A program made the position numbers and the translations under genes. Shown here piece after piece: positions 1-63,133 of a DNA stretch of 63,133 nucleotides (position 1 is the first letter of the stretch; each line of letters starts with the position of its first letter). The DNA is taken from IMG/VR virus record IMGVR_UViG_3300013133_000004, positions 1-63,133 of that record, one strand, 5' to 3'. The notes below the pieces were generated by a model, which saw nothing but the letters and a program-made list of their open reading frames with translations, made no database searches and was not told the DNA's origin. This DNA is from a virus.

Positions 1-24
1 AGTGAGGTTCCGCTCACATCCACA

Positions 25-891
25 ATGGCCAATCTTGTTTTAGGTAAGTTTGATGCCCGCACCAAGTGGACGTCTCGCGCTACTCTTGCAGAGGTAGCCG
101 CAGAACCTTTCGAATATGAGCACGGATCCATTGTTGTAGTTACTGGAGGCGCCAAGCCCCTGGTCTATATCAACTACGGTACCAACGCCGTTCGCGATTG
201 GCGGCTGCTTGGGAGTGACTATGTCCGGGCACAGATGGAGGCGTGTGGGGTTGTCGATATCTCTACGGGGTTTCCTATAGTAATGCCTATACCGTTTACG
301 GTTACGACCTATCTAGATACTCCTCCTTACGCATTTCTCCCAGGAGGGATATTCCGGTTAGATGAGGACGGGGATTATCGTCTGTCCTATAACTTGCCGT
401 TCAAGACCGATTCAGGATTTCTTGCCGGAACATCAGTAGGGGCTCGTTGGGAATACAGTTTGGATTCCGGGGCCAGTTGGAGTGCGATACCCCAAACAAC
501 TACTTTCGATACGGTGCACGGAGACCGTCATGATAGTGGTTCTTTGAGTCTCCCTCCGTATGAGGTTTTCTTGTCATCCCGGATGTGGTTACGTGTGGTG
601 GGGTTCCATACTATACCCACGGGCGTAATTGCTCCGTCGTTGGTAAACCATAACACCTCAGGAATAACGCCGCCCGCAGACCCAGACCCCAAGAACTGGG
701 CATGGGCCAGAATCGAGCGGGGATCAGTAGGTGGGAGTGGAGGAGGGGCTCGCCCAGCGTTCGTCACTGCGGTTGGGAACCCGAATGTTTTGTTGATTCC
801 AGGTGTTGCGGGAGATTTCTATCGTGATTCTTTTGCCGATATTCTTTATATTTGTCAGGCTAGTGGGACAGGAAATTGGCGTGTTCTTTAG
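25..891 (+). CDS. tail fibre-like structural protein (possibly 5' truncated)
   Basis: 288 aa from the ATG at 25. The frame stays open to base 1 and no Shine-Dalgarno site precedes this ATG, so the true start may lie outside the window. The sequence is rich in Gly, Thr, Ser, Pro and aromatic residues, with alternating beta-strand-like stretches and a Gly-rich segment (GGSGGG) near residue 238, followed by a C-terminal part ending in GNWRVL. That composition is typical of phage fibre and adhesin proteins. It is the first of four consecutive fibre-type genes, and all four use a short 'tick the box' module of Tyr/Trp-rich strands. I recognise no enzymatic motif. The call rests on composition and on position upstream of clear tail genes. 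Confidence 0.6.
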   Translation: MANLVLGKFDARTKWTSRATLAEVAAEPFEYEHGSIVVVTGGAKPLVYINYGTNAVRDWRLLGSDYVRAQMEACGVVDISTGFPIVMPIPFTVTTYLDTPPYAFLPGGIFRLDEDGDYRLSYNLPFKTDSGFLAGTSVGARWEYSLDSGASWSAIPQTTTFDTVHGDRHDSGSLSLPPYEVFLSSRMWLRVVGFHTIPTGVIAPSLVNHNTSGITPPADPDPKNWAWARIERGSVGGSGGGARPAFVTAVGNPNVLLIPGVAGDFYRDSFADILYICQASGTGNWRVL

Positions 892-894
892 TTC

Positions 895-923
895 TTTAGT
901 GCGGTGATTCTTTGCAGTATAAT
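895..923 (+). promoter_or_regulatory. candidate promoter TTTAGT-17-TATAAT
   Basis: In the 94-bp gap before the 773-aa fibre gene there is a perfect -10 hexamer TATAAT (918-923), with TTTAGT (895-900) exactly 17 bp upstream. The same TTTAGT/17 bp arrangement recurs at 5131-5159. The -35 is a weak match to TTGACA (3 of 6), so either the -10 carries the activity or a dedicated sigma factor recognises TTTAGT. Confidence 0.45.
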
Positions 924-985
924 TTACGGAGTAAACCAAGATTTCGGGGACGTTGAACGTCCTCGTTCGATAAAGGAGCAGGTCC

Positions 986-3307
986 ATGGGATTCCCGAAT
1001 CAAACACCTTGGAGGCAACACAACTTCATTGGTGAATTTGCGAACTCTGGTTCGGACGCTGAGGCGATAGCGTGGCTTACGACAGTAGGATGGACCGCGG
1101 GTGCCGGTCTCCTTTACTGGGACACCACTAACGGACAGTTCCGTATCCGCAAGTCTTCGGGATGGGACACGCTGGAGACAGGAACGCCAGCTACGCCTAC
1201 CCTGGCAGCGGTGCTGGCTGCGGGCAATTCTGCTGGTACTTACACCATCGACATGAACAGTCACAAGATCACCGGACTGTCTACGCCTAGCGACCCGAGC
1301 GATGCTGTTAACAAAAGCTATGTAGACGGGTTAGTTCAAGGTATCGATTGGCAAGAGTCCGTTCTTGGAGAGGAGTCTACACCTCCTGGTACTCCCGGTA
1401 CTGGAGATCGTTATCTTGTCGTAGCTACGGCTACTGGAGACTGGGCGGGACATGAGGATGACATTGCCGAGTATAACGGAGCAAGCTGGGACTTCACATC
1501 TCCCAATGACGGCATGGCCGCCTGGATTGAAGATGACGATAAGCTCAAGGTTTACAATGGTACATCGTGGGTAACGTTCGGTTCGACTGTTGACCACACT
1601 ACTCTCAGCAGCCTGAACTCGGTCAGTTACTACCACCTAACGCAGGCCGAATACAACTCGGTAACGGGCCACCTTTCGTCCACTAGCAATCCACACAGTA
1701 CCACGCTTGATCAGGCTTATACGGCGGGCCAGTCGATAGACGTAGACACGGCCGATCTGTCCGTAGGGTTTACCGGAGCGTACTCCTTCTTAGTCAACCT
1801 CGGAGGGATTACGGGTGACGCGGACGGCTTCTTTATTGAAGATTCGTCGGGAAAGTATTTCCGTATTACCAAAAACAACACGGATGCGACGCTTGATTGG
1901 ACGGTGGACGTAGGCGGGGTCAATATCTATGGCGGTTCGAGTATGGTCTTTGAGACCGCCCCCGGTTCGGGTATCAGTATTTCGGCCGGAAAGGGACTTA
2001 CGCTTGCAGCCACCACTAGTGCCATGCTGCGCGGCGTAGTCGCAACTCTGCGGAGCGAGAATACGGGAACCGGATCGGCAGAAACAAATATTCAAGCAGA
2101 GGCGCTAGGTGGGGCTGCGGGGGATGACGCCACTATTGAAATAAACGCCATTGCGGCGGGGTCCGGTGTCAGTACTCTATATATTGGTCGGGATGCTGCT
2201 CTAACAGCCATTGCCGATGCTGTGTATATAGGCGACGCAAGTGGTTTTATCCAGATAGGTCATGGAGGATCATCTGACGCGCAGGGTGTTGCGATCTACG
2301 GTGGTTCCGGTGGGTTGGCGCTCCATAACAAGAATGGTGATACCCATGTCGTAGCGTCTGATGACGTTACAGTTACTGCGGGTGTCGGTCTCACACTGGA
2401 AATCAACGTTGACGATACTGCGACACATACGATAACCATCAGCGCAGAGAACGCAAACGTAGCAGGCAAAGCTTACATAGATATCTATTCTGATGACGAG
2501 GCCAAGCTCCGATCTACTGCCGGGACCGTAATAGTCAGTGCCTATGGGGATCTGTTCCTCCAGACCAGTAATGGAGACATGGTTCTCTCGGATCAGTTCA
2601 AGGCAGGGTCAACTTATGTTGGTGAGCTGCATCTGTCCAATTCCAGCGCGGAGTGGTCGCTGTTCGAGACTAATTTCGGCGAGGTGTCGATCCTCAACGC
2701 GATCAATCAGGCATACGCTTCTGCGGGCGGCGTGAATCTGGATGGCGCCTACAACAACTTCGGGGCGGCGGCTGCGGTAGTGGTCATCGACCGGGCGCAG
2801 AGCCAAACGACAGAATTGGTCTGGCAACTTGAGGATGGCCGGAGCATGTTCGTGCGTGCCGGGGCGTCGGGGAATACTTGGGAATGGCGTGAGGCACGAA
2901 CGTGGGGTATGGATGTTTTCGGTGTCTTCGGCACCTTCAATTTGGATATCAGCTCGTTTGTCTTGGATGCTGATACAGGTATTTCGATCAAGACTACGGG
3001 AGGTGGTGGCGGTGCCATAGATCTAGACTCTGTAGGGTCGATGACTTTGAAAGATGTAAATCTTACAGCATCCATCTTCCTGTCAGAGTCGGGAGTAACT
3101 GGCCTCGCTGCGGGCTTCACCGCGACAAGCATTATCGGAGCCATCAACGAGCTGGAGACTGAAGCTGTAAAGGTGTCCTCCAACGCAGGTAATCCCAACA
3201 GCACAGTGACCGGGAAGATCGGAGATCTTTGTTGGGATAGTACCAACTCGGTAATGTACTGCAAGAGCACCGCTACCGGGAATACCGGTTGGGTAGTCAT
3301 CGGGTAG
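986..3307 (+). CDS. tail fibre protein
   Basis: 773 aa. The ATG at 986 follows AAAGGAG with 6-7 nt spacing. Residues about 8-58 form a small Trp/Tyr-rich module (HNFIGEF ... LLYWDTTNGQFRI) that recurs in the next gene. Next comes a linker typical of phage fibres (HKITGLSTPSDPSDAVNKSY, about residue 92), where fibre proteins commonly start their trimeric repeat shaft. The centre is a long low-complexity Gly/Ala/Ser/Asp-rich beta region without enzymatic motifs. The C-terminus (GKIGDLCWDST...GWVVIG) looks like a fibre tip. The protein probably acts in host recognition. Which receptor it binds, and whether it needs a chaperone, cannot be told from sequence. Confidence 0.75.
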   Translation: MGFPNQTPWRQHNFIGEFANSGSDAEAIAWLTTVGWTAGAGLLYWDTTNGQFRIRKSSGWDTLETGTPATPTLAAVLAAGNSAGTYTIDMNSHKITGLSTPSDPSDAVNKSYVDGLVQGIDWQESVLGEESTPPGTPGTGDRYLVVATATGDWAGHEDDIAEYNGASWDFTSPNDGMAAWIEDDDKLKVYNGTSWVTFGSTVDHTTLSSLNSVSYYHLTQAEYNSVTGHLSSTSNPHSTTLDQAYTAGQSIDVDTADLSVGFTGAYSFLVNLGGITGDADGFFIEDSSGKYFRITKNNTDATLDWTVDVGGVNIYGGSSMVFETAPGSGISISAGKGLTLAATTSAMLRGVVATLRSENTGTGSAETNIQAEALGGAAGDDATIEINAIAAGSGVSTLYIGRDAALTAIADAVYIGDASGFIQIGHGGSSDAQGVAIYGGSGGLALHNKNGDTHVVASDDVTVTAGVGLTLEINVDDTATHTITISAENANVAGKAYIDIYSDDEAKLRSTAGTVIVSAYGDLFLQTSNGDMVLSDQFKAGSTYVGELHLSNSSAEWSLFETNFGEVSILNAINQAYASAGGVNLDGAYNNFGAAAAVVVIDRAQSQTTELVWQLEDGRSMFVRAGASGNTWEWREARTWGMDVFGVFGTFNLDISSFVLDADTGISIKTTGGGGGAIDLDSVGSMTLKDVNLTASIFLSESGVTGLAAGFTATSIIGAINELETEAVKVSSNAGNPNSTVTGKIGDLCWDSTNSVMYCKSTATGNTGWVVIG

Positions 3308-3310
3308 TTC

Positions 3311-3658
3311 ATGCCTCTTACTCGACCATATGGTCAAGCGAATTATATGGGCGAGTGGCCTGTCGAGACGGGTGTCGGTAGCGTTCTGGAATTCATTCAA
3401 GCCAACAAGTGGGACTCTGTCGGGGATGGGACTGGAGATCCTCGTCCTGGCATGTACTACTACAATACGGCAACAGGAAAGTACCGATATGCCGACGCTA
3501 CCGGCACCTGGATCAGTGAGCACGACGCATCTTTCCCAAGTGATGTTATCCAAGACGGAGACGTGCTTTTTGTGGAAGATGGACGACAGTATTTGGTATA
3601 CGGAAAGCTAACGCTAGATGGTGAGTACCGAATAGACGGTACAGGGGTAGTGCTATAA
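3311..3658 (+). CDS. short tail fibre-like protein, paralogous to preceding fibre N-terminus
   Basis: 115 aa, starting 3 bp after the preceding stop. Residues 5-66 (GQANYMGEW ... GMYYYNTATGKYRYADATG) align by eye with residues 8-58 of the 773-aa fibre gene (HNFIGEF ... LLYWDTTNGQFRI), including the spacing of aromatic residues. The gene therefore looks like a free-standing copy of the fibre's N-terminal attachment module. Its stop codon overlaps the next start (TAATG at 3656-3660), which indicates translational coupling. Function is inferred: an adaptor or connector in the distal tail. Confidence 0.6.
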   Translation: MPLTRPYGQANYMGEWPVETGVGSVLEFIQANKWDSVGDGTGDPRPGMYYYNTATGKYRYADATGTWISEHDASFPSDVIQDGDVLFVEDGRQYLVYGKLTLDGEYRIDGTGVVL

Positions 3659-4653
3659 TGGGCGAACTCAATATAAAGAATGCGGATACGCACGATACGC
3701 CCTCGTCGGGCTACACCAAGCTTTATCCAAAAACAGATGGCAAGTTCTATGTCAAAGACGATGCCGGTGTTGAGGTTGCGCTTGGAGCAGACGCATTATC
3801 TCTAGACAGTGTTCCCCTTGATATCGCTGATTTGACCAACGGGGCGAAGCTTTATTACGACGAAGCAAGTGACGAATGGAAGAACGAGCCGCTGCCACTG
3901 CTGACCTACGGAGCATTAATAACGGCGGATTGGGCCCCCACATGGGCACAGTTGTATGCTAACGGACCTGTGATCCTGGCCTACCCCTCTACCGGGCCTA
4001 TCACAATCACATTGCCAGCACCAAGCGGTCTTCCGGAAGACGGCATGCTGCGGCGTGCGTGGGTGGGTAATTTTGGGGGGCTGTACTCTGTAAAGGTTGT
4101 GATTGCTGGTGGCGGGACTTTTGTAGACGGGCTGTCTCAGTTGTGGGTTGATGGTAATGGTACAGCAGTACATTTGGGTGCTGTCAATGGGGCAGTAGCT
4201 GACACCTGGATGAGAATTTCGACACTGCGCAATGTTTTACAGATTCGCCGGGCCGCCACTTGGGCTGCCGCTAATTTTTCCAGTGCTACCCCGTTGCCTT
4301 TTGCTACGCAGGATTTTGAGGGGAACCCTTACATCATGGATTGGGCGAGCGAGATTCCTTCGCGCCTCAGTGCAGTTCTTGGCGGCACGTACTGGATTGC
4401 TGGTTTTGCCAACATCGATTCCACGGGCGGAGTAACCTGGAATGTAGCGTGTTGGTTGCGTAAGAATGGTACCACGGAGATTCCAGGAACACGGTTGAGA
4501 GGGGGCAACTACGGAGGAGAAGACGATAGTGTTACTCTGCCTCAAACTCGCGTGTCATTGGCCGCGGGAGACTATTTGGAGTGGGTATTTCAACAGACTG
4601 GTCTGACAGGAACACTATATTCAGCAACAATGTCCTCGGAGATTTTGGTATGA
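3658..4653 (+). CDS. tail fibre / receptor-binding-like structural protein
   Basis: 331 aa, starting in a TAATG overlap with the previous gene. The N-terminus contains a short module (GYTKLYPKTDGKFYVKDDAG) of a type frequently seen in phage fibre and structural proteins. The last about 120 residues (from PLPFATQDFEG on) are strand-rich, with alternating aromatic and small residues, and resemble the jelly-roll/C1q-like tips of phage adhesins, although no signature is decisive. The gene ends in an ATGA overlap with the next gene. Probable role: host attachment. Confidence 0.6.
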   Translation: MGELNIKNADTHDTPSSGYTKLYPKTDGKFYVKDDAGVEVALGADALSLDSVPLDIADLTNGAKLYYDEASDEWKNEPLPLLTYGALITADWAPTWAQLYANGPVILAYPSTGPITITLPAPSGLPEDGMLRRAWVGNFGGLYSVKVVIAGGGTFVDGLSQLWVDGNGTAVHLGAVNGAVADTWMRISTLRNVLQIRRAATWAAANFSSATPLPFATQDFEGNPYIMDWASEIPSRLSAVLGGTYWIAGFANIDSTGGVTWNVACWLRKNGTTEIPGTRLRGGNYGGEDDSVTLPQTRVSLAAGDYLEWVFQQTGLTGTLYSATMSSEILV

Positions 4654-5108
4654 AATACCGCTATGACAATCTAGTTCCGCTGGCGTGCCTGGCGTATGTA
4701 GAGGACAAAGTCCACACATCTGCCATGACTGATAAGGCATACACGGATATATCACTCAATCCGGAAGAGGGTTGGCTGGATATCTGGTTCGACACTAACT
4801 TGTCTGTAGGGGACAAGACAATTCTCGATGGTATTGTAAGTGACAGCCAGGGGATCATCCTTATCAAGAAGCCCCGTACCCGGATCATGGCCGAGATACT
4901 TTTCACGGCCGAACCAGATCCAGCGCAATTGTCGCGATTGCTTGATGCGCTCGACAGCTACCCGTCTGTGGCTATTGCTTTGGATGGTATGAATTACGAG
5001 CTAGCTCGGATGCGCGTAGCGAAGGTGCTTGCAGACGGAGCAATTACGGAAGATGATTATGATTTGGTTATGGCTATAATCCCGGCAAGCAAGTACCAGA
5101 CTCTCTAA
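4650..5108 (+). CDS. hypothetical protein of tail fibre operon
   Basis: 152 aa. The ATG at 4650 is chosen because it overlaps the upstream stop as ATGA and has GGAG 8 nt upstream. A longer in-frame GTG at 4581 would overlap the fibre gene by 73 bp. The mixed alpha/beta sequence is acidic and lacks Cys clusters or membrane segments. A central stretch (GIILIKKPRTRIMAEI) and a C-terminal helix-rich part follow. Position right behind the adhesin genes is compatible with a fibre assembly chaperone or minor tail protein, but I do not recognise the family. Confidence 0.5.
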   Translation: MKYRYDNLVPLACLAYVEDKVHTSAMTDKAYTDISLNPEEGWLDIWFDTNLSVGDKTILDGIVSDSQGIILIKKPRTRIMAEILFTAEPDPAQLSRLLDALDSYPSVAIALDGMNYELARMRVAKVLADGAITEDDYDLVMAIIPASKYQTL

Positions 5109-5130
5109 TCTCTCTAAACAAGAGTTGTCT

Positions 5131-5159
5131 TTTAGTAGCGTGTCTGCTAAACATATCTC
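5131..5159 (+). promoter_or_regulatory. candidate promoter TTTAGT-17-TATCTC
   Basis: In the 75-bp gap 5109-5183, TTTAGT (5131-5136) is followed after 17 bp by TATCTC (5154-5159), then the ribosome site AAAAAGGAG of the next gene. The -35 hexamer and the spacing equal those at 895-923. The -10 is only a half match to TATAAT, hence the low confidence. Confidence 0.3.
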
Positions 5160-5183
5160 TATCATCTCAAAAAGGAGCATGTT

Positions 5184-5711
5184 ATGCCCAAGAACGTAGA
5201 GCTGGACCTCAAGAGAATTGACATGTTGTTTAACCTTTTGACCTCTCTCGGGAGCATACAACAGGCCAAGTTGTCTTACGCTATCGCCAAGAACAAGAAC
5301 CACCTCAAGACGTTTTTAGAGGCATACCAAGAGGCAATCAAGCCTCCGCAGACTGTTTTGGATTTCGAAAAAGCCCGACAGAAACTTCTGGAAGAAAGTG
5401 CAGAGAAGGACTCCAAGGGCAAGCCTAAGAAGGTTCCTGTTCCTGGGCGTACCGGGGTTTGGCAGTATATTCTGGCCAACGAGGAGGATTATCAGGATGC
5501 CCTGGAGGCTCTCAAGTTGGAGCATGAACAGGGGGTTCATGACCTAGAAGAGCTGGAAGCGAAACAGAAGCAGCTATTGGAGGAGATGGAGACCGTGAGC
5601 CTTCATCAAATCAAGTACTCTGATCTCAAAGAAGATGCGCAAGGTAACTTCCCGATTAGCTCATCGCAGTTGAGTGATTTGTTGGATATTGGTATTATTG
5701 TAGAGGATTGA
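5184..5711 (+). CDS. coiled-coil protein, unknown function
   Basis: 175 aa with a strong Shine-Dalgarno site (AAGGAG, 7 nt before the ATG). The protein is almost entirely charged helix: Lys/Glu-rich heptad-like stretches at residues 50-75 and about 105-140 (EALKLEHEQGVHDLEELEAK) predict a coiled coil. There are no Cys residues and no membrane segment. Between fibre and baseplate genes, such proteins are often tail assembly chaperones or scaffolds; that role is inferred from position only. Confidence 0.55.
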   Translation: MPKNVELDLKRIDMLFNLLTSLGSIQQAKLSYAIAKNKNHLKTFLEAYQEAIKPPQTVLDFEKARQKLLEESAEKDSKGKPKKVPVPGRTGVWQYILANEEDYQDALEALKLEHEQGVHDLEELEAKQKQLLEEMETVSLHQIKYSDLKEDAQGNFPISSSQLSDLLDIGIIVED

Positions 5712-5733
5712 TTTTCCTTCATGAGGCTAGCAC

Positions 5734-6165
5734 ATGACCTATTTTGGCGGTTGCGGAATCGATTCCTGCGGGAGGTCTGAGTGCGGTAACGCCAAGAGTG
5801 ACATCGAGCCTCGCTTTTCTTTTTCCCAGCCTCCTGATCACTCGCGCAACAACCCCGTAAACGTCCAGTTGAAGTTCAACACGTATTGTTTTTCCAGTTA
5901 TCTGGATGAGCATGATTCTACGTTTATGGTGGAGATCAGTGAAGACGGTGGTCTGACGTTCAACGTGGCGTACTCGGCCTTGGCTTTTGTAGCTCCGTAT
6001 GACGGAGCCAACTCGAAGCTACGCCATACCGACGGGCAGACTACAACGTTCTGGATCCAGAAGACGATCCCTTGGCCTATCCGTACCAAGGTGATTATCC
6101 GGTTGACCGGGAAGGACGAATACGGCAATCCTGTAAGCAAGACCCTTCCTGTGAAATGGAGCTGA
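5734..6165 (+). CDS. small beta-rich structural protein, unknown
   Basis: 143 aa with a GAGG ribosome site. The N-terminus is Cys-rich (GCGIDSCGRSEC, residues 7-18). The remainder is strand-rich, with alternating hydrophobic and polar residues (TFMVEISEDGGLTF ... TKVIIRLTGKDEYGN), as in an immunoglobulin-like or beta-sandwich fold. It sits directly upstream of a 164-aa gene and the baseplate hub and shares their operon. A minor baseplate or tail protein is likely. The paired N-terminal cysteines could bind a metal, but I cannot assign a family. Confidence 0.5.
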   Translation: MTYFGGCGIDSCGRSECGNAKSDIEPRFSFSQPPDHSRNNPVNVQLKFNTYCFSSYLDEHDSTFMVEISEDGGLTFNVAYSALAFVAPYDGANSKLRHTDGQTTTFWIQKTIPWPIRTKVIIRLTGKDEYGNPVSKTLPVKWS

Positions 6166-6166
6166 G

Positions 6167-6661
6167 ATGCCGTACGAATGGGAGTTCGAAACTTCCGGAC
6201 GCCCGCTGACCCCCCTCGGGAAGAAGTGCCACCGCGGCCCGATGATCGATGTCGAGGTTCGGATGTCCAAGCCGTGCTTGTCGATTCCCGAAGCCGAGCG
6301 CTTGCGGCAGCACCTCTTACAGCACATCGTGGATATCAATTACGTTGCTGTGCAGACGCGAGAAACGATTCTCAGGACGCTCAACAGCAACCTTGGTCCC
6401 ATGTTCTTCAAGCTGTATTCGCGTGCTAAGGGGTTACAGGTAGAAATCTGCGAGAAGCGGAACAGCTTGATCATCGACGAAGAGCTGAAGGTCAATGACG
6501 TTTTCTACAGACAGGTGGTGGAGTCGTTGAAGAAATACAACGTATCGAAGCAGCACCTGGACCTGATGCTGGAGGGACTCGCGTCCAACAGCGCCATCAT
6601 GCGTGTTGCCGCACGGTGCTCAGTGGTTCTGATGGTCACCTTCGTCGAGATGGACCTGTAA
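6167..6661 (+). CDS. hypothetical protein upstream of baseplate hub
   Basis: 164 aa. The ATG follows the previous stop by 1 bp and the gene ends 1 bp before the hub gene, so the three genes form a compact unit. The sequence is mostly helical, with a basic N-terminal section (KKCHRGP) and a hydrophobic C-terminus (CSVVLMVTFVEMDL) too short to be a sure membrane anchor. No motif is recognised. Genes at this position in myoviruses are often tail assembly or hub-associated proteins, which is only a positional guess. Confidence 0.5.
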   Translation: MPYEWEFETSGRPLTPLGKKCHRGPMIDVEVRMSKPCLSIPEAERLRQHLLQHIVDINYVAVQTRETILRTLNSNLGPMFFKLYSRAKGLQVEICEKRNSLIIDEELKVNDVFYRQVVESLKKYNVSKQHLDLMLEGLASNSAIMRVAARCSVVLMVTFVEMDL

Positions 6662-6662
6662 G

Positions 6663-9600
6663 ATGTCAGAGGCGTTCACTAATTACACCGTAAACTATCC
6701 GCACCAGGCGGCGTGGATTGTGTACATGAACGGGCTGGAGGTTCCAGTCAGTAGCGTCTTCTGCGACTTCGGGGTCAACAAGATCCCGTCTTGCACTATC
6801 GACATGCCACCGGATCCCCGCCTGACACGTTTGGGATTCGAGGACCGGATTGAGGTTGATGTCTTCTACTTGGACGAATTCCACAATCCTGACAATCCCG
6901 AGTTCTGTCTCATGGGCGAGTTTGACATCATGGGGTGGGCGTATTCGAATTCAGGATCGGGGAGGAGTCTCCGGTTCATGTGTGTCGGTACGGTCCAGAT
7001 CTTCCAGCAGCTCAACATGTTTTACATGTCGGCAGTTGACGATATTGTTAACGCGTACTTGCCCGCGACAGACACCTCGGCCACTACGGTCACTCCCATG
7101 GTCTACTTTCCGGCGTCCCTGTTCCTGCAAGGTATCATGCCGAGGTTGACTGCGGAGAAGGATGTTGAGGGGGATACAGAAGTCGTAACAAGAACAGACT
7201 TTATCAAGACCCCGTATCAATTCATCCGCAACATATTCAAGTCGATGTTGGGGAAGGTAGATGTAGGTAACGCGGACGTTAACGCTACTTCCGATCCTGC
7301 GAACATGGTTCCCCAGAGTGCCACTTCAGCGCCGGGGAGGAATTTCTTTGCCAGGTACATGAAGAGGAGGGACATCTATCGCCGGTTTGTGGGTCTTCCG
7401 TTTATAGACAGGGACATGCAGAACCCTGTAGATGGTTGTTTTCCGCTTATCAAAGCTGTGCAGGGCACCGAGGTGCTCAATGCCATACAGAGTCAGCTCG
7501 GGGCGTCTATCGGGTCTGCGGGGACCATCTGGGAACTTTTGCGTTCGGTACTCGGTACCATGTATATGGAGGTTGTTTCCATCCCGGCCCCCACCATCGC
7601 CATGGCGGAAAAAGAGACCGGGGTGATGGTCGATCTCTTCAAGGGTGAGCGCAATAGCGGGGATTTGATGGGAGTCATTGCGTCGAACTTCATTAAACCG
7701 CAGTGTTTCTTCGGACTCCCACCGACATGCAACATCATCTTTCCTTCGATGGTAGAGTCGTTGCATATCGAGGAGAACTACACTAATCAACCAACTCGCG
7801 TGTATCTAGGAGAGCAATTTCTATCGAACATCCTGGCGGCTAAGGCGTCGGGCAGTGCGGCACAATTGGTGACGAGTACCCTCACTACCGGATATCCCCC
7901 CGTTGTGAAGTCCCGCATGAAGCAATACATGCTCGACGCAAAGCAGAACACCAAGAACTTCCTGATCTGGCCAGAAGAGTTTTTCAGAGGTCCAGTAGTC
8001 AAGCAGGCTGCGGCTCCTCCGTGGTTGTGGATGCTCGACAAGTTCCGGGCGGCCATCGAGGGTACTTACGGTACGGGTACTGGAACTGGAGGCGGGGGAG
8101 CTGGATGGCAGTCCATGGGTGCGCGGAAAATGCGGAAGTTCATAGAGCCCTACATCCAGGAAGCGGTGTCGAATTGGCAGGTAGACCGTTACTGGATCTT
8201 GTCGACGATTGCAAAAGAGTCCGGGTTCCATGTGCATGACGGTCGCATTCCTTCTCCGAAGGGTCAGATTTCCCGCGGTCTGATGCAGGTCAACACGGAC
8301 TTGTTCTACAACATGATCAAGCTTCTCCGAAAAGAGGGAAAGATTCCCAAGGACATGACGGATGAGCAGATCAGCTACAACGATCCTAAGTGGAACATTT
8401 TTGCAGGTGTTCGGTATGCACGACAGGTCATGAACATCTGCAAGTTGAATCCGAAGAACGTGAACCGGCAGAACCTGTTTTTCGATCCGACAAAGCCCAT
8501 CAACGACATGCACGTATTCATTGTTGGATACGGTGGGGGTATTGGTAAGGGCAAGTGGATGAAGAAGCAGATGGACGCTGGCAAGAAGCTCGGAGATTTA
8601 CGGCGTACAGCAGTTAGTCGTCCTGGCAACGAGGGGTGGCAGAATTTTCTGGAGCGTGCGACTGCGAGAATGGCAAAGGCGTGGGATGCCATCAAGGCGG
8701 ACGACTTGCAGATGCAGGCCAGCGAAGACCCGGCGCAAGATCTCAAAGATGTTGCTGGTGGTGATCTTCTGGCAGAAGAATACGCAGCAGGTAATCCGGA
8801 CGTGGGTTCTTCACAGATGACGCCGGATCCTACGGAGAACAAGGAAAAGCCAAAGCAGATTCCCGATCCTGCACAATCGCAGAACAAGTCGGAATCCAGC
8901 CAGACTACATCACAAACGTCTTCTTCGTCTCAGGGAGATTTCTACGACCCGTCCAAAAAACCACAACAGCCTCAGTCCATCCCGGACGCGCCCCCGGAGC
9001 AATCCCAAGTAGTAGACACTACAATCGCAGGGATGAGCCAGATGGAGCAAGATGGGCTCGGTCAACTATTTGATTACTATGCTCAGTACGAGTACTTCCG
9101 GTCTCGGTATGAGAACCGGATTGGTGGTGCGACACTGGCGTTCAACCCGTATATAGTGCCGGCGTTTCCGGCGGTGCTGTTTGACTCGAAGTATTCCGGC
9201 GTGAGCACGATCGGGTACATCATGAATGTTACGCACCAGATGTCCGCGAATGCGAATGCTTGCATGATGTCGACTACGGTGAATACGGCTTTCCAGCGTA
9301 CCCTTCCTGAGTTTCTCGGCGATATGCGTACGGGCTGGGACGCGGCTTTCTGGGCAGACAGGCCCTTCCCGTACACGTGTTTCCCGATCGATCCGATTCC
9401 GGATGTCGCGGCGATCTTCCAGCAATTGTCGATGGCTAATCTCTTCTACGCGAAATTCTTTCACAGGGCAGCTTTGGATGTTCCGATTCCTGAAAATAAG
9501 ATGGAAGAAGAGGCCAAAGCACAGGCGGAAGAGGACTGGGCTACTGAGTCCAGTGAAGCGGAGAATGCGATAGCGGATGAGAACAAGAAAGCAATGGCGG

Positions 9601-10280
9601 AGGCGGCCGGGACTACCTACCAAGATTCTGCGGTCATGGACGCAGAACAACGTAAAGAGAAGTTGAAGTCTTATAAAGGCCCGGCTTTTGTTTTCAATCT
9701 CCATCAGATGATCAGCATCGTTAAGAAGAATCCCGAAGGTAGAGTGGTCGAAGAGGACGTACCGTTCTGGGAGTTTACCGAGGACATGGAGATCAAACCC
9801 AACCCCCGGTACCGGGAACTCTTCCGGAGTTATGACGCGGCTATGGGGTACGTTTCTCGGCCAGTCTGTACCCTCCGCGAGTACATTGCGTTGAAGCACG
9901 GGATGTCTGTAGCGGCGGCCATCGAAGCAGGGTTTGTTACAGGAGAAGAGAGGTCGTTTTACAGTCATCTCTTGAATTCTCAGGGGATAAAAAAGTTGAA
10001 AAAGGGTGGGAATACGGCCCAAGGTGGTGCCGTATTCTGGGCGAGGATCTTTACCCTCCACCAAGGTCCTGGAAGTCAGAGCGGTGACATTCAGACGATA
10101 ATTCAGAAGTACTCTAACATCGGGCCGGCGGAGGAGAACTACCCGCCCATGGACCCCTGGTACATGATCGACAGGGCAAACAATCTGCCGCAGACCCGGC
10201 AAGACTGGGATAGTATATTGTTGAGCTACCGCAATACCGTGCGGGCTCAGGGCGGGGACAAGGGAGTCCCGAGGCGTTAA
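6663..10280 (+). CDS. baseplate hub protein with internal lytic transglycosylase domain
   Basis: 1205 aa. Residues about 1-130 read like the first domain of phage hub proteins (gp27/gpD type): regular beta-strands with VYMNGLEVPVSSV and a GEFDIMGWAYS stretch. The segment at about 485-600 is an SLT-type lytic transglycosylase: TIAKESGFH with candidate catalytic Glu519, then SRGLMQVN and an ARQVMN helix. A Gln/Ser/Pro-rich linker (about 705-785) follows. A second hub-like beta part (AFNPYIVPAFPAVLFDSK, GYIMNVTHQMS) comes after it, and the last 300 residues are helical and acidic. The enzyme would cut peptidoglycan during injection, at the tip of the tail. Family members usually carry the lysozyme on a separate gene or needle, so the internal placement is notable. 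Confidence 0.75.
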   Translation: MSEAFTNYTVNYPHQAAWIVYMNGLEVPVSSVFCDFGVNKIPSCTIDMPPDPRLTRLGFEDRIEVDVFYLDEFHNPDNPEFCLMGEFDIMGWAYSNSGSGRSLRFMCVGTVQIFQQLNMFYMSAVDDIVNAYLPATDTSATTVTPMVYFPASLFLQGIMPRLTAEKDVEGDTEVVTRTDFIKTPYQFIRNIFKSMLGKVDVGNADVNATSDPANMVPQSATSAPGRNFFARYMKRRDIYRRFVGLPFIDRDMQNPVDGCFPLIKAVQGTEVLNAIQSQLGASIGSAGTIWELLRSVLGTMYMEVVSIPAPTIAMAEKETGVMVDLFKGERNSGDLMGVIASNFIKPQCFFGLPPTCNIIFPSMVESLHIEENYTNQPTRVYLGEQFLSNILAAKASGSAAQLVTSTLTTGYPPVVKSRMKQYMLDAKQNTKNFLIWPEEFFRGPVVKQAAAPPWLWMLDKFRAAIEGTYGTGTGTGGGGAGWQSMGARKMRKFIEPYIQEAVSNWQVDRYWILSTIAKESGFHVHDGRIPSPKGQISRGLMQVNTDLFYNMIKLLRKEGKIPKDMTDEQISYNDPKWNIFAGVRYARQVMNICKLNPKNVNRQNLFFDPTKPINDMHVFIVGYGGGIGKGKWMKKQMDAGKKLGDLRRTAVSRPGNEGWQNFLERATARMAKAWDAIKADDLQMQASEDPAQDLKDVAGGDLLAEEYAAGNPDVGSSQMTPDPTENKEKPKQIPDPAQSQNKSESSQTTSQTSSSSQGDFYDPSKKPQQPQSIPDAPPEQSQVVDTTIAGMSQMEQDGLGQLFDYYAQYEYFRSRYENRIGGATLAFNPYIVPAFPAVLFDSKYSGVSTIGYIMNVTHQMSANANACMMSTTVNTAFQRTLPEFLGDMRTGWDAAFWADRPFPYTCFPIDPIPDVAAIFQQLSMANLFYAKFFHRAALDVPIPENKMEEEAKAQAEEDWATESSEAENAIADENKKAMAEAAGTTYQDSAVMDAEQRKEKLKSYKGPAFVFNLHQMISIVKKNPEGRVVEEDVPFWEFTEDMEIKPNPRYRELFRSYDAAMGYVSRPVCTLREYIALKHGMSVAAAIEAGFVTGEERSFYSHLLNSQGIKKLKKGGNTAQGGAVFWARIFTLHQGPGSQSGDIQTIIQKYSNIGPAEENYPPMDPWYMIDRANNLPQTRQDWDSILLSYRNTVRAQGGDKGVPRR

Positions 10281-10282
10281 CA

Positions 10283-10984
10283 ATGACCCTTCAACGGCAA
10301 CAGCAGGACCTGGAACTCTGGCGACAGTGGAAGCAGTCGAACGACCCGGAGCATCTCAAGCTTCTGTTGGATCGCATGAATCCCCTAGTTCAACGGGAGG
10401 TCCAGAAGTGGGGTGCTGCGGTTCCCCGGGAGGCTCTCGAATCGAAGGGCAGGCTTCTGACGGTGCAAGCTCTCCGTACGTACGATCCGAGTAGAGGTGC
10501 GGCGATTGGCACACACGTAACGAGCAGGTTACGGAAGCTGTCCCGGGACGTGTATCCGTACCAGAACGTTGCTCGGTTGCCGGAAAACAAGCAGCTCCTT
10601 TACAATACGTTTCAGGTTGCGACGAACAACCTGATTGACCAACACGGAAGAGAGCCGACAGTGGACGAGCTGTCGGATGAGTTGAAGTGGCACCCCAAGA
10701 AAGTAGCTGATTTCCAGAAGTCGTTTAGTCGAAAAGAGCTCGTGGAATCTGCCGGCGCTTTCATGGAGGAAGGGTCCGCGGATGAGGGGTTGGTGGATTT
10801 CTACCACCACGGTTTGGCCCCGGCGGATAAGCTCATGTTTGAAGATCTCATAGGATTCAAAGGCCGGTCTGCTCTGAATAACGCCCAGTTGATGAAGAAG
10901 TACGATCTCACACAGGGACAGCTCAGCTACAAGAAGCGCAAGTTCATCAACGACCTCCGAGACATTCAACAAGGACGACGCTGA
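10283..10984 (+). CDS. sigma-70-like RNA polymerase sigma factor
   Basis: 233 aa. Residues 51-90 carry a sigma region 2-like stretch (ALRTYDPSRGAAIGTHV, then SRLRKLSRDV), with the classical 'YDPs+G..f.TY' core. Residues 97-136 look like region 3 (RLPENKQ, then HGREPTVDELSDEL). Residues about 186-225 hold a helix-turn-helix-like end (NAQLMKKYDLTQGQLS) that may be a reduced region 4. Expected role: direct core RNA polymerase (host, or the phage enzyme encoded at 54.6-62.3 kb) to phage promoters. It is embedded in the baseplate operon, 3 bp after the hub gene and overlapping the amidase gene by 1 bp. That is unusual and could mean it is made late or packaged. A non-sigma structural role is less likely given the region 2 match. 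Confidence 0.72.
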   Translation: MTLQRQQQDLELWRQWKQSNDPEHLKLLLDRMNPLVQREVQKWGAAVPREALESKGRLLTVQALRTYDPSRGAAIGTHVTSRLRKLSRDVYPYQNVARLPENKQLLYNTFQVATNNLIDQHGREPTVDELSDELKWHPKKVADFQKSFSRKELVESAGAFMEEGSADEGLVDFYHHGLAPADKLMFEDLIGFKGRSALNNAQLMKKYDLTQGQLSYKKRKFINDLRDIQQGRR

Positions 10985-12336
10985 TGGCGGATGAATCCCT
11001 CACGTCTCTGGCCAGCGGGGAAGTAGCGCAGGCGTTCATGGACCACATGGGCGGAGCTGCGTACATTCGGGATTACGTAGAGTCGGATGGCACGTGGATG
11101 GACATGGTGACGCAGCTGACGCAATTCATGGAAAAGAACGTTGCGTACTACGTCAATGCCGGGGTTGTGGACGCCCCCGAAACCCAAAAACGGAGAATGA
11201 TTAGCGAGGATGGGTTTCCGGCGTACGTCAAGATCAACTATACCTTCCTTTCTCCAGGAGGATTTACGCCGTGGTCTTCGATAGAAGACCGTGAGATCAA
11301 ACAAGTGGTTCTACACTCGTTCGGACAACAGTGGCATGCGTTCCAGAGCAGCGGCAAGTGGTTTGGTGTGATGAACAGTCCGGACAAGATGGAGATGTAC
11401 TTCTATGAGGAGACCGGCCAGAAGATGCGCTGGATCCCCAAGGGGTCTGACCCCGACCAGGGTATGGCACACAAGGGGCGCCTAGCGGCAGCCCTGAACG
11501 CCTGCATGTTCCCCTCTCCAGGCACTGCCGGAGTACATTTCATCATCAGCAGGTCGGGGGATTTGTATATTCTGGCAGACTGTAACGACGTCATGAACTC
11601 CGCACAGGATCTGAGCCCCACAGCATTGACGATTGCCTTGGAAGAGGCTTTGTACATCGAAGTGGAGAGCGGGCAATCCCGACCGGTTGCGACGTGGCTT
11701 CCTACGGGCAGTCCTTTAGGGACGGACGGGACGTTGGGATACTGGGATTGGTCCGAGCAACAGTACTTGACCCTCTCAATCCTTCTGAAGAAGTTGCAGA
11801 CGGCGTATCCCGCGTTGGCGGTTCGGACCCACACAAGTTCGCCGGGCGAGGCTACGTCGGACTTTGTCGGCTATACAATGCATAGCCACATCTCAGGGGC
11901 GGACCCGCGGTATACCGACGTTTCCCCTCACCTCCAGACAGCAGATGCATGGACTGACTTGTTCGATCTGGTTGATCAACAGAAACAGATCACGGCCACC
12001 AACGTGTGGGTGTCTCCCGCGAAAGGGTACGAAGGTCGTCTTGCGTGGGCGGAGAACATCGTTGGGACGTTGCAGAATCTGGGCACCGCGGGGCTCACAC
12101 AGCAGATGATGACCAATCCTAGCCTGGTTTCCCTTATGGGAACATTGAGGGCGCATCGCGAGTTCCAGAACGACAATACCGCCTACAGGAAGAAGGCAGC
12201 GAAAAACGCGGCTCTGGCCAGTTCCGCCAAAAAGGTTCAGACTGGAATGGATCGTGCGGTTGACCGAGCGATGCAGTCTCCCCTGAACACTCCGTCCAAG
12301 GTCGAAGGCGAGTCCGAGTGTGAGTGGGATATATGA
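10984..12336 (+). CDS. tail-associated N-acetylmuramoyl-L-alanine amidase-like protein
   Basis: 450 aa, starting in a TGATG overlap with the sigma gene. The centre resembles a type 2 amidase: a first candidate Zn ligand in IKQVVLHSFG (about residue 108), strand GVHFIISRSGDLYILAD (about 180-196), then TALTIALEEA and LSILLKKLQTAYP helices, and a second His-rich part (YTMHSHISGADPRYTDVSPHL, about 298-318) where the other zinc ligands would sit. The N-terminal 70 residues and an Ala/Lys-rich C-terminal tail are extra. It would cleave the amide bond between muramic acid and the stem peptide. Its place among baseplate genes suggests a virion-borne enzyme rather than the lysis endolysin, which is encoded at 46.5 kb. 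Confidence 0.65.
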   Translation: MADESLTSLASGEVAQAFMDHMGGAAYIRDYVESDGTWMDMVTQLTQFMEKNVAYYVNAGVVDAPETQKRRMISEDGFPAYVKINYTFLSPGGFTPWSSIEDREIKQVVLHSFGQQWHAFQSSGKWFGVMNSPDKMEMYFYEETGQKMRWIPKGSDPDQGMAHKGRLAAALNACMFPSPGTAGVHFIISRSGDLYILADCNDVMNSAQDLSPTALTIALEEALYIEVESGQSRPVATWLPTGSPLGTDGTLGYWDWSEQQYLTLSILLKKLQTAYPALAVRTHTSSPGEATSDFVGYTMHSHISGADPRYTDVSPHLQTADAWTDLFDLVDQQKQITATNVWVSPAKGYEGRLAWAENIVGTLQNLGTAGLTQQMMTNPSLVSLMGTLRAHREFQNDNTAYRKKAAKNAALASSAKKVQTGMDRAVDRAMQSPLNTPSKVEGESECEWDI

Positions 12337-12344
12337 GGTGATCG

Positions 12345-12797
12345 ATGCCGAGATACGACATCCACTTCCAGCCAGTCATGCCTCCCGAAGACCAGCGCGG
12401 GTTCAAGTCGTTCACGTTCGGCTTCACGTCTGCCCTGAGAGTCCGAGGGACACAATCACTGGTTAACCGTTGGGTGAAGACGTTCTACACTCCCAAGGGT
12501 AGTGATCTTTTGCATCCAGGTTACGGGACTGATTTCGGGAGTCTGGCAGGGTCGAACATCGTTAATGACTTCTCTACGCTCCAAGATACGGTTATCATGG
12601 CCATAGACGATGCGAGCGAGCAGGTTCGCCGTCAGGACGAGGCCGAGTCTTTGGACGATGATGAATCCTTGGAGTCTGCGGAGCTGGGCAGTTTTGTTCC
12701 AACGTCTTCAAGAGACGGTTTCGACTTTTGGGTCGTTCTTACCAACCGACTGGGAACGAGCCTACAAGTGAAATTGACCACGTTGGCTTCGAGGTAA
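12345..12797 (+). CDS. baseplate wedge protein, gp25/GPW-like
   Basis: 150 aa with ribosome site GAGGTGA. The motif TPKGSDLLHPGYGTDFGSLAG (residues about 45-65) is the hallmark of the gpW/gp25 baseplate family, which forms part of the inner wedge that triggers sheath contraction in T4-like and P2-like tails. Length is close to the family norm. An acidic insertion (ESLDDDESLESAE) separates the core from the last strand. It lies immediately upstream of the gpJ/gp6-like gene, the usual arrangement. This is the clearest indication of a contractile tail. Confidence 0.8.
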   Translation: MPRYDIHFQPVMPPEDQRGFKSFTFGFTSALRVRGTQSLVNRWVKTFYTPKGSDLLHPGYGTDFGSLAGSNIVNDFSTLQDTVIMAIDDASEQVRRQDEAESLDDDESLESAELGSFVPTSSRDGFDFWVVLTNRLGTSLQVKLTTLASR

Positions 12798-12801
12798 ACA
12801 C

Positions 12802-14892
12802 ATGGCGCGTCAAATCACAGTCAGCCAGGAAGATCTCCAGAATGCCGAATCCTTTCTGGTTGAGTTTCTCGCAGAGTCAGTACCGGAAGCGTCTTTTGTT
12901 GAAGGCAGTGCGGTGCGGGATCTTGCCGTCAAGGCGTTCTCCTACATCTTCGCGTATCTCCGCAAGGAGAATGCGTTGTTGGACGCCAAGCGGTCTTTGA
13001 AGCAGGTTCTCGATGCTGCTACCAGCGGACAAGACATTACAAACGTCAATGACATCGTTGACGAGATCATGTCCAACTGGTTCATCACGCGTAGGGACGG
13101 TATCGTTGCGAGGTTGACTGCCACGTTGCATTTCAGCAAGAAGACTTCCGTATCGGTCCCCCAAGAGACGCGTTTCTGGAGGACCAGCACGCTGGCCTTC
13201 TACGTGGATTCGTCTTCGTACCCGTACGTGATCTCCGAGCTCGACATGCTTCCGGTATTCGATATCCGGGGACGACTTGTTGATTACACCGTAAACGTCC
13301 CCCTCCGTGCGGCCAGGATCGGTGAAGGATACAACTTCCCTCCTGGGATATTCACACGTGTCGAGGCTCCCGGCGGGTTGCCGTACTTTACGTACGCAGA
13401 CCACAAGGTTTCTGCCAGCGGGGGGACAGCGGTGGAATCGAATGTCGAGGTTATCGACCGCGCTCAAACAGCCATTTCGGTACGAAACCTCATCAACAGC
13501 AGGTCGTGTGATGTTGTGCTTCGTGAAGAGTTCCCAGACGTGCAGGACGTTCTCACGATCGGGATGGCGGAACCGGAAATGATGCGGGATGTGCGTCCGG
13601 AGATGGCGGCACACATCCGCATCCACGTAGGCGGCTGTTACGACACGTACATTGAATTGCCGCTAGTTCCGGTGGAAGAGAATCTTCGGGTGGGCGGGTT
13701 CTATGTACGTCCGGATAATGTCATCAACATCTTCCGGGATCCTGACTACACGTACGGCGTTCTGGATTTTGTTGCCAGCGGAGTACAAGTCGGACACATC
13801 TTCCATATCCAGTCCGGCATTTCTGGGACTCCCCGGGGGTTTGTCATCACACACGTCTCGGATCACGAGCTTGAGGTGAGTGAGAATGTTCCGTTCCCGG
13901 AGGCTTCGGATGAGTTGGATGTCAACGCGGTGGTCTACTCCATCGGGGAATACGAACCCAGTTTCTTCGATGTCATCTTCACACGCACGGCTACGAATTT
14001 GGCGAATCCCAGTATTCCATGCGGCACCTCTCGGCACATCCAGACTCCGGGCATGGTCGTTCTCTCTGGGAGGCCGATACAGGATATCCTGACCGTTGAA
14101 CTGCGAGATCCGGATGCCGCAGACGCCGGGATCACGGATCCGTCGACCAAGACAATCTTTTTTACTGATCGCAGGAATGGACCTCCGGCAGTTGTGGCTA
14201 TTCCGGGGATGTCTCAATATCAGTTCATGACGAGGAATCCGTACAAGGCTCAATCCGGAGAGGCCCTGAACATGATCAATGTGGGTTACCCTTCTCCCGA
14301 TGAGGGGCACTTTGACGGAAAGACTTTGCGGATCTCGTACACTACGCTGAGCGGATTCGAGAACGTAGATGAGTACACGAAATCCCGGGATGTTCGAATT
14401 CTGGCGGGAAGTCAGCTTGTCCGTACGCGTAACCCGGTTTGGATAAGCTGTACGATCCCGTATCGCTTGAAGCCCACGGCGGCAATCACACTGGATGAGA
14501 CAGCAGCCGCGGAATTGATTTCCGCGTACATCAATTCCTTCGACCCGAACGACGATCTCGACATGAACGATTTGGCCACGCAGGTCCGACTGGCCTATCC
14601 GATTGTGGGGACGGTGTTTCCGTTCAATATCTATTACGACCTCTTCTCTCCGGACGGTCAGCTGATCCAGTTCTCGACGTCTGATATCGTGTCCATCTTC
14701 TCGTTGTCCACGAATGGTGTCGTACTGGAGAACTCGGCGGACATTTTGGTCCCGCCCCTGATGGTCGCGGAGGGGGTCACAGTCATCGACGACACGACGC
14801 TGTCGGAATACCTGACCCTCATGGGCGTGAGCGACCGTACGGTGCGCTATAGGTGCAAGCCGGAGCTCATCACCTTTGTTCTCCAGGGGTAA
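12802..14892 (+). CDS. baseplate protein, gpJ/gp6-like
   Basis: 696 aa; the Shine-Dalgarno site lies inside the end of the gp25 gene. The N-terminal region (FLAESVPEASFVEGSAVRDL, then an ENALLDAKRSL helix) matches the start of baseplate J-like/gp6 wedge proteins, in which 'G+a.rdl' is conserved. The long middle is strand-rich with Pro/Gly turns. The C-terminal segment contains the pattern LTLSAAELISAYIN-like (here ETAAAELISAYINSF), as in the gpJ tail domain. It would connect neighbouring wedges in the baseplate ring. Its position between gp25 and the 965-aa gene supports the call. Confidence 0.75.
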   Translation: MARQITVSQEDLQNAESFLVEFLAESVPEASFVEGSAVRDLAVKAFSYIFAYLRKENALLDAKRSLKQVLDAATSGQDITNVNDIVDEIMSNWFITRRDGIVARLTATLHFSKKTSVSVPQETRFWRTSTLAFYVDSSSYPYVISELDMLPVFDIRGRLVDYTVNVPLRAARIGEGYNFPPGIFTRVEAPGGLPYFTYADHKVSASGGTAVESNVEVIDRAQTAISVRNLINSRSCDVVLREEFPDVQDVLTIGMAEPEMMRDVRPEMAAHIRIHVGGCYDTYIELPLVPVEENLRVGGFYVRPDNVINIFRDPDYTYGVLDFVASGVQVGHIFHIQSGISGTPRGFVITHVSDHELEVSENVPFPEASDELDVNAVVYSIGEYEPSFFDVIFTRTATNLANPSIPCGTSRHIQTPGMVVLSGRPIQDILTVELRDPDAADAGITDPSTKTIFFTDRRNGPPAVVAIPGMSQYQFMTRNPYKAQSGEALNMINVGYPSPDEGHFDGKTLRISYTTLSGFENVDEYTKSRDVRILAGSQLVRTRNPVWISCTIPYRLKPTAAITLDETAAAELISAYINSFDPNDDLDMNDLATQVRLAYPIVGTVFPFNIYYDLFSPDGQLIQFSTSDIVSIFSLSTNGVVLENSADILVPPLMVAEGVTVIDDTTLSEYLTLMGVSDRTVRYRCKPELITFVLQG

Positions 14893-14895
14893 CGA

Positions 14896-17793
14896 ATGCC
14901 GCAACCACTTCAAATCGGGGACAAGAACTCCGCGCTCTTCGACGGGCTGACAGGATTCTGGACTCGTTTCTGGAGGGACACGCAGGACCTCCACGCGTAT
15001 TACAACGCGTCGGAGATCTACATCGGTCAGGCGTACCTCGACATGCTGAGTGGTGTTTTGAACCACGGAATCGTGGACCAGCCGGTGTTCAATAAAGAGT
15101 ACTGGCGGCTGTTCGAGATAAAAGAAAACGAGATCTCGTTCAAGGAGGGCGTGTCTGTTGCGGAAGATAGGTATGTCTACGACATGCCTGGTTCAATTCG
15201 GACAGCCGACTTCTTGCAGAATTCAATTTTCGACCCCACCGTTCTTTACGAGCGCGGGGTTGACTTCGACGTTCTGGATATTGATGGATACGCGAGGTTC
15301 AAGACAGACCCGTTCCGTGAGTATCTAGACACTGACGGGGCGCTGTTACCCAAACCCGGCATTGCGTGGCGCAGTGTTGATATCCAAGTCGGCAATCAGT
15401 TCCGGGATGTTGAACGCGAGGTGGACTGGCGTGACGACTCGGAGACCAAGCCCGGGGACATTCTTCGGCTTCTGGCTCAGGCGGTGGATATCCGGAGAGA
15501 TGACGCCGGAGCCAATCCTGGTTTGATCTTCTATGCCTTGGGCGCGTACCGGTTTTATACCGCGTATGACTTGTCCTTGGACGCCGGTGTGGGAGATGTC
15601 ATCCAGGTCTATGGTTCTGGAACAGTGTACGACGGGTACTACATCATCAAGGAGATACCTGTTCCGTATTTCCCCGGCGGGTACGTAGAGCTTGAAGAGA
15701 CGTTCTATGCTCCTCTCATTACGAGCCCAGGTACTCTCAACTGGAAGCTCATCAAGATGTCGTACTTCGACTTCTTCTCCAAGGACTTCCTGGTTGATTA
15801 CATCGAAGCGCAGTACCTGGTCGGAGGGATTGAAGCACCGTACCAACTGGGCCTCAAGGAACCAATTGTTTATGCTGTGGTTCGGGATGTGGCGGAGCCG
15901 GATGTTATTGGGCTTCCCGTGAGTCCGGTGTTGCCGACAGATCTTGGTTACACACACATCATTCCGGGGTCCTTGAAGGTTTTCGCTCTCCGCGATGACG
16001 GGGAGGGGAAGGTTCGGGAAGGTGAGGATTACACCGTAAATTACCTTACAGGTTGGCTCTACCCGATGACGGTACCCCCGGGACACTGGGACCCGGCCAG
16101 CATCAACACGTGCAGCTTCCAGTACCAGCGTGAGCTGGTCAAGTCCGCGGGAGGGGCCGTGGTAGAGCGGGCAGTAGGTACGGTCAAACAGCTCGGGATG
16201 TGGGTACCGGAAGTGGAAGTAGACAGGTTCAACCTGTACTACCACTACGGATATCTCCTCAATCGTTTTGAGGCGTCGTCCGAGACCTACAAAGCATTTC
16301 TCCGCGGGATCATGCACCTTTACGTTCATGGTCCGATCTTCGAGCGTATGGTCTCCGGAATGAATGTCGTGGCAGGATACCCGCTCATCCGAATGGATGG
16401 GGAAGTTCTCCAGAGCTACTTCAACGGCATCGATGCTCAGAGTCCTACAGACGGCCAGATTGTAGGGGCGGCTAAAACCTTTACGACAACGGCGGTCACA
16501 TACACGTTTACCGAGTTGGATATTGGCGGCTATATCATTTTCCCGAATGCCTTGAGTGCGTTTAACCGGGGTAAGTTCCGGATTCTCGATCTCATAGACG
16601 CCCAGACTGTTTTGTTGGAGTCTCCTTACGTAATGGTCGATGAAGGACCTCCCCTCGAATGGGTTCTGTCTCGTGATTACGCGAAGGTGGTTGTCACGGA
16701 CAAGTACACGTACAAGTACCCGTATTTCGTTCCGATGCGTCCAGATATCGAAGACCCGTTGAGCATCGGTACGTTGACGTTCAAGGCGTTCGAGGCGATC
16801 ACCCTGGCGTTTACGTTGACGGACTACGTGGAATCTCCGCTGTGGTGGGTCAACAAGACCATTCCGTACACGCTGTTTCCGACGACCAATCTTTTCCGGA
16901 GAATTGCGTCGGACGGGCTGATCGAGAACATTTTCGATCCCGATGACCTGGCGATGTTCGATGATCCTGGTTTGTTTTTTGACGCGGATGAAGATGGAGT
17001 CGTATCCACGTTGGATCACCAGTATCGGCACAGTGTGGGGTTCATCCTTTTCGATAAGTATCTCAAGTACCACATGTTCTATGTGGAGATCAGCCCGGAC
17101 CTCGAACTCCCGGCGTCGTTCAAGAGCGATTTCGAGGATATGGTTCTCGTTACCAAGCCGGCGTATACGTATCCCTACGTGGAACCTAACGAGGCGTTCC
17201 TCGATGTGGGGTGGTTGACCGACACGTTCAACATCTCGGCGTTCAAGTTCTACTGGGGAGAGCTGGAAAGCATCCTCCTGGCTGGCAATGAGTTGACCTT
17301 TGATGCGGAGACGGATCTCGCGTTTGACGACTATTTCACATATGTCGAGCACATGGGAGTGCCGCTGGTGTTTCCTACACCTCCTGTATTCCCCCTGGTT
17401 CTGGCTCCCGGAGAACGGCCTATAGTTGTCAATATCCGGGCTACGGCCGGGGGGCTACCCGTACTGGAAGGTATACACTATGCCGTTCACTACGACCCGA
17501 ACGACCCGATGTTCGGCATGGTCGAATTGAACTTGGCGTACCCTCCGTGGGACCCGGGAGGATTCGTGGATCTGGAATGTGCCGCAATCGTGAATGCTGC
17601 TGCGATTTTACCGCTCATCCCGGATACGACTGTAGGGTACACCCCTCTGATATTCGATGGAGGTGATCCTGCGTATGTTCGGGAAGCTATGAGCGCAGTG
17701 TCTGCCAAAACGGAGCATGTGGACCGTCCTCTGAGTCTTAAAATCGATGTTAACTGGCCTGGGGGGGTTTCCTACGATTATGATTCCGTGTAA
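14896..17793 (+). CDS. large baseplate/tail structural protein
   Basis: 965 aa, starting 3 bp after the gpJ-like gene behind GGGGTAACGA. The sequence is strongly aromatic and acidic, beta-rich and repetitive in style (FDVLDIDGYARFKTDPF; YTVNYLTGWLYPM). Two C-terminal segments reuse similar Tyr-x-Val strand patterns (EGEDYTVNYLTG and EGIHYAVHYDPND), suggesting repeated modules of one fold. No enzymatic motif is visible. By position it should be the T4 gp7/gp8 counterpart or another wedge subunit of a large myovirus baseplate, but I cannot name the family. Confidence 0.6.
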   Translation: MPQPLQIGDKNSALFDGLTGFWTRFWRDTQDLHAYYNASEIYIGQAYLDMLSGVLNHGIVDQPVFNKEYWRLFEIKENEISFKEGVSVAEDRYVYDMPGSIRTADFLQNSIFDPTVLYERGVDFDVLDIDGYARFKTDPFREYLDTDGALLPKPGIAWRSVDIQVGNQFRDVEREVDWRDDSETKPGDILRLLAQAVDIRRDDAGANPGLIFYALGAYRFYTAYDLSLDAGVGDVIQVYGSGTVYDGYYIIKEIPVPYFPGGYVELEETFYAPLITSPGTLNWKLIKMSYFDFFSKDFLVDYIEAQYLVGGIEAPYQLGLKEPIVYAVVRDVAEPDVIGLPVSPVLPTDLGYTHIIPGSLKVFALRDDGEGKVREGEDYTVNYLTGWLYPMTVPPGHWDPASINTCSFQYQRELVKSAGGAVVERAVGTVKQLGMWVPEVEVDRFNLYYHYGYLLNRFEASSETYKAFLRGIMHLYVHGPIFERMVSGMNVVAGYPLIRMDGEVLQSYFNGIDAQSPTDGQIVGAAKTFTTTAVTYTFTELDIGGYIIFPNALSAFNRGKFRILDLIDAQTVLLESPYVMVDEGPPLEWVLSRDYAKVVVTDKYTYKYPYFVPMRPDIEDPLSIGTLTFKAFEAITLAFTLTDYVESPLWWVNKTIPYTLFPTTNLFRRIASDGLIENIFDPDDLAMFDDPGLFFDADEDGVVSTLDHQYRHSVGFILFDKYLKYHMFYVEISPDLELPASFKSDFEDMVLVTKPAYTYPYVEPNEAFLDVGWLTDTFNISAFKFYWGELESILLAGNELTFDAETDLAFDDYFTYVEHMGVPLVFPTPPVFPLVLAPGERPIVVNIRATAGGLPVLEGIHYAVHYDPNDPMFGMVELNLAYPPWDPGGFVDLECAAIVNAAAILPLIPDTTVGYTPLIFDGGDPAYVREAMSAVSAKTEHVDRPLSLKIDVNWPGGVSYDYDSV

Positions 17794-17831
17794 GAGTGTG
17801 CTAAAGTAAGTCATTCACCTGAGAGGCCATG

Positions 17832-18380
17832 ATGAGCGCAAAAACTTCGCTGGTATCCAACGGGCACCTGTACGGACACATGACCGTGACCGTTTACGAC
17901 GTAAAGAACGGCAAGAAGCGAAAGGTGCTCCGGATCACTAAGAAAAACCAGGTCACGAATGGCGGACGAGAATCAGTACTCGCATTGCTGGCGCAGGATC
18001 CCGCGGGGTTGGTAATTCAACAGCACCCTGAATACAACCAGATCTGGTCTCTGGCTATCGGGTCGGACGGGACCCCGGTCAGTATCTTGGACATGTCGTT
18101 GTACGCGGAGATTGATCGTTTGGCGCTCACGATACCTGCTGAGAGGGAGTACATTGTAGTCCCTCCCGCCATCTTCGAGATCCACATCCACAAGGAAGTT
18201 CCTCCTGGGGTACACACAGGAGTACACTTTCAGGAGGCGGGGTTGTATACTCGGGGTGACGGCGTGGACCCAATGACGCAAGTTCTCTATGCCCGGCAGA
18301 CCCATCCAGAGTTCGAAAAAGGAGCGTCCATGGCCGTCGAGTACGATTGGCGTCTTGGTATGCTCGTCCAGGCACCATAG
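17832..18380 (+). CDS. virion structural protein, unknown
   Basis: 182 aa from the second of two tandem ATGs. The ATG at 17829 leaves only 2 nt to GAGAGG, while 17832 gives a normal 5-nt spacing. The pattern KNQVTNGGRESVLALLAQDP (about residues 38-57) is a feature I associate with a family of myovirus tail/baseplate proteins containing 'NqvtnxGr..ll.LL'. The rest is a beta-rich fold with a His-rich stretch (IFEIHIHKEVPPGVHTGVHF). It is separated by 38 bp from the 965-aa gene and precedes the 973-aa gene. Confidence 0.5.
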   Translation: MSAKTSLVSNGHLYGHMTVTVYDVKNGKKRKVLRITKKNQVTNGGRESVLALLAQDPAGLVIQQHPEYNQIWSLAIGSDGTPVSILDMSLYAEIDRLALTIPAEREYIVVPPAIFEIHIHKEVPPGVHTGVHFQEAGLYTRGDGVDPMTQVLYARQTHPEFEKGASMAVEYDWRLGMLVQAP

Positions 18381-18389
18381 GAGTAGAGA

Positions 18390-21311
18390 ATGGCTAGCCA
18401 AGAAGTTGTCTACACACACGGTTCTGATACTGGCGAACGAGACTCTGCGGCTATCGCCCCTATCGTTCCTGGTGAGAAGGTGAAGTCGGCGATCGTTGAC
18501 CGACCGCTGGACAATCTACGTAATCGTTCCGAGGTTCTTCGGGACGAAATGATCGACCAGAAGTACCTGCAAGACACAGATATCATGTGGCTTGCTGCCG
18601 ACGGTGATGCCGTAACGGGACTGAATCCGGGAAACAACCTTCCGCAAATTCTGTGGGATCCGGCGCTAGGTAAGTTCCTGCTCGGACCGACACCCGGCGC
18701 GTCCATGATCCTTCAGCCGATCAAAACACCTGGTGTGGATACGCACGATGTCGTGACGTACACCTTCGTGACGGACACTCTCGCCATTGAGTCCATCTTC
18801 CGGAACTACAAGGGGGGCAATCGACGCGAAGTGCGGTGGGTCTGGGATGCGGGAATCACGCTGACTGCGCTGGCAGTCCTTTCTGGTTCTCCGGATCACA
18901 TCCTGACCATTCACGTAGCGAGTGACTTCACCTCCACCGTAACCGATGTGGACAACGCACTCATTGCTCTTGGCGGAGCACTCGGCGCTGCGGGGTTCTC
19001 ACACGTGGTTACGGGAGGGTCGGATTTCATCACAGCCCTGCCCTCGGATTACGTGTTCACGAAAATCTTCGAACGCGAGATGCACCGGATTCCGGATAGC
19101 CAGTTCTTTGCGTTCTTCGACCCGCTTGGGTTGAACAAGAGTCTTGCAGACGGGGATACGCTCGCGATTGCCTACGAGATGATGGCCGAACCTTCTCCCG
19201 GTATTGGCGGGCGTCGTCAAGCCTGTCCCACGAACGGTAATATCAGTCTCATGGCGGCACAGTTGTTCATCACGACTGAAGAGCCGGAGAAGATTCCGAT
19301 CGCCGTACCGATCTGCAAGCGCATTGGTGACGATCTCATCTTCGTGGATGGTACGGTGTGTTACGGTCACGCAACACCCGCGATTCCACCTCTCTACTTG
19401 GGGGAGCATGGGTATACCGTTGAGCGCATCATTAACGTGTCGACCTGGGCATCTGCTGCAATCACGAATCAGTGGTACGGGTCTATCCCTCTCTCAGGGG
19501 GTCCGACATGGACCATCAACACCGCCCTGAACAACATCATCGGGGATCTGGCTCTGTCGAGTGCGCCTTCTGGAGCAGCCCGGATCGGCATGAGTGCAAC
19601 GACAAGCGTGCCGACGAGCTTGGGCTCCTACAATGTGCCCGGTCCTGGAGGGGCGTCAATCGCGACAGCGCTTCTGTCGATGATCGCGCTGCTCAATACG
19701 AAAGCGTCTTTGGGTCTTGGTGGAGTGTTCGGTGCGGAAGAAATCATCACAGGCCGGTGGAAGTTCAACAACCACGTACGGATGGGACAGCACCAGGTCT
19801 TGATGTGGGATGCTCCGGCAGACGGTTGGTGGCACCTTGTCTCCAGAAACTTCCGTTCGGCTCCGGGTCAGACAGAGACGAATTCCGAAGTTACGCGTCA
19901 GACATATTCCGTTTACGAGAACGGGAACCCTACATTCCATTACGGAGAACGCCTGGAAGTGATTGGTGGATACTCCTCTGCCTCTGATGCGATTACGTCT
20001 TCTCCGGATGGTGCAGGTAGTGTGTTCTTCATCAAGACGTCCAACCACATGTCGGCTTCCGGTGGTGATTACATAATGGGAGTGCGCTGGAGTGTTCCGG
20101 CCAGTACTCCCCTGAACATTTACGTTCCCAGTGATTGGGACTACTACCAGAATCTCAAGTATGACAGCGGACCGTCGCCGGTCGAGATTGCCAACCACGT
20201 TCATGGGTGGGATGGAACGGTGACTCGGCCTCTTGCGAAGCAGTACTGGCACATCCCACAAAAAGTCGAAAACGATATCGACTTTGCAGGGTATGACACG
20301 GGGGATGTTTTCGGCGAGTACTCCCGCATCCAGGTATGCAGCCTTCCGTGGTCTACAGTACTCGAAGGCATGTATGCACAGCCGGAGGACCCGCTCAATA
20401 CGGCTATCTGGTCGCCAGATACTATCCGGTTGAGTCCCGGGAGAGCTCTCGTTAACGGAAGGCCGATTTCTCGTGTGATTGCTCCCGGTCAACTCATTAC
20501 TGGACTGTCGAGCAAGTTGATGAATACCGTGGTTCTTCCGACTTCGGCGGACGACGGAGACAGTACGAAGATACCGGCCTGGTATTACCTGTGGATGCGG
20601 TCTGACCGGAATGTATTCCTGGGAAAGGCGATTCCGAACGACAACTACGGGACTTTTGTTCCGGGAAATTCTCTCTATCGTCCCAACCCCTCGGAAGTAC
20701 ATCCCGGGTACTCCATGGCGGACTACACGCTTCTCGACGTTGTGTACCTTGCGCAGGTTTACAACCCGGGAACAGGGGACGAATACTACTGGGACGTTGC
20801 CCCGCCTTGCGGAGGGACGGAGCGGCGGTTTGTTCCTCGCCTTCTCCCGTCTACGGGTCTGCCCATTTGGCGCCATTTCGTGATTGATGTTGCGGATCAC
20901 GGCGCCGCTCCCGTGACGGTGTCCATGATCCAGAACGGTACAGGAGCGGGGTTCCCGAGGATTCGAGTTCCTGGGTATCCTTCAGGAGTTACGGAAAAGG
21001 CGATCATCGGATACAACGTTGAATTCACTCTGGCTACTATGGGCGTAGCCGGGGCAGCTCTCGTGTCGGCGCTTCTCAGTACAAACCCCTTCTTCGAGCC
21101 TGCGTGGATTACGGAGGCGCCGAGGATGCTATGGTTCCAGTCCACAACGAACAACACGTCCGTTGTCGTGTCTCACGGCGGGGAGTTCGATCTGACATCG
21201 CTGGTTAACACGTTCATATACACGTCGTATCTTTTGAACGATGCCGCGTACGAAGCGCGGTTCTACCTCGAAGGTTTCCACTGGGATCGTGCTGCGGGCG
21301 CCCAAAGCTGA
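18390..21311 (+). CDS. large tail/baseplate structural protein
   Basis: 973 aa with ribosome site ATAGGAG. The first about 70 residues are helical and charged (VDRPLDNLRNRSEVLRDEM), a stretch often found where fibres or collars dock. The remaining 900 residues are beta-rich, aromatic and Gly-rich, without catalytic motifs. The C-terminus is helix-poor and ends RAAGAQS. It is the last gene of the rightward structural operon and is followed by a small hairpin and a convergent leftward operon. Likely roles are a baseplate-fibre connector or large fibre; the distinction cannot be made here. Confidence 0.6.
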   Translation: MASQEVVYTHGSDTGERDSAAIAPIVPGEKVKSAIVDRPLDNLRNRSEVLRDEMIDQKYLQDTDIMWLAADGDAVTGLNPGNNLPQILWDPALGKFLLGPTPGASMILQPIKTPGVDTHDVVTYTFVTDTLAIESIFRNYKGGNRREVRWVWDAGITLTALAVLSGSPDHILTIHVASDFTSTVTDVDNALIALGGALGAAGFSHVVTGGSDFITALPSDYVFTKIFEREMHRIPDSQFFAFFDPLGLNKSLADGDTLAIAYEMMAEPSPGIGGRRQACPTNGNISLMAAQLFITTEEPEKIPIAVPICKRIGDDLIFVDGTVCYGHATPAIPPLYLGEHGYTVERIINVSTWASAAITNQWYGSIPLSGGPTWTINTALNNIIGDLALSSAPSGAARIGMSATTSVPTSLGSYNVPGPGGASIATALLSMIALLNTKASLGLGGVFGAEEIITGRWKFNNHVRMGQHQVLMWDAPADGWWHLVSRNFRSAPGQTETNSEVTRQTYSVYENGNPTFHYGERLEVIGGYSSASDAITSSPDGAGSVFFIKTSNHMSASGGDYIMGVRWSVPASTPLNIYVPSDWDYYQNLKYDSGPSPVEIANHVHGWDGTVTRPLAKQYWHIPQKVENDIDFAGYDTGDVFGEYSRIQVCSLPWSTVLEGMYAQPEDPLNTAIWSPDTIRLSPGRALVNGRPISRVIAPGQLITGLSSKLMNTVVLPTSADDGDSTKIPAWYYLWMRSDRNVFLGKAIPNDNYGTFVPGNSLYRPNPSEVHPGYSMADYTLLDVVYLAQVYNPGTGDEYYWDVAPPCGGTERRFVPRLLPSTGLPIWRHFVIDVADHGAAPVTVSMIQNGTGAGFPRIRVPGYPSGVTEKAIIGYNVEFTLATMGVAGAALVSALLSTNPFFEPAWITEAPRMLWFQSTTNNTSVVVSHGGEFDLTSLVNTFIYTSYLLNDAAYEARFYLEGFHWDRAAGAQS

Positions 21312-21321
21312 TTGTAGCTTT
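21304..21321. terminator. weak hairpin between convergent operons
   Basis: AAAGCT-GATTGT-AGCTTT forms a 6-bp stem over the stop codon of the rightward structural operon, followed by TTACATAAAAA on the plus strand and by a purine-rich flank on the minus strand. It is the only hairpin seen at this convergent junction and could end transcription in both directions. The stem is AT-rich and short. Confidence 0.25.
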
Positions 21322-21824
21322 TACATAAAAACAGCAGTGACGCCTGGAGGAGGCGGTGTGATCGCGATTACCGGTCCGCTTCCAGGAGTGGTCAGCCACT
21401 TGAGAATGGCATTCGCTACTTTTCCCTTTGCTGACGGCTGAGACGGGTCTGGCGCACTGATCGAACTCATGGCCGTGGAAAGTTTCCCCCCGGGAGCAAT
21501 GGACGCGATGGTAGGCGTAGGCGTGAACATCGCGGTGATAGGGGTGCCGTTCCAGTAGGCAAAAAAAGCGGCCTCCAAGAGGTCGCAGACTGCCGTAGGA
21601 CCTCCCGTTGCTTCGAACGCCGCCTGAACCCCACTGACCAGGGCACTCCTCGCGATCTGAGAAGTGCCCGGGTTCATTGGGGCTCCGTTGACTTGTGCGT
21701 TTTCGAAGAACGCGATGAAGGCATCTGAGAACTTCTGAGCCGCTTCAGCTGCACTGGCGGCGCCGGGAGTTTCTGCCTTCTCCAGGTCCTTTGCGAATTT
21801 CGATACGAACGCGGAGAGTGCCAT
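21321..21824 (-). CDS. small virion-associated-type protein, unknown
   Basis: 167 aa with ribosome site GAGGTGAC directly before the ATG. Composition is Ala/Pro/Thr-rich. There is a helical N-terminal half (ALSAFVSKFAKDLEK), an aromatic stretch AFFAYWNGTPITAMF (about residues 87-101) and a Pro-rich tail ending PPPPGVTAVFM. Proteins of this style, a short helical domain followed by 'YWnG' and a Pro-rich tail, occur in several tailed phages as uncharacterised virion proteins, but I cannot give a family name. It is the last gene of the RuvC-RNR operon. Confidence 0.5.
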   Translation of the reverse strand: MALSAFVSKFAKDLEKAETPGAASAAEAAQKFSDAFIAFFENAQVNGAPMNPGTSQIARSALVSGVQAAFEATGGPTAVCDLLEAAFFAYWNGTPITAMFTPTPTIASIAPGGKLSTAMSSISAPDPSQPSAKGKVANAILKWLTTPGSGPVIAITPPPPGVTAVFM

Positions 21825-21825
21825 G

Positions 21826-22017
21826 TCACCTCGGGTTGGGGATGTTTTGCATTTCCTTCAGCTCAAACGTACCATCTTTCATGCGCTGAACAAAGAGTCG
21901 GAGACCGTTCACGCCATTCATGCACGTGCCGCACACGAACCCGATTTCGACGCCTTGATGCATGACCTCGATGTAGTCCTTGTTTTTCTTGGTGGATTTG
22001 CAATTGATGCATTTCAT
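21826..22017 (-). CDS. zinc-finger mini-protein
   Basis: 63 aa. The ATG at 22017 is chosen because it overlaps the ribonucleotide reductase stop as ATGA and has GGAG 7 nt upstream inside that gene. Two CxxC pairs (KCINCKS, residues 2-6, and VCGTCMNG, about 30-34) predict one structural zinc ribbon, followed by a short helical/strand tail. Its ribosome-coupled position after the RNR suggests coexpression with nucleotide metabolism, but the function is unknown; nucleic-acid binding is possible. Confidence 0.65.
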   Translation of the reverse strand: MKCINCKSTKKNKDYIEVMHQGVEIGFVCGTCMNGVNGLRLFVQRMKDGTFELKEMQNIPNPR

Positions 22018-24689
22018 GAGCACACTCCGTTTCCGTGTCCGCAGACCCGGCACACACTACATGTGCCGGTCTTGACCATGGGGCTTCCGCAGTTGGAGCA
22101 GGGATCTTCGCTGAGGTCGTAATCCATTTCGTCGTGTTCCAGGGAGTCCGATGCCGCGGCAGTCCGGAATTTCTTTTCTCGGCGGTCCTCGATTTCTTTC
22201 TGTTTGTCAGGAGTGAGGTACCGCTTCTTCATCCACTTGAATACGTAGTCGATGATCGAGGTGGCAAACATGATGTCAGGGTTGGAAGTGATCCCTCCCG
22301 GGCTGAACTTAACACCCTCGAAACTCCGAACGAGTTCTTCCACAGGAACACCGTACTGCAACAGGAAGGAACACGCCTTTGCGAAAGAGTCCAGCAACCC
22401 ACTCACCATAGACCCCGGTTTTGCCATCCGGATGAACATCTCACCCGGTCGGCCGTCCTCGTAGTACCCGATGATCAGGTAGCCGGCGTACCCGCCGACA
22501 CTGAACTTGTGTGTGTGAGACTCTCGGTCATTCGGGAGTTCTTCCCGAGACAAGGTAGGTTTCTTTTTCCTTAACTCCTGCAATATCTCTTCGGCCCGCA
22601 TAGGCTCGCTGAGCTTGCTTCCCTTTCGGTAGATGGAGATGGCTTTCACGCCACGCTCCCATGCCTTCAGGAAAGTCAGTTCGACGTCTTTTACGGAGGC
22701 GTTGTGCGGCATGTTGAACGTTTTGGATATTGCCCCTGACAGGAAGGGCTGTACGGCCGCGACCATTTCGATGTGTGCGTCCACCGACAGGAATCTCTTG
22801 GCTCCTTTTACGGCAGAAGCACAGTCGAATACTGCGAGGTGTTCCTCCTTCAGCCCGGATCTTTCCAGGTGCCGATTGTCGATGACGTAGGCGAGAAGAT
22901 CCAGCCGCTCTTTCTCTGAGTATCCAAGAACAGTAAGTGCCCGGTCTATGTTCGGGTTCACGTAGTCCATGGTCTCCCCTTGGATGAGTATCTTCGTTTT
23001 CTTCAGTGCGTAATCCGGTTCGATCCCGGTGGTTGCACAGTCCATTACGAAGCCGATAGTGCCTGTGGGGGCAAGGAGGGTGACCTGACAGTTTCGGAAC
23101 CCAACACCCTCTTCACCTCTCTTCCCGAAACCCGCACCTACTGCTTCTCTCCAGGTGGTGAGTGCCTTGGTGTGGATTCCTGCTATGTCTCGCTTCAAGG
23201 ACTTGGTGGACGTAACGTGCTTGGAAAGCACATCCTCCATGGAGATCTTGTTGGCTTCGAAGCGCTCGAACGGCCCTTTGACTTCTGCCAGTTCGGTGCT
23301 GACCAGATACGCCTGTCCTGTCATCAAGCTGGTGATCGATGCTGCCAGATTTCGTCCGTCGTCGCTGTCGTACGGAAAGCCCCAAGCCATCAGGAGTCCC
23401 CCGAGGTTCGAGTACCCTAGACCCAGCGGGCGGTATTTGTGGCTATTCTCCTCGATCTTCTTGGTCGGGTATCCGGCCATTCCCACCAGGATGTCTTGTG
23501 CGGTTATGAAAATCCGGATGACGTGTTTGAACGTCTTTACGTCGAAGTTTCTTTCCGGCAGAGAGAAACGGTCCAAGTTGATGCTGGCCAGGTTACAGGC
23601 GGAGTCGTTCAGCCACATGAACTCAGAGCACGGGTTGCTTCCGTGGATTTCTCCGTCATTGGCGCACGTGTTCATCTTGTTGACGGTGTCGTGGAACTGG
23701 ATTCCCGGGTCCCCACACTTGTGCGCCGCTTCGGCAATGGAAAAGAACAGATCCTTGATCGAGACAATCTCCGCGAGGGACTGATCTGTGCGGTTGATGA
23801 GATGCCACGAGAAGTCTTCCTTGTATCCGTGAAGGACTTCACGTACCCGCTTCATGAACTCGTCCGTAACGCGGACAGAGTGGTTCTCGTTCTGGTATCG
23901 AACGATGGAGTAGGCCCCGTTTACTTCCTGGAATTCCGGGCTGAGTCCTCCTTCGACGAGGATACGTACGATATCCTCCTGGTTTCCCTTACTCCAGATG
24001 AACGCTTCGATGTCCGGGTGGTCGGCATTCAGGATGCACATTTTGGCGGCTCTGCGAGTCCTGCCGCCGGACAGGATGATGCTGGCGACGGAGTCGTAGA
24101 TGTACATGAAGGAGACAGGGCCTGAAGCGTGACCGCCCCCGCGGATGCTCTCGGTAGACGCGCGTAGCGGAGAGAAGTTCACGCCCGAACCCGCCCCCTC
24201 CTTGTAAATCAGCCCCTCGGTTTTTGCCAACTCCAGGATGCTGGCCATGTCATCTTCTACGGAGTTGATGAAGCACGCAGACGCTAGCGGTTTTGCTACT
24301 CCCGAAACGCCCACGTTGAAGAGCACAGGAGAGTTGAACATTGCGAGTTGTTTTACGAGTATGGTAATCAACTCGTCGGAGAAGATCTTTGCGTTGTTTT
24401 CGTCGAAGTACTCTTTCGCTACCCCCTCCGCCGCGATTGCCTTCACAATGCGAGAGAAGGTTTGTTTTGCGCTGGTTTCCCGTTCTGAAGATACCCGGGA
24501 TTGCCGGAGGTATTTCTGGGCGAAGATCCCGCAAGCATCGAGAGACCAGAAGTCCGGAAATTCTGCATCGGTGCACTCGTAGAGGATCTTCCCGTTCTTG
24601 TCCTTACTGATGATGTGGTGTTTCGTCCAGTGCACTGCGCCAAAGGGGTCCGTGTTCTCCTGCGACAGGAGTCGTGGGAATTCGAGCAT
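22014..24689 (-). CDS. nrdJ: class II (B12-dependent) ribonucleoside-diphosphate/triphosphate reductase
   Basis: 891 aa. The ATG at 24689 has AAGGAG 5 nt upstream; an in-frame GTG two codons earlier is less well placed. The enzyme converts ribonucleotides to deoxyribonucleotides using adenosylcobalamin. Visible features are the first redox Cys in PLASACFINS (about residue 139), the active-site N-x-C-x-E motif (NPCSEF, about 352-356) followed by SACNLASINL, and LLAPTGTIGF in the barrel. The C-terminus has a zinc-ribbon-like CSNCGSPMV...CSVCRVCG tail, typical of NrdJ proteins of this length. No NrdB-like gene is nearby, consistent with class II. It lies between RuvC (11-bp gap) and a zinc-finger gene. 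Confidence 0.9.
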   Translation of the reverse strand: MLEFPRLLSQENTDPFGAVHWTKHHIISKDKNGKILYECTDAEFPDFWSLDACGIFAQKYLRQSRVSSERETSAKQTFSRIVKAIAAEGVAKEYFDENNAKIFSDELITILVKQLAMFNSPVLFNVGVSGVAKPLASACFINSVEDDMASILELAKTEGLIYKEGAGSGVNFSPLRASTESIRGGGHASGPVSFMYIYDSVASIILSGGRTRRAAKMCILNADHPDIEAFIWSKGNQEDIVRILVEGGLSPEFQEVNGAYSIVRYQNENHSVRVTDEFMKRVREVLHGYKEDFSWHLINRTDQSLAEIVSIKDLFFSIAEAAHKCGDPGIQFHDTVNKMNTCANDGEIHGSNPCSEFMWLNDSACNLASINLDRFSLPERNFDVKTFKHVIRIFITAQDILVGMAGYPTKKIEENSHKYRPLGLGYSNLGGLLMAWGFPYDSDDGRNLAASITSLMTGQAYLVSTELAEVKGPFERFEANKISMEDVLSKHVTSTKSLKRDIAGIHTKALTTWREAVGAGFGKRGEEGVGFRNCQVTLLAPTGTIGFVMDCATTGIEPDYALKKTKILIQGETMDYVNPNIDRALTVLGYSEKERLDLLAYVIDNRHLERSGLKEEHLAVFDCASAVKGAKRFLSVDAHIEMVAAVQPFLSGAISKTFNMPHNASVKDVELTFLKAWERGVKAISIYRKGSKLSEPMRAEEILQELRKKKPTLSREELPNDRESHTHKFSVGGYAGYLIIGYYEDGRPGEMFIRMAKPGSMVSGLLDSFAKACSFLLQYGVPVEELVRSFEGVKFSPGGITSNPDIMFATSIIDYVFKWMKKRYLTPDKQKEIEDRREKKFRTAAASDSLEHDEMDYDLSEDPCSNCGSPMVKTGTCSVCRVCGHGNGVCS

Positions 24690-24699
24690 GTTCACTCCT

Positions 24700-25272
24700 T
24701 CAGAGATTGGTGGTTGTACGGCTCAGACGAACCGTTTCCTTCTTGGCTCTAGGCATTCTCATACCAAAGATTACAGCTATCTGTGCCCTGGTTAAACCAT
24801 GTAATGGCTCGGGGCTGAAATACGCGTAGGCGATGTATGCTAACCAGGAGGCGTCTGCTTCATCTTCGGTCATTTTCTGGTTCCAGAAGTCTTCCGCGGC
24901 CGAGATCATCTTGTTTTTGGAGGCTCCACCATTACCGGTCGCAAACTTCTTTACCGAAGTGGGGGCTACTCGGAGCACAGGGCTTCCCAGGTCCTCCATC
25001 GTCAGAGAGAGACGGCCGCGTAGGTCTCCCAGGTCATCCGCCCGATTTACGCTGTAAAGTGATGGGCCTTCGATAGCGGTGAAGATGGGGGAGAGTCCCC
25101 GAACAAACTCCTGGAGTTGTGTCCTGTGGTACTGGAGTCTGGGTGTGCCGCGGAGGTCTTTGGGGACGGTGTGTGTCACCCGGGTTTCGAGCAGTCCGTT
25201 GTCGTCGATGATGAGGGAGAGACCTGTTTTTCGGAGGGAGGGGTCGATGCCTAAATATGCGTGTACACCCAT
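24700..25272 (-). CDS. RuvC-like Holliday junction resolvase
   Basis: 190 aa with ribosome site GGTGGAGG. RNase H-fold acidic residues are placed as in RuvC-type resolvases: GIDPSLRKTG (Asp at about residue 9), TAIEGPSLYS (Glu about 67), and a C-terminal DEADASWLAYIAY with two Asp about 139-142. Basic residues (SKNKM, ARKK-like tail) may contact DNA. It would cut branched DNA before packaging or during recombination. It is the first gene of a leftward operon with the RNR and has a divergent promoter region (25273-25338) with the next rightward genes. Confidence 0.85.
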   Translation of the reverse strand: MGVHAYLGIDPSLRKTGLSLIIDDNGLLETRVTHTVPKDLRGTPRLQYHRTQLQEFVRGLSPIFTAIEGPSLYSVNRADDLGDLRGRLSLTMEDLGSPVLRVAPTSVKKFATGNGGASKNKMISAAEDFWNQKMTEDEADASWLAYIAYAYFSPEPLHGLTRAQIAVIFGMRMPRAKKETVRLSRTTTNL

Positions 25273-25277
25273 CGTTG

Positions 25278-25306
25278 TTGACCTCCACCTTAGGTCCCGT
25301 TACTAT
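25278..25306 (+). promoter_or_regulatory. candidate promoter TTGACC-17-TACTAT
   Basis: TTGACC (25278-25283) matches the -35 consensus at five positions, and TACTAT (25301-25306) follows after exactly 17 bp. It sits in the 66-bp divergent gap and would drive the three genes from 25339. The overlapping opposite-strand region also holds the ribosome site of the RuvC-like gene. Confidence 0.5.
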
Positions 25307-25338
25307 CAGAAAGAAACCATAGAACCCGTGGTGATGCA

Positions 25339-26022
25339 ATGCCATTTCCTCCAGACGCTAAGCTAACTCTTGAAATGGAGCGGTTTATTCTGGGGTCAGG
25401 ATATTACCTTCATACGAAGGTCATTACCGGGCCTACGAATACCGATCCTGTGGAACTGGAACCTTCTCTTTTGGTGCGTCTGAATACGAACACGCAGCCT
25501 GATGCGCTCGCGCGTGTCTGCTCTCGTACAGATCTTGAGGCGTACCCCGAGGTGCTGTACCCCGTACGAGATCTCTTCGAGCTGACAGGTCCGAGTATCG
25601 TGGCGGCTCTGGGTCTTGGGTCAATAGTTGTGGGGGATGATGTTATCATTACGTGTCCGGATTTGTGGCAGCATATCAACCCGCTGGTTACCAGTTTTAT
25701 CACAACCGTTGCAGCCATTGGGGCATACAATACGTCGATTCTTGTGGTGGACAAATTCCCGGCCCCGTATGACTTGGGCATGGATTACGTGATTTCTAGT
25801 GGCATGGTCACTCACGCGGCAGGATCGGACGCGATTGCGCAGAGATACAACCTGAACCACGAGCTGTACTGCCGAGTGAAAGACGACTACACGCGGTTTG
25901 ATGACCTTTCCGAGGCGATCAACAAGCTCAACTCTGTGAAACTTGAAGCACAAGGGCTTGTGAACGATTACGAGACCTCAGGTTCTTCCTTCGAGGGGGA
26001 CGAGACGGAGACGTTCACATGA
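25339..26022 (+). CDS. hypothetical protein, first gene of three-gene unit
   Basis: 227 aa. A hydrophobic stretch VAALGLGSIVVGDDVIITCP (about 88-107) alternates with helical parts. The N-terminus is Leu-rich and basic-acidic mixed, and the C-terminus is acidic (GSSFEGDETETFT). I recognise no family and see no catalytic cluster. It ends with an ATGA overlap to the next gene. It shares the operon with two tandem paralogues that look structural, so a minor virion protein or morphogenesis role is possible. Confidence 0.45.
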   Translation: MPFPPDAKLTLEMERFILGSGYYLHTKVITGPTNTDPVELEPSLLVRLNTNTQPDALARVCSRTDLEAYPEVLYPVRDLFELTGPSIVAALGLGSIVVGDDVIITCPDLWQHINPLVTSFITTVAAIGAYNTSILVVDKFPAPYDLGMDYVISSGMVTHAAGSDAIAQRYNLNHELYCRVKDDYTRFDDLSEAINKLNSVKLEAQGLVNDYETSGSSFEGDETETFT

Positions 26023-26393
26023 GCGTAACGATCGACTACACGCAATTCCGTACGATCATCGAGGGCCCGAAGTACCAGATAGAAACGACGGTCACGTACG
26101 TTGCAGGAATCGCTCGGGAGATCTTTGTGATGAACACCGAGCTCGGGACTTTCGAACATGTTGCTACGGTGTGGGACATGGAGCACGTTGTCCCGAGTCG
26201 TGATCAGGCCATACTTGAGGGTCGGGGGTACTACAGAGACAGCGCGTGCATGGTAGTATATGATACCGACCTTGCGGCGATAGAGTTTACGGAGTATACG
26301 AAAGACCGCGTGCAGGATCTGGTCACCAAGTACGCCCGGGCCGTCGGAGAGTTCACAGGGACCGTCAACTACCACATCGAGAACGCACCATGA
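26019..26393 (+). CDS. hypothetical protein, paralogue of the following gene's N-terminal domain
   Basis: 124 aa, starting in an ATGA overlap. It aligns along its length with residues about 17-125 of the next protein: KYQIETTVTYVAG against KYQITTTVVVPGE, then VATVWDMEHVV against VANPYDLENIV, YRDSACMVVYDTD against YRANAFVVRYTDV. The shared pattern shows a tandem gene duplication. The fold is alpha/beta without known motifs. A modest, soluble structural domain is the likeliest reading. Confidence 0.5.
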   Translation: MSVTIDYTQFRTIIEGPKYQIETTVTYVAGIAREIFVMNTELGTFEHVATVWDMEHVVPSRDQAILEGRGYYRDSACMVVYDTDLAAIEFTEYTKDRVQDLVTKYARAVGEFTGTVNYHIENAP

Positions 26394-27442
26394 TCAAGAC
26401 AGAGGTTACGCAGGAATGTATCCCGGTCGAACTCGATGACGGGATGAAGTACCAAATCACGACGACTGTGGTTGTTCCGGGAGAGCTCCCGGACGTTTAC
26501 CTTTTCGTGCACGACGTGATCGATCTAGTGGACCCCAAGCAAGATGTTTTCGTGCGGGTAGCTAATCCCTATGATCTTGAAAACATCGTCACTACCCGCG
26601 CGGCGGCTATCACCAACGGAACCAAGAGGTACCGGGCCAACGCATTTGTAGTTAGGTACACAGACGTAGAGTTGGCAGTTCAGGCGAAGCAGGCTGTTCT
26701 TCAGCGTGTCGATACCGCAGTAAACACATGGTACGTGTTCCGGTCCGAGTTTGAGGTTCCTGCTCCGCCTCCGCCATTGCCGATTCTGTACCGGCCGGAG
26801 ACTGATGAGGAATATCTCCAGACTCTCGTTAACGCGTACAAGGCGGCGATAGAAGCCCGAGTCGCGGCCGAGGCAGATGCTGTAACCGCACAGGCTGCGG
26901 TTACGACCGCAGAGGCAGAGGCGGCTGCCGCTGCGGCCATGGTTCTCATCTACGAGAAGGAGACCACCTTCTGTCAGACGGCGAGGACTACGTACTGGTT
27001 GAGTCCTTTGGGTTTGCTGAGCGGTGTATCGAATCTGTCCAGCAAGTCTCAACAGTTCTTCAACGACTCGAAGACGATTTACAACACGTACGGAGCGTGT
27101 GGAACGTATCCTGCGTGTTCTGCTCTTCCAGGCACATGGCAGTACGATCTCCACGCAAAACTCCTGGTTATGGAGGCGGCGCTTACAGGTACAGGCGGAT
27201 GGTCTACGAGCGAACCGTACATGGGTCTCATGGATACGGTTCTCGCCTCGTTCTGTAGTGCGGCGACAGTCGGGTACACAACGGCGGTCAATACCAAGAG
27301 CTCCAAGGATCTGGCAGTGGCCAATGCCCAGACAGCAAAAGAAAAGGCGGACGCGAGTGTCGCGACCGCCCAAGCAAACGAAGATGCAGCTCTCGCTGCC
27401 ATTATGACTGCGTGTCCAACGTTCGATATCTCCTCAATATGA
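26390..27442 (+). CDS. hypothetical protein with duplicated N-terminal domain and Ala-rich coiled coil
   Basis: 350 aa, starting in an ATGA overlap with its paralogue. Residues 17-125 form the domain shared with the previous gene. A Pro-rich linker (APPPPPLP) and an Ala/Glu/Thr-rich helix (about 150-195, e.g. AEADAVTAQAAVTTAEAEA) follow, then a Cys-bearing segment (CQTARTTYWL ... CGTYPACSALPG) and a second Ala-rich helix near the C-terminus. The helices look like a fibrous or trimeric stalk. Its end overlaps the convergent 440-aa gene by 9 bp. A virion whisker or adaptor is conceivable; I cannot confirm it. Confidence 0.5.
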   Translation: MIKTEVTQECIPVELDDGMKYQITTTVVVPGELPDVYLFVHDVIDLVDPKQDVFVRVANPYDLENIVTTRAAAITNGTKRYRANAFVVRYTDVELAVQAKQAVLQRVDTAVNTWYVFRSEFEVPAPPPPLPILYRPETDEEYLQTLVNAYKAAIEARVAAEADAVTAQAAVTTAEAEAAAAAAMVLIYEKETTFCQTARTTYWLSPLGLLSGVSNLSSKSQQFFNDSKTIYNTYGACGTYPACSALPGTWQYDLHAKLLVMEAALTGTGGWSTSEPYMGLMDTVLASFCSAATVGYTTAVNTKSSKDLAVANAQTAKEKADASVATAQANEDAALAAIMTACPTFDISSI

Positions 27443-28756
27443 CTTGATGGTGTCGTACGGAGTTCTATTTACTGAACTTAAAGGACTGACTGTTTTCGAC
27501 ACGAAGGGGATCCTTCCGTGTGAGCGGTAAACATCAGTCAAGTCTTTGACGTAGAAGGACCAGGACGCGATTTCGTTTGACCGCTTGTAGTAGAAATACT
27601 GCCGGAAGCCGTCGTCTTCGTAGCGGGTGTAGCGTGCGGCGTAGGACGTCTTGTGCCAACCACTTCCCATTGTCGGACTTTGTGAAAAGCTGGACACGAC
27701 AGCCAACAACGCTTTCAGGCGTTTTGTGATCCGCAGCTTTTCCGGGTAACTTGTGCCGTATCCGCATTTCTGGATGATTTCCTGCGCCTGCTTGTACGTC
27801 ATTGGGCGCTCTTCTCCGGTTCGCATATTGCCCAGCATGTATTGCAGTCCGTCACGGTACCGGAAAGTCAGGTAGTGCTCTTTCCCTTGGAAGTAACTCG
27901 ATAGCCGTCCGGAGTTCTTTAACAAGTAAGCCAGTTGCGCATTCGTGTACGGGATGTTGCACACTTCCAGGATATGTTCGTAGTATGCGTCTTCGGACTT
28001 GTCGTAGGCTCCTTCGCACCATCTGGAACGATCGTTTGGGCAGCAGTGATTTACCAGACAGATTCCGCACACGTTTTTTCTAAACCGGTCCTTTTGTACC
28101 CGGGACTGTGCTGCCTCTTTTCTGGCTTCTATGTTCCGGTCTATTGCATCGAAATTTACAGACCCGACGGCGAGTCTCCTAGACGAGAAGCTGGTCTGGC
28201 CCGCGGTGTATATGGGGCTGATGAAGGTGTATCCTTCGAGCTGCATCTTGAGATGTTTCCAGCGCTCCAGTGTATCCATTATTTCTGAAGGTACGCGTTG
28301 TGTCTTTTGTGCTTGGTATATCTTCTTTATCTCGCAATGTAGTTCCGGATTTTCAACTTCGTTGAGACATTCGCTACACCCCAAGATCAGTTTGTGCGGC
28401 AGGGTACACGCGTCCTGTATGGTTTTCGGGTACATGAGTTTGTACTCCCCGTCTATGACGGCCGGGACTCGCTGTGCTTTCCCTTCTGTGAAACCCGGAG
28501 ACATGATGTTGATGTCGTCTGTGATGGTATATCCCTGTTGAGTATTGAAGCCGAAACGCAACACAGGAAAGAACGCATCGAGTGCGGGCGACTGTAGCAG
28601 TCTCTTGGCGTTTTCCGCCTTCAGCGTGTCGCGGAACAGGAAGTACAGGTTGCGCAGGGTGTCCATGCCGTTTCCTCTGTGCCTCCGCCAGGTTTCACGA
28701 CCGCTGAAGGCGTACGTGAATATCTTGTCGGGAATTTCGGCAGGTATATCAGCCAT
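27434..28756 (-). CDS. Cys-rich protein of the reverse transcriptase operon, unknown
   Basis: 440 aa; the ATG at 28756 overlaps the RT gene by 8 bp and has GGGAG upstream. Two Cys/His clusters are visible: LGCSECLNEVENPELHC (about 145-161) and CGICLVNHCCPNDRSRWC (about 243-260), both plausible zinc knuckles. The flanks are helical and basic (ARKEAAQSRVQKDRFRKN). The C-terminal part is aromatic and Tyr/Arg-rich (ARYTRYEDDGFRQYFYYKR). The family is unrecognised. Its tight linkage to the RT, and zinc clusters shared with both operon neighbours, suggest a nucleic-acid-binding partner or effector of the RT. Confidence 0.6.
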   Translation of the reverse strand: MADIPAEIPDKIFTYAFSGRETWRRHRGNGMDTLRNLYFLFRDTLKAENAKRLLQSPALDAFFPVLRFGFNTQQGYTITDDINIMSPGFTEGKAQRVPAVIDGEYKLMYPKTIQDACTLPHKLILGCSECLNEVENPELHCEIKKIYQAQKTQRVPSEIMDTLERWKHLKMQLEGYTFISPIYTAGQTSFSSRRLAVGSVNFDAIDRNIEARKEAAQSRVQKDRFRKNVCGICLVNHCCPNDRSRWCEGAYDKSEDAYYEHILEVCNIPYTNAQLAYLLKNSGRLSSYFQGKEHYLTFRYRDGLQYMLGNMRTGEERPMTYKQAQEIIQKCGYGTSYPEKLRITKRLKALLAVVSSFSQSPTMGSGWHKTSYAARYTRYEDDGFRQYFYYKRSNEIASWSFYVKDLTDVYRSHGRIPFVSKTVSPLSSVNRTPYDTIKSY

Positions 28757-29879
28757 GGAGTTCTTTCTCCCACGCTGGTTTGGCTTCCTGGAAGGCGACC
28801 ATCAGCTTGTTTCCCTTTTCGGGGTTGATGAACTGCACGAACCCTATTCGGCCTTGGAGGTAATCCATGAGAGCCTGCGGGGTTTTCTTACCGGCCTTCT
28901 TGTGCTGAGAACTCAAGCCGTGCCGGCTTGCATTGGTAATGATTGCACGTAACTTCCGGTATTCTTCCTTCGGGATGTTCAACTTTTTGTTGATGACTAT
29001 CCCGAGTACGCGTTTCCGAAAGTAGCTGTGCGGCGTACGTACCTTCTTTGCGTTTACGCGGTAACCGCATTCCCGGATGATTCCCCGCAGCCGGTACACG
29101 ATTGCAGTTCGGTCTTCCTGGGACAGGAGTTTCCCGCAGGTGATGATGAGGTCATCCGAGTACCGCGTGTAGCACCAGTTCCATGGCGGCGTCAGTCCTG
29201 CGGTCAGGTCCAGTTCTGCGAGGTAGCTCTTTATGGCGCCGTCTAGGCGCCGATCCGCTACCAGGTTGCAGATGGCTCCAGATGCGGGGCTGCCTTGAGG
29301 TATCACGTCTTTTTTCCGGGTTCCATCCGGACCTATGGACACTGTAGTCAAGTTGGAGAGCAGGTCGGATACGTAGTGGCTGTATCCTATTTCCTTGAAG
29401 CAGTTGCGTACCCAGGACTTCTTGGTTGAATGAAAGAAGTCCTTGAGGTCGATCTTGATGAACGTTCCGTACTTGGGACAGTCGTGCTTTTTCGGGGATA
29501 CAGCATTCGGAAAACTGTCGCAGATAGGACAAGGCCGCAGATGTTGCATGACTGCGGTTCGGATTGACCTCTGTTTACGGTATGCCGAAACGTGATCCCC
29601 CAGAGGTTCCTGCAACGGATTCAAGAGCCGCTTATTCAGGAGTTTCAAGGCACGCTTCATACTCCCCTGTGGGGCATGGATGATCCGGGTTTTGTTGTGT
29701 GCCTTGGGAATGGTCCACGACTTGTAGAGGGTGTTCCGGTGCAGTATCAAATGCCAGAGAGTCTTCGTCCGGTACTTCAGCAGACTGGCTAACGTGTAGT
29801 CGTCTACTACGGCTGGATTGGGGAGTCCGTCCGGGACGCTGATTTTCGTGACTGATGATTTTCCGAATCCAACAGGCAT
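28749..29879 (-). CDS. retron-type reverse transcriptase with zinc-knuckle insertion
   Basis: 376 aa. RT motifs appear in order: SIRTAV region, IKIDLKDFFHS with Asp144 (motif 3 type), IPQGSPASGAICNLV (193-207), the catalytic YSDD box at 240-243 (CYTRYSDDLI), GYRVNAKKV (282-290) and RVLGIVINKK (290-299), equivalent to the VTG/VN block of retron RTs. A C-terminal LQGRIGFVQFINPE matches the retron-type thumb. Between the first motifs sits an insertion CPICDSFPNAVSPKKHDCPKY (117-136) with C-x2-C...H-x-C spacing, which I would not expect in typical retron RTs. Group II-intron maturase and DGR types are less fitting. The ATG at 29879 overlaps the previous gene by 73 bp. The enzyme would make cDNA from an unknown template. 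Confidence 0.85.
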   Translation of the reverse strand: MPVGFGKSSVTKISVPDGLPNPAVVDDYTLASLLKYRTKTLWHLILHRNTLYKSWTIPKAHNKTRIIHAPQGSMKRALKLLNKRLLNPLQEPLGDHVSAYRKQRSIRTAVMQHLRPCPICDSFPNAVSPKKHDCPKYGTFIKIDLKDFFHSTKKSWVRNCFKEIGYSHYVSDLLSNLTTVSIGPDGTRKKDVIPQGSPASGAICNLVADRRLDGAIKSYLAELDLTAGLTPPWNWCYTRYSDDLIITCGKLLSQEDRTAIVYRLRGIIRECGYRVNAKKVRTPHSYFRKRVLGIVINKKLNIPKEEYRKLRAIITNASRHGLSSQHKKAGKKTPQALMDYLQGRIGFVQFINPEKGNKLMVAFQEAKPAWEKELHG

Positions 29880-30415
29880 TCTTCATCCCCTTTCTGTTTT
29901 GGGATATCCAGTGCGATTAACTCTCTGCACTTGCTGTCCGTGAGTTGGCACTCACCTGCGTATTTGTGCGACAGGTTTACGCACTGATAGCAAATGGATG
30001 GAATGATCATGTTCGGCGTGTACAGGCTGAGTTCGATCCCCTGGGCCTTTGCGGTTTTCAGGTAGGACCAGAGGTACCCTAGTTTTTTCTTGTACACGTA
30101 CGTAGGGATGACGATTCGTTTTTCATTGAGACGCGGCATGGCGTCCTCGATAGTTCTTCGGATCGTGTGGCGCGGCCTACTAGTCCTCGGTTCTGGGTTT
30201 CCAGTTTCTTCGATGACGATCTCTGCATCGCAGTCCATCTTCTCAAGGACGTCGAGCAACGCTTTGGGTGACTCGGCGACAAGCATGTACGGGAATACCC
30301 GCTTCCAGTAGTCGTTTTCGAAGAACGTAGAGGGGACGACGTACATCCGCTCGAACGGAAAGTACTCACGGTTTCGGAGTCGGCGCTGCCGAATCTTCAC
30401 GCAGTAAATATCCAT
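29807..30415 (-). CDS. Cys-containing protein upstream of reverse transcriptase, unknown
   Basis: 202 aa. The ATG at 30415 is preferred over an upstream in-frame start because GGAG sits in the tail of the previous gene at normal spacing and the longer form would overlap that gene by about 100 bp. The sequence has a helical/alpha-beta first half (VVPSTFFENDYWKRVFP), a basic middle (RTSRPRHTIRRTIE), and a C-terminal Cys cluster CYQCVNLSHKYAGECQLTDSKC (roughly 150-171) that could bind zinc. No family is recognised. It overlaps the RT gene by 73 bp, so the two are translationally linked. Confidence 0.55.
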   Translation of the reverse strand: MDIYCVKIRQRRLRNREYFPFERMYVVPSTFFENDYWKRVFPYMLVAESPKALLDVLEKMDCDAEIVIEETGNPEPRTSRPRHTIRRTIEDAMPRLNEKRIVIPTYVYKKKLGYLWSYLKTAKAQGIELSLYTPNMIIPSICYQCVNLSHKYAGECQLTDSKCRELIALDIPKQKGDEECLLDSENHQSRKSASRTDSPIQP

Positions 30416-30417
30416 GG

Positions 30418-31800
30418 CTACTCCAGTTTCACGATCCGCGAGCCCATCGCGGGGTGGGATTTTCGACCTCCTACCAGGACCCAGATGACGGGGCACGGCG
30501 GAAGCCACGCAGGACAAGGACCTCCAGGAGACTCGATGGGGGCTTCTCCGTCTGTGAGTATGATCACCACGTCCCAGCTTTTTCGCATGGGCGGGAGTTC
30601 CTGCACGGAGTTATCCATGCGGGTTTCCAGTCCGAGGATGTACTGGAACGGAGGATTGAAGTCTGTCCCCCCACATGAATACCTGTAGTGGTTTTTGAAC
30701 TTTTCCGGGTCTAGGTCGAGTTGCTCAACGTGTTGTACCGCGGCGTCAAAGTAGACGAGGGTGGCGCTGGCTCCTCTTTCGGCTTGCGAGATTCCTTGGA
30801 GCTCTCCCATGAAGGTCTGATAATCGTCATCCCCGATGGACCCCGAACTGTCTATCAGGACCGCCATGTTGAAGCTGAATTCCTTCTGATACCCGGTGTA
30901 CGGCTCTATCTCCCCGGTCAGCGCCAAGGGGAACAGCGCAGGATTGGGGTACGCGGAGCTCTCGGCGAGCTTCGATGACAGGGCCGTCTTCAGGTATCCT
31001 CGGAAGACTTGAGGCCACGGGACTTTTGGCTCTACGAAAATGCTGTCGATCCATGATTTCAGATGTGCGGGTACGGTTCCTCGGGATCTCTCGGTCTGCT
31101 CGATGGCTTTCTTGATGAGCATGTTGGATTCGCCGTGTGCAGTACTGATGATCCTCTCGATTTCCGCGTCTGTCAGATCCTGAAGAGGTACGTTGATTAC
31201 CGGATCCAGCATGGGTGCGGGACATTTCCCGACCAGGTCGGAAAACCACTGTGGGTAGGGCTTTCCAGGCTCCCAACCGTCGTTTTTCATGTCTTCCAGG
31301 AGTCGTGCGAGGTACTCCTCGAAGGTTTCACCTTTCGGGTACGGTTTCGGTTCTCGGTGTTCTGGGAGTCGGAATCGTTTGAACTCCTTTCCGTACGTCG
31401 AGAGTCCTGCCTCCTGTACGAAAGGTCGCAGAACCGTGTCATTAGCTGCCATGTCTGCGGCTGCGTTGACGATCTCGTGGATCTGCTCGTATTTCTTAGG
31501 GTCCGCCATTTGAAGGCGGATTCGAAGGATCCGCTCCAAGTGTTTCAGTACGAGGTGGGCGACCTCGTGCAAGACGACCAAGATCTGGAAGGCCCGCGGC
31601 TGTTCTTCATACCAATCGGAATCCCACAGGAACTTGTAGTGTCCCTCCTGGGTCAGCGTGACGGCACAGGTTTTCAGGTTCGGCACAGGCATTCGACCAC
31701 ACCCGTTCAACACTCTTCCGTAGAAGTTGTTGCCGGCGCGCGGATTGCAGGAGCAGAGCCACTGCAAAACGTCGTGCATAGCGTTAGCTTTACTTTCCAC
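30418..31800 (-). CDS. VWA domain protein with HExxH metallopeptidase-like segment (DUF2201 type)
   Basis: 460 aa from a GTG start with GGAG 6 nt upstream. An N-terminal region carries VVLHEVAHLVLKH (His78, Glu79, His82), the zinc signature of metallopeptidases and of DUF2201-like proteins. The C-terminal domain is VWA-like, with MAVLIDSSGSIGDD as the MIDAS motif (DxSxS) and TDGEAP near the end. Proteins of this kind act with MoxR-type AAA ATPases as metal-dependent chaperone pairs; a MoxR gene lies 3.6 kb away (33610-34842), separated by two genes on the other strand. It is the first gene of the leftward operon that ends with the RT module. Confidence 0.75.
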   Translation of the reverse strand: MESKANAMHDVLQWLCSCNPRAGNNFYGRVLNGCGRMPVPNLKTCAVTLTQEGHYKFLWDSDWYEEQPRAFQILVVLHEVAHLVLKHLERILRIRLQMADPKKYEQIHEIVNAAADMAANDTVLRPFVQEAGLSTYGKEFKRFRLPEHREPKPYPKGETFEEYLARLLEDMKNDGWEPGKPYPQWFSDLVGKCPAPMLDPVINVPLQDLTDAEIERIISTAHGESNMLIKKAIEQTERSRGTVPAHLKSWIDSIFVEPKVPWPQVFRGYLKTALSSKLAESSAYPNPALFPLALTGEIEPYTGYQKEFSFNMAVLIDSSGSIGDDDYQTFMGELQGISQAERGASATLVYFDAAVQHVEQLDLDPEKFKNHYRYSCGGTDFNPPFQYILGLETRMDNSVQELPPMRKSWDVVIILTDGEAPIESPGGPCPAWLPPCPVIWVLVGGRKSHPAMGSRIVKLE

Positions 31801-31817
31801 GGCTTTCTCCTTATACT
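31789..31817 (+). promoter_or_regulatory. candidate promoter TTTACT-17-TATACT
   Basis: TTTACT (31789-31794) and TATACT (31812-31817), spaced by 17 bp, face right toward the gene at 31846. The -10 is a close match and the -35 resembles TTTAGT at 895 and 5131. The start of the divergent VWA gene lies inside the element, so the two directions may be coordinated. Confidence 0.5.
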
Positions 31818-31845
31818 TTTAGCTGGTTGAGGACAGGAGGTTCTG

Positions 31846-32847
31846 ATGATCATCGACCAGACAAACGATACGGGTTACTCGCGACTCAAGGTCATGCTGA
31901 TGCAGTTTCCTGAGATGCGAGAAATGACCAAGACCGCAAACGTTGGTCCGGAGGAGTTTCAGGATCTTCCGGCTACGGCATTCGCGTGGCCCGGGTGTCG
32001 CCAGTTCCCGATTCACACGAGAGAACATGCCGCCATGTCCTTGGGGTACCGGAAGTTCGCGTCCGCGGTCCCGCAGGAAGTGGATATGATGTTGAAGAAG
32101 GCGGCGGAGCTCTACGAGATTGATACCAAAATATTCGACCAAACGGTGACGAAGCAGGCGTCCCAAGACCAGTGGCTTCTGCCCGAAAAGCAGCGGTTCA
32201 AGGTAGCCTCTGCCGGGGACGTCAAGTTCGCGGAGCGCGTGCTCCACGAGAAGTACGCAACCCTGTCTGTCGAAGACCGCACACAGGCGTTCTACCGGCT
32301 TTGCAAGTTTGCAGAGCAGTATGACGTTCCTCTGATGCCCGCCACGCACAAGCTCGCAGGCTTTACCATCACGAGTACGCGGATGCTGAAGTCGGCATTC
32401 GAATCTCGGGAGATGGCTGCCAAGAATCTCGGGTCAAATCTTGCCGCTGCCTACGAGAAGGTAGCGCAGATGTTCGACAACACGGATCCGTATCTGAAAG
32501 ATCGGTCGTACCAGCTCAAGCTAGCGTCTGAGCTTGCCCGACTGGACCGGGAGTCGGGAGTGGACCGCTTTTACGGCAAGTCGATTCCTGATCCGGTTCG
32601 AACGGTCTTCAATATGGACAAGCTCGCATCCGAGCACATCAAGATCGGGACCGGTATGTTGGCGAACAAGCAGCTCCTTTCGTCGCTCCCCCTGACCTTC
32701 TGGGAGGATGTTCTTGGTCCCGAGATCGCCCAGGAGATCGCCCCGTCTGGAGAAGTGAATCTCGAACTCTTGGAGCAGGTCCTGCCTACCCTGCCTGCGG
32801 ACATCAAGGCGACGGTCCAGCGCCAGCTGGCGGCGTACAACAAGTGA
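31846..32847 (+). CDS. hypothetical protein, helical, first of two-gene unit
   Basis: 333 aa with ribosome site GGACAGGAGG. It is mostly alpha-helical, Lys/Glu-rich, and carries repeated 'KxAxxYxxD/xFA' style helices (KKAAELYEID, CKFAEQYDVP, LASEHIKIG). No known motif is found. The gene ends in a GTGA overlap with the next. The location beside the terminase, MoxR and VWA genes is consistent with morphogenesis or a head-internal protein; nothing more can be said. Confidence 0.5.
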   Translation: MIIDQTNDTGYSRLKVMLMQFPEMREMTKTANVGPEEFQDLPATAFAWPGCRQFPIHTREHAAMSLGYRKFASAVPQEVDMMLKKAAELYEIDTKIFDQTVTKQASQDQWLLPEKQRFKVASAGDVKFAERVLHEKYATLSVEDRTQAFYRLCKFAEQYDVPLMPATHKLAGFTITSTRMLKSAFESREMAAKNLGSNLAAAYEKVAQMFDNTDPYLKDRSYQLKLASELARLDRESGVDRFYGKSIPDPVRTVFNMDKLASEHIKIGTGMLANKQLLSSLPLTFWEDVLGPEIAQEIAPSGEVNLELLEQVLPTLPADIKATVQRQLAAYNK

Positions 32848-33617
32848 CCTCCTCCCTCGAAATCCTCGTCCAGAAAGCACCCGTCTTCCAGAATTACCTG
32901 GTAAAGACGGCGTCCCGGGAGTCCACCGCGCGTCAGCTTCTGTTGAACAGCGAGGGACATGCGGCGGCGTCTCTCTATATGGCTGTGCGCGTTCTGTACG
33001 GGGTAGACATCCTGCACTGGGAGCCGGAAACGATCTGGATGACTTTGCAGCATGACGGGATCGAGCTTCCAGTAGTTTCGCGCAACAAGTTGATGGCGGC
33101 GATAACACTACAACTCAATCCGGCGTTCTATTGGGACAACATCGTCTTTCAGCATACGGTCCAGACACTCAACGACGAGTTGACCAACCCCGAGTCGATA
33201 CAGGAGTGCCATCCTGCGCATATGGCGTGGGCGGTACACGAGGCAGGGTTCATCCGGGGGTTGGACCCGCACGGTCACGAGATCCCGGAATTCGACGAGG
33301 ACGTGCAGTTGTATATCGCGGTCTGTCTCAAGCGAGCAGGTTTTTTGATTCCCCCTAAAGAACTCGACAGCGAGGAGATTCAAAAGACCTTGGATTGTCA
33401 GTACCCCGATTGCCGGTTACCGTTAGAAGCAAAATACGCACGTAGCGAGGTGCGCGAAGCCTGGAACAAACTGCCCAAGAACAGGCTCCAGCATACTGAG
33501 TTTGCTGAAGACTCTCTTGGGGTACAGTTGTCCAGGCTTGCGTCCTGCTACGTGTATGTCGAGATGAAGGCGGAAGAGCTGGCGTCTGAGATTAGTGACC
33601 TGAAGGTTACTACTTGA
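32844..33617 (+). CDS. hypothetical protein
   Basis: 257 aa beginning at a GTG that overlaps the upstream stop (GTGA), without a separate ribosome site, so it is probably translated by coupling. It is helical, with an aromatic, His-rich middle (HPAHMAWAVHEAGFIRG). A conserved-looking Cys pair occurs in DCQYPDCRLP. No family is recognised. The 3' end overlaps the convergent MoxR gene by 8 bp. It is expressed together with the preceding gene. Confidence 0.45.
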   Translation: MTSSLEILVQKAPVFQNYLVKTASRESTARQLLLNSEGHAAASLYMAVRVLYGVDILHWEPETIWMTLQHDGIELPVVSRNKLMAAITLQLNPAFYWDNIVFQHTVQTLNDELTNPESIQECHPAHMAWAVHEAGFIRGLDPHGHEIPEFDEDVQLYIAVCLKRAGFLIPPKELDSEEIQKTLDCQYPDCRLPLEAKYARSEVREAWNKLPKNRLQHTEFAEDSLGVQLSRLASCYVYVEMKAEELASEISDLKVTT

Positions 33618-34842
33618 GCCCGGAATCTACCCTCTTCTGTCCGTCGTCCGCGCGTTTGTGTATCTCGACCCATTCAGGGAATTTGTTCATGGCGATCATG
33701 AGCTTTTGTCGGTATTCGATAGCGTTGTTTTCCTTCGATATGGTGTTCAGTTGGGTAAAGATCGACATGGACATGTCCGGAGTGAGTGTCTTCAGGAAGA
33801 GGACGAAGTTTCGAGCAACCTCGTCTACCGGGGGCTGGTCCGCAAAGAGCATCATGAGCACCCCCTGCATAGCCTCGTGAAGAACTTCTTGCCGGCCGCT
33901 GTTGATGAGATCCACGATCTCGTCTTGCACTTTGGGGAACTTGAACAGTACTTCTCTGGGGTCAATGGATCGGTCTTCGTCTCTCAGGAACGCGACGAGT
34001 TGGTCGGCGTGTGGAAGACCGATAGACGCGGCGTAGCGCATCCGCGCAAAGTCGCTTGTCAGGTCCATCCGTTCTTTTTCCATGAGGTACATGTCGAGGG
34101 AAATCGTTTGGATGGTCGCGGGACACGCGTATTGTTTCTGTGCTTTCTGCCCCTTGAAGTCGTAGAACATCGTTGGGTGCTGTTCGTAGAATTTGGTGAG
34201 GAGCGGATGACACGGCCGCGCGTTGCCCAGTGCGTGAAGGTCTGTCTGGTGAAACTCAGGAGTGATTGCGTGGCGCTTCCAGACCTCGTAGCTCGGGATA
34301 GCGTAAAACATCTTCAGCCGTCGGCGGAGTGCCATGTTGCTTTCGATCTGTGTAACCGCGTATTGTGCTGTATTCGGGTTCATCAGCCCAAGAACGAGGC
34401 AGTCATCCGGAAGCTTGTAGTTGAACATTTGACGATCTTCGATCAAAGAGAAGAACATGCTGATCGCGTGTTGCAACCCCTGGTTGATTTCGTCAAATAC
34501 CAGAATGGCCTTCTCCCCTGGTTTAGGGAAGACGGACGGCAGGACAATGTCGAAGAAACCCCGGTCCTGATGTTTCACGGACGGGATACCCGCGCTCATC
34601 AGGCCCCAGTGTGCGGTTCGGACGTCGCAGATCTTTGCTCCGTATTCCCGGCTGAGTTGTCCACACAGTTGGCTCTTCCCGATGCCGGCCTCCCCGACCA
34701 CGAGGATGGCGCCGCGGTGCTGGTTGTACTTCCACGTCAGGACTATCTGTTTCTTGATTTCTTCGATGCTTGCCCGGGGAATACTGTACAGGTCCGCGTA
34801 CTTCTGGTCGTTCTGGTCGTGTTCCGGTTCTTTCTTTGCCAT
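33610..34842 (-). CDS. MoxR-like AAA+ ATPase
   Basis: 410 aa with ribosome site GAGGAG. Walker A GEAGIGKS at residues 50-57, Walker B AILVFDEINQ near 112-121, then sensor/arginine-finger elements (LMNPNTAQY, ESNMALRRRLKMF), as in the MoxR subfamily. The C-terminal 150 residues are helical. MoxR ATPases work with VWA proteins in assembly or activation of other proteins; a matching VWA/HExxH gene is at 30418-31800. In phages such pairs are near head or tail genes, and this one abuts the terminase gene. Confidence 0.8.
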   Translation of the reverse strand: MAKKEPEHDQNDQKYADLYSIPRASIEEIKKQIVLTWKYNQHRGAILVVGEAGIGKSQLCGQLSREYGAKICDVRTAHWGLMSAGIPSVKHQDRGFFDIVLPSVFPKPGEKAILVFDEINQGLQHAISMFFSLIEDRQMFNYKLPDDCLVLGLMNPNTAQYAVTQIESNMALRRRLKMFYAIPSYEVWKRHAITPEFHQTDLHALGNARPCHPLLTKFYEQHPTMFYDFKGQKAQKQYACPATIQTISLDMYLMEKERMDLTSDFARMRYAASIGLPHADQLVAFLRDEDRSIDPREVLFKFPKVQDEIVDLINSGRQEVLHEAMQGVLMMLFADQPPVDEVARNFVLFLKTLTPDMSMSIFTQLNTISKENNAIEYRQKLMIAMNKFPEWVEIHKRADDGQKRVDSGLK

Positions 34843-34889
34843 CGTTCTCCTCTTGTGGCCTTTGTAGCTATTCGCTATTTTGAGGGTGT

Positions 34890-36518
34890 ATGAAGACTAA
34901 ACCTACAGCGCGATTCAGCGAGCTGGCAGAAGCATGGCTGAAGCTGGACGGTAGGTCGTTCCGCTTTGATTTATACCCCATGCACCGGGCCTTTTATGAT
35001 GGGCGTTTTCGTCGCACGCTCTTCAAGACCGGTCGTCAGGTAGCAAAGTCCACTTCACTGGCGAACTTCAACATCCTGGAGTGCTCAGTCATCCCGCACT
35101 TCAAGACCATGTACGTGAGCCCACAGAAAGAGAAGACGGTTATCTTCTCTACTACGCGTGTGGCCAAGGTCATGCGCTATTCCCCGCATATCAGTCGTCG
35201 GTTCTTGACCTCAGACCTCTCGGACCGTGTTCTTCAGAAACAGTTCACGAACGGCTCCGTGATGCACTTCATGTACGCCGATGAGGACCCGGAGCGTCTG
35301 CGTAGTATCTCGTCGGACCGGAATATGTTCGACGAGGTCCAGGACATTTTGTACGACCCGGTCATCATCATCGGAAACGAGACAATGGCCAACTCCAGTT
35401 ACGGTTTCGAGACGTACGCGGGGACCCCTAAGACGATGGAGAACACCATCCAGAGTCTCTGGGAACAGAGCACGCAGTCCGAATGGGTGATGCGATGCGA
35501 CGCGTGCAACACGCACCAGTTTGTGGACTCTGCAAAGTCGATGGGCAAGGAAGGGATCATCTGTCTCAAGTGCGGAGAGTACTTGGACCCCTATACCGGG
35601 CAGTGGATCGATTTCAACCGGCCGAAAGAGATGGATTATGAGCCAGCCTTTGCGATGCACGGTTTTCATATTTCTCAGCTCATCATGCCGGCGAACCTTC
35701 CCAAGGCGTGTGCCAAGCGGGGGTTTTCAAGTGCGATTGTTGAGAGAGCGCACGAGCGGTGGACGCGCATTGTCGTGAAGATGAACGATCCGAACTACTC
35801 CCAGACACTGTTCAAGAATGAGGTCCTGGGAGTGTCGGATTCTCTAGGCGAGCGTATGATAACCAAGGAAGAGCTGGAGTCGCTTTGTGGAAACCGACAG
35901 CTCTTGCCGATTCCCAATAGCCTGCACGTTTCCGGATTCACACACATCGTGGCTGGAGTTGACTGGTCGGGCGGAGGGATGGACGGGGTTTCCCGGACGG
36001 TCTTGTGGATTTGGGGGTACCGACCGGCAGATGACAAGCTGGTTACTCTCTTCTACAAGATCTACCCGGGCATGAATCCGGTTAACTCTATCGAGGAAAT
36101 CGCGTTCACGTGTAGTGCGTACAACGTTGCGCTGGTTGTGGGTGACGCGGGAGGTGGGGCAATAGCGAACAACCTCTTGCAACAGAAGCTGGGATATCAT
36201 CGAGTGACTCAGGTGCAGTACGGAGCTCCCGCCAAGGCTCTGATCTTCAACGGAGAAGACCGTTACATAGGAAATCGGACAACCCTGATCGACAATTATT
36301 TGATGCTGCTGAAGAACAAGAGAGCGGAATTCGGCAGGCTTCAAGATATGACGATAGCGATCGAGGACATACTTAACGAATACGAGGAGCTCACGTCCTC
36401 AGGCAAAAAAGTATGGAGACACTCTCCGCAGAAATCGGATGACTGTCTCCACGCGGGTGTGTTCGGGTGGATTGCACACAAGATTATTGCCGCGGACCTG
36501 CGGTTCTACCAGCGCTAA
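34890..36518 (+). CDS. terL: large terminase subunit
   Basis: 542 aa. ATPase: Walker A KTGRQVAKST (about 46-55), Walker B RNMFDEVQDI (about 143-152). A zinc ribbon follows, MRCDACNTHQF ... CLKCGEYLD. Nuclease: AGVDWSGGG (first Asp), VVGDAGGG, and QKSDDCLHA near the C-terminus, the RNase H-like acidic residues. It translocates DNA into the prohead and cuts it. No small terminase can be pointed to here. The gene is flanked by a divergent MoxR gene and overlaps the DNA polymerase gene by 4 bp, convergently. Confidence 0.9.
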   Translation: MKTKPTARFSELAEAWLKLDGRSFRFDLYPMHRAFYDGRFRRTLFKTGRQVAKSTSLANFNILECSVIPHFKTMYVSPQKEKTVIFSTTRVAKVMRYSPHISRRFLTSDLSDRVLQKQFTNGSVMHFMYADEDPERLRSISSDRNMFDEVQDILYDPVIIIGNETMANSSYGFETYAGTPKTMENTIQSLWEQSTQSEWVMRCDACNTHQFVDSAKSMGKEGIICLKCGEYLDPYTGQWIDFNRPKEMDYEPAFAMHGFHISQLIMPANLPKACAKRGFSSAIVERAHERWTRIVVKMNDPNYSQTLFKNEVLGVSDSLGERMITKEELESLCGNRQLLPIPNSLHVSGFTHIVAGVDWSGGGMDGVSRTVLWIWGYRPADDKLVTLFYKIYPGMNPVNSIEEIAFTCSAYNVALVVGDAGGGAIANNLLQQKLGYHRVTQVQYGAPAKALIFNGEDRYIGNRTTLIDNYLMLLKNKRAEFGRLQDMTIAIEDILNEYEELTSSGKKVWRHSPQKSDDCLHAGVFGWIAHKIIAADLRFYQR

Positions 36519-39500
36519 CCTACGTCCGCCAGCTCGTCCTTGATCTCCTGCTCGATGAACGCGTCGGGGTCTTCTGCGATCTTCTCTTCTGTGTCGATGG
36601 AAGAAAGCTCGCCGTAGGACGGTCCTGCTCCGATGTCCCACTTGAAGGGGACAGGTAGCCACGGGTAGAGCTTGCCCACCTTCTTTACTCCGTAATGGTC
36701 TATCAGGTCTGCTGCCTGAGAGAGGTACTTTTTCGGGATCTCGAAGCCAATCGAGTCATGCACAGTCAGGAGGACCTGCCCGCCGAGGTCATGTCGTAAG
36801 GGTTCGTCGATATCACAGAGTACTTTCAGAACAATGTCTGAGGACGTGCTCTGGATCTTGAAGTTCACGCCTTGACGTTCGGCCTTGTTTCTCATGATGA
36901 AGGGCAGGTTGTGGATGTCCAAGCGCCGCCGACGGCCGAAGTACGTCTCTACCACTCCGATGGTACGTACCTGTTGTTTGGTCATCTCGACGTATGCTTT
37001 GATGGTCGGGAACATGCGGTCGAGTGTTTCGATGATGACCCGGGCCTGTTCTTCCGTGATCCCCACGATCGAGGAGATCTTCCCGGGGGTGGCCCCGTAG
37101 AGGATTCCGAAGACCACCCGCTTGATATTTTTGCGCAACTTTTCAAGCTGGTCTCCGTAAGTAGGATCTGTCCCGATAAGCCCCTTTTCCTTATTTCCTC
37201 TGAACTTTTCAATGGCCTGAAAGTCCGGGTAGTCCCAAGCATGGACGTCGTCGATTCCCAACAGCTCCAGGATGTTTCGGTGCTGGTCGTGCGGTATACC
37301 TGCCAGTAGGTTAGCCCGGTTGAAGATGATGGATGCGAAGTACGAGTGCGGGTCCATGCCGTCGAGGAGGGCGCGGATCAGGTTCTGGTCCATGCTGTAC
37401 GCGGCGTAGATACGTACCTCCGCGGCCTTTGCGTCGGCGTTTACGAAAATCAGATTCTCCGGGTCGGTCACGGTGAAGATCTTCTTGATGTTGTGTTTGA
37501 TCTTCTTTTCTTCTCCGTTGATGTTTACCGTGACGACTATCTTCTCCGGGATGTTCTGCATGTTTTCGTCACTGGACGACAACCTGCCGGTGCTGGTTCC
37601 CGGGATGTGATAGTTGGTGTGCAGTCTGCCGTCTTCCCCGCTCAGGGCTAGCGTGTTGGCAATGAACGTGTTCTTTGCCTTTTCCATGGCGCGGAAGAGG
37701 AGGATCTGTCGGGAAAGAGGACAGCTGTACTGGGTAACCAGTCCGCGGAGGAACTTGGCGTTTGTCGATTCCAATCCCGTGGCGGTGAGTTCGACGTCTA
37801 CCTTCCCTTTGTAACAGATGTGCTCTCCTGTTACCGGGTGCGTGTACCCCGTTCCGAACAGCAGGCTTCTCAGTTGCACAGGACTGCTCGGGTTGAATTC
37901 TTCTCCGAGCACTCGGGGGACCATCTGGTTGATTTCGATTCTGGCATTGAGCATGGTCTGTCCCATGTCTATAGCCAGGTCCTGTGCGTAGTCCCGGTCT
38001 ACCTTGATGCCCCGCAGTTCGATATCTGCCAGTATCTTCGTTAGGGGGACTACGTGTCCGCGCATTAACGTTATCAAGGGTCGAGGATCAGTAGTACCTG
38101 CTTGTGCAATTCTCCTGAAGTGCGGGCTGATGGCCAGTTTTGCGCGATTATTAGACAGCTGCATGTCCTCTTCCCCGAATCTCTGGAGCTGTAGCAATCC
38201 CAGTTGACGGGTAACGTCTGCGTCGATGGCTCCATACTTGTTCAGGTCGTCGAGGGAAATGTCGATGAAGCCGCGGTCCTTACGCAAGCGCTTCTCGGCG
38301 CTGCTCTCCTTCTTCTCAGGAGCCGTAGCCTCGTCCAGTTGACGGTCCGTCTGGTTGAGGAGATCGTGGATCTTGTCCTCGTATCCTGCGTACTTCGGGA
38401 AGTACGTTGCCACGATCTCTTTCAAACCATAGAACTTCTTCTTGTCCTCGTTCAGGAGGTGTTCCCCGCACATCGTGTCCCACTTCAGGTTTTCGACGGT
38501 CAGGTTCTTTCGTGTGAGCACCTTGATGTCAAACTTGCCGTTGTGGAAAATCTTAGGCTTCCGGCAGATCAATAGCCGGCGAATCGCAGGGAGTACTTCT
38601 TCAAAAGTCCAAGTAGTCTCTGGGTGCTCCAGGGGGATAGATGCTGCTTTTCCTGTATCCCAGGCAACCGTCAGGCTGAGGACCTTCAACTGTTCCCTGT
38701 GCGCAAACAGAGTGTTCGTTTCCGTATCCAGGGATATTGCGTGCGTCCTTGGGTCTTTACCAGGTAAAGAGTACGCGATGATCTCGTCTACCAGGTCTTC
38801 CACCTCCTGCACCGTTTTAGGGAACCGGTAGTCCTTTATGATGTCATCTACCGTTACCTGTGTTTCTACAGGTATGTTCTCACTGACTCTCCAGGCGATC
38901 TCCAGGAAGTTTGCCATGTGGGCTTTAACCACTTCGTAATACCCAGTCTTCGTGGCCAGCTGTCTCTTGGACAGGGACGGGTAGACAAGTACCTGTCGAC
39001 CCTTGATCGTGGTCTCCAGTAGCTTGCCCTGTACATTGCTGTATTTCTGCGCCCGAATACCAAGGGCCTTCAGGACTTCCCCGCCCATGGCGAAGATAAC
39101 GATGGGGCGGTCGGGTTTGGCCAGCGTTAACAGTTCGTCGATCAGCAACTCAGAACAACAGTCGATCATCTTACCTGTAGGTTTAGGTATCCACACATTC
39201 GTGCACCGTGTTGCGTAGGTGTACCGGACGTAGAGTCCGGAGTACCTTGCGGCGCTGGCCTCGCGCAACTCGTCGAAAATGTTCCTGACCGATCGTTCAA
39301 TGTCGAGGACCCACCCGACATGACGATCGGCCCGGCCGGACACCACGATGCTGTGTGGGCTGTCGGCTACGCAGAAGAAATCTGCGGTGCCGGGGTCTTC
39401 CACACCATTTCCGTGATAGTAATGTGCCTTCTGGTAAGCCTGACATTTTGGACAGGAGCTTCCAGGATAGGCGTCGGGTCCGCAGAGATCACAGGCTAGA

Positions 39501-39553
39501 GGCTCAGTCGAATTCGTTGTCGTAGGTTTTGGTTGCGACTTCTTTTTCGGCAT
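36515..39553 (-). CDS. family A DNA polymerase fused to N-terminal UDG-like domain
   Basis: 1012 aa. The N-terminus has a zinc-ribbon-like CDLCGPDAY...CPKCQ (about 20-38) followed by a region (about 55-230) reading like a family 4 uracil-DNA glycosylase fold (FFCVADSP, CTNVWIPKP, FAMGGEVLKALGI, VYPSLSKRQLA). The usual catalytic residues look degenerate, so it may be structural. Next is a 3'-5' exonuclease: SLDTETNTL, KIFHNGKFDI, YGAIDADVTRQL. The polymerase: NADAKAAEVRIYA (motif A), KRVVFGILYGATPG (motif B, with Phe), and LLTVHDSIGFEI (motif C; the usual HDE Glu is Ser). It replicates phage DNA. It overlaps the primase gene by 50 bp at its start. Confidence 0.85.
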   Translation of the reverse strand: MPKKKSQPKPTTTNSTEPLACDLCGPDAYPGSSCPKCQAYQKAHYYHGNGVEDPGTADFFCVADSPHSIVVSGRADRHVGWVLDIERSVRNIFDELREASAARYSGLYVRYTYATRCTNVWIPKPTGKMIDCCSELLIDELLTLAKPDRPIVIFAMGGEVLKALGIRAQKYSNVQGKLLETTIKGRQVLVYPSLSKRQLATKTGYYEVVKAHMANFLEIAWRVSENIPVETQVTVDDIIKDYRFPKTVQEVEDLVDEIIAYSLPGKDPRTHAISLDTETNTLFAHREQLKVLSLTVAWDTGKAASIPLEHPETTWTFEEVLPAIRRLLICRKPKIFHNGKFDIKVLTRKNLTVENLKWDTMCGEHLLNEDKKKFYGLKEIVATYFPKYAGYEDKIHDLLNQTDRQLDEATAPEKKESSAEKRLRKDRGFIDISLDDLNKYGAIDADVTRQLGLLQLQRFGEEDMQLSNNRAKLAISPHFRRIAQAGTTDPRPLITLMRGHVVPLTKILADIELRGIKVDRDYAQDLAIDMGQTMLNARIEINQMVPRVLGEEFNPSSPVQLRSLLFGTGYTHPVTGEHICYKGKVDVELTATGLESTNAKFLRGLVTQYSCPLSRQILLFRAMEKAKNTFIANTLALSGEDGRLHTNYHIPGTSTGRLSSSDENMQNIPEKIVVTVNINGEEKKIKHNIKKIFTVTDPENLIFVNADAKAAEVRIYAAYSMDQNLIRALLDGMDPHSYFASIIFNRANLLAGIPHDQHRNILELLGIDDVHAWDYPDFQAIEKFRGNKEKGLIGTDPTYGDQLEKLRKNIKRVVFGILYGATPGKISSIVGITEEQARVIIETLDRMFPTIKAYVEMTKQQVRTIGVVETYFGRRRRLDIHNLPFIMRNKAERQGVNFKIQSTSSDIVLKVLCDIDEPLRHDLGGQVLLTVHDSIGFEIPKKYLSQAADLIDHYGVKKVGKLYPWLPVPFKWDIGAGPSYGELSSIDTEEKIAEDPDAFIEQEIKDELADVG

Positions 39554-42500
39554 CTTTGTTCTCCGTTGCGGGCGTGTTCACGGAAGCCTTCGCCGCGTTT
39601 GCGATGACGTTGCCCTCGACGAGCCAGCGGTCAGCGTGTACGACTACGACGTCTTCCGGGTGAATCCCCGCACCAATGTACGGAGTTGAGCGTTCGATGA
39701 TGTTGGCGCGTGCGACTTCCGCGTTGGAGAGCGCCAAGCGGTGACGTCCCAGCACCTCCTTCAGCCGGGTGCCGGTCATAGATCCGCGGTATCTGTAGTG
39801 TGGAGGTAGGAGTTTTGTGATGACCTGTTCCACCACCAACATCAATGTCTGCGTAGTGCGATCATAGTAGATACCGCAGCCTGCTGTGTTGATCTCTTCG
39901 CGCTTTTCCGGATTCGCCAGGAGGTGCGCAACAGACACTTGGGTTTTGGTAGTGTCCTGGAAGATCACAGAATTGAAGAGCATGGTTTTCAGGTAGTTCT
40001 CGGATTCACTGACGTTGGCTGCCCGCTGGATGGTGGAGGTGTTCTGGTCGATGAACTTCAGGAAGAAAGTCTCCCAGTCTAACCCCAGGTACTTCATGAT
40101 GGCCAGCGCACCGAACAGAGAAGACGCGTAGCGCTGTTCTACGTTGACGTTAGCCTTCGCTTGCAGCCGGGTAAACGACTCGTCGATTTCCTGGTAGTGT
40201 TCCAGGATCTTCGGAACGAGGGGATACATGCACACGGCCAGACGTTTTGCGACGTCCCGGATTCCGTGTACTCCGAATTCTCTTCGCAGGATAGTCTCTG
40301 GCTTGTCCCGTCCTTCGACCTTGTTGGTTTCGATGATGAGGAGGCGGTTAAGGTCCTGAGGCTTTTCGGCCCCGGAGATGGCGGCGAACATCATGGGCAG
40401 GCGGTAATGTGCCTGCTCAGTGCCCCCGCCCTGTTTGGCGATGACGCGATGTGCGTCGTTGGTCACAAGACCGCGAACGAGTTCCAGGATCTTGCGGACG
40501 TGGTCGGCCTTCTCGCCGTTGGTGTATTCGAATTCGTCGAGAACCATGAGGCGACTGTCGGCTTGTGCGTCACGGAAGACACCAACGGCGGTGAAGTTAT
40601 CCCACCCGTGTGAGCAGTACAGCAAGCGCAGAGCCGGGTAGCTGATGCCGCAGAATGCTGCCATGAGGTTCGATTTGCCTGAAGACGACTCTCCTGTGAC
40701 GAAGAGCAATAGCTGTCGCGGGAAAGCGTTCATGATAGGCATGGCCATCATGATACCCGCCAGCAATGTGGCGGTAGTTTCGTGGTTCTTGAACTTGAAG
40801 CCCACGCTGAAGTACTTCTCCAAATCGTGGAAGAGCTTCAGAGCATCGACTTTCTTTCCGTCTTCGAGGACTTGCGGAGTGAGCCCCCCGGGAAACCAAG
40901 GTATACGGTCGTCAGACGGGATGTCGAAGATGATGTTATTCTCTGCCGGACCTTCGAGCTCGCGGAAAGTACAGTCGTCAACATCACGTTCGACGGCGAA
41001 GATCTTCGACCCGCAGACTATGTATTCCAATATGCGCTCTTCGTAGTCCTTGATGTAGTGGTAGCCCTGCCGGTACTTGGGGACGGAATCGTAATCGGGT
41101 ACGCCTTGTGCTAGGTTGTCCAATGCATTCCTCATGTGGCTGCGGATGAACTTGTCGAGGCGCTGCATTACCAGCCCATCGGTGTTCTCCGGGGTTTCTA
41201 CGAAGGATGGGAATCCTACGTGTTCTTTGATGAACTGGTAGGGCATGCCGAACATCGGTGCCAGTTCCTGCATCAATGAATCGCTAGAGTCGAGGCGGAT
41301 TCGTCTCAACTGCTGGTTCTGTTTGTCGTAGCAGTGCAGGAAGCGCCCTCCACTAGCCTGATACTGCGTGGCGATGACAAACAGTTTTTCCCGCAGGACA
41401 TCTGTGCAACTGGCAATAAAGCCCAGCTCAGAGTCCTCGCGCTTGATGATCTCCTGCTTCAACAGGGAAGGAGAGATGCTCGGGTATATCCTGTTGATCT
41501 CCTCCGTGTAGAAAGAGCAGTCCAGTTGATTCCTGAGATACTTGCCGTGCTTGGCAGCCTTTTCTAGTCGTTCTCGGAGGTCATCTTCAGATATCGCGTC
41601 GATTTCTTCCTGTGCGAGAGACACCGCCCAGCGCCATGCCGGGGTGAAGTATTTCGTGGTCTTCCAGATGGCGTTTTCTGTCGTGTCCGTCCCGAGCTTG
41701 ATGATTGCCTCGTCGAGGTCGGTAGCAGGTACGAGTTGATCCCAGCCCTCATGGGTGAAAACGGAGCAGTTGAGTGTTCTCGTCTTTTCGATCCATTCCT
41801 GGGCAACGTTATCCCCGCTGTTGTTCGGAGCATCCCCGATGAGGAACGCGCGAGATACGCCACACCCTTTCAAGATCGGTTCGATGTGTGCGGACCCTCC
41901 TTTCCCTCCGACGGAGAATAACGGGAATGAGGCGGACCCCTTTTCTAGCCAGCGGGCCATGAAGGACATGACGTCCATTTCCCCTTCGGTGAGGTAGACT
42001 GCTTCGGCGTGTGATTTAGGGTCCGTGAAGTCTCGGTATAACTGCCATCCGAGACCGTAGAGTCCCAGCAAGTCTTCGAACTCATCATCGATGATAACGA
42101 AGTCCTTGGGCTTTCGGTTGTGTGGCACGCGGAGTTTGATCCTGCCGATCTCTGTAGGAGTGGCGTGCAGAGGCCACACGACGGCTCCACAGTACTTGGA
42201 ATCCTTGAACGTATTTTCCAGGTACTTCACCGCGGGTTCGGCCAGAGAAACTGGAACGGGGGCCGCCGGATTCTTCTTCTGGTATTCGATGTCGATCTTG
42301 TACTGGTCGGTGATGCGTGAAGCTAGGAGCGTGAGCGGCGGCATGATGCCTACGGGCAGGGCGTGCAAGACGTCCTTGTTGATGCCCCGCTGGTTGATCA
42401 GCCAATCCAGAGCAGCAGCCGCGTACTCGTGGTCCTTCGGACTAGCGAGGGCGTCGCACATGAGCTGGTGAGTCGCGTCATAGATTGCTCTCTTGGTTGC

Positions 42501-42890
42501 CTGGTTGACGCGCTGTGCCTCCAGCTCGGCGGCCATCTTCTTTCCCAGGAAGGACATCCCTGCCTTTTCCTGGAGGTATTGAAGAGCCTCGCCTTCGGTG
42601 CAATCCATGAAGTGCGCGAGGAGTGTGATCGGATTCTGCGTGTGGTATTTGCACCCCATGCAGAATGCGAAGCCTTTTTCCGTGAAGATGTGGAAAGAGG
42701 GGGACGTGTCCGCGTGCTGTGGGTTGATGCACAAGCCTTTCAAAGTTGTGCTGTTTACGTATGCGAAGCGGTGGGTAGGCTTGTACGCTTTGGCGATGTC
42801 CAGCCATTTGGCTGAACCTAGATTGCGCCAGATTCGGTGTAGCTGTTCGCGTGTGAGACCGCGCTTTGTCTTATCTTCCTTCTTCGCCAT
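39504..42890 (-). CDS. DnaG-type primase fused to ATPase/helicase-like domain
   Basis: 1128 aa. Residues about 50-100 form a zinc-binding motif (CINPQHADTSPS ... FCMGCKYH). A TOPRIM domain follows near 290-360 (VYLTEGEMDVMSF; RAFLIGDAP). The C-terminal half carries a Walker A LLFVTGESSSGKSN (around residue 730) and RLMVLDEFEYTNGE, so it is an ATPase that probably unwinds or loads DNA at the fork. It lies directly upstream of the DNA polymerase gene and overlaps the RecB-like gene by 20 bp. A combined primase-helicase is the likely role; the exact helicase superfamily is unsure. Confidence 0.8.
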   Translation of the reverse strand: MAKKEDKTKRGLTREQLHRIWRNLGSAKWLDIAKAYKPTHRFAYVNSTTLKGLCINPQHADTSPSFHIFTEKGFAFCMGCKYHTQNPITLLAHFMDCTEGEALQYLQEKAGMSFLGKKMAAELEAQRVNQATKRAIYDATHQLMCDALASPKDHEYAAAALDWLINQRGINKDVLHALPVGIMPPLTLLASRITDQYKIDIEYQKKNPAAPVPVSLAEPAVKYLENTFKDSKYCGAVVWPLHATPTEIGRIKLRVPHNRKPKDFVIIDDEFEDLLGLYGLGWQLYRDFTDPKSHAEAVYLTEGEMDVMSFMARWLEKGSASFPLFSVGGKGGSAHIEPILKGCGVSRAFLIGDAPNNSGDNVAQEWIEKTRTLNCSVFTHEGWDQLVPATDLDEAIIKLGTDTTENAIWKTTKYFTPAWRWAVSLAQEEIDAISEDDLRERLEKAAKHGKYLRNQLDCSFYTEEINRIYPSISPSLLKQEIIKREDSELGFIASCTDVLREKLFVIATQYQASGGRFLHCYDKQNQQLRRIRLDSSDSLMQELAPMFGMPYQFIKEHVGFPSFVETPENTDGLVMQRLDKFIRSHMRNALDNLAQGVPDYDSVPKYRQGYHYIKDYEERILEYIVCGSKIFAVERDVDDCTFRELEGPAENNIIFDIPSDDRIPWFPGGLTPQVLEDGKKVDALKLFHDLEKYFSVGFKFKNHETTATLLAGIMMAMPIMNAFPRQLLLFVTGESSSGKSNLMAAFCGISYPALRLLYCSHGWDNFTAVGVFRDAQADSRLMVLDEFEYTNGEKADHVRKILELVRGLVTNDAHRVIAKQGGGTEQAHYRLPMMFAAISGAEKPQDLNRLLIIETNKVEGRDKPETILRREFGVHGIRDVAKRLAVCMYPLVPKILEHYQEIDESFTRLQAKANVNVEQRYASSLFGALAIMKYLGLDWETFFLKFIDQNTSTIQRAANVSESENYLKTMLFNSVIFQDTTKTQVSVAHLLANPEKREEINTAGCGIYYDRTTQTLMLVVEQVITKLLPPHYRYRGSMTGTRLKEVLGRHRLALSNAEVARANIIERSTPYIGAGIHPEDVVVVHADRWLVEGNVIANAAKASVNTPATENKDAEKEVATKTYDNEFD

Positions 42891-43659
42891 TCAGACACCC
42901 GTCTTGGTAGTCACAAAAACGGCACCACCAGCCGGTTCTTCTCTCTTCCAGGGTTGCAATGCTCGATGCGATGTCGTTCATGTAGCCCATTACTTTGTTG
43001 TAAAGGGGTTCGAGGTCTGCGACATCCGTCAACGCACTAGTCTTGATGCTCGCATCCGACACGTAGTGGATGCCGGTAACCATCCCGGTGATCGTCGGGT
43101 GTGATGCACGAAGAAGAAGTCGGTAGAAGTCGAACTGTGCGTTGTAGTGACTGAACTCCCGGTGCTTTCCGGTCTTGTGGTCGAGTACGACTATGTGTGG
43201 CTGTTGTCGAACAAACAGCGCGAGGTCGACGACACCTCGGATGAAGGCGTGGTCGTTGTCGAAGAACTTTACGGGTTTTCCGGAGATGTCGATTGCGTAC
43301 TGCCGTTCCGTGATTGACTCCCGGATGTCGTGCTTCTTCAGGTAGCTGTGGTACTTGACGAGAAACGCTGTAATGGCTGGGCGGTAGCCGAGAAGTTCGT
43401 CTATTTCCTCGCTCGTCAGCTTGCAGTCCACAATCGCGAACTCGAAACACGCATCAAGGTTACGTCCTGTGACCGCGTACTGAAGTACCGCGTGCGCGGC
43501 TTTTCCGATGACCAGTGCCTTGTTTACCGGCCGGTCGATCTTCATTTTCTTGACGTAGTTGAATTTGAATTTGTAAGGACACTGTTTGAGAGTGTCGATC
43601 TTACTCACGGACCAGGGACGGTGCTGCTCAATCAGAGCGAGCGGGGTTTCCAGTGCCAT
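42871..43659 (-). CDS. PD-(D/E)XK nuclease, RecB/Cas4-like
   Basis: 262 aa. The ATG at 43659 (GGAGG 8 nt before it) is preferred over an upstream start that lies in the terminator hairpin. Motifs: SVSKIDTLKQCPYKFKFNY (first Cys plus nuclease helix), RGVVDLALF and VVLDHKTGKH (catalytic Asp and Asp-x-Lys), YNAQFDFYRLLL (QxxxY-like helix), and a C-terminal WWCRFCDYQDGC set completing a four-Cys Fe-S site, as in Cas4/AddB-type enzymes. It should resect DNA ends or act as a 5'-3' exonuclease in recombination. It is followed by the primase gene with overlap. Confidence 0.8.
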   Translation of the reverse strand: MALETPLALIEQHRPWSVSKIDTLKQCPYKFKFNYVKKMKIDRPVNKALVIGKAAHAVLQYAVTGRNLDACFEFAIVDCKLTSEEIDELLGYRPAITAFLVKYHSYLKKHDIRESITERQYAIDISGKPVKFFDNDHAFIRGVVDLALFVRQQPHIVVLDHKTGKHREFSHYNAQFDFYRLLLRASHPTITGMVTGIHYVSDASIKTSALTDVADLEPLYNKVMGYMNDIASSIATLEERRTGWWCRFCDYQDGCLNGEEGR

Positions 43660-43680
43660 GTGTGCCTCCGCGATTCTGAA

Positions 43681-43725
43681 AATAAAAAGCAGTGCGAGTG
43701 AGAGGCGTAAACGCCCCCCACTCGC
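43681..43725 (-). terminator. rho-independent terminator on minus strand
   Basis: On the minus strand, GCGAGTG-GGGGGCG-TTTA-CGCC-TCTCACTCGC forms a long stem (43694-43725), followed by a T-rich tract (complement of AATAAAAA at 43681-43688). It lies between the 351-aa zinc-site gene and the RecB-like gene, so it would partly uncouple them. Confidence 0.7.
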
Positions 43726-43734
43726 GCGTTTCAA

Positions 43735-44790
43735 TCATCGGTTCAGATCAGCCGGAGGTGTATCGTCGAAGTCATAGCCGGAAGCCGGCTTGGTGTCTCC
43801 GGGCAACACGCCCACGTTGGTGGTTGCGGCCGAGCCGAGTTCGGCCATCACACGTGCTGCGCGGCGGTACGAGAACGAAATGCCCGGGAGGATGAAGTCG
43901 TGATCGGTGATGCTGCTCAGAGCGTTGCACAGATCGTAGACATTCTCTTCCGTGTAGTCGCCGACTTCGGTGCGCATCTCGAACCAGCGGCGACGCTCCT
44001 TCTCGTTCTTCTTCTCCTCCGCGGAGATCTTGTAGGATTTGATCCACGGGAGGCGGGTCTTGCGCACGAGACGCATCAGCTGGCGTCCGGCGGGTTCGGA
44101 GGTGCGGGCGAACCGCACGAGTACGAGTTCCTTCAGGTCCTTGGTGAGCATGAAGGCGCCGCAGTCGTCGCTGCACAGTTGCTTCTTGCCGTCGCGCCAC
44201 GGGAGGTGTGGGCAGGAGTCGCAGTCGCCGTAGTTGCTGCCGACCTTCCGGTCCATCGACTGGCACTGCGGGATGCGGGCGTTTTCTTCCCGCTCGCCCC
44301 ACATCGTGCGTCCCTGCCAGATGAGGACGACGATACCCTCGAACACGGAACCGACGTTTTCCTTGCTGGTCAGGTAGTACTGTCCGGGGTTGCAGTTGGA
44401 GGGCCTGTTCGGGTCGGTACCGGTGCCCTGGTAGAGCCGCAGCTCCACCATGTCGAGCTTCGCGTCGGCCGCGTAGATGCCTTTGCGAACCGGAGACAAG
44501 CGCTCGAAGATCCCGTTGATGTTTTCGGCGAGGTCTTCCGGGAGCTTGTCGATGATTTCCTGAAGCTGACGAGGAGAAGGCATGTCCTTTTCGGCCATCT
44601 CGATGCGGTCTCGGTATTGTGCGATGAAGCGGTCGTTGCTTTCTGCGAGCTTTGTGAAGTACGGAGTCACCGCGACTGCGGTATCCGTCTTCGCGATTTC
44701 CATCTGCGCCTCAGGCGCAGGTGCCGGGGTTTCCGGTACGGGGGTAGACGTGGGTTCGGTGCCGTCAGGCGTGTTTTTGTTCTTTGCCAT
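43735..44790 (-). CDS. zinc-site phage protein, possible ssDNA-binding protein
   Basis: 351 aa. The N-terminus is Pro/Thr-rich and disordered. Around residues 180-210 lies the pattern CQSMDRKVG...GDCDSCPHLPW...CSDDCGAF, a four-to-six Cys zinc site, with a following segment LVLVRFARTSEPAGRQLMRL. This pattern of Cys-DG-like-C-C-W-C is one I have seen in phage proteins of unknown function near replication genes. The last residues are acidic (GYDFDDTPPADLNR), as in ssDNA-binding proteins. Its own promoter-like element upstream and terminator downstream suggest high expression. The SSB assignment is a hypothesis. Confidence 0.45.
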   Translation of the reverse strand: MAKNKNTPDGTEPTSTPVPETPAPAPEAQMEIAKTDTAVAVTPYFTKLAESNDRFIAQYRDRIEMAEKDMPSPRQLQEIIDKLPEDLAENINGIFERLSPVRKGIYAADAKLDMVELRLYQGTGTDPNRPSNCNPGQYYLTSKENVGSVFEGIVVLIWQGRTMWGEREENARIPQCQSMDRKVGSNYGDCDSCPHLPWRDGKKQLCSDDCGAFMLTKDLKELVLVRFARTSEPAGRQLMRLVRKTRLPWIKSYKISAEEKKNEKERRRWFEMRTEVGDYTEENVYDLCNALSSITDHDFILPGISFSYRRAARVMAELGSAATTNVGVLPGDTKPASGYDFDDTPPADLNR

Positions 44791-44829
44791 GTATCTCTCG
44801 CTCCTCTGTTGTTTGTGGCTGCGGGGTTA

Positions 44830-44859
44830 ACGATATCGGATCTTCGGCGGGAAAGTAAA
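44830..44859 (-). promoter_or_regulatory. candidate promoter TTTACT-18-TATCGT
   Basis: On the minus strand TTTACT (complement of 44854-44859) and TATCGT (complement of 44830-44835) are spaced by 18 bp, upstream of the 351-aa gene, with ribosome site AGAGGAG closer to the ATG. The -35 equals that at 31789. Confidence 0.4.
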
Positions 44860-44860
44860 C

Positions 44861-44904
44861 CTAAAAGAGGACCCGGCGCCGTAGCATTTCTTTACGGCGT
44901 CGGG
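44861..44904 (-). terminator. hairpin terminator after ParB-like gene
   Basis: Minus strand CCCGACGCCGTA-(9 nt)-TACGGCGCCGGG pairs with only one mismatch (44872-44904), then TCCTCTTTTAGG. It is 22 bp after the ParB-like stop and would end that operon before the promoter of the 351-aa gene. Confidence 0.55.
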
Positions 44905-44920
44905 CGTTTCTTTACGGCGT
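44887..44920. repeat. 14-bp direct repeat, two copies
   Basis: TTTCTTTACGGCGT occurs at 44887-44900 and 44907-44920, 20 bp apart. The first copy forms one arm of the terminator hairpin, so the second could form an alternative stem. It could be a leftover of a slip duplication or a protein-binding site. Confidence 0.5.
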
Positions 44921-44925
44921 ATTTT

Positions 44926-45870
44926 CTATTCGAGATCCCGGAGACTGGCGGCCATTTCGAGCCCCTCGACCACACCCTTGAGGTAGCGACGATTCGCCTC
45001 GCTGGCCGACTTCGCTAGCTTTCCGGAGAAGTGCGTCATGTACTCGATGAGTTCCGTCTTGTTGCGCGGAGAGATCTTTGCCTTGATGTCGGCCTCCGTG
45101 TAGTCGGTGACCTTCGTCGGCCGACCCTGCTTCGCGCCTTCGGACTTCGACGCCTTCCCTTTCTTCCCCTTCCCCTTGACGCCCTTCTCGGAGTTTTTGT
45201 CGTCCTTGCGCTGGAGGTAGATGCTGATCTTCTCCGCCGCGATGAACGCGTCGATCGTTCCTTCGATCAGCTGTGTCCCGACCTTGTCGATGAACTCTGC
45301 GTCTTCTTCGACATCGAGTCGGCACATCTCACGAGCCTCGGCCATGAGCAGCTGTCCCTTCTTCAGGGCATCGAGGAACTTCTTCGGGAGCTTGCGGATA
45401 CTGAGGTGTTGGGAGACCGAACCCTCGCTGACGCCGCAGAGCTTTGCGATATCTTTGTTCTTCATCGTCTCGCTGAGCGTGGCGAAGATGTTCGAGATCT
45501 CCACCGGATCGTGACCGAGGCGGTGGAAGTTCGCGACGAAGCTCTTCACGTAGGCGTCGGTGCTGTCGGCGCTTTCGGTGATCGTGACCTTCGCCTCCTT
45601 GATGCCCAGCTCCTTCATGACGAGGACCCGGCGCATACCATCCACGAGGATGAACGTGCCGGGCTTCTCTCCGGGTCTGACGGTGAGGGCCGCGAGTTGT
45701 CCGTGAACCTTGAAGGACTCGACGAGGGAATCGAGCTTGCCGGGTCCTTCACGGTTCCACTGTTCCGGCAGGACGATGTCCTTCACCGGCAGCATGACGT
45801 TCTCGACCGTACGGTTGATCTTCTGAGGCTTCGAGGGCTTCGGAGGGGTGGTGGTTTCTTCTTCGGTCAT
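44926..45870 (-). CDS. ParB/Spo0J-like partition-type protein
   Basis: 314 aa, ribosome site AAGGAG. The N-terminal part has the ParB-like core: LPVKDIVLPEQWNREG, KLDSLVESFKVHGQLAALTV, LVDGMRRVLVMKELG (the 'DG.RR' box), and a helix-turn-helix stretch NKDIAKLCGVSEGSVSQHLSI (about 137-157). A basic low-complexity linker (KGKGKKGKASKSEGAKQG) follows. No ParA gene is seen. In phages such proteins may act as DNA-binding regulators or nucleases rather than in partition. A palindrome ACACGTGT lies 25 bp upstream at 45895-45902. Confidence 0.75.
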   Translation of the reverse strand: MTEEETTTPPKPSKPQKINRTVENVMLPVKDIVLPEQWNREGPGKLDSLVESFKVHGQLAALTVRPGEKPGTFILVDGMRRVLVMKELGIKEAKVTITESADSTDAYVKSFVANFHRLGHDPVEISNIFATLSETMKNKDIAKLCGVSEGSVSQHLSIRKLPKKFLDALKKGQLLMAEAREMCRLDVEEDAEFIDKVGTQLIEGTIDAFIAAEKISIYLQRKDDKNSEKGVKGKGKKGKASKSEGAKQGRPTKVTDYTEADIKAKISPRNKTELIEYMTHFSGKLAKSASEANRRYLKGVVEGLEMAASLRDLE

Positions 45871-45894
45871 CTCTCATTCTCCTTGTTTTTGGAC

Positions 45895-45902
45895 ACACGT
45901 GT
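45895..45902. promoter_or_regulatory. ACACGTGT palindrome upstream of ParB-like gene
   Basis: The 8-bp palindrome ACACGTGT lies in the 72-bp gap before the ParB-like gene; ACGTGT recurs at 45932-45937. It is a possible autoregulatory or ParB-binding site, but too short to be sure. Confidence 0.2.
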
Positions 45903-45942
45903 TTTGGGAAGCGCAGACGTTAGCGCCCCGTACGTGTAGGTG

Positions 45943-46107
45943 TCAATCGGGCTTTTTCTCGAAAGGCTCGGAACCCTCGTCAGGACAGATAGGGATGCCG
46001 GTCTTGTCGGGGTCTTCGAGTGGTTTTCCGCAGTTGGGGCACTTGGGCTCGTTGTCCGCCGTTTTGACGGGCTTCTCGGTGTCGACTCCGTATTTGTCCA
46101 TCCCCAT
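45943..46107 (-). CDS. 54-aa zinc-ribbon mini-protein
   Basis: Starts at an ATG that overlaps the previous gene's stop by 1 bp (TGATG at 46105-46109). The sequence MGMDKYGVDTE... contains CPNCGKPL (about 23-30) and ICPDEGSEPFEKK. A CxxC pair is followed by a single later Cys and then the end 'SEPFE', the typical shape of small phage zinc ribbons I have seen with a 'MDKYGV...CP.CG' pattern. A longer in-frame reading upstream would overlap the 122-aa gene entirely, so it is not used. Function unknown. Confidence 0.65.
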   Translation of the reverse strand: MGMDKYGVDTEKPVKTADNEPKCPNCGKPLEDPDKTGIPICPDEGSEPFEKKPD

Positions 46108-46475
46108 CACTTCTTCCCCTTGTTCTCGGGTTTCTTTTCTCGCGGCTTTCTCGGGGCGCGTTCGTCCGCCGGGAGGGGGAACAGGTCTCCCACCAGTTCG
46201 GAGACGCGCTTGGCGCAGCTTCGCTTTCCGTCGCCTTTCGGGTTGCAGACGCTGATCTGGGACTTCACCAGGAGCTTTCCGTCCGGCGCCTTGTAGGCCA
46301 CGAAGATTGTCGGCAAAAGCGTCGGGTCGGTCTCCTGGAAGTGCTGTTCCAGGGCCTTGACGGTCGTCTCGATGCTCTTCCTTTTTTCGGTTTCGGCAAC
46401 GAGCTCGTCGTTGCTCATGTGGACCGGAGTGGAGCGTCCGCACCGATCGCAAATATCCGATACCTGTACCGCCAT
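46107..46475 (-). CDS. small zinc-finger protein, unknown
   Basis: 122 aa with strong ribosome site GGAGG. The N-terminal VSDICDRCGRSTPV (CxxC) and a later pair CNPKGDGKRSC (about 77-87) could bind zinc. The C-terminus is basic and Pro-rich (ERAPRKPREKKPENKGKK), suggesting RNA or DNA contact. It is one of a cluster of small Cys-containing genes in this replication operon. No known family. Confidence 0.55.
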   Translation of the reverse strand: MAVQVSDICDRCGRSTPVHMSNDELVAETEKRKSIETTVKALEQHFQETDPTLLPTIFVAYKAPDGKLLVKSQISVCNPKGDGKRSCAKRVSELVGDLFPLPADERAPRKPREKKPENKGKK

Positions 46476-46487
46476 CTTGTTCCTCCT

Positions 46488-47627
46488 TCACTTGGTTTGT
46501 AGGGCCTGGCACGTCTTCGGGCCAGGGATGCCATCAACAGAAAGCTTCTTGTCCGCGGGGGCCTTGGTGTTCCACCTCCCCTGGAAGGAAGCTACGGCTT
46601 GCTTGGTTTGCGGACCGTAAACTCCGTCGAGATTTCCGCGGTAAATCCCAGATCCTGCGAGTATCCTTTGTACCTCAAGAACGCTCAGGATTTTGGGCTG
46701 GTCATCCGGGTCGTCGTCGTGCGTGGGTGTGTTGAGCCCGTGTTCCGTGTTTTGGGATTCGTCTGCGTCTTCGTTCGAGAACGCTGCGGGTGCTACGCCC
46801 TTCGGGAGAGACGCCAGCATGCGCTTGATGAAGTCGTATTGCATGACAGGTACGAACTCGAACGCGGCGCGGTTGACCTCGGCGAAGGGGAAGAGAGGAC
46901 CCATGTCGAGTTTCGTTGCTCGCCATACCGAGTGTTGGGTCATCCTTTCAGGAACCAGCCGGGGTTTGGACAGCGTGAGCACGATCCTCTTGAGGCGTAT
47001 GAGGTTGATGACCTGATCGGAGGTGAACGGCATGAGTGCTTTGGCCCCGCGGTACGGAGGGTTGATGCTCATGGGCGGTGTTTCCGCGGTCATGTCGTCG
47101 GGAAGAGACCCTTGTGATCTCTTCCATCCGGTATCAGTCCGGGTCAAAGCTCCGGGGTTGACCAGCTCCACGGACAGTGAATCCGCGTTTCGTGCGGGCT
47201 CGTGCCACGCGCCGTGCCAGATCGGGATGATGTAGAACGGGTAGCCGTGACGGCCGAGAACGAAGTGCGTGCTTGCTCCGGGCAGTCCCAGCTTACCGCT
47301 CGGTTTCTTGACCTTCATGGAACTGAACCAGTTCAGGGTGGACATCTCATTGATGCCGCCGGTGTAGTGGTCAGTCCACCAGAGGTTCTCGATGTTCGCC
47401 AGCCGGTTCTTGGAGAACTGCGCGGTCGGGTAGAGCTTGGCCAGGGCTTTCGAGTGCGTCTGGATTCTTTGGTGGGAGTATGCCAGAAGCGCATCGAGAC
47501 ACTCTTCCGCTTCCTCGGGGGTGAGCGGTCGCTTGTCGACTTCGAGGAATAACCTCTCGACCACTTTTTGCGCGTCGGCGTAGGTGTTGACCCAGTCCCA
47601 GAACTTCTTGTCCGTGATGTCTCTCAT
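46488..47627 (-). CDS. endolysin: amidase-type with C-terminal peptidoglycan-binding domain
   Basis: 379 aa. The ATG at 47627 overlaps the previous stop as ATGA and has AGAGGA upstream; a longer in-frame form would overlap the nuclease gene by 50 bp. The middle (about 120-270) contains STHFVLGRHGYPFYIIPIWHGAWHEPARN, HSVWRATKL and related His/Trp clusters, as in N-acetylmuramoyl-L-alanine amidases (amidase_2 type). The last about 70 residues are a peptidoglycan-binding_1 domain: LSVLEVQRILAGSGIYRG, DGVYGPQTKQAVASFQ, SVDGIPGPKTCQAL. It lyses the cell wall at the end of infection. Its placement inside the replication operon with no holin beside it is unusual. Confidence 0.7.
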   Translation of the reverse strand: MRDITDKKFWDWVNTYADAQKVVERLFLEVDKRPLTPEEAEECLDALLAYSHQRIQTHSKALAKLYPTAQFSKNRLANIENLWWTDHYTGGINEMSTLNWFSSMKVKKPSGKLGLPGASTHFVLGRHGYPFYIIPIWHGAWHEPARNADSLSVELVNPGALTRTDTGWKRSQGSLPDDMTAETPPMSINPPYRGAKALMPFTSDQVINLIRLKRIVLTLSKPRLVPERMTQHSVWRATKLDMGPLFPFAEVNRAAFEFVPVMQYDFIKRMLASLPKGVAPAAFSNEDADESQNTEHGLNTPTHDDDPDDQPKILSVLEVQRILAGSGIYRGNLDGVYGPQTKQAVASFQGRWNTKAPADKKLSVDGIPGPKTCQALQTK

Positions 47628-48478
47628 TTTGGTCCTCTGCACCTTTCGTAGTAGCCGCAGAACTTCGGCGTGCACCACCAGTTGGTACCGTCACAGCGCG
47701 GGAAGATTCCCTTCTTGATCATATCCGCGGTCTCCTCGACGTCTTCGACCAGAAGCTTGAAGTCGTGAGCGGTTCGTACCGACTTGTTCTTGTCGTATTT
47801 GATTCCGCTCTTCTGTTCAAGGATGAAGTCGTAGCGGACCCTGAAGGTCTTCTCCACGTACGCGTAGAACGTGAGCTGCGCCGATTGCCGGACTCGCTGT
47901 TCCGGCCAGCGCGTCCCGGTGACCTTCAGGTCGGAAACAACCTCCACCGTTGGCTGTACACCATCGACGAATGCGTCTTCCTTCACTTGGTCTACGAGAT
48001 CGATGACCCCTCGGAAAGGAACCGTTCCGATCTTCGCGGCAAAAGTGTGCTCCACCTTTACCGGAGTGATGAGCGGCACGGCTTCTCGGTAGTAGACCGT
48101 GAACGCCTTGAGGGCCTTGTCCTTGATGAGGTCCGGGTTTTCATCCTCCCAGTTCTCGATGTCTGACTTCTTCTGGTCGAAAGAGTCAGATACGGCCTGG
48201 GTCGCTTCGACCAACCCCATCGGTGTTCCGGTTTCGATGGTCTTCTTGTGTGTAACTTCAGCACCGCGGTGGACGGCTGTTCCCTTGATCATCGCAACCC
48301 CGGGAGGGCTGATGATCTTGTGAACATGGCGATACTCGTAGCGCTTGGGACACTTCCGGTACGTGTCGAACTGTGACGGGGACATCACTCCCGTGGGCAG
48401 ATCCGGGTCCATGAAGTCCGGAGGGTAGTGGAACTGTCTCTCGTGTTCGGAGGGTTTCTCTTCTTCTTCCGTGCTCAT
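47624..48478 (-). CDS. second PD-(D/E)XK nuclease, RecB/Cas4-like
   Basis: 284 aa. SPSQFDTYRKCPKRYEYRHV (first Cys and helix), RGVIDLVDQ and VEVVSDLKVTG (catalytic Asp ... Asp-x-Lys), SAQLTFYAYV (QxxxY-like) and a C-terminal WWCTPKFCGYYERC give the four-Cys arrangement of iron-sulphur RecB-family nucleases. It overlaps the endolysin gene (ATGA) and the upstream small gene (4 bp). Together with the similar gene at 42871 it forms a pair of non-identical nucleases in one operon; they may process different ends or one may act in counter-defence. Confidence 0.75.
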   Translation of the reverse strand: MSTEEEEKPSEHERQFHYPPDFMDPDLPTGVMSPSQFDTYRKCPKRYEYRHVHKIISPPGVAMIKGTAVHRGAEVTHKKTIETGTPMGLVEATQAVSDSFDQKKSDIENWEDENPDLIKDKALKAFTVYYREAVPLITPVKVEHTFAAKIGTVPFRGVIDLVDQVKEDAFVDGVQPTVEVVSDLKVTGTRWPEQRVRQSAQLTFYAYVEKTFRVRYDFILEQKSGIKYDKNKSVRTAHDFKLLVEDVEETADMIKKGIFPRCDGTNWWCTPKFCGYYERCRGPK

Positions 48479-48858
48479 TCGTCGTCTCCTGTTAGTGGAT
48501 TTACAGGGGGCAGTGGTTGGTCGTATTCCCCGGCCATGCGGGCACGCTTGACCTTTGTGTCGGCGCCTTTTCTTCCGACCGCAGGTGCCTGAGCTGCGAG
48601 TCGTCGATTTCGTTCAGCCAGCTCTTCCATGGTCAGGTCTTCTTCGTTTTCTGCCGGCAATGTCACTGTCTTTGGCTTCGCGGTCGTCGGTGTTGCGGGC
48701 TCTTCGACGATCTCGTCTTTAATGAGAATTCCGGTGGCATCGTGAATAGTAACCTCGAAGGCTTCGAGGTTGATCTCCACGTCTTCTTCCGTCAACGTAC
48801 GCTTCAGGGCTTTCCCTAGAAGTGCGATGAGGTCTGTCTTCTCTAGAACTACCCTCAC
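48475..48858 (-). CDS. hypothetical protein between helicase and nuclease
   Basis: 127 aa from a GTG at 48858 that forms a GTGA overlap with the helicase stop and has GGAG 8 nt upstream; a longer in-frame reading would lie inside the helicase gene. The sequence starts RVVLEKTDLIALLGKALK, with a later acidic, Pro-rich linker and an RNRRLAAQAPAVGRKG segment. No family is recognised. It ends in a 4-bp overlap with the nuclease gene. It may be an accessory subunit of one of the two neighbours. Confidence 0.5.
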   Translation of the reverse strand: MRVVLEKTDLIALLGKALKRTLTEEDVEINLEAFEVTIHDATGILIKDEIVEEPATPTTAKPKTVTLPAENEEDLTMEELAERNRRLAAQAPAVGRKGADTKVKRARMAGEYDQPLPPVNPLTGDDE

Positions 48859-50846
48859 GGCTTTATCTCCTTTGGTTTGGTGACGCCTTTGGCCACCGAG
48901 GTTTCCATCTTGCAGGCTGCATCCCACGGACGTACATGCTTTTCCTGACAGTCTTTATACCTCACACAGGTCAAACAATTTGCTTGTTCCGTGAGCATCG
49001 ATGCCACATCCAGGCGCAAGTCGAGTGCCGCGACCTGGTTTTCTTCTATGGTCCGGCTGGCAACCAACCGGTACGCAACTGTCTTGGATGTCTGGCCGAT
49101 GCGGTGATTGCGTTTCAAGGATTGCAGCCAGTCATCCAGCTTCCAGGAGCGGCTGTAGTATACCGAGTACTTCGCGGCGGTGAGGTTGATCATGATACCT
49201 GTACTGATCTGTCCCAGGTACACGTCATACGTGGCGTCTTCGCAGAACTTCTCGGCAAGTTCCGTGGCCTTGTTCGAGTTGTGGCCGTCCACACGAATGA
49301 ACTTGAGTTTCTTGTCGGCCAACAGCCCGGCGATGTCGTCGAGCTCGGCCTCGTAATACGCCCAAACGATAGTCTTGGTGCCGGGATTCGCGTGGAGGTC
49401 ATCCAGGAGATCCGAGAGTGTGTCGAGCTTGGCGTTAACCAGATACCGAAACGTCTTTCTCGGAAGCTGAGTTGTACGAGAGCAACGTTTCGACCCGGGC
49501 TTGATGTTCTCTTGGACACAGAACACCTTGGAAGAGCAGACGTCGCAGACTGATCTGTCCGGCGGGGTGTAATAGAATCCGCTGCAAATCTCCAGGAGTT
49601 TCGCCACGCGGACTCCCCCGTTGGAGAACTCCAGATCCCCGTCCGGGGTTTCCAGCCCGTGTTCCTTTACGGCGTAATTATAGTCCTTCACCTGTTCGGC
49701 ATAGAGGTCGAACGGGATGTCTATCACACACTGTTCCGGAACGTCTGCGCACTCGTCCAGCTTCTTCACCGAGGATACCCTGGAGACGATATTGTTGAGC
49801 ACGTGCAGGTTCTTGAAGCCCGTGACGACGTGCTTGTTCCACGGGGAGAACGAAACGTACTTCTGTTGAAAGTGATAGTAGTCTTCGGGGATGAGGTACG
49901 ACGCCAGGAATTTCAGCTGCGGGAAGAGGTCTCGTGGGTCTCCCTGTGACAGTGTTCCGCTGAGGAGGTACCTTCGTGTAGCCTTTGATGCCAGGGACAT
50001 GCAGACCCCGGTACGGCGGCTCTGCACATGTTTGATGCGGTGAGATTCGTCCGCCACAATGATCTTGTAGGGGAGTTGATCCAGCCATTGGGCTTCCCGT
50101 TTCAGCTCGTCCACTTCCTGCTTCAAGTCGTACCGCATCCGTCCCCGGAGGATTTCGTCGATGAACCGGAGTTGTGTTTCCGGGTCGTTGACCTGCCGTA
50201 CGAGATCGAGGTCGTTCTTGGGAATCGGAAACGGACTCATCGCGGCAGCCTTCGCCGCCTTGCGGGTGAGCATGGGGATTCCGTAAAGACTCGCAGTATC
50301 AAACGGAACGACCACCACGTCGTAGTGTTGTGCTTCCTTCAAGCCTTCGAGCTTCTTCTGGCGTGTCGTGCTCAACAACAGGCAGGATACGGCGTCCCCG
50401 ACATGCTTTTTGAATTCCTTAGCCCAGTTCTTCACCCCGACCAGGGGGCAGAGAATGAGTGTTGGTTCTTTCAGTTCGTTAACGAGGTCGACAATGACCT
50501 TGCTCTTGCCGGTCCCCATTTCCCAGTTCAGGATGTACCTGTAGTTCTGAAGAAGGAGCTTGAGGCCCTCGTTCTGGTGCGCGTAGTTCTGGGGGATCTC
50601 AGGTACTTTCGGCTCGTTCAGGTTCTGTTGCGTCCAAGCGAGGGCAGTCGTGCTAAACTGTACTTCAGGCGCAACGGTCTTGAGATCAGCGAGTACACGG
50701 TTGAGGAACGGATGGAATGCCGGGAAGTACCACTTCCGGGTGGCCGCGTGCTGTACGGAACCAAAAACGCGGTCCCACGTGCCCGAAGGGCTCTCGACAT
50801 AAAAAACAGGCGTTCCTTCACCGAGGTACATTAAACCTATTTCCAC
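48855..50846 (-). CDS. SNF2-type superfamily 2 helicase
   Basis: 663 aa from a GTG start with AAGGAGG. Motifs in order: WEMGTGKSK (Walker A), LILCPLVGVKNWAKEF (Ia), KIIVADESHRIKH (DESH, motif II), YLLSGTLSQGDP (III), KTIVWAYYEAELDD, STGIMINLTAAKYSVYYSRSW (V), LKRNHRIGQTSKTVAYRLV (VI). The Cys-rich insertion VCDVCSSKVFCVQENIKPGSKRC (about 438-460) and a C-terminal CLTCVRYKDC add possible metal sites. SNF2-like enzymes remodel protein-DNA complexes; in phages they may assist replication or recombination. First gene of the long leftward operon. Confidence 0.85.
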   Translation of the reverse strand: MEIGLMYLGEGTPVFYVESPSGTWDRVFGSVQHAATRKWYFPAFHPFLNRVLADLKTVAPEVQFSTTALAWTQQNLNEPKVPEIPQNYAHQNEGLKLLLQNYRYILNWEMGTGKSKVIVDLVNELKEPTLILCPLVGVKNWAKEFKKHVGDAVSCLLLSTTRQKKLEGLKEAQHYDVVVVPFDTASLYGIPMLTRKAAKAAAMSPFPIPKNDLDLVRQVNDPETQLRFIDEILRGRMRYDLKQEVDELKREAQWLDQLPYKIIVADESHRIKHVQSRRTGVCMSLASKATRRYLLSGTLSQGDPRDLFPQLKFLASYLIPEDYYHFQQKYVSFSPWNKHVVTGFKNLHVLNNIVSRVSSVKKLDECADVPEQCVIDIPFDLYAEQVKDYNYAVKEHGLETPDGDLEFSNGGVRVAKLLEICSGFYYTPPDRSVCDVCSSKVFCVQENIKPGSKRCSRTTQLPRKTFRYLVNAKLDTLSDLLDDLHANPGTKTIVWAYYEAELDDIAGLLADKKLKFIRVDGHNSNKATELAEKFCEDATYDVYLGQISTGIMINLTAAKYSVYYSRSWKLDDWLQSLKRNHRIGQTSKTVAYRLVASRTIEENQVAALDLRLDVASMLTEQANCLTCVRYKDCQEKHVRPWDAACKMETSVAKGVTKPKEIKP

Positions 50847-50868
50847 GCTTGTCCTCCTTGTGTATGAT
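50840..50868 (+). promoter_or_regulatory. candidate promoter TTTCCA-17-TATGAT
   Basis: TTTCCA (50840-50845) and TATGAT (50863-50868) are spaced by 17 bp in the 55-bp divergent gap between the helicase gene and the portal gene and point toward the portal. The divergent GTG start of the helicase lies within the element. Confidence 0.5.
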
Positions 50869-50901
50869 TGGTGTCGTTAACGCGGGAAAGGAGCATCACG
50901 A

Positions 50902-53900
50902 ATGTCGTCACCTCTCTGGATGGACCCTTACGCTTACGATGTCAGTAAGGGGGGCTCCCATCCCAGTCCGTATTTCACGTATAGTCAAGTCTACAGCCCC
51001 AAGCGACTGAAAGAGCTTTTCAAGTGGTGCGAGTTTCTCTTCTACAACAGCGCCCAGATCTACGCGGCACTCCGGAAGTTCGGGGAATACCCGATCGGGG
51101 AGTTCAACTACGAAACTAACAATTCGGCGCTCAAGACGCAACACAAGTTCCTCATCGAGAATGTTATCCGGGGGCGCGAGCTGCTTATCAAGGCAACGCT
51201 CGACAAGTACGTCTACGGTAACTGCTTTATGTCCATGTACCAACCGTTCATCCGGTATTTGAAGTGCCCGGAGTGTGGAATCCTGACGAACATCCAGAAC
51301 ATCAAGTACAAGTTCAACGTGAAGAACTTGTCGTTCACGTACACCTGTATGTCGTGCAAGAAGAAGGTCATCGCACACGAGAAGCACATCGAAGACCGGA
51401 AGGCGCTCATCAGCAAGAGGATCAACTTTATCCGGTGGGACCCCAAGCTGATGGACATTGACCACAACCGGATGACAGGGGAGTCGATCTACTACTACAC
51501 GATCCCGCGAGAGGATATCCAGAAGGTCAACAACGGACACAAGTCGCTCATCGACTCGATGCCCATCGGATTCCTGAAGGCCATCAAGGAAGAGAAGCAG
51601 TTCCGCTTCGCGCCTGATGCAATCTTCCACATGAAGGTCGGCGGACCGGCCGGCATCAACCCGCAATGGGGACTGCCGCCACTCATTTCGGCGCTACACC
51701 TCTTCCACTACGCGCAGATTCTTCGCAAGGCCAACGAGTGTGTGAGCCCTGGTACGTTGATTGAAACGTCCACGGGGTTGATGCCCGCGGACGAGGTACC
51801 GGTTGGTGCGCTCGTGCGCACACACCAGGGGCGTTGGCAGCTGGTCACCGAGAAGTGGTACCGTGACGCGCGAGAAGAAGAAGTCGGAGTCCGAATCGAG
51901 GTTGCCAGTGTTCGGGAGCTCGGACAGGTCTACTCTCCGAAGCACCCGATCATGGTTCTGCGGCGCGCGGGGGAAGCTGAAGAGGCGTTGTCCGCCCCCG
52001 GCGGGAAGCACTATGGTGATTCCAAGCAACCCCCGGGGAGAATACTGAAATATGCTCATCTCTACGAAGAGTGCTACTGTCCGGCCGAGCAAGTCGATAT
52101 TGGGGACTACATCCTATACCCGAGGACGCTTCCCGCGATTCCGCAGACGGTCGATGTTGCCAAACATACTGGGCTCGTGGCGACAGACGATTACGTGTAC
52201 GCAATGTGCAAAGAGGAAACCGCCCAGGCGTTCGAGGCTGTTGGGCGGGGAGAGCATGTCCAGCATGACAGCGCCGGGAAAGTAGCGAAGCGACTAGCTG
52301 TAAAGGGGGAAACCCCCAAGCGCTTCCCTGCACACCTGGAGATGACCTCCGATCTAGCCTATATCCTTGGGTGGTATGCAGGGGACGGAAGCTGCAACCA
52401 GAGGAACGTCATCTTTTCATTAGGAGTGGATGACAACGCCCAGCCGTTGATTGACGCCGTTCAGAAAGTCTTTGGGCTAACGCCCTCCTCGTCCGTCCGG
52501 GACAGCTTGCACACGCTGAATATTGGGAGTGTTTTTGCGCGGAAGCTCATCAAGGGGCTAATCCCGGGTACTGCTCGCCATAAACAGGCACCGCGGGAAA
52601 TTATCGATGCTCCTGACGCCATCAAGATTGCCTATTTGCGTGGTCTTTGGGATGCGGATGGAAATGTGCGCAAGCCTGGAGACTCTGCGCAGGCAGCGCT
52701 GGCTACTTCGAGTCTCAACCAGGCGTATGACGTTTATAGAATGTTGTTACATTTGGGGTGTATCGCGAGTTTGAGAACTCGTGAGACATCCGACGGCGAG
52801 ATCAACGGTCGGAGGATTCCGGGCGGGAGGCACCATCAGGTAATCGTGACGGGTCCGTCTCGTCAACGTTTGTTGGCGCTGTTCCAGGGAGAGCAGGTAC
52901 CTGAGATCATGGTTGAGACCGGAAAGAGCGGTTTCTTCTGGAAGCAATATTTTGCCGTACGTGTTTCATTCGTCGAGTCCGTACACGAAGAGCAGTATAT
53001 TGATTTCAAGGTGGCAGAAGACGAGACTTTCAGCACACTCTCGGTTTGTTGCCACAATTCAATTGCGCTCGACCATCTTGTCCCGTTTAGAGTTCTTCAT
53101 CCGGCGCAGTCGTCGAACAACGCCGACCCGTTGACGACGATCAGTCTGGACCGCTGGATACAGGAGATGCAGACGCACCTCAAGCTCCAGCGCAAGGACC
53201 CGCTGCACATGATGTTCGCGCCGATTCCTGTTGGCGTGACGCAGATTGGCGGTCAGGGGCGTGCGCTCCTTACTCTCGGAGAGCAGCAGGAAGCGGAGAA
53301 GAACATCGTCGCGGCTCTCGGTATCCCGCTGGAGTTCCTCTACGGTGGTCTGACAAAGAGCGGCATGGAAGCCACCTTGCGTCTCATTGAGAATCAGCTC
53401 CAGTCACACATCAATGACCTCAAGGACATGCTCCAGTGGATCGATGATAGCTGTGCGAAGTTCCTTGGCTGGGAACGTATCCGGATCGATCTGGCGGACT
53501 TCACGCTGTCGGAAGACAACACGAAGAAGCAGATCCTTCTCCAGCTCTTCATGGCAGGAGAGCAGCAAGGTGCGCCCATCATCTCCAAGACGACCATCGC
53601 GGAAATCAACGATATCGACCTTCGTCAAGAGACCATGCGCATCAAACAGGAAACTCTCGACGCCGTCCGCAATCAGGATGTGCTGCAAAAAGAAATCACG
53701 AAGATCCAGAACAATGTAGCGACGCAGGTTCAGCAAGAATCTCAGGTAGGTCCACAGCAGTACAACCAGCAGCAGGTTATCGCCCAGGCCGACCAGATCG
53801 TACAGCAGATCATGCAGATGGACCCGAGCATGCGGAAGAGCCAACTCCACGCACTCGAAACGGAGGATTACGTTCTCTATTCCGTTGTCATTCAGCGTCT

Positions 53901-53949
53901 CGAACAGGCGCAGACCAGCAACAAGGCCATGGCCACTTCGGGGATGTAG
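50902..53949 (+). CDS. portal protein interrupted by an intein
   Basis: 1015 aa precursor, ribosome site AAAGGAG. Residues 1-279 and 720-1015 would give a 575-aa mature portal after intein removal. The N-part contains a zinc-like CPECGILTN...CMSCKKK and helical/beta parts. The C-part (SIALDHLVPFRVLHPAQ ... LGIPLEFLYGGLTKSGMEATL ... MLQWIDDSCAKFLGWERI) is typical of portal wings and stem, where 'lgip.ell.g' is conserved. The C-terminus is Gln-rich helical (QQYNQQQVIAQADQIVQQI). It forms the dodecameric DNA gate of the head. The intein sits just before the conserved 'SIALDHLVPFRVL' stretch. Confidence 0.85.
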   Translation: MSSPLWMDPYAYDVSKGGSHPSPYFTYSQVYSPKRLKELFKWCEFLFYNSAQIYAALRKFGEYPIGEFNYETNNSALKTQHKFLIENVIRGRELLIKATLDKYVYGNCFMSMYQPFIRYLKCPECGILTNIQNIKYKFNVKNLSFTYTCMSCKKKVIAHEKHIEDRKALISKRINFIRWDPKLMDIDHNRMTGESIYYYTIPREDIQKVNNGHKSLIDSMPIGFLKAIKEEKQFRFAPDAIFHMKVGGPAGINPQWGLPPLISALHLFHYAQILRKANECVSPGTLIETSTGLMPADEVPVGALVRTHQGRWQLVTEKWYRDAREEEVGVRIEVASVRELGQVYSPKHPIMVLRRAGEAEEALSAPGGKHYGDSKQPPGRILKYAHLYEECYCPAEQVDIGDYILYPRTLPAIPQTVDVAKHTGLVATDDYVYAMCKEETAQAFEAVGRGEHVQHDSAGKVAKRLAVKGETPKRFPAHLEMTSDLAYILGWYAGDGSCNQRNVIFSLGVDDNAQPLIDAVQKVFGLTPSSSVRDSLHTLNIGSVFARKLIKGLIPGTARHKQAPREIIDAPDAIKIAYLRGLWDADGNVRKPGDSAQAALATSSLNQAYDVYRMLLHLGCIASLRTRETSDGEINGRRIPGGRHHQVIVTGPSRQRLLALFQGEQVPEIMVETGKSGFFWKQYFAVRVSFVESVHEEQYIDFKVAEDETFSTLSVCCHNSIALDHLVPFRVLHPAQSSNNADPLTTISLDRWIQEMQTHLKLQRKDPLHMMFAPIPVGVTQIGGQGRALLTLGEQQEAEKNIVAALGIPLEFLYGGLTKSGMEATLRLIENQLQSHINDLKDMLQWIDDSCAKFLGWERIRIDLADFTLSEDNTKKQILLQLFMAGEQQGAPIISKTTIAEINDIDLRQETMRIKQETLDAVRNQDVLQKEITKIQNNVATQVQQESQVGPQQYNQQQVIAQADQIVQQIMQMDPSMRKSQLHALETEDYVLYSVVIQRLEQAQTSNKAMATSGM
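51739..53058 (+). mobile_element. intein with LAGLIDADG homing endonuclease (in portal gene)
   Basis: 440 codons, residues 280-719 of the precursor. It begins with Cys280 (CVSPGTLIET, block A) and ends HN (Asn719), followed by extein Ser720. Both splice junction types fit the classical Cys...His-Asn/Ser pattern. Block B shows SPKHPIMV. Two LAGLIDADG motifs are visible: LAYILGWYAGDGS and IAYLRGLWDADGN. Block F/G is YFAVRVSFVESVHEEQ...YIDFKV...LSVCCHN. The endonuclease looks intact. DNA here has more A/T at third positions than flanking portal DNA, which fits later arrival. It should self-excise from the portal precursor. Confidence 0.9.
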
Positions 53950-53958
53950 GAGTAACGA

Positions 53959-54504
53959 ATGCCTGGTGAAGAAAAATCATTGGTGGACATCCTGTATGCC
54001 GCAAAAGGCGGAGACAACAGCCCTGAGATGATGATGTTCGATCTGCCGAACCTCTTCGACGTACAACAGCGTCCGGGGGCTCCGCCACGTCCGCGTGCCC
54101 AAACCGGGAAGATGACGGTCGACCTGAACTGTGTCAGCTTTTCGAAGGTGCTGGTGTTGTGGCGGCCGTGGGAGAACTGTCCCCGGTGTCAGCTCGCCAT
54201 GACGGAAGGCCGAGTGGAGTTTCCGGAAGACGGGGACTACACGTGCCCGCACACACAGGAAAAAGAGTACAAGGCCATCAAGGACCTGTGTCTCCGCGGA
54301 GAAGCTGTTCTACAGAAAGAAGAGTTCTTTAATGTTCGGTCCAACGATACGCGCTGCGTGCACATCCTCTGGTGGACTCTCGATGAAGCGAGCATGGCGA
54401 AGATAAACGCGAAGAAGGACGGTAATGCGGTTTATCCGCCCAATCCGGAAGCGGCGTTCGCGAAAGGAAAAGACAAGGACAAAAAAACACAGGGGCGTCA
54501 ATAA
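53959..54504 (+). CDS. hypothetical zinc-binding protein after portal
   Basis: 181 aa, ribosome site AGGAG. The middle bears CPRCQLAMTEGRVEFPEDGDYTC...H (about 74-96), a likely metal site, then an acidic part and RCVHILWWTLDEASM. The C-terminus is Lys-rich and disordered. It follows the portal at 9 bp, so it is probably co-transcribed and may be a head or maturation factor. No known family. Confidence 0.5.
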   Translation: MPGEEKSLVDILYAAKGGDNSPEMMMFDLPNLFDVQQRPGAPPRPRAQTGKMTVDLNCVSFSKVLVLWRPWENCPRCQLAMTEGRVEFPEDGDYTCPHTQEKEYKAIKDLCLRGEAVLQKEEFFNVRSNDTRCVHILWWTLDEASMAKINAKKDGNAVYPPNPEAAFAKGKDKDKKTQGRQ

Positions 54505-54514
54505 AGACGACCCC
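54492..54514 (+). terminator. hairpin over stop of gene after portal
   Basis: GGGGCGTC-AATAAA-GACGACCCC forms an 8-bp stem with one bulged A. It spans the stop codon of the 181-aa gene. The following 25 bp are T-rich (TAGTTCGTTAGTTTCCGTGTTT) but lack a continuous T run, so termination is possible, not certain. Confidence 0.35.
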
Positions 54515-54550
54515 GCGCAGTAGTTCGTTAGTTTCCGTGTTTCGTAAGGT

Positions 54551-54592
54551 TCACAGGGTCCAGAGAAGAATCTCGATGAATGTGATCACCAT
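54551..54592 (-). CDS. possible 13-aa hydrophobic micropeptide
   Basis: In the 145-bp gap before the RNA polymerase genes, the minus strand carries AAGGAGG, 6 nt, ATG, then a 13-codon frame MVITFIEILLWTL and TGA. The Shine-Dalgarno site is perfect and the peptide is a short hydrophobic helix that could insert in membrane or act as a leader. It runs opposite to its neighbours. It may still be chance; nothing else in the gap is coding. Confidence 0.3.
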   Translation of the reverse strand: MVITFIEILLWTL

Positions 54593-54614
54593 GATGAACC
54601 TCCTTCCTATGTTC

Positions 54615-54644
54615 TTGTACCTCTGAATCAGCAAAGGTTATACT
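54615..54644 (+). promoter_or_regulatory. candidate promoter TTGTAC-18-TATACT with possible leaderless start
   Basis: TATACT (54639-54644) lies only 6 bp before the RNAP gene's ATG (54650), and TTGTAC lies 18 bp upstream. If used, transcription would start at about the ATG itself, giving a leaderless message; no proper Shine-Dalgarno site precedes this ATG. Confidence 0.4.
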
Positions 54645-54649
54645 GAGCC

Positions 54650-57600
54650 ATGGCTGAATTGACCTCCATTCTCATGAGCCCCCAAGACCGAAGAGACCGG
54701 ATTCGCAGGCGGGTACTCGAAGGTCTTCAAGAATCGTTCCCGATCAAGTCCCGCAACAAGACGGTCGAGCTGTCCGACCTTCATTACGAGCAGCGGGACT
54801 TCAGTCCTTCAGAACAGAAGGAGGCCATCCTCAAAGGAGACACGCTTTCCGAGGTGGTAAGGGGGACGGTCATCCTGAAGGACGCGGACGGCAAGGTCAT
54901 CGACAAGACCAAGAACTTCACGCTTGCCAGAGTACCTTGGTTCACGACTCGACACACTCTGGTCGTCGGGGGAAATGAATACTCAGTCTCGAACATGGTC
55001 CGGCCTAAGCCGGGAGTGTACGCACGCAAGCGCTCGAACGGAATTCTGGAGGCGCAGTTCAACGTCGTCGGCGGCAGCAACTTCAACGTGAGCATGGACC
55101 CTGAGAAGGGTATCCCGCACCTGGAGTACGGCTCGACGAAGATCCCGGTGTACCCGATTCTCCGCAAGGCTGGCATTTCCCACGACCAAATTTCCGCGTT
55201 GTGGGGAAAGAAGATGGCGGACCATAACCACACATCTACTTTCAAGAAGTCAGACCAAACCGTTGAGAAGCTCTACGGGAAGATGGTGCCGGAGTACGCA
55301 AGAAAGAAGGACGCGTCTTCGGACGAGATGATGAAGGAGATTGTGACGCGGTACGGGTTGGCCAAGATGGATCCTGAAGTCACGTCCCGCACACTCGGAA
55401 AAGCATACGGGACTGTGACCCCGCATAGCATTCTTGACGCCTCGGGAAAGATTCTCCGCATCTTCCGGCAGGACGCCGAAGTGGATGACCGGGACAACCT
55501 CGACTTCAAGAGCTTCCACTCTGTCGAGGACTTCTTCAAGGAGCGCATCAAGCTCGATGCGCGTGATATCGCAAGGAAGGCTGCGATCAAGGCTGAGGCT
55601 ACCCCGGAGATCAAGAAGATCATTCCCGCGGGTCCGTTTACGCGGGGACTCATCCAGTTCATCAACTCCTCGCAGCTTGTCTCGGTTCCGACACAGACGA
55701 ACCCGCTGGAGCTTGTCGATTCGGCTATGCGTGTCACGTCTCTCGGGGAAGGCGGCATCTCTACGGAGAGGGCTATCCCGATGGAGGCTCGACAAACGCA
55801 CGTTACGCAGATCGGGGCTCTCGACCCGATCCGAACTCCGGAATCGTTCAGGGCCGGTATCGATATCCGGGCGTCCATGCGGGCTATGACCGACGAGCGC
55901 GGAAACCTGCACGTCCCGGTTTACGACGTAAAGAGCAAGAAGAATACCTACATCCGGGCCGGAGAACTCCAGTCGTCGGTAGTGGCGTTTCCCCACCAGG
56001 AGCTGAAGGGTACCGTAGACGCGTTGGTTGGTGGTGTGGTTCGACAGATCCCGGCCTCGCAGGTCCGCTACCAGATACCGCACTCGTCCGTGCTTTATAG
56101 TCCGACAACGAACCTGCTCCCGTTCCTGGAGTCGTCACAAGGCAACCGCGCCATCATGGGGGCGAAGCACCAGACGCAGGCGCTTTCTCTCATCGAGCGC
56201 GAGGAGCCTTACGTACAGGTTCGTTCGCAGACGGGTAAATCGTTCGAGAAGTTGATGGGTAACGTCATCAACCCTGTGGCGCCGGTGGCTGGAACCGTGG
56301 CGAAGATCGATAAGGATTTTATCTATATTCGTCCGGACAAGATCAAGCTTGGGGCAACAGGAGATGCCGCGCTCGTCAAGATCCCGTACGAGACGAATTT
56401 TCCCCTGGCGGCGAAGACGTTCCTCCACCACGACATCAAAGTGAAGGCGGGGGACAAGGTTTCCGCAGGACAACACCTCGGGGATTCCAACTTCACGAGG
56501 AACGGCACGCTGGCGCTCGGGAAGAACCTGAGCGTAGCGTACATGCCGTACTACGGCTACAACACGAATGACGCCGTCATCATCAGTGAGGCCGCGGCGA
56601 AGAAGCTCACCTCCGAGCGCATGTACAAGATCATCATCCCCCGGGATCCTGACCTCTCGTTCAACAAGGACAAGCACCAGGTCTATTACGGCAACAACTA
56701 CTTTAAGGAGCAGTACAAGAACGTAGACGGGGAAGGCATCATCAAGCCTGGGATGACAATACATCCCGGGGACCCCATGATCTTCAGCCTGAGGAAGACG
56801 CAACTCACGTCCGATGACGTCATGCTCGGACGGCTGCACAAGTCCCTGGCACGTCCGTACCGGGACAGTACACATACGTGGGAGCATGACCATCCTGGTG
56901 AAGTCATCGACGTAGTGAAGACTGCGAAAAGAATCTCGGTCACGGTTCGTACGAAAGAACCAATGATGATCGGCGACAAGCTGAGCGGTCGATACGGGAA
57001 CAAGGGTGTTGTTTCCCTCATCCTGCCGGATGACCACATGGTCACGGATGAGGCGGGAAAGCCTATCGACGTTATCATGACCTCCGCAGGTGTGGTTTCA
57101 CGTATCAACCCGAGTCAGGTTATCGAGACCGCCGTAGGGAAGGTTGCGGAGAAAACAGGAAAGCCGATTCTCGTCGACAACTTTACCGGCAAGAACAACG
57201 TTCAGTGGGTCAAGAAGCTGCTCAAGGATAACGGACTCAAAGACAAAGAGACCGTAACCGACCCGACTACAGGGAAGAAGATACCCGGAGTATTCGTCGG
57301 TCGTCAGTACGTCTTCAAGCTCTTCAAGTCCACGGATACCAACTACAGTGCTCGTGGCGTGGACACTTACGACGTAAACCAGCAGCCCACCAAAGGCGGG
57401 GCACAAAGCGCGAAGGCTATCGGCAAGATGGAGTTTGACGCGCTGTTGGGCCATAACGCACGCAACGTTCTTTTGGAATCGGCAACCATCAAGAGCCAGA
57501 AGAATGACGAGTTCTGGCGAGCTCTACAGTTGGGGTATCCCACCCCGCCGGCAAAGGCGGCGTTTGCCAGCGACAAGTTTCTCAACATGCTTGTCGGTGC

Positions 57601-59008
57601 CGGGGTTCATGTTCACCGAGACAGCTCTCGCATTTCACTGTCTCCGCTCACTGACGGAGACGTTTTGCAGATGTCCGCCGGGGAGATCAAGGAGCCGACC
57701 CTTGTTCGTGCCAAGGATCTGCGGCCGGAAACAGGAGGACTCTTCGATCCCGTCACTACCGGAGGCTTGTCCGGACAGAAGTGGTCGCACATCACACTGG
57801 CCGAGCCGATTGTGCATCCCGTCTTCCGGGACCCTGTAAGGCGGCTTCTCGGGATGAACGGTCCCCAACTGGATAAGGCCATCGCCGACAAGGGCGGTGC
57901 TTGGATACAGGGGGAACTGAAGAAGATCGATCTCGACAAGAAAGAGAAAGAACTTCTTGAGACTATGAGGGGCAAGAAAGCCGACCAGCTCGACAACCAG
58001 CTCAAGCAGGTAAAGTACATACGTGCTCTCAAGGCCCAGAAGCTCACCCCGGACAAGGCATACGTGATATCGCATGTTCCGGTAATCCCCCCGGCTTATC
58101 GTCCGGTTCTTCCGGGACGTGGCGGGTCTGAGCTGATGTACGCCGATGTCAATCCCCTGTACCGGGATCTGGTTTACGTGAACAACCAGTTCAAGGAAAT
58201 CAAGGAGTCAGGTGCCGTGCCTGACGAAGAGAAAAACCTCCGTCCGGTTCTTCATGATGCGGTGGGCGCGGTATTCGGTACCGGTGATCCCATTACAACC
58301 AAATCACAGGCGAGAGGGCACAAGGGGTTTCTGACGTACATTGCGGGGGTGTCCAGCCCGAAGTACGGATACTTCCAGTCCAAGCTCATGAAACGTACGC
58401 AAGACGTGGCGGGCCGCGGGACGATCGTCCCAGACCTGACCCTCGGGATGGACGAGGTCGGTATCCCGGATGACATGCTTTGGACTATGTGGGAGAAGTT
58501 CGTCATCAAGAGGCTTGTCGGTCAGGGTTACAGTGCGATAGACGCCCAGAAAATGGTCAAGGACAAGCACCCGGCCGCGAAGGAAGCGCTCATGCGCGAG
58601 ACGCGGGAGCGCCCGGTGATGTTGAACCGAGCACCGACACTGCACCGCTTTAACGTTATCGCGTCCTACCCTCGACCCGTTCCCGGCAAGACAATCCGCA
58701 TCAATCCCTTCATGGAGAAGGCGATGAACGCCGACTATGACGGGGACACCATGCAGGTCCACTCTCCGGTTAGCATGAAGGCTGTTGATGACGCCAAGTC
58801 CATGACGCTGTCGAACCTGCTCTTCCACGACAAGTCGAAGACCAACCTACTTGTGTTCCCGGAGATGGAAGCTATCATGGGTGTGGATCATGCGACTACC
58901 GTGGACGAGAAGAACACACCCATCAAGTTCAAGACCACGGGAGACGCGGTGAAGGCGTATCACGAGGGTAAGATCAAGCTGGGAACACGGGTGACGATTG
59001 GCAACTGA
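54650..59008 (+). CDS. phage RNA polymerase, fused beta and N-terminal beta' subunits
   Basis: 1452 aa. Beta part: NMVRPKPGVYARK, VINPVAPVAGTVAKI, GYNTNDAVIISE (the GYNxEDA motif), and GDKLSGRYGNKGV (residues about 776-787), followed by PIDVIMTSAGVVSRINPSQ. Beta' part: VAGRGTIVPDLTLGMDEVGIP, RPVMLNRAPTLHRFN, and NADYDGD at residues 1360-1366 (58727-58747), which holds the catalytic Mg-binding aspartates (NADFDGD in cellular enzymes). It ends right after the region behind that loop, before the bridge helix, which is in the gene at 60484. Single-chain fusion of beta with beta'-N is known in some large phages. It would transcribe phage genes. The ATG start has no ribosome site. Confidence 0.88.
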   Translation: MAELTSILMSPQDRRDRIRRRVLEGLQESFPIKSRNKTVELSDLHYEQRDFSPSEQKEAILKGDTLSEVVRGTVILKDADGKVIDKTKNFTLARVPWFTTRHTLVVGGNEYSVSNMVRPKPGVYARKRSNGILEAQFNVVGGSNFNVSMDPEKGIPHLEYGSTKIPVYPILRKAGISHDQISALWGKKMADHNHTSTFKKSDQTVEKLYGKMVPEYARKKDASSDEMMKEIVTRYGLAKMDPEVTSRTLGKAYGTVTPHSILDASGKILRIFRQDAEVDDRDNLDFKSFHSVEDFFKERIKLDARDIARKAAIKAEATPEIKKIIPAGPFTRGLIQFINSSQLVSVPTQTNPLELVDSAMRVTSLGEGGISTERAIPMEARQTHVTQIGALDPIRTPESFRAGIDIRASMRAMTDERGNLHVPVYDVKSKKNTYIRAGELQSSVVAFPHQELKGTVDALVGGVVRQIPASQVRYQIPHSSVLYSPTTNLLPFLESSQGNRAIMGAKHQTQALSLIEREEPYVQVRSQTGKSFEKLMGNVINPVAPVAGTVAKIDKDFIYIRPDKIKLGATGDAALVKIPYETNFPLAAKTFLHHDIKVKAGDKVSAGQHLGDSNFTRNGTLALGKNLSVAYMPYYGYNTNDAVIISEAAAKKLTSERMYKIIIPRDPDLSFNKDKHQVYYGNNYFKEQYKNVDGEGIIKPGMTIHPGDPMIFSLRKTQLTSDDVMLGRLHKSLARPYRDSTHTWEHDHPGEVIDVVKTAKRISVTVRTKEPMMIGDKLSGRYGNKGVVSLILPDDHMVTDEAGKPIDVIMTSAGVVSRINPSQVIETAVGKVAEKTGKPILVDNFTGKNNVQWVKKLLKDNGLKDKETVTDPTTGKKIPGVFVGRQYVFKLFKSTDTNYSARGVDTYDVNQQPTKGGAQSAKAIGKMEFDALLGHNARNVLLESATIKSQKNDEFWRALQLGYPTPPAKAAFASDKFLNMLVGAGVHVHRDSSRISLSPLTDGDVLQMSAGEIKEPTLVRAKDLRPETGGLFDPVTTGGLSGQKWSHITLAEPIVHPVFRDPVRRLLGMNGPQLDKAIADKGGAWIQGELKKIDLDKKEKELLETMRGKKADQLDNQLKQVKYIRALKAQKLTPDKAYVISHVPVIPPAYRPVLPGRGGSELMYADVNPLYRDLVYVNNQFKEIKESGAVPDEEKNLRPVLHDAVGAVFGTGDPITTKSQARGHKGFLTYIAGVSSPKYGYFQSKLMKRTQDVAGRGTIVPDLTLGMDEVGIPDDMLWTMWEKFVIKRLVGQGYSAIDAQKMVKDKHPAAKEALMRETRERPVMLNRAPTLHRFNVIASYPRPVPGKTIRINPFMEKAMNADYDGDTMQVHSPVSMKAVDDAKSMTLSNLLFHDKSKTNLLVFPEMEAIMGVDHATTVDEKNTPIKFKTTGDAVKAYHEGKIKLGTRVTIGN

Positions 59009-60482
59009 AGGGACAGCTAAGATCACGTCTGGACTCGAACTCACGAAAGATGAGGTTCGCCAGTACTACGCTCGTCCCGAGGTTCAACGAAAACTCCTGC
59101 CGTATCTCCGAGGTCATGATCTTGTAGTCGGGCAATCGGCGGGGCCGAATTCCCTCATCTACAAGCGCTACATCAAGGGGGAACCTATCCGGGTCAACTC
59201 TCCCGCGGACCTGGAGTGGTACGGGTCTCGCCGGCATACTGAGTTTCATCCTACTATCGGCACGCGTACAAATGAGCTGTGGGTGGACATCGATTCTGGT
59301 TCTTCCCGGGACCTGTCGTCTGTGAAGACCCTGGTCCCGGAAGTCGAGGATGCTCTTCGGCGAATGCCGCAGGTGAAGAACACCAACATCGCATTTTCGG
59401 GCGGAAGAGGGTTCTACGTTCGGGGTGAATTGGACAAGCAGTACTCGACACACGAGATACGCGAAAAGCTGAAAGCCGCTGTCCGTGGTCTCGCCCAGAA
59501 AAAGGAAGACGTAGTTGTTGATCGTCCTCCAGGAATCGACGAGGTTCGGCTAGACGTATCTACCTTCCACGAAAAAGGGTCGATCCGGGCCCCGCACGCT
59601 CTCCATAGTGAAACAGGGTTCATTTCAATCCCTCTGACACGGGAACAGCTGCACGGGTTCGACCCGATGGTCGATGCGAATCCCAGGAAACTCACCATGA
59701 AGAAGGAATTCGCCCCTGGCATTTCGATGAGTCGTGCAACTCACGACCTACCAGAACTCAAGGATAAGACGTGGACGCTGGCGGTGCAGGCACACAATGC
59801 ACGCAAGGCGGGCATGCATTGGGATCTCCGGTTGGTTGACCCGAATACGACACACGCACATTCGTGGGCGATACCGAAGTCAAAGCTTCCCAGTCCAGGA
59901 GATGCCCCTATTCTTGCGGTACGTACACCCACGCACACGGCGCAGTACGCACTGAATTACGGAGCGAAAGGTCCGAAAGCAATCCACGAAGGTTACGGTA
60001 AGGGCATGGTGGAAATCGTCCACAAAGAGCCGGTTACCGTGCTATCCTCGCAGACGGACAAGGTGAAGTTCGAGAGAACGGTTAACGGACTACCTCAGCA
60101 GTACGTGCTGTTTCAAGCAAAAGGGTCTTCGTGGATGATCAAGAACATCACGAAACCCGCGAAGGAGGCGAGCATGACTCCCTACACCCGTGGCCGTTAC
60201 GCCGCGCTCTTGAAGTTGGGTCTGGCGGATGGTGTTCAGGAGCGACCCTCTACGTTTGAAGTACCCGTACCGATCGAGGCGCATGACGATCAGATGCCCG
60301 CAGGACAGCTCGCCGCAATGATGTCGCAGATGCCAGAAGCGATGACGCATTCCGAAGCGCTGAAGACCAAGGGTGAGAATGTAGAAGGCCACCTGAACCG
60401 GAATACGGTATGGAGCGAGCCTCACCCCATCACGAATGATATGGCGACCGGGCCGTCTCCGGTGATGCCGGGAAGATTCTAG
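58998..60482 (+). CDS. PriS-like primase domain fused to LigD-type 3'-phosphoesterase
   Basis: 494 aa; a TTG start at 58998 overlaps the RNAP gene by 11 bp and no nearby ATG exists in frame, so the start is uncertain. AEP/PriS-type domain at about 40-225: LWVDIDSG (Asp97, Asp99), SGGRGFYVRG (134-143; the expected SGxxGxH His is Tyr140), VRLDVSTF (Asp186) and SIRAPHALHSETGF (195-208), close to the archaeal PriS RxPxSLHxKTG signature. LigD phosphoesterase at about 258-385: MHWDLRLV (His274, Asp276), SWAIPKSKLPSPGD, VRTPTHTAQYAL (His313), EGYGKGMVEI. The C-terminal 110 residues contain YTRGRYAALLKLGLA (396-410) and a Pro/Met-rich tail. It may prime or repair DNA ends. It sits between the two RNAP genes. 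Confidence 0.7.
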   Translation: MATEGTAKITSGLELTKDEVRQYYARPEVQRKLLPYLRGHDLVVGQSAGPNSLIYKRYIKGEPIRVNSPADLEWYGSRRHTEFHPTIGTRTNELWVDIDSGSSRDLSSVKTLVPEVEDALRRMPQVKNTNIAFSGGRGFYVRGELDKQYSTHEIREKLKAAVRGLAQKKEDVVVDRPPGIDEVRLDVSTFHEKGSIRAPHALHSETGFISIPLTREQLHGFDPMVDANPRKLTMKKEFAPGISMSRATHDLPELKDKTWTLAVQAHNARKAGMHWDLRLVDPNTTHAHSWAIPKSKLPSPGDAPILAVRTPTHTAQYALNYGAKGPKAIHEGYGKGMVEIVHKEPVTVLSSQTDKVKFERTVNGLPQQYVLFQAKGSSWMIKNITKPAKEASMTPYTRGRYAALLKLGLADGVQERPSTFEVPVPIEAHDDQMPAGQLAAMMSQMPEAMTHSEALKTKGENVEGHLNRNTVWSEPHPITNDMATGPSPVMPGRF

Positions 60483-60483
60483 G

Positions 60484-62286
60484 ATGTCTACGACGGACAC
60501 CTTGGGGCGACACCTGGTTAACGCGATTCTTCCGAAGGACTACCAACTGACTGGTCCTACCGGGAAGAAGATGCTGAACCAGTCCATGGCCGTGTTGGCC
60601 AAGAAGGACCCACACCTGTACGTAGACACGGTGGCTAAACTGAAAAAGGTAGGAGACCGTCTCGCTACCTTGGAAGGTTTGTCCATCGGTTTGGACGACA
60701 TCGAACCCGATTACAAAACGCGGGATTCGATCATGAAGCCTCACGCACACAGGTTCAACCAGTCAATAACCGATGACAGGAAGCGCGAGATCGTAGAAGC
60801 AGCACAGACGGATATGCTGAAGCACGTGATGGCACATCCCGGAACGTTGACACAACAAGTCCGAAGCGGCGCCAAGGGAAATCCTGTCCAGTACATGAAG
60901 ATAGTGGGTTCTCCGGTTTATGCTCGTGATGCGCACGGAAAGACCGAGCCTTGGATGATCCACCGGTCTTACGGCGAGGGCTTGAAGTCTTCCGACTACT
61001 GGGTGGCAGGTAGCGAAGCCATCCTCGACACCATCAAATCTTCCGTCTCGGTGTCCGAGCCCGGGGAGCTCTCGAACATCCTCTCCAGCAACATGCGGAA
61101 CATTATTGTGACGGAGGATGATTGCGGGACGTCAAACGGCATTCTGATGTCCGCCGATAATTCCGATGTAGTAGACCGCTTCCTGGCTCGTGACGTTGGG
61201 GGGTTCAAGCGGGGAACACTCATTACCCCCATGGTACAGAGCAAACTGAACAAGGTTCAGAGCAAGATCCTTGTCCGGTCTCCCATGACGTGTGAAGCCG
61301 GTGACGGGGTCTGCCAGAAGTGCCAGGGTCTCGACGAGAAGGGACAGATGCACACGCACGGGACCAACGTAGGTGTGCGTGCCGCGCAAGCCATGTCTGA
61401 ACCCCTGACGCAGTTGGCGCTCAACGCGAAGCACGGTGTGCGTACTGCGAAGGACGACCGCGTTCAAGTTCACGGCCTTCAGGGGGTGCGGCAGATCATT
61501 CAGACCCCGCACCAGTTCATCAACAAGGCGACGCTGGCCGAGCGGGACGGTAAGGTAACAAAGGTGGAGGCCGCCCCTCAAGGCGGGCACTTTGTCTATA
61601 TAGATGATCATCAACACTATATAGTGCCTAACCTCGGGGTTACCGTTACTTCGGGACAAGTAGTCGAGAGGGGAGACGCTATCAGCCAGGGCGTACCCAA
61701 GCCGGATGAAGTTGTGAACCACAAGGGTCTCGCGGCAGGGCGGCTTTACGTCGTAAACACGCTGAAGAACATCTACAAGGACCAAGGACAGGATCTGGAT
61801 TCCCGGCACTTCGAGATTCTCGCTCGTGGTGAAATGAATCACGTGCGCATCCTCGACGACCCGAGCAACAAGTTTCTCAAGGGAGACATTGTCAGCTATA
61901 ACCACCTCAGGAGTGCCTTGAAGTCCGGCGTAAAGGACTTGCCTGTAAACGACGCGCTCGGGGAGACCTTAGGAAAAGAGTACTTCCACTACTCGGCAGG
62001 GATGAGAATCACACCTCCGATGGTAAAGTTTCTCAAGGGCCAAAAAATAGACACAATTACGATTGCCCCGAGAGCCCCGACAGTACAGTTCATCATGAAG
62101 CCGGCAACGACTGCCCCGCTTCTTGACCCGGACTGGATGGCGCGTTTGGCACACCGCGATATCAAGTCGTCGATCTTGCAAGCGGCTCATTTTGGTGAGA
62201 CAACTGATGTACATGGAACGAGCCCTGTACCAGCATACGCACTCAGCAGCCCCGAATTCGGAAAGGGCCCGAAGGGTAGGTACTGA
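60484..62286 (+). CDS. phage RNA polymerase beta' C-terminal part
   Basis: 600 aa. The bridge helix region (QQVRSGAKGNPVQYMKIVG, about 123-141), VTEDDCGTSNGILMSA (about 202-217, equal to the VTEDDCGT element), a zinc site CEAGDGVCQKCQG (about 267-279), and the trigger-loop start RAAQAMSEPLTQLALNAKHG, equal to AAQSIGEPGTQLT in cellular beta' (here M and L replace I and G). The remaining C-terminal half has jaw/clamp-like strands (LARGEMNHVRILDD). It complements the beta/beta'-N protein upstream; together they cover most of the core enzyme. It ends 3 bp before a small hydrophobic gene. Confidence 0.85.
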   Translation: MSTTDTLGRHLVNAILPKDYQLTGPTGKKMLNQSMAVLAKKDPHLYVDTVAKLKKVGDRLATLEGLSIGLDDIEPDYKTRDSIMKPHAHRFNQSITDDRKREIVEAAQTDMLKHVMAHPGTLTQQVRSGAKGNPVQYMKIVGSPVYARDAHGKTEPWMIHRSYGEGLKSSDYWVAGSEAILDTIKSSVSVSEPGELSNILSSNMRNIIVTEDDCGTSNGILMSADNSDVVDRFLARDVGGFKRGTLITPMVQSKLNKVQSKILVRSPMTCEAGDGVCQKCQGLDEKGQMHTHGTNVGVRAAQAMSEPLTQLALNAKHGVRTAKDDRVQVHGLQGVRQIIQTPHQFINKATLAERDGKVTKVEAAPQGGHFVYIDDHQHYIVPNLGVTVTSGQVVERGDAISQGVPKPDEVVNHKGLAAGRLYVVNTLKNIYKDQGQDLDSRHFEILARGEMNHVRILDDPSNKFLKGDIVSYNHLRSALKSGVKDLPVNDALGETLGKEYFHYSAGMRITPPMVKFLKGQKIDTITIAPRAPTVQFIMKPATTAPLLDPDWMARLAHRDIKSSILQAAHFGETTDVHGTSPVPAYALSSPEFGKGPKGRY

Positions 62287-62289
62287 GAG

Positions 62290-62877
62290 ATGAGCGCGAC
62301 GTACGAGCGTGGATACCGACAGGCCCTCTCAACTCTGGGCATGGCGAAGTTCGCGAACCCGGTGGCCAGATGGGTAGCCCAGAAGGCCCCGGGCTTTCTG
62401 ACGAATGTAAGGCATAACATTATCGGCCAACCTATCCGGGCGTACAAGCAGCTCCGTCAGGGAACGCTGTTCGGCAAGGGCGGGCTTGTCCGCTCTGGTC
62501 TCTCGGCTCCGACTTGGGGTAGCAAGCTTCTGCTCTACGGAATCCCGGCGGGCATGGCGGCATATACCGCAGCGGGGGATGATCCGGACAAGTACGAGCA
62601 GATCGGCGGGTTGGCTACGTCCACGCTTGCCGGCGGAGCGGCCTTCGGTCCTCTCGGAATGCTCGGGGCTATGGCCGCAATGCCCCTGGCTTCAAGAGCT
62701 GGGCGGCATCTCGGTGGCGGGGTACGCCATCTGGTAACCGGACAGCCGTCTCAGGCAGAAGGTCCGGCACCGAAACCGATACACGAATTGCCGCCCCCGT
62801 TCGAAGGTCCCAGACCTTATCCGGCAGTCCAGTACGGACAGATGGCGGGGCTGTTGGGGAGTGGAACCGGTGCTTGA
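62290..62877 (+). CDS. hydrophobic, Gly/Ala-rich protein with Y-x-R-G tag, unknown
   Basis: 195 aa starting 3 bp after the RNAP stop. The N-terminus YERGYRQALSTLGMA (residues 5-19) matches YTRGRYAALLKLGLA in the primase-phosphoesterase and the start of the next gene. The middle (about 78-135) has two hydrophobic Gly/Ala stretches (LLLYGIPAGMAAYTAAG; STLAGGAAFGPLGMLGAMAAM) that may be membrane helices. The C-terminus is Pro-rich. No family is recognised. The shared motif suggests a common targeting or processing signal, maybe for packaging in the virion. Confidence 0.5.
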   Translation: MSATYERGYRQALSTLGMAKFANPVARWVAQKAPGFLTNVRHNIIGQPIRAYKQLRQGTLFGKGGLVRSGLSAPTWGSKLLLYGIPAGMAAYTAAGDDPDKYEQIGGLATSTLAGGAAFGPLGMLGAMAAMPLASRAGRHLGGGVRHLVTGQPSQAEGPAPKPIHELPPPFEGPRPYPAVQYGQMAGLLGSGTGA

Positions 62878-62901
62878 AAAAGATATTGAAGGTGAGAATA
62901 A

Positions 62902-62921
62902 AACCGCATACACTTGCGGTT
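62902..62921. terminator. hairpin in gap after hydrophobic gene
   Basis: AACCGCA-TACACT-TGCGGTT gives a 7-bp stem with a 6-nt loop in the 98-bp gap 62878-62975, followed by GTATTGTAAAG and preceded by an A-rich run. It could terminate weakly in either direction or protect the mRNA. A TTGACA at 62940-62945 has no -10 at the proper distance. Confidence 0.35.
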
Positions 62922-62975
62922 GTATTGTAAAGGACGCGATTGACAGATCGCTGTAAACAACAGAGGAGTCAGACC

Positions 62976-63133
62976 ATGAACCGCGTGCAACTTCTGAAAC
63001 TGGCATACGCCCGTGGGGCGTTCCTTGCTCTCCAAGAGGCAGGCTACCACGAGAAGGTGGCCGAGGACCTCGCACTCAAGATCGCAAACCGGGACGCCCT
63101 TGACGTTCTGGAGGACGTGGGCATCGGTGCCGG
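62976..63133 (+). CDS. truncated gene with Y-x-R-G motif at window end
   Basis: At least 52 aa, cut by the window end. ATG at 62976, ribosome site GAGGAG 7 nt upstream. The N-terminus MNRVQLLKLAYARGAFLALQ contains YARGAFLALQEAG, the third copy of the Y-x-R-G-x3-A-L motif, followed by a charged helix (YHEKVAEDLALKIAN). The rest lies outside the window. Because such tags open structural proteins in some phages, a head or scaffold protein is possible. Confidence 0.6.
   Translation, partial: MNRVQLLKLAYARGAFLALQEAGYHEKVAEDLALKIANRDALDVLEDVGIGA

Follow-up and report, generated by a model that had tools for sequence, protein, structure and literature searches.

The analysed window, 63,133 bases long, represents a fragment of a virus record. 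It contains two RNA polymerase (RNAP) genes on the plus strand, one coding for a fusion of β to the N-terminal part of β′, which carries the NADYDGD catalytic motif and represents the upstream half of a split β′ (54650–59008), and the other coding for the C-terminal part of β′ (60484–62286). Between them, and on the same strand, lies an ORF with a TTG start codon (58998–60482), which has an 11-base overlap with the ββ′N gene and stops 1 base ahead of the β′C gene. Its 494-aa product, referred to below as Pol-PE, consists of a LigD-type AEP polymerase domain (Pol; residues 15–235, 59040–59702; Pfam, model and alignment), a LigD 3′-phosphoesterase domain (PE; residues 254–386, 59757–60155; Pfam, alignment and model fold match) and a C-terminal tail (residues 387–494, 60156–60479) similar to a stand-alone protein encoded in the same slot of related phages. 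The residues singled out in a preliminary description of this ORF (the VDID sequence, Tyr140 within SGGRGFYVRG, the SIRAPHALHSETG element and His274, Asp276 and His313) are all present. The RNAP genes are preceded by a portal-looking gene that contains an intein (50902–53949, plus strand; LAGLIDADG_3 match with an E value of 2.6e-13 and a weak match to Hint_2).

Viral contigs were scanned with the protein, with the family alignment and with the phage RNAP, and 24 distinct Pol-PE proteins, all from uncultivated phages, were collected. No match was found among 50,697 records of deposited phage genomes, and no cellular homologues were retrieved when prokaryote genomes were scanned, once, with the family alignment.

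The match of the window protein to the LigD_Prim-Pol family (PF21686) is just above the cut-off (27.9 versus 27.4 bits), and relatives score higher (59.3 bits, E value 5.8e-16, for the protein from contig L018 and 46.5 bits for that from L021); the DNA_primase_S score of the L018 protein is just 20.8 bits, with a cut-off of 26.8. Two AlphaFold2 models were built, the first with 10 sequences and the second with 22 (residues 11–390, mean pLDDT of 90.7), and LigD polymerase domains were the best structural match of both. The top Foldseek matches of the Pol part in the PDB were M. tuberculosis LigD Pol (3pky, E value 4e-11, and 2iru), Methanocella NHEJ Pol (5dmu), PrimPolC (6sa0) and 4mky, with E values from 4e-11 to 3e-10. 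Eukaryotic and archaeal PriS proteins share the general AEP fold, and an R-x-P-x-x-L-H/N-x-x-TG stretch of Pol-PE resembles a motif of the primase small subunit, but their structural matches are poorer (E values of about 6e-6 to 1e-4). Thus, the “PriS-like” label given earlier holds for the AEP fold and is otherwise loose, since LigD Pol outscores PriS in both Pfam and Foldseek; as judged from the models, the domain resembles PriS less than it does the LigD polymerase (NHEJ Pol).

Alignment with LigD locates the active-site residues of the Pol domain. Motif I is VDID (residues 96–99, 59283–59294), with Asp97 and Asp99; motif II is SGGRGFY (59397–59417), in which Ser134 is kept; and motif III is marked by Asp186 (59553–59555), which together with the SIRAPHALHSETG element (residues 195–207, 59580–59618; Arg197) spans 59553–59618. 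His84 (59247–59249) pairs in the alignment with the His in the LEVHVPQW motif of LigD, and we take this LigD residue to be His111 of the M. tuberculosis enzyme, a residue that reads the 2′-OH by contact (PMC8656161). In the same enzyme, Ser172, His178 and Arg244 hold the phosphates of the incoming nucleotide (PMC8656161). This triad is incomplete in the window protein, where Ser134 is retained, Tyr140 (codon TAC, 59415–59417) stands in place of His178, the preliminary description being right that a nucleotide-binding His is replaced here, and His203 stands in place of Arg244. By its sequence, the domain is therefore a non-canonical LigD-type polymerase with a reshaped phosphate site.

Tyr140 may alter the choice of substrate, as the preliminary description suggested, but the replacement at motif II is no peculiarity of the window protein, since 11 of the 24 homologues have Tyr at this position and the remaining 13 have His; no other residue occurs. 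In a tree built without column 140, well-supported branches force at least three His/Tyr changes. His was probably the ancestral state, because it is found at motif II in 80/80 actinobacterial LigD proteins examined. The surrounding site hardly varies: Asp97, Asp99, Asp186, Ser134, His84 and Arg197 are invariant in 24/24 homologues, and the position of Arg244 is occupied by Asn in 22 proteins and by His in two. The dN/dS ratio of the AEP part, which was drawn from a few closer pairs since dS was saturated in many others, was 0.03–0.07 in those Tyr pairs that could be measured, compared with 0.08 in the single measurable His pair, and the PE part gave similar values, which points to strong purifying selection in both groups. 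Taken together, the recurrent exchange, the invariant catalytic residues and the purifying selection indicate that the enzyme is maintained and that Tyr140 is one of its recurrent variants, not the mark of a dead enzyme. Tyr140 is probably tolerated and still hydrogen-bonded to the phosphates of the incoming nucleotide.

One can imagine, as the preliminary description did, that the primase part has been reduced to a DNA binder. According to this alternative, the Pol domain of the Tyr forms would serve as a platform for DNA binding and polymerise weakly or not at all, being a relic inside an end-healing enzyme in which only the PE works. Tyr forms lack His178 and the entire family lacks Arg244; the basic residue 137 (Lys or Arg of motif II) is missing in 4/11 Tyr forms, which are related sequences and not independent events, and in 0/13 His forms, the loss being spread over three independent Tyr lineages (C, T and D) and no His lineage. 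This loss hints that phosphate binding is relaxed or altered in the Tyr forms, and together with the replacement of Arg244 it could weaken nucleotide binding. In addition, proteins with a PE and no Pol occupy the same slot in other phages, either alone or fused to a ligase. However, all six invariant residues listed above are also kept in 11/11 Tyr homologues, the AEP part and the PE are under equally strong selection, and residue 140 is restricted to His or Tyr, so that the idea of a mere DNA binder is not supported. We consider a relic polymerase unlikely and prefer a functional one.

Another idea, that a nearby His fills the place of His140, did not hold generally, as His200 is found only in the three sequences of the window clade, and the other Tyr homologues have Tyr200. 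For the same reason, a reciprocal exchange seen in the first five sequences (His80, Tyr140 and His200 versus Tyr80, His140 and Tyr200) failed when the set grew to 24. A scan for covariation partners of residue 140 returned top columns that look like chance, 11 lineages being too few for such a search. Variation at this motif II site has been described in plasmid and mobile-element primases of the PrimHYQ, PrimQH and PolpTN2 groups, which have no appreciable similarity to the LigD AEP (Kazlauskas et al. 2018, PMC5862659); PrimHYQ enzymes most often have His, Gln or Tyr there and retain the acidic motifs (PMC5862659). The motif II His is thus not fixed in either case, but the change in Pol-PE sits within a LigD-type polymerase. 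The repeated His/Tyr exchange in an otherwise invariant active site makes a natural test of the role of this His in AEP polymerases.

The PE domain of the window protein scores slightly below the LigD_N (PF13298) cut-off (30.1 versus 31.1 bits, E value 5.9e-7), which is exceeded by its relatives from L018, L021 and L029 (32.6, 31.9 and 32.1 bits, respectively). The C-terminal part of the model matches the LigD phosphoesterases 3p4h (E value 8e-7) and 3n9b, and the best PDB matches are archaeal and bacterial LigD PE folds. The active site of P. aeruginosa LigD PE is formed by Gln40, His42, His48, Asp50, Arg52, Ser61, His84 and Tyr88 (PMC8656161). Alignment places Gln264, His266, His274, Asp276, Arg278, Ser289, His313 and Tyr317 of Pol-PE at these positions, and the PE residues examined are invariant in 23/23 homologues containing the domain. 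The domain described earlier as an intact-looking phosphoesterase thus retains all eight active-site residues, and its junction to a LigD-type polymerase gives good support to the end-processing enzyme proposed at that time.

As in mycobacterial LigD (Pol-PE-Lig; Rv0938; PF21686 and PF13298), Pol precedes PE in the phage protein, the polymerase has the AEP fold, and the three Asp residues, the motif II Ser, the equivalent of His111 and the full PE active site are present. Unlike it, Pol-PE lacks the ATP-dependent ligase domain, has Tyr at motif II in 11/24 forms and Asn or His, together with the invariant Arg197, instead of Arg244, carries an extra phage-specific tail and sits inside a phage RNAP operon. 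The Pol (5dmu) and PE (5dmp) of Methanocella paludicola are likewise ligase-free and have the same folds, but there they are separate proteins, while in the phage they are fused.

We have looked for the missing partners elsewhere in the contigs. No ligase was found in 15 Pol-PE contigs, though the PF01068 profile also missed the ligase of L030, so that a divergent one could escape. Ku (PF02735) had no match in 29 records, many of which are fragments, and a host Ku is possible; neither Ku nor ligase was found in Pol-PE contigs that include those of 170–179 kb. The phage encodes a DnaG-type Zn-ribbon primase, PolA and a class II ribonucleotide reductase, and since it has its own primase and DNA polymerase, priming of replication by the AEP of Pol-PE seems unlikely. 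Outside this set, a retron-type reverse transcriptase (PADLOC RT_XIII, 1.5e-56; Pfam RVT_1) and an adjacent gene for a 440-aa protein are located on the minus strand of the window (27434–29879); no diversity-generating retroelement repeats were found near the reverse transcriptase.

On balance, and with somewhat more than half of our confidence behind it, we read Pol-PE as a phage ligase-less LigD, C-terminally fused to a small RNAP-cluster protein and predicted to act in 3′-end healing and gap filling. The PE would clean ends that carry a 3′-phosphate or a 3′-ribonucleotide, LigD PE being known to trim the latter (PMC8656161), and the Pol would fill short gaps in phage DNA. LigD Pol favors rNTPs (PMC8656161), and Pol-PE probably shares the preference, because the equivalent of His111 is kept. 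The repaired ends would be sealed by another enzyme, perhaps a host ligase, since neither Ku nor ligase was found in Pol-PE contigs. The tail may, speculatively, tether the protein to RNAP or to the virion.

In all loci that include both RNAP halves, Pol-PE is located between the ββ′N and β′C genes. In relatives L065, L066 and L107, the same slot contains a PE-ligase, whose ligase part keeps the KxDG motif, and in L080, L082, L084 and L087 it contains a PE with neither Pol nor a recognised ligase; no Pol was found elsewhere in the PE-ligase contigs. In L110 and L112, ββ′N and β′C form a single ORF and a PE-ligase is encoded downstream of it, while in L104 a single RNAP ORF is accompanied by neither Pol-PE nor PE-ligase. 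Judging from these three contigs, the phage RNAP is not split throughout the group. With the exception of L030, LigD fragments adjoin or separate the RNAP genes in all loci read. In the literature searched, we came across no account of phage-borne LigD fragments. Tyr140 alone is of modest interest; the ligase-less phage LigD in an RNAP slot, with its alternative LigD fragments, is the more interesting result, and this family of large uncultivated phages offers a handle on a possible phage-run, Ku-less end repair. The PE-ligase of L107 (4240–7074) is fused further to DUF4269 and to a C39 peptidase-like domain.

Relatives that have no Pol-PE encode, immediately upstream of β′C, small stand-alone proteins to which the C-terminal ~105 residues of Pol-PE are homologous (iterated HMM E values down to about 1e-22; hhalign 97.5%). 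In L039 (3281–8998), the Pol and most of the PE are gone, and the tail with a PE remnant remains. Since the tail has stand-alone homologues and is retained in L039, it is the constant element of the slot, onto the N-terminus of which Pol-PE appears to have been fused; the loss in L039 also means that at least one phage can do without Pol-PE. The L039 slot contains several additional genes, including a helicase-like ORF.

The position and the tail suggest an association of Pol-PE with RNAP or the virion. A possible, though in our opinion rather improbable, extension is that Pol-PE travels along with the phage RNAP, packaged in the virion or injected with it, and acts on incoming phage DNA by healing its ends or filling them. 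It would fit a gene cluster that follows a portal-type gene and sits inside the RNAP operon, a tail that is a conserved slot protein with a sequence element recurring at the N-terminus of the next gene's product, and the multisubunit RNAPs known to be packaged in jumbo phage virions (PMC7824862). On the other hand, no Ku was found in the 29 records, and in the cultured relatives with a split RNAP, Salmonella phage Arash and Vibrio phage D69, the slot is filled by other genes. The Ku proteins of phages Omega and Corndog recruit host LigD, and a packaged Pol-PE would serve a comparable aim. A broader and likewise rather improbable scheme is that of a virion-borne transcription-and-end-repair unit, in which LigD fragments that can replace one another (Pol-PE, PE or PE-ligase) would occupy a fixed RNAP-operon slot of large phages, Pol-PE would be held by a shared tail, 3′-end repair of incoming DNA would be coupled to early transcription, and the motif II His/Tyr would be tunable.

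The fixed place between the RNAP halves could also be explained if Pol-PE acted with the phage RNAP on RNA 3′ ends, healing or extending transcripts; LigD PE does resect 3′-ribonucleotides and LigD Pol prefers rNTPs (PMC8656161). The closest folds are, however, DNA-repair enzymes, and no sign of RNA binding was seen in Pol-PE, which makes this reading very improbable, and we retain DNA 3′-end healing and gap filling as the preferred function.

The short element YxxGxxxALxxLG occurs both in the Pol-PE tail and at the N-terminus of the product of the gene after β′C (62290–62877), and similar elements are present in relatives; two matches were obtained versus 0.015 expected from shuffles, for a pattern derived from the same sequences. 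Intein-like insertions were also observed in the RNAP genes of relatives, one inside the catalytic NADYDGD motif (L010, 523–6525) and another in the β part (L016, 3594–9011).
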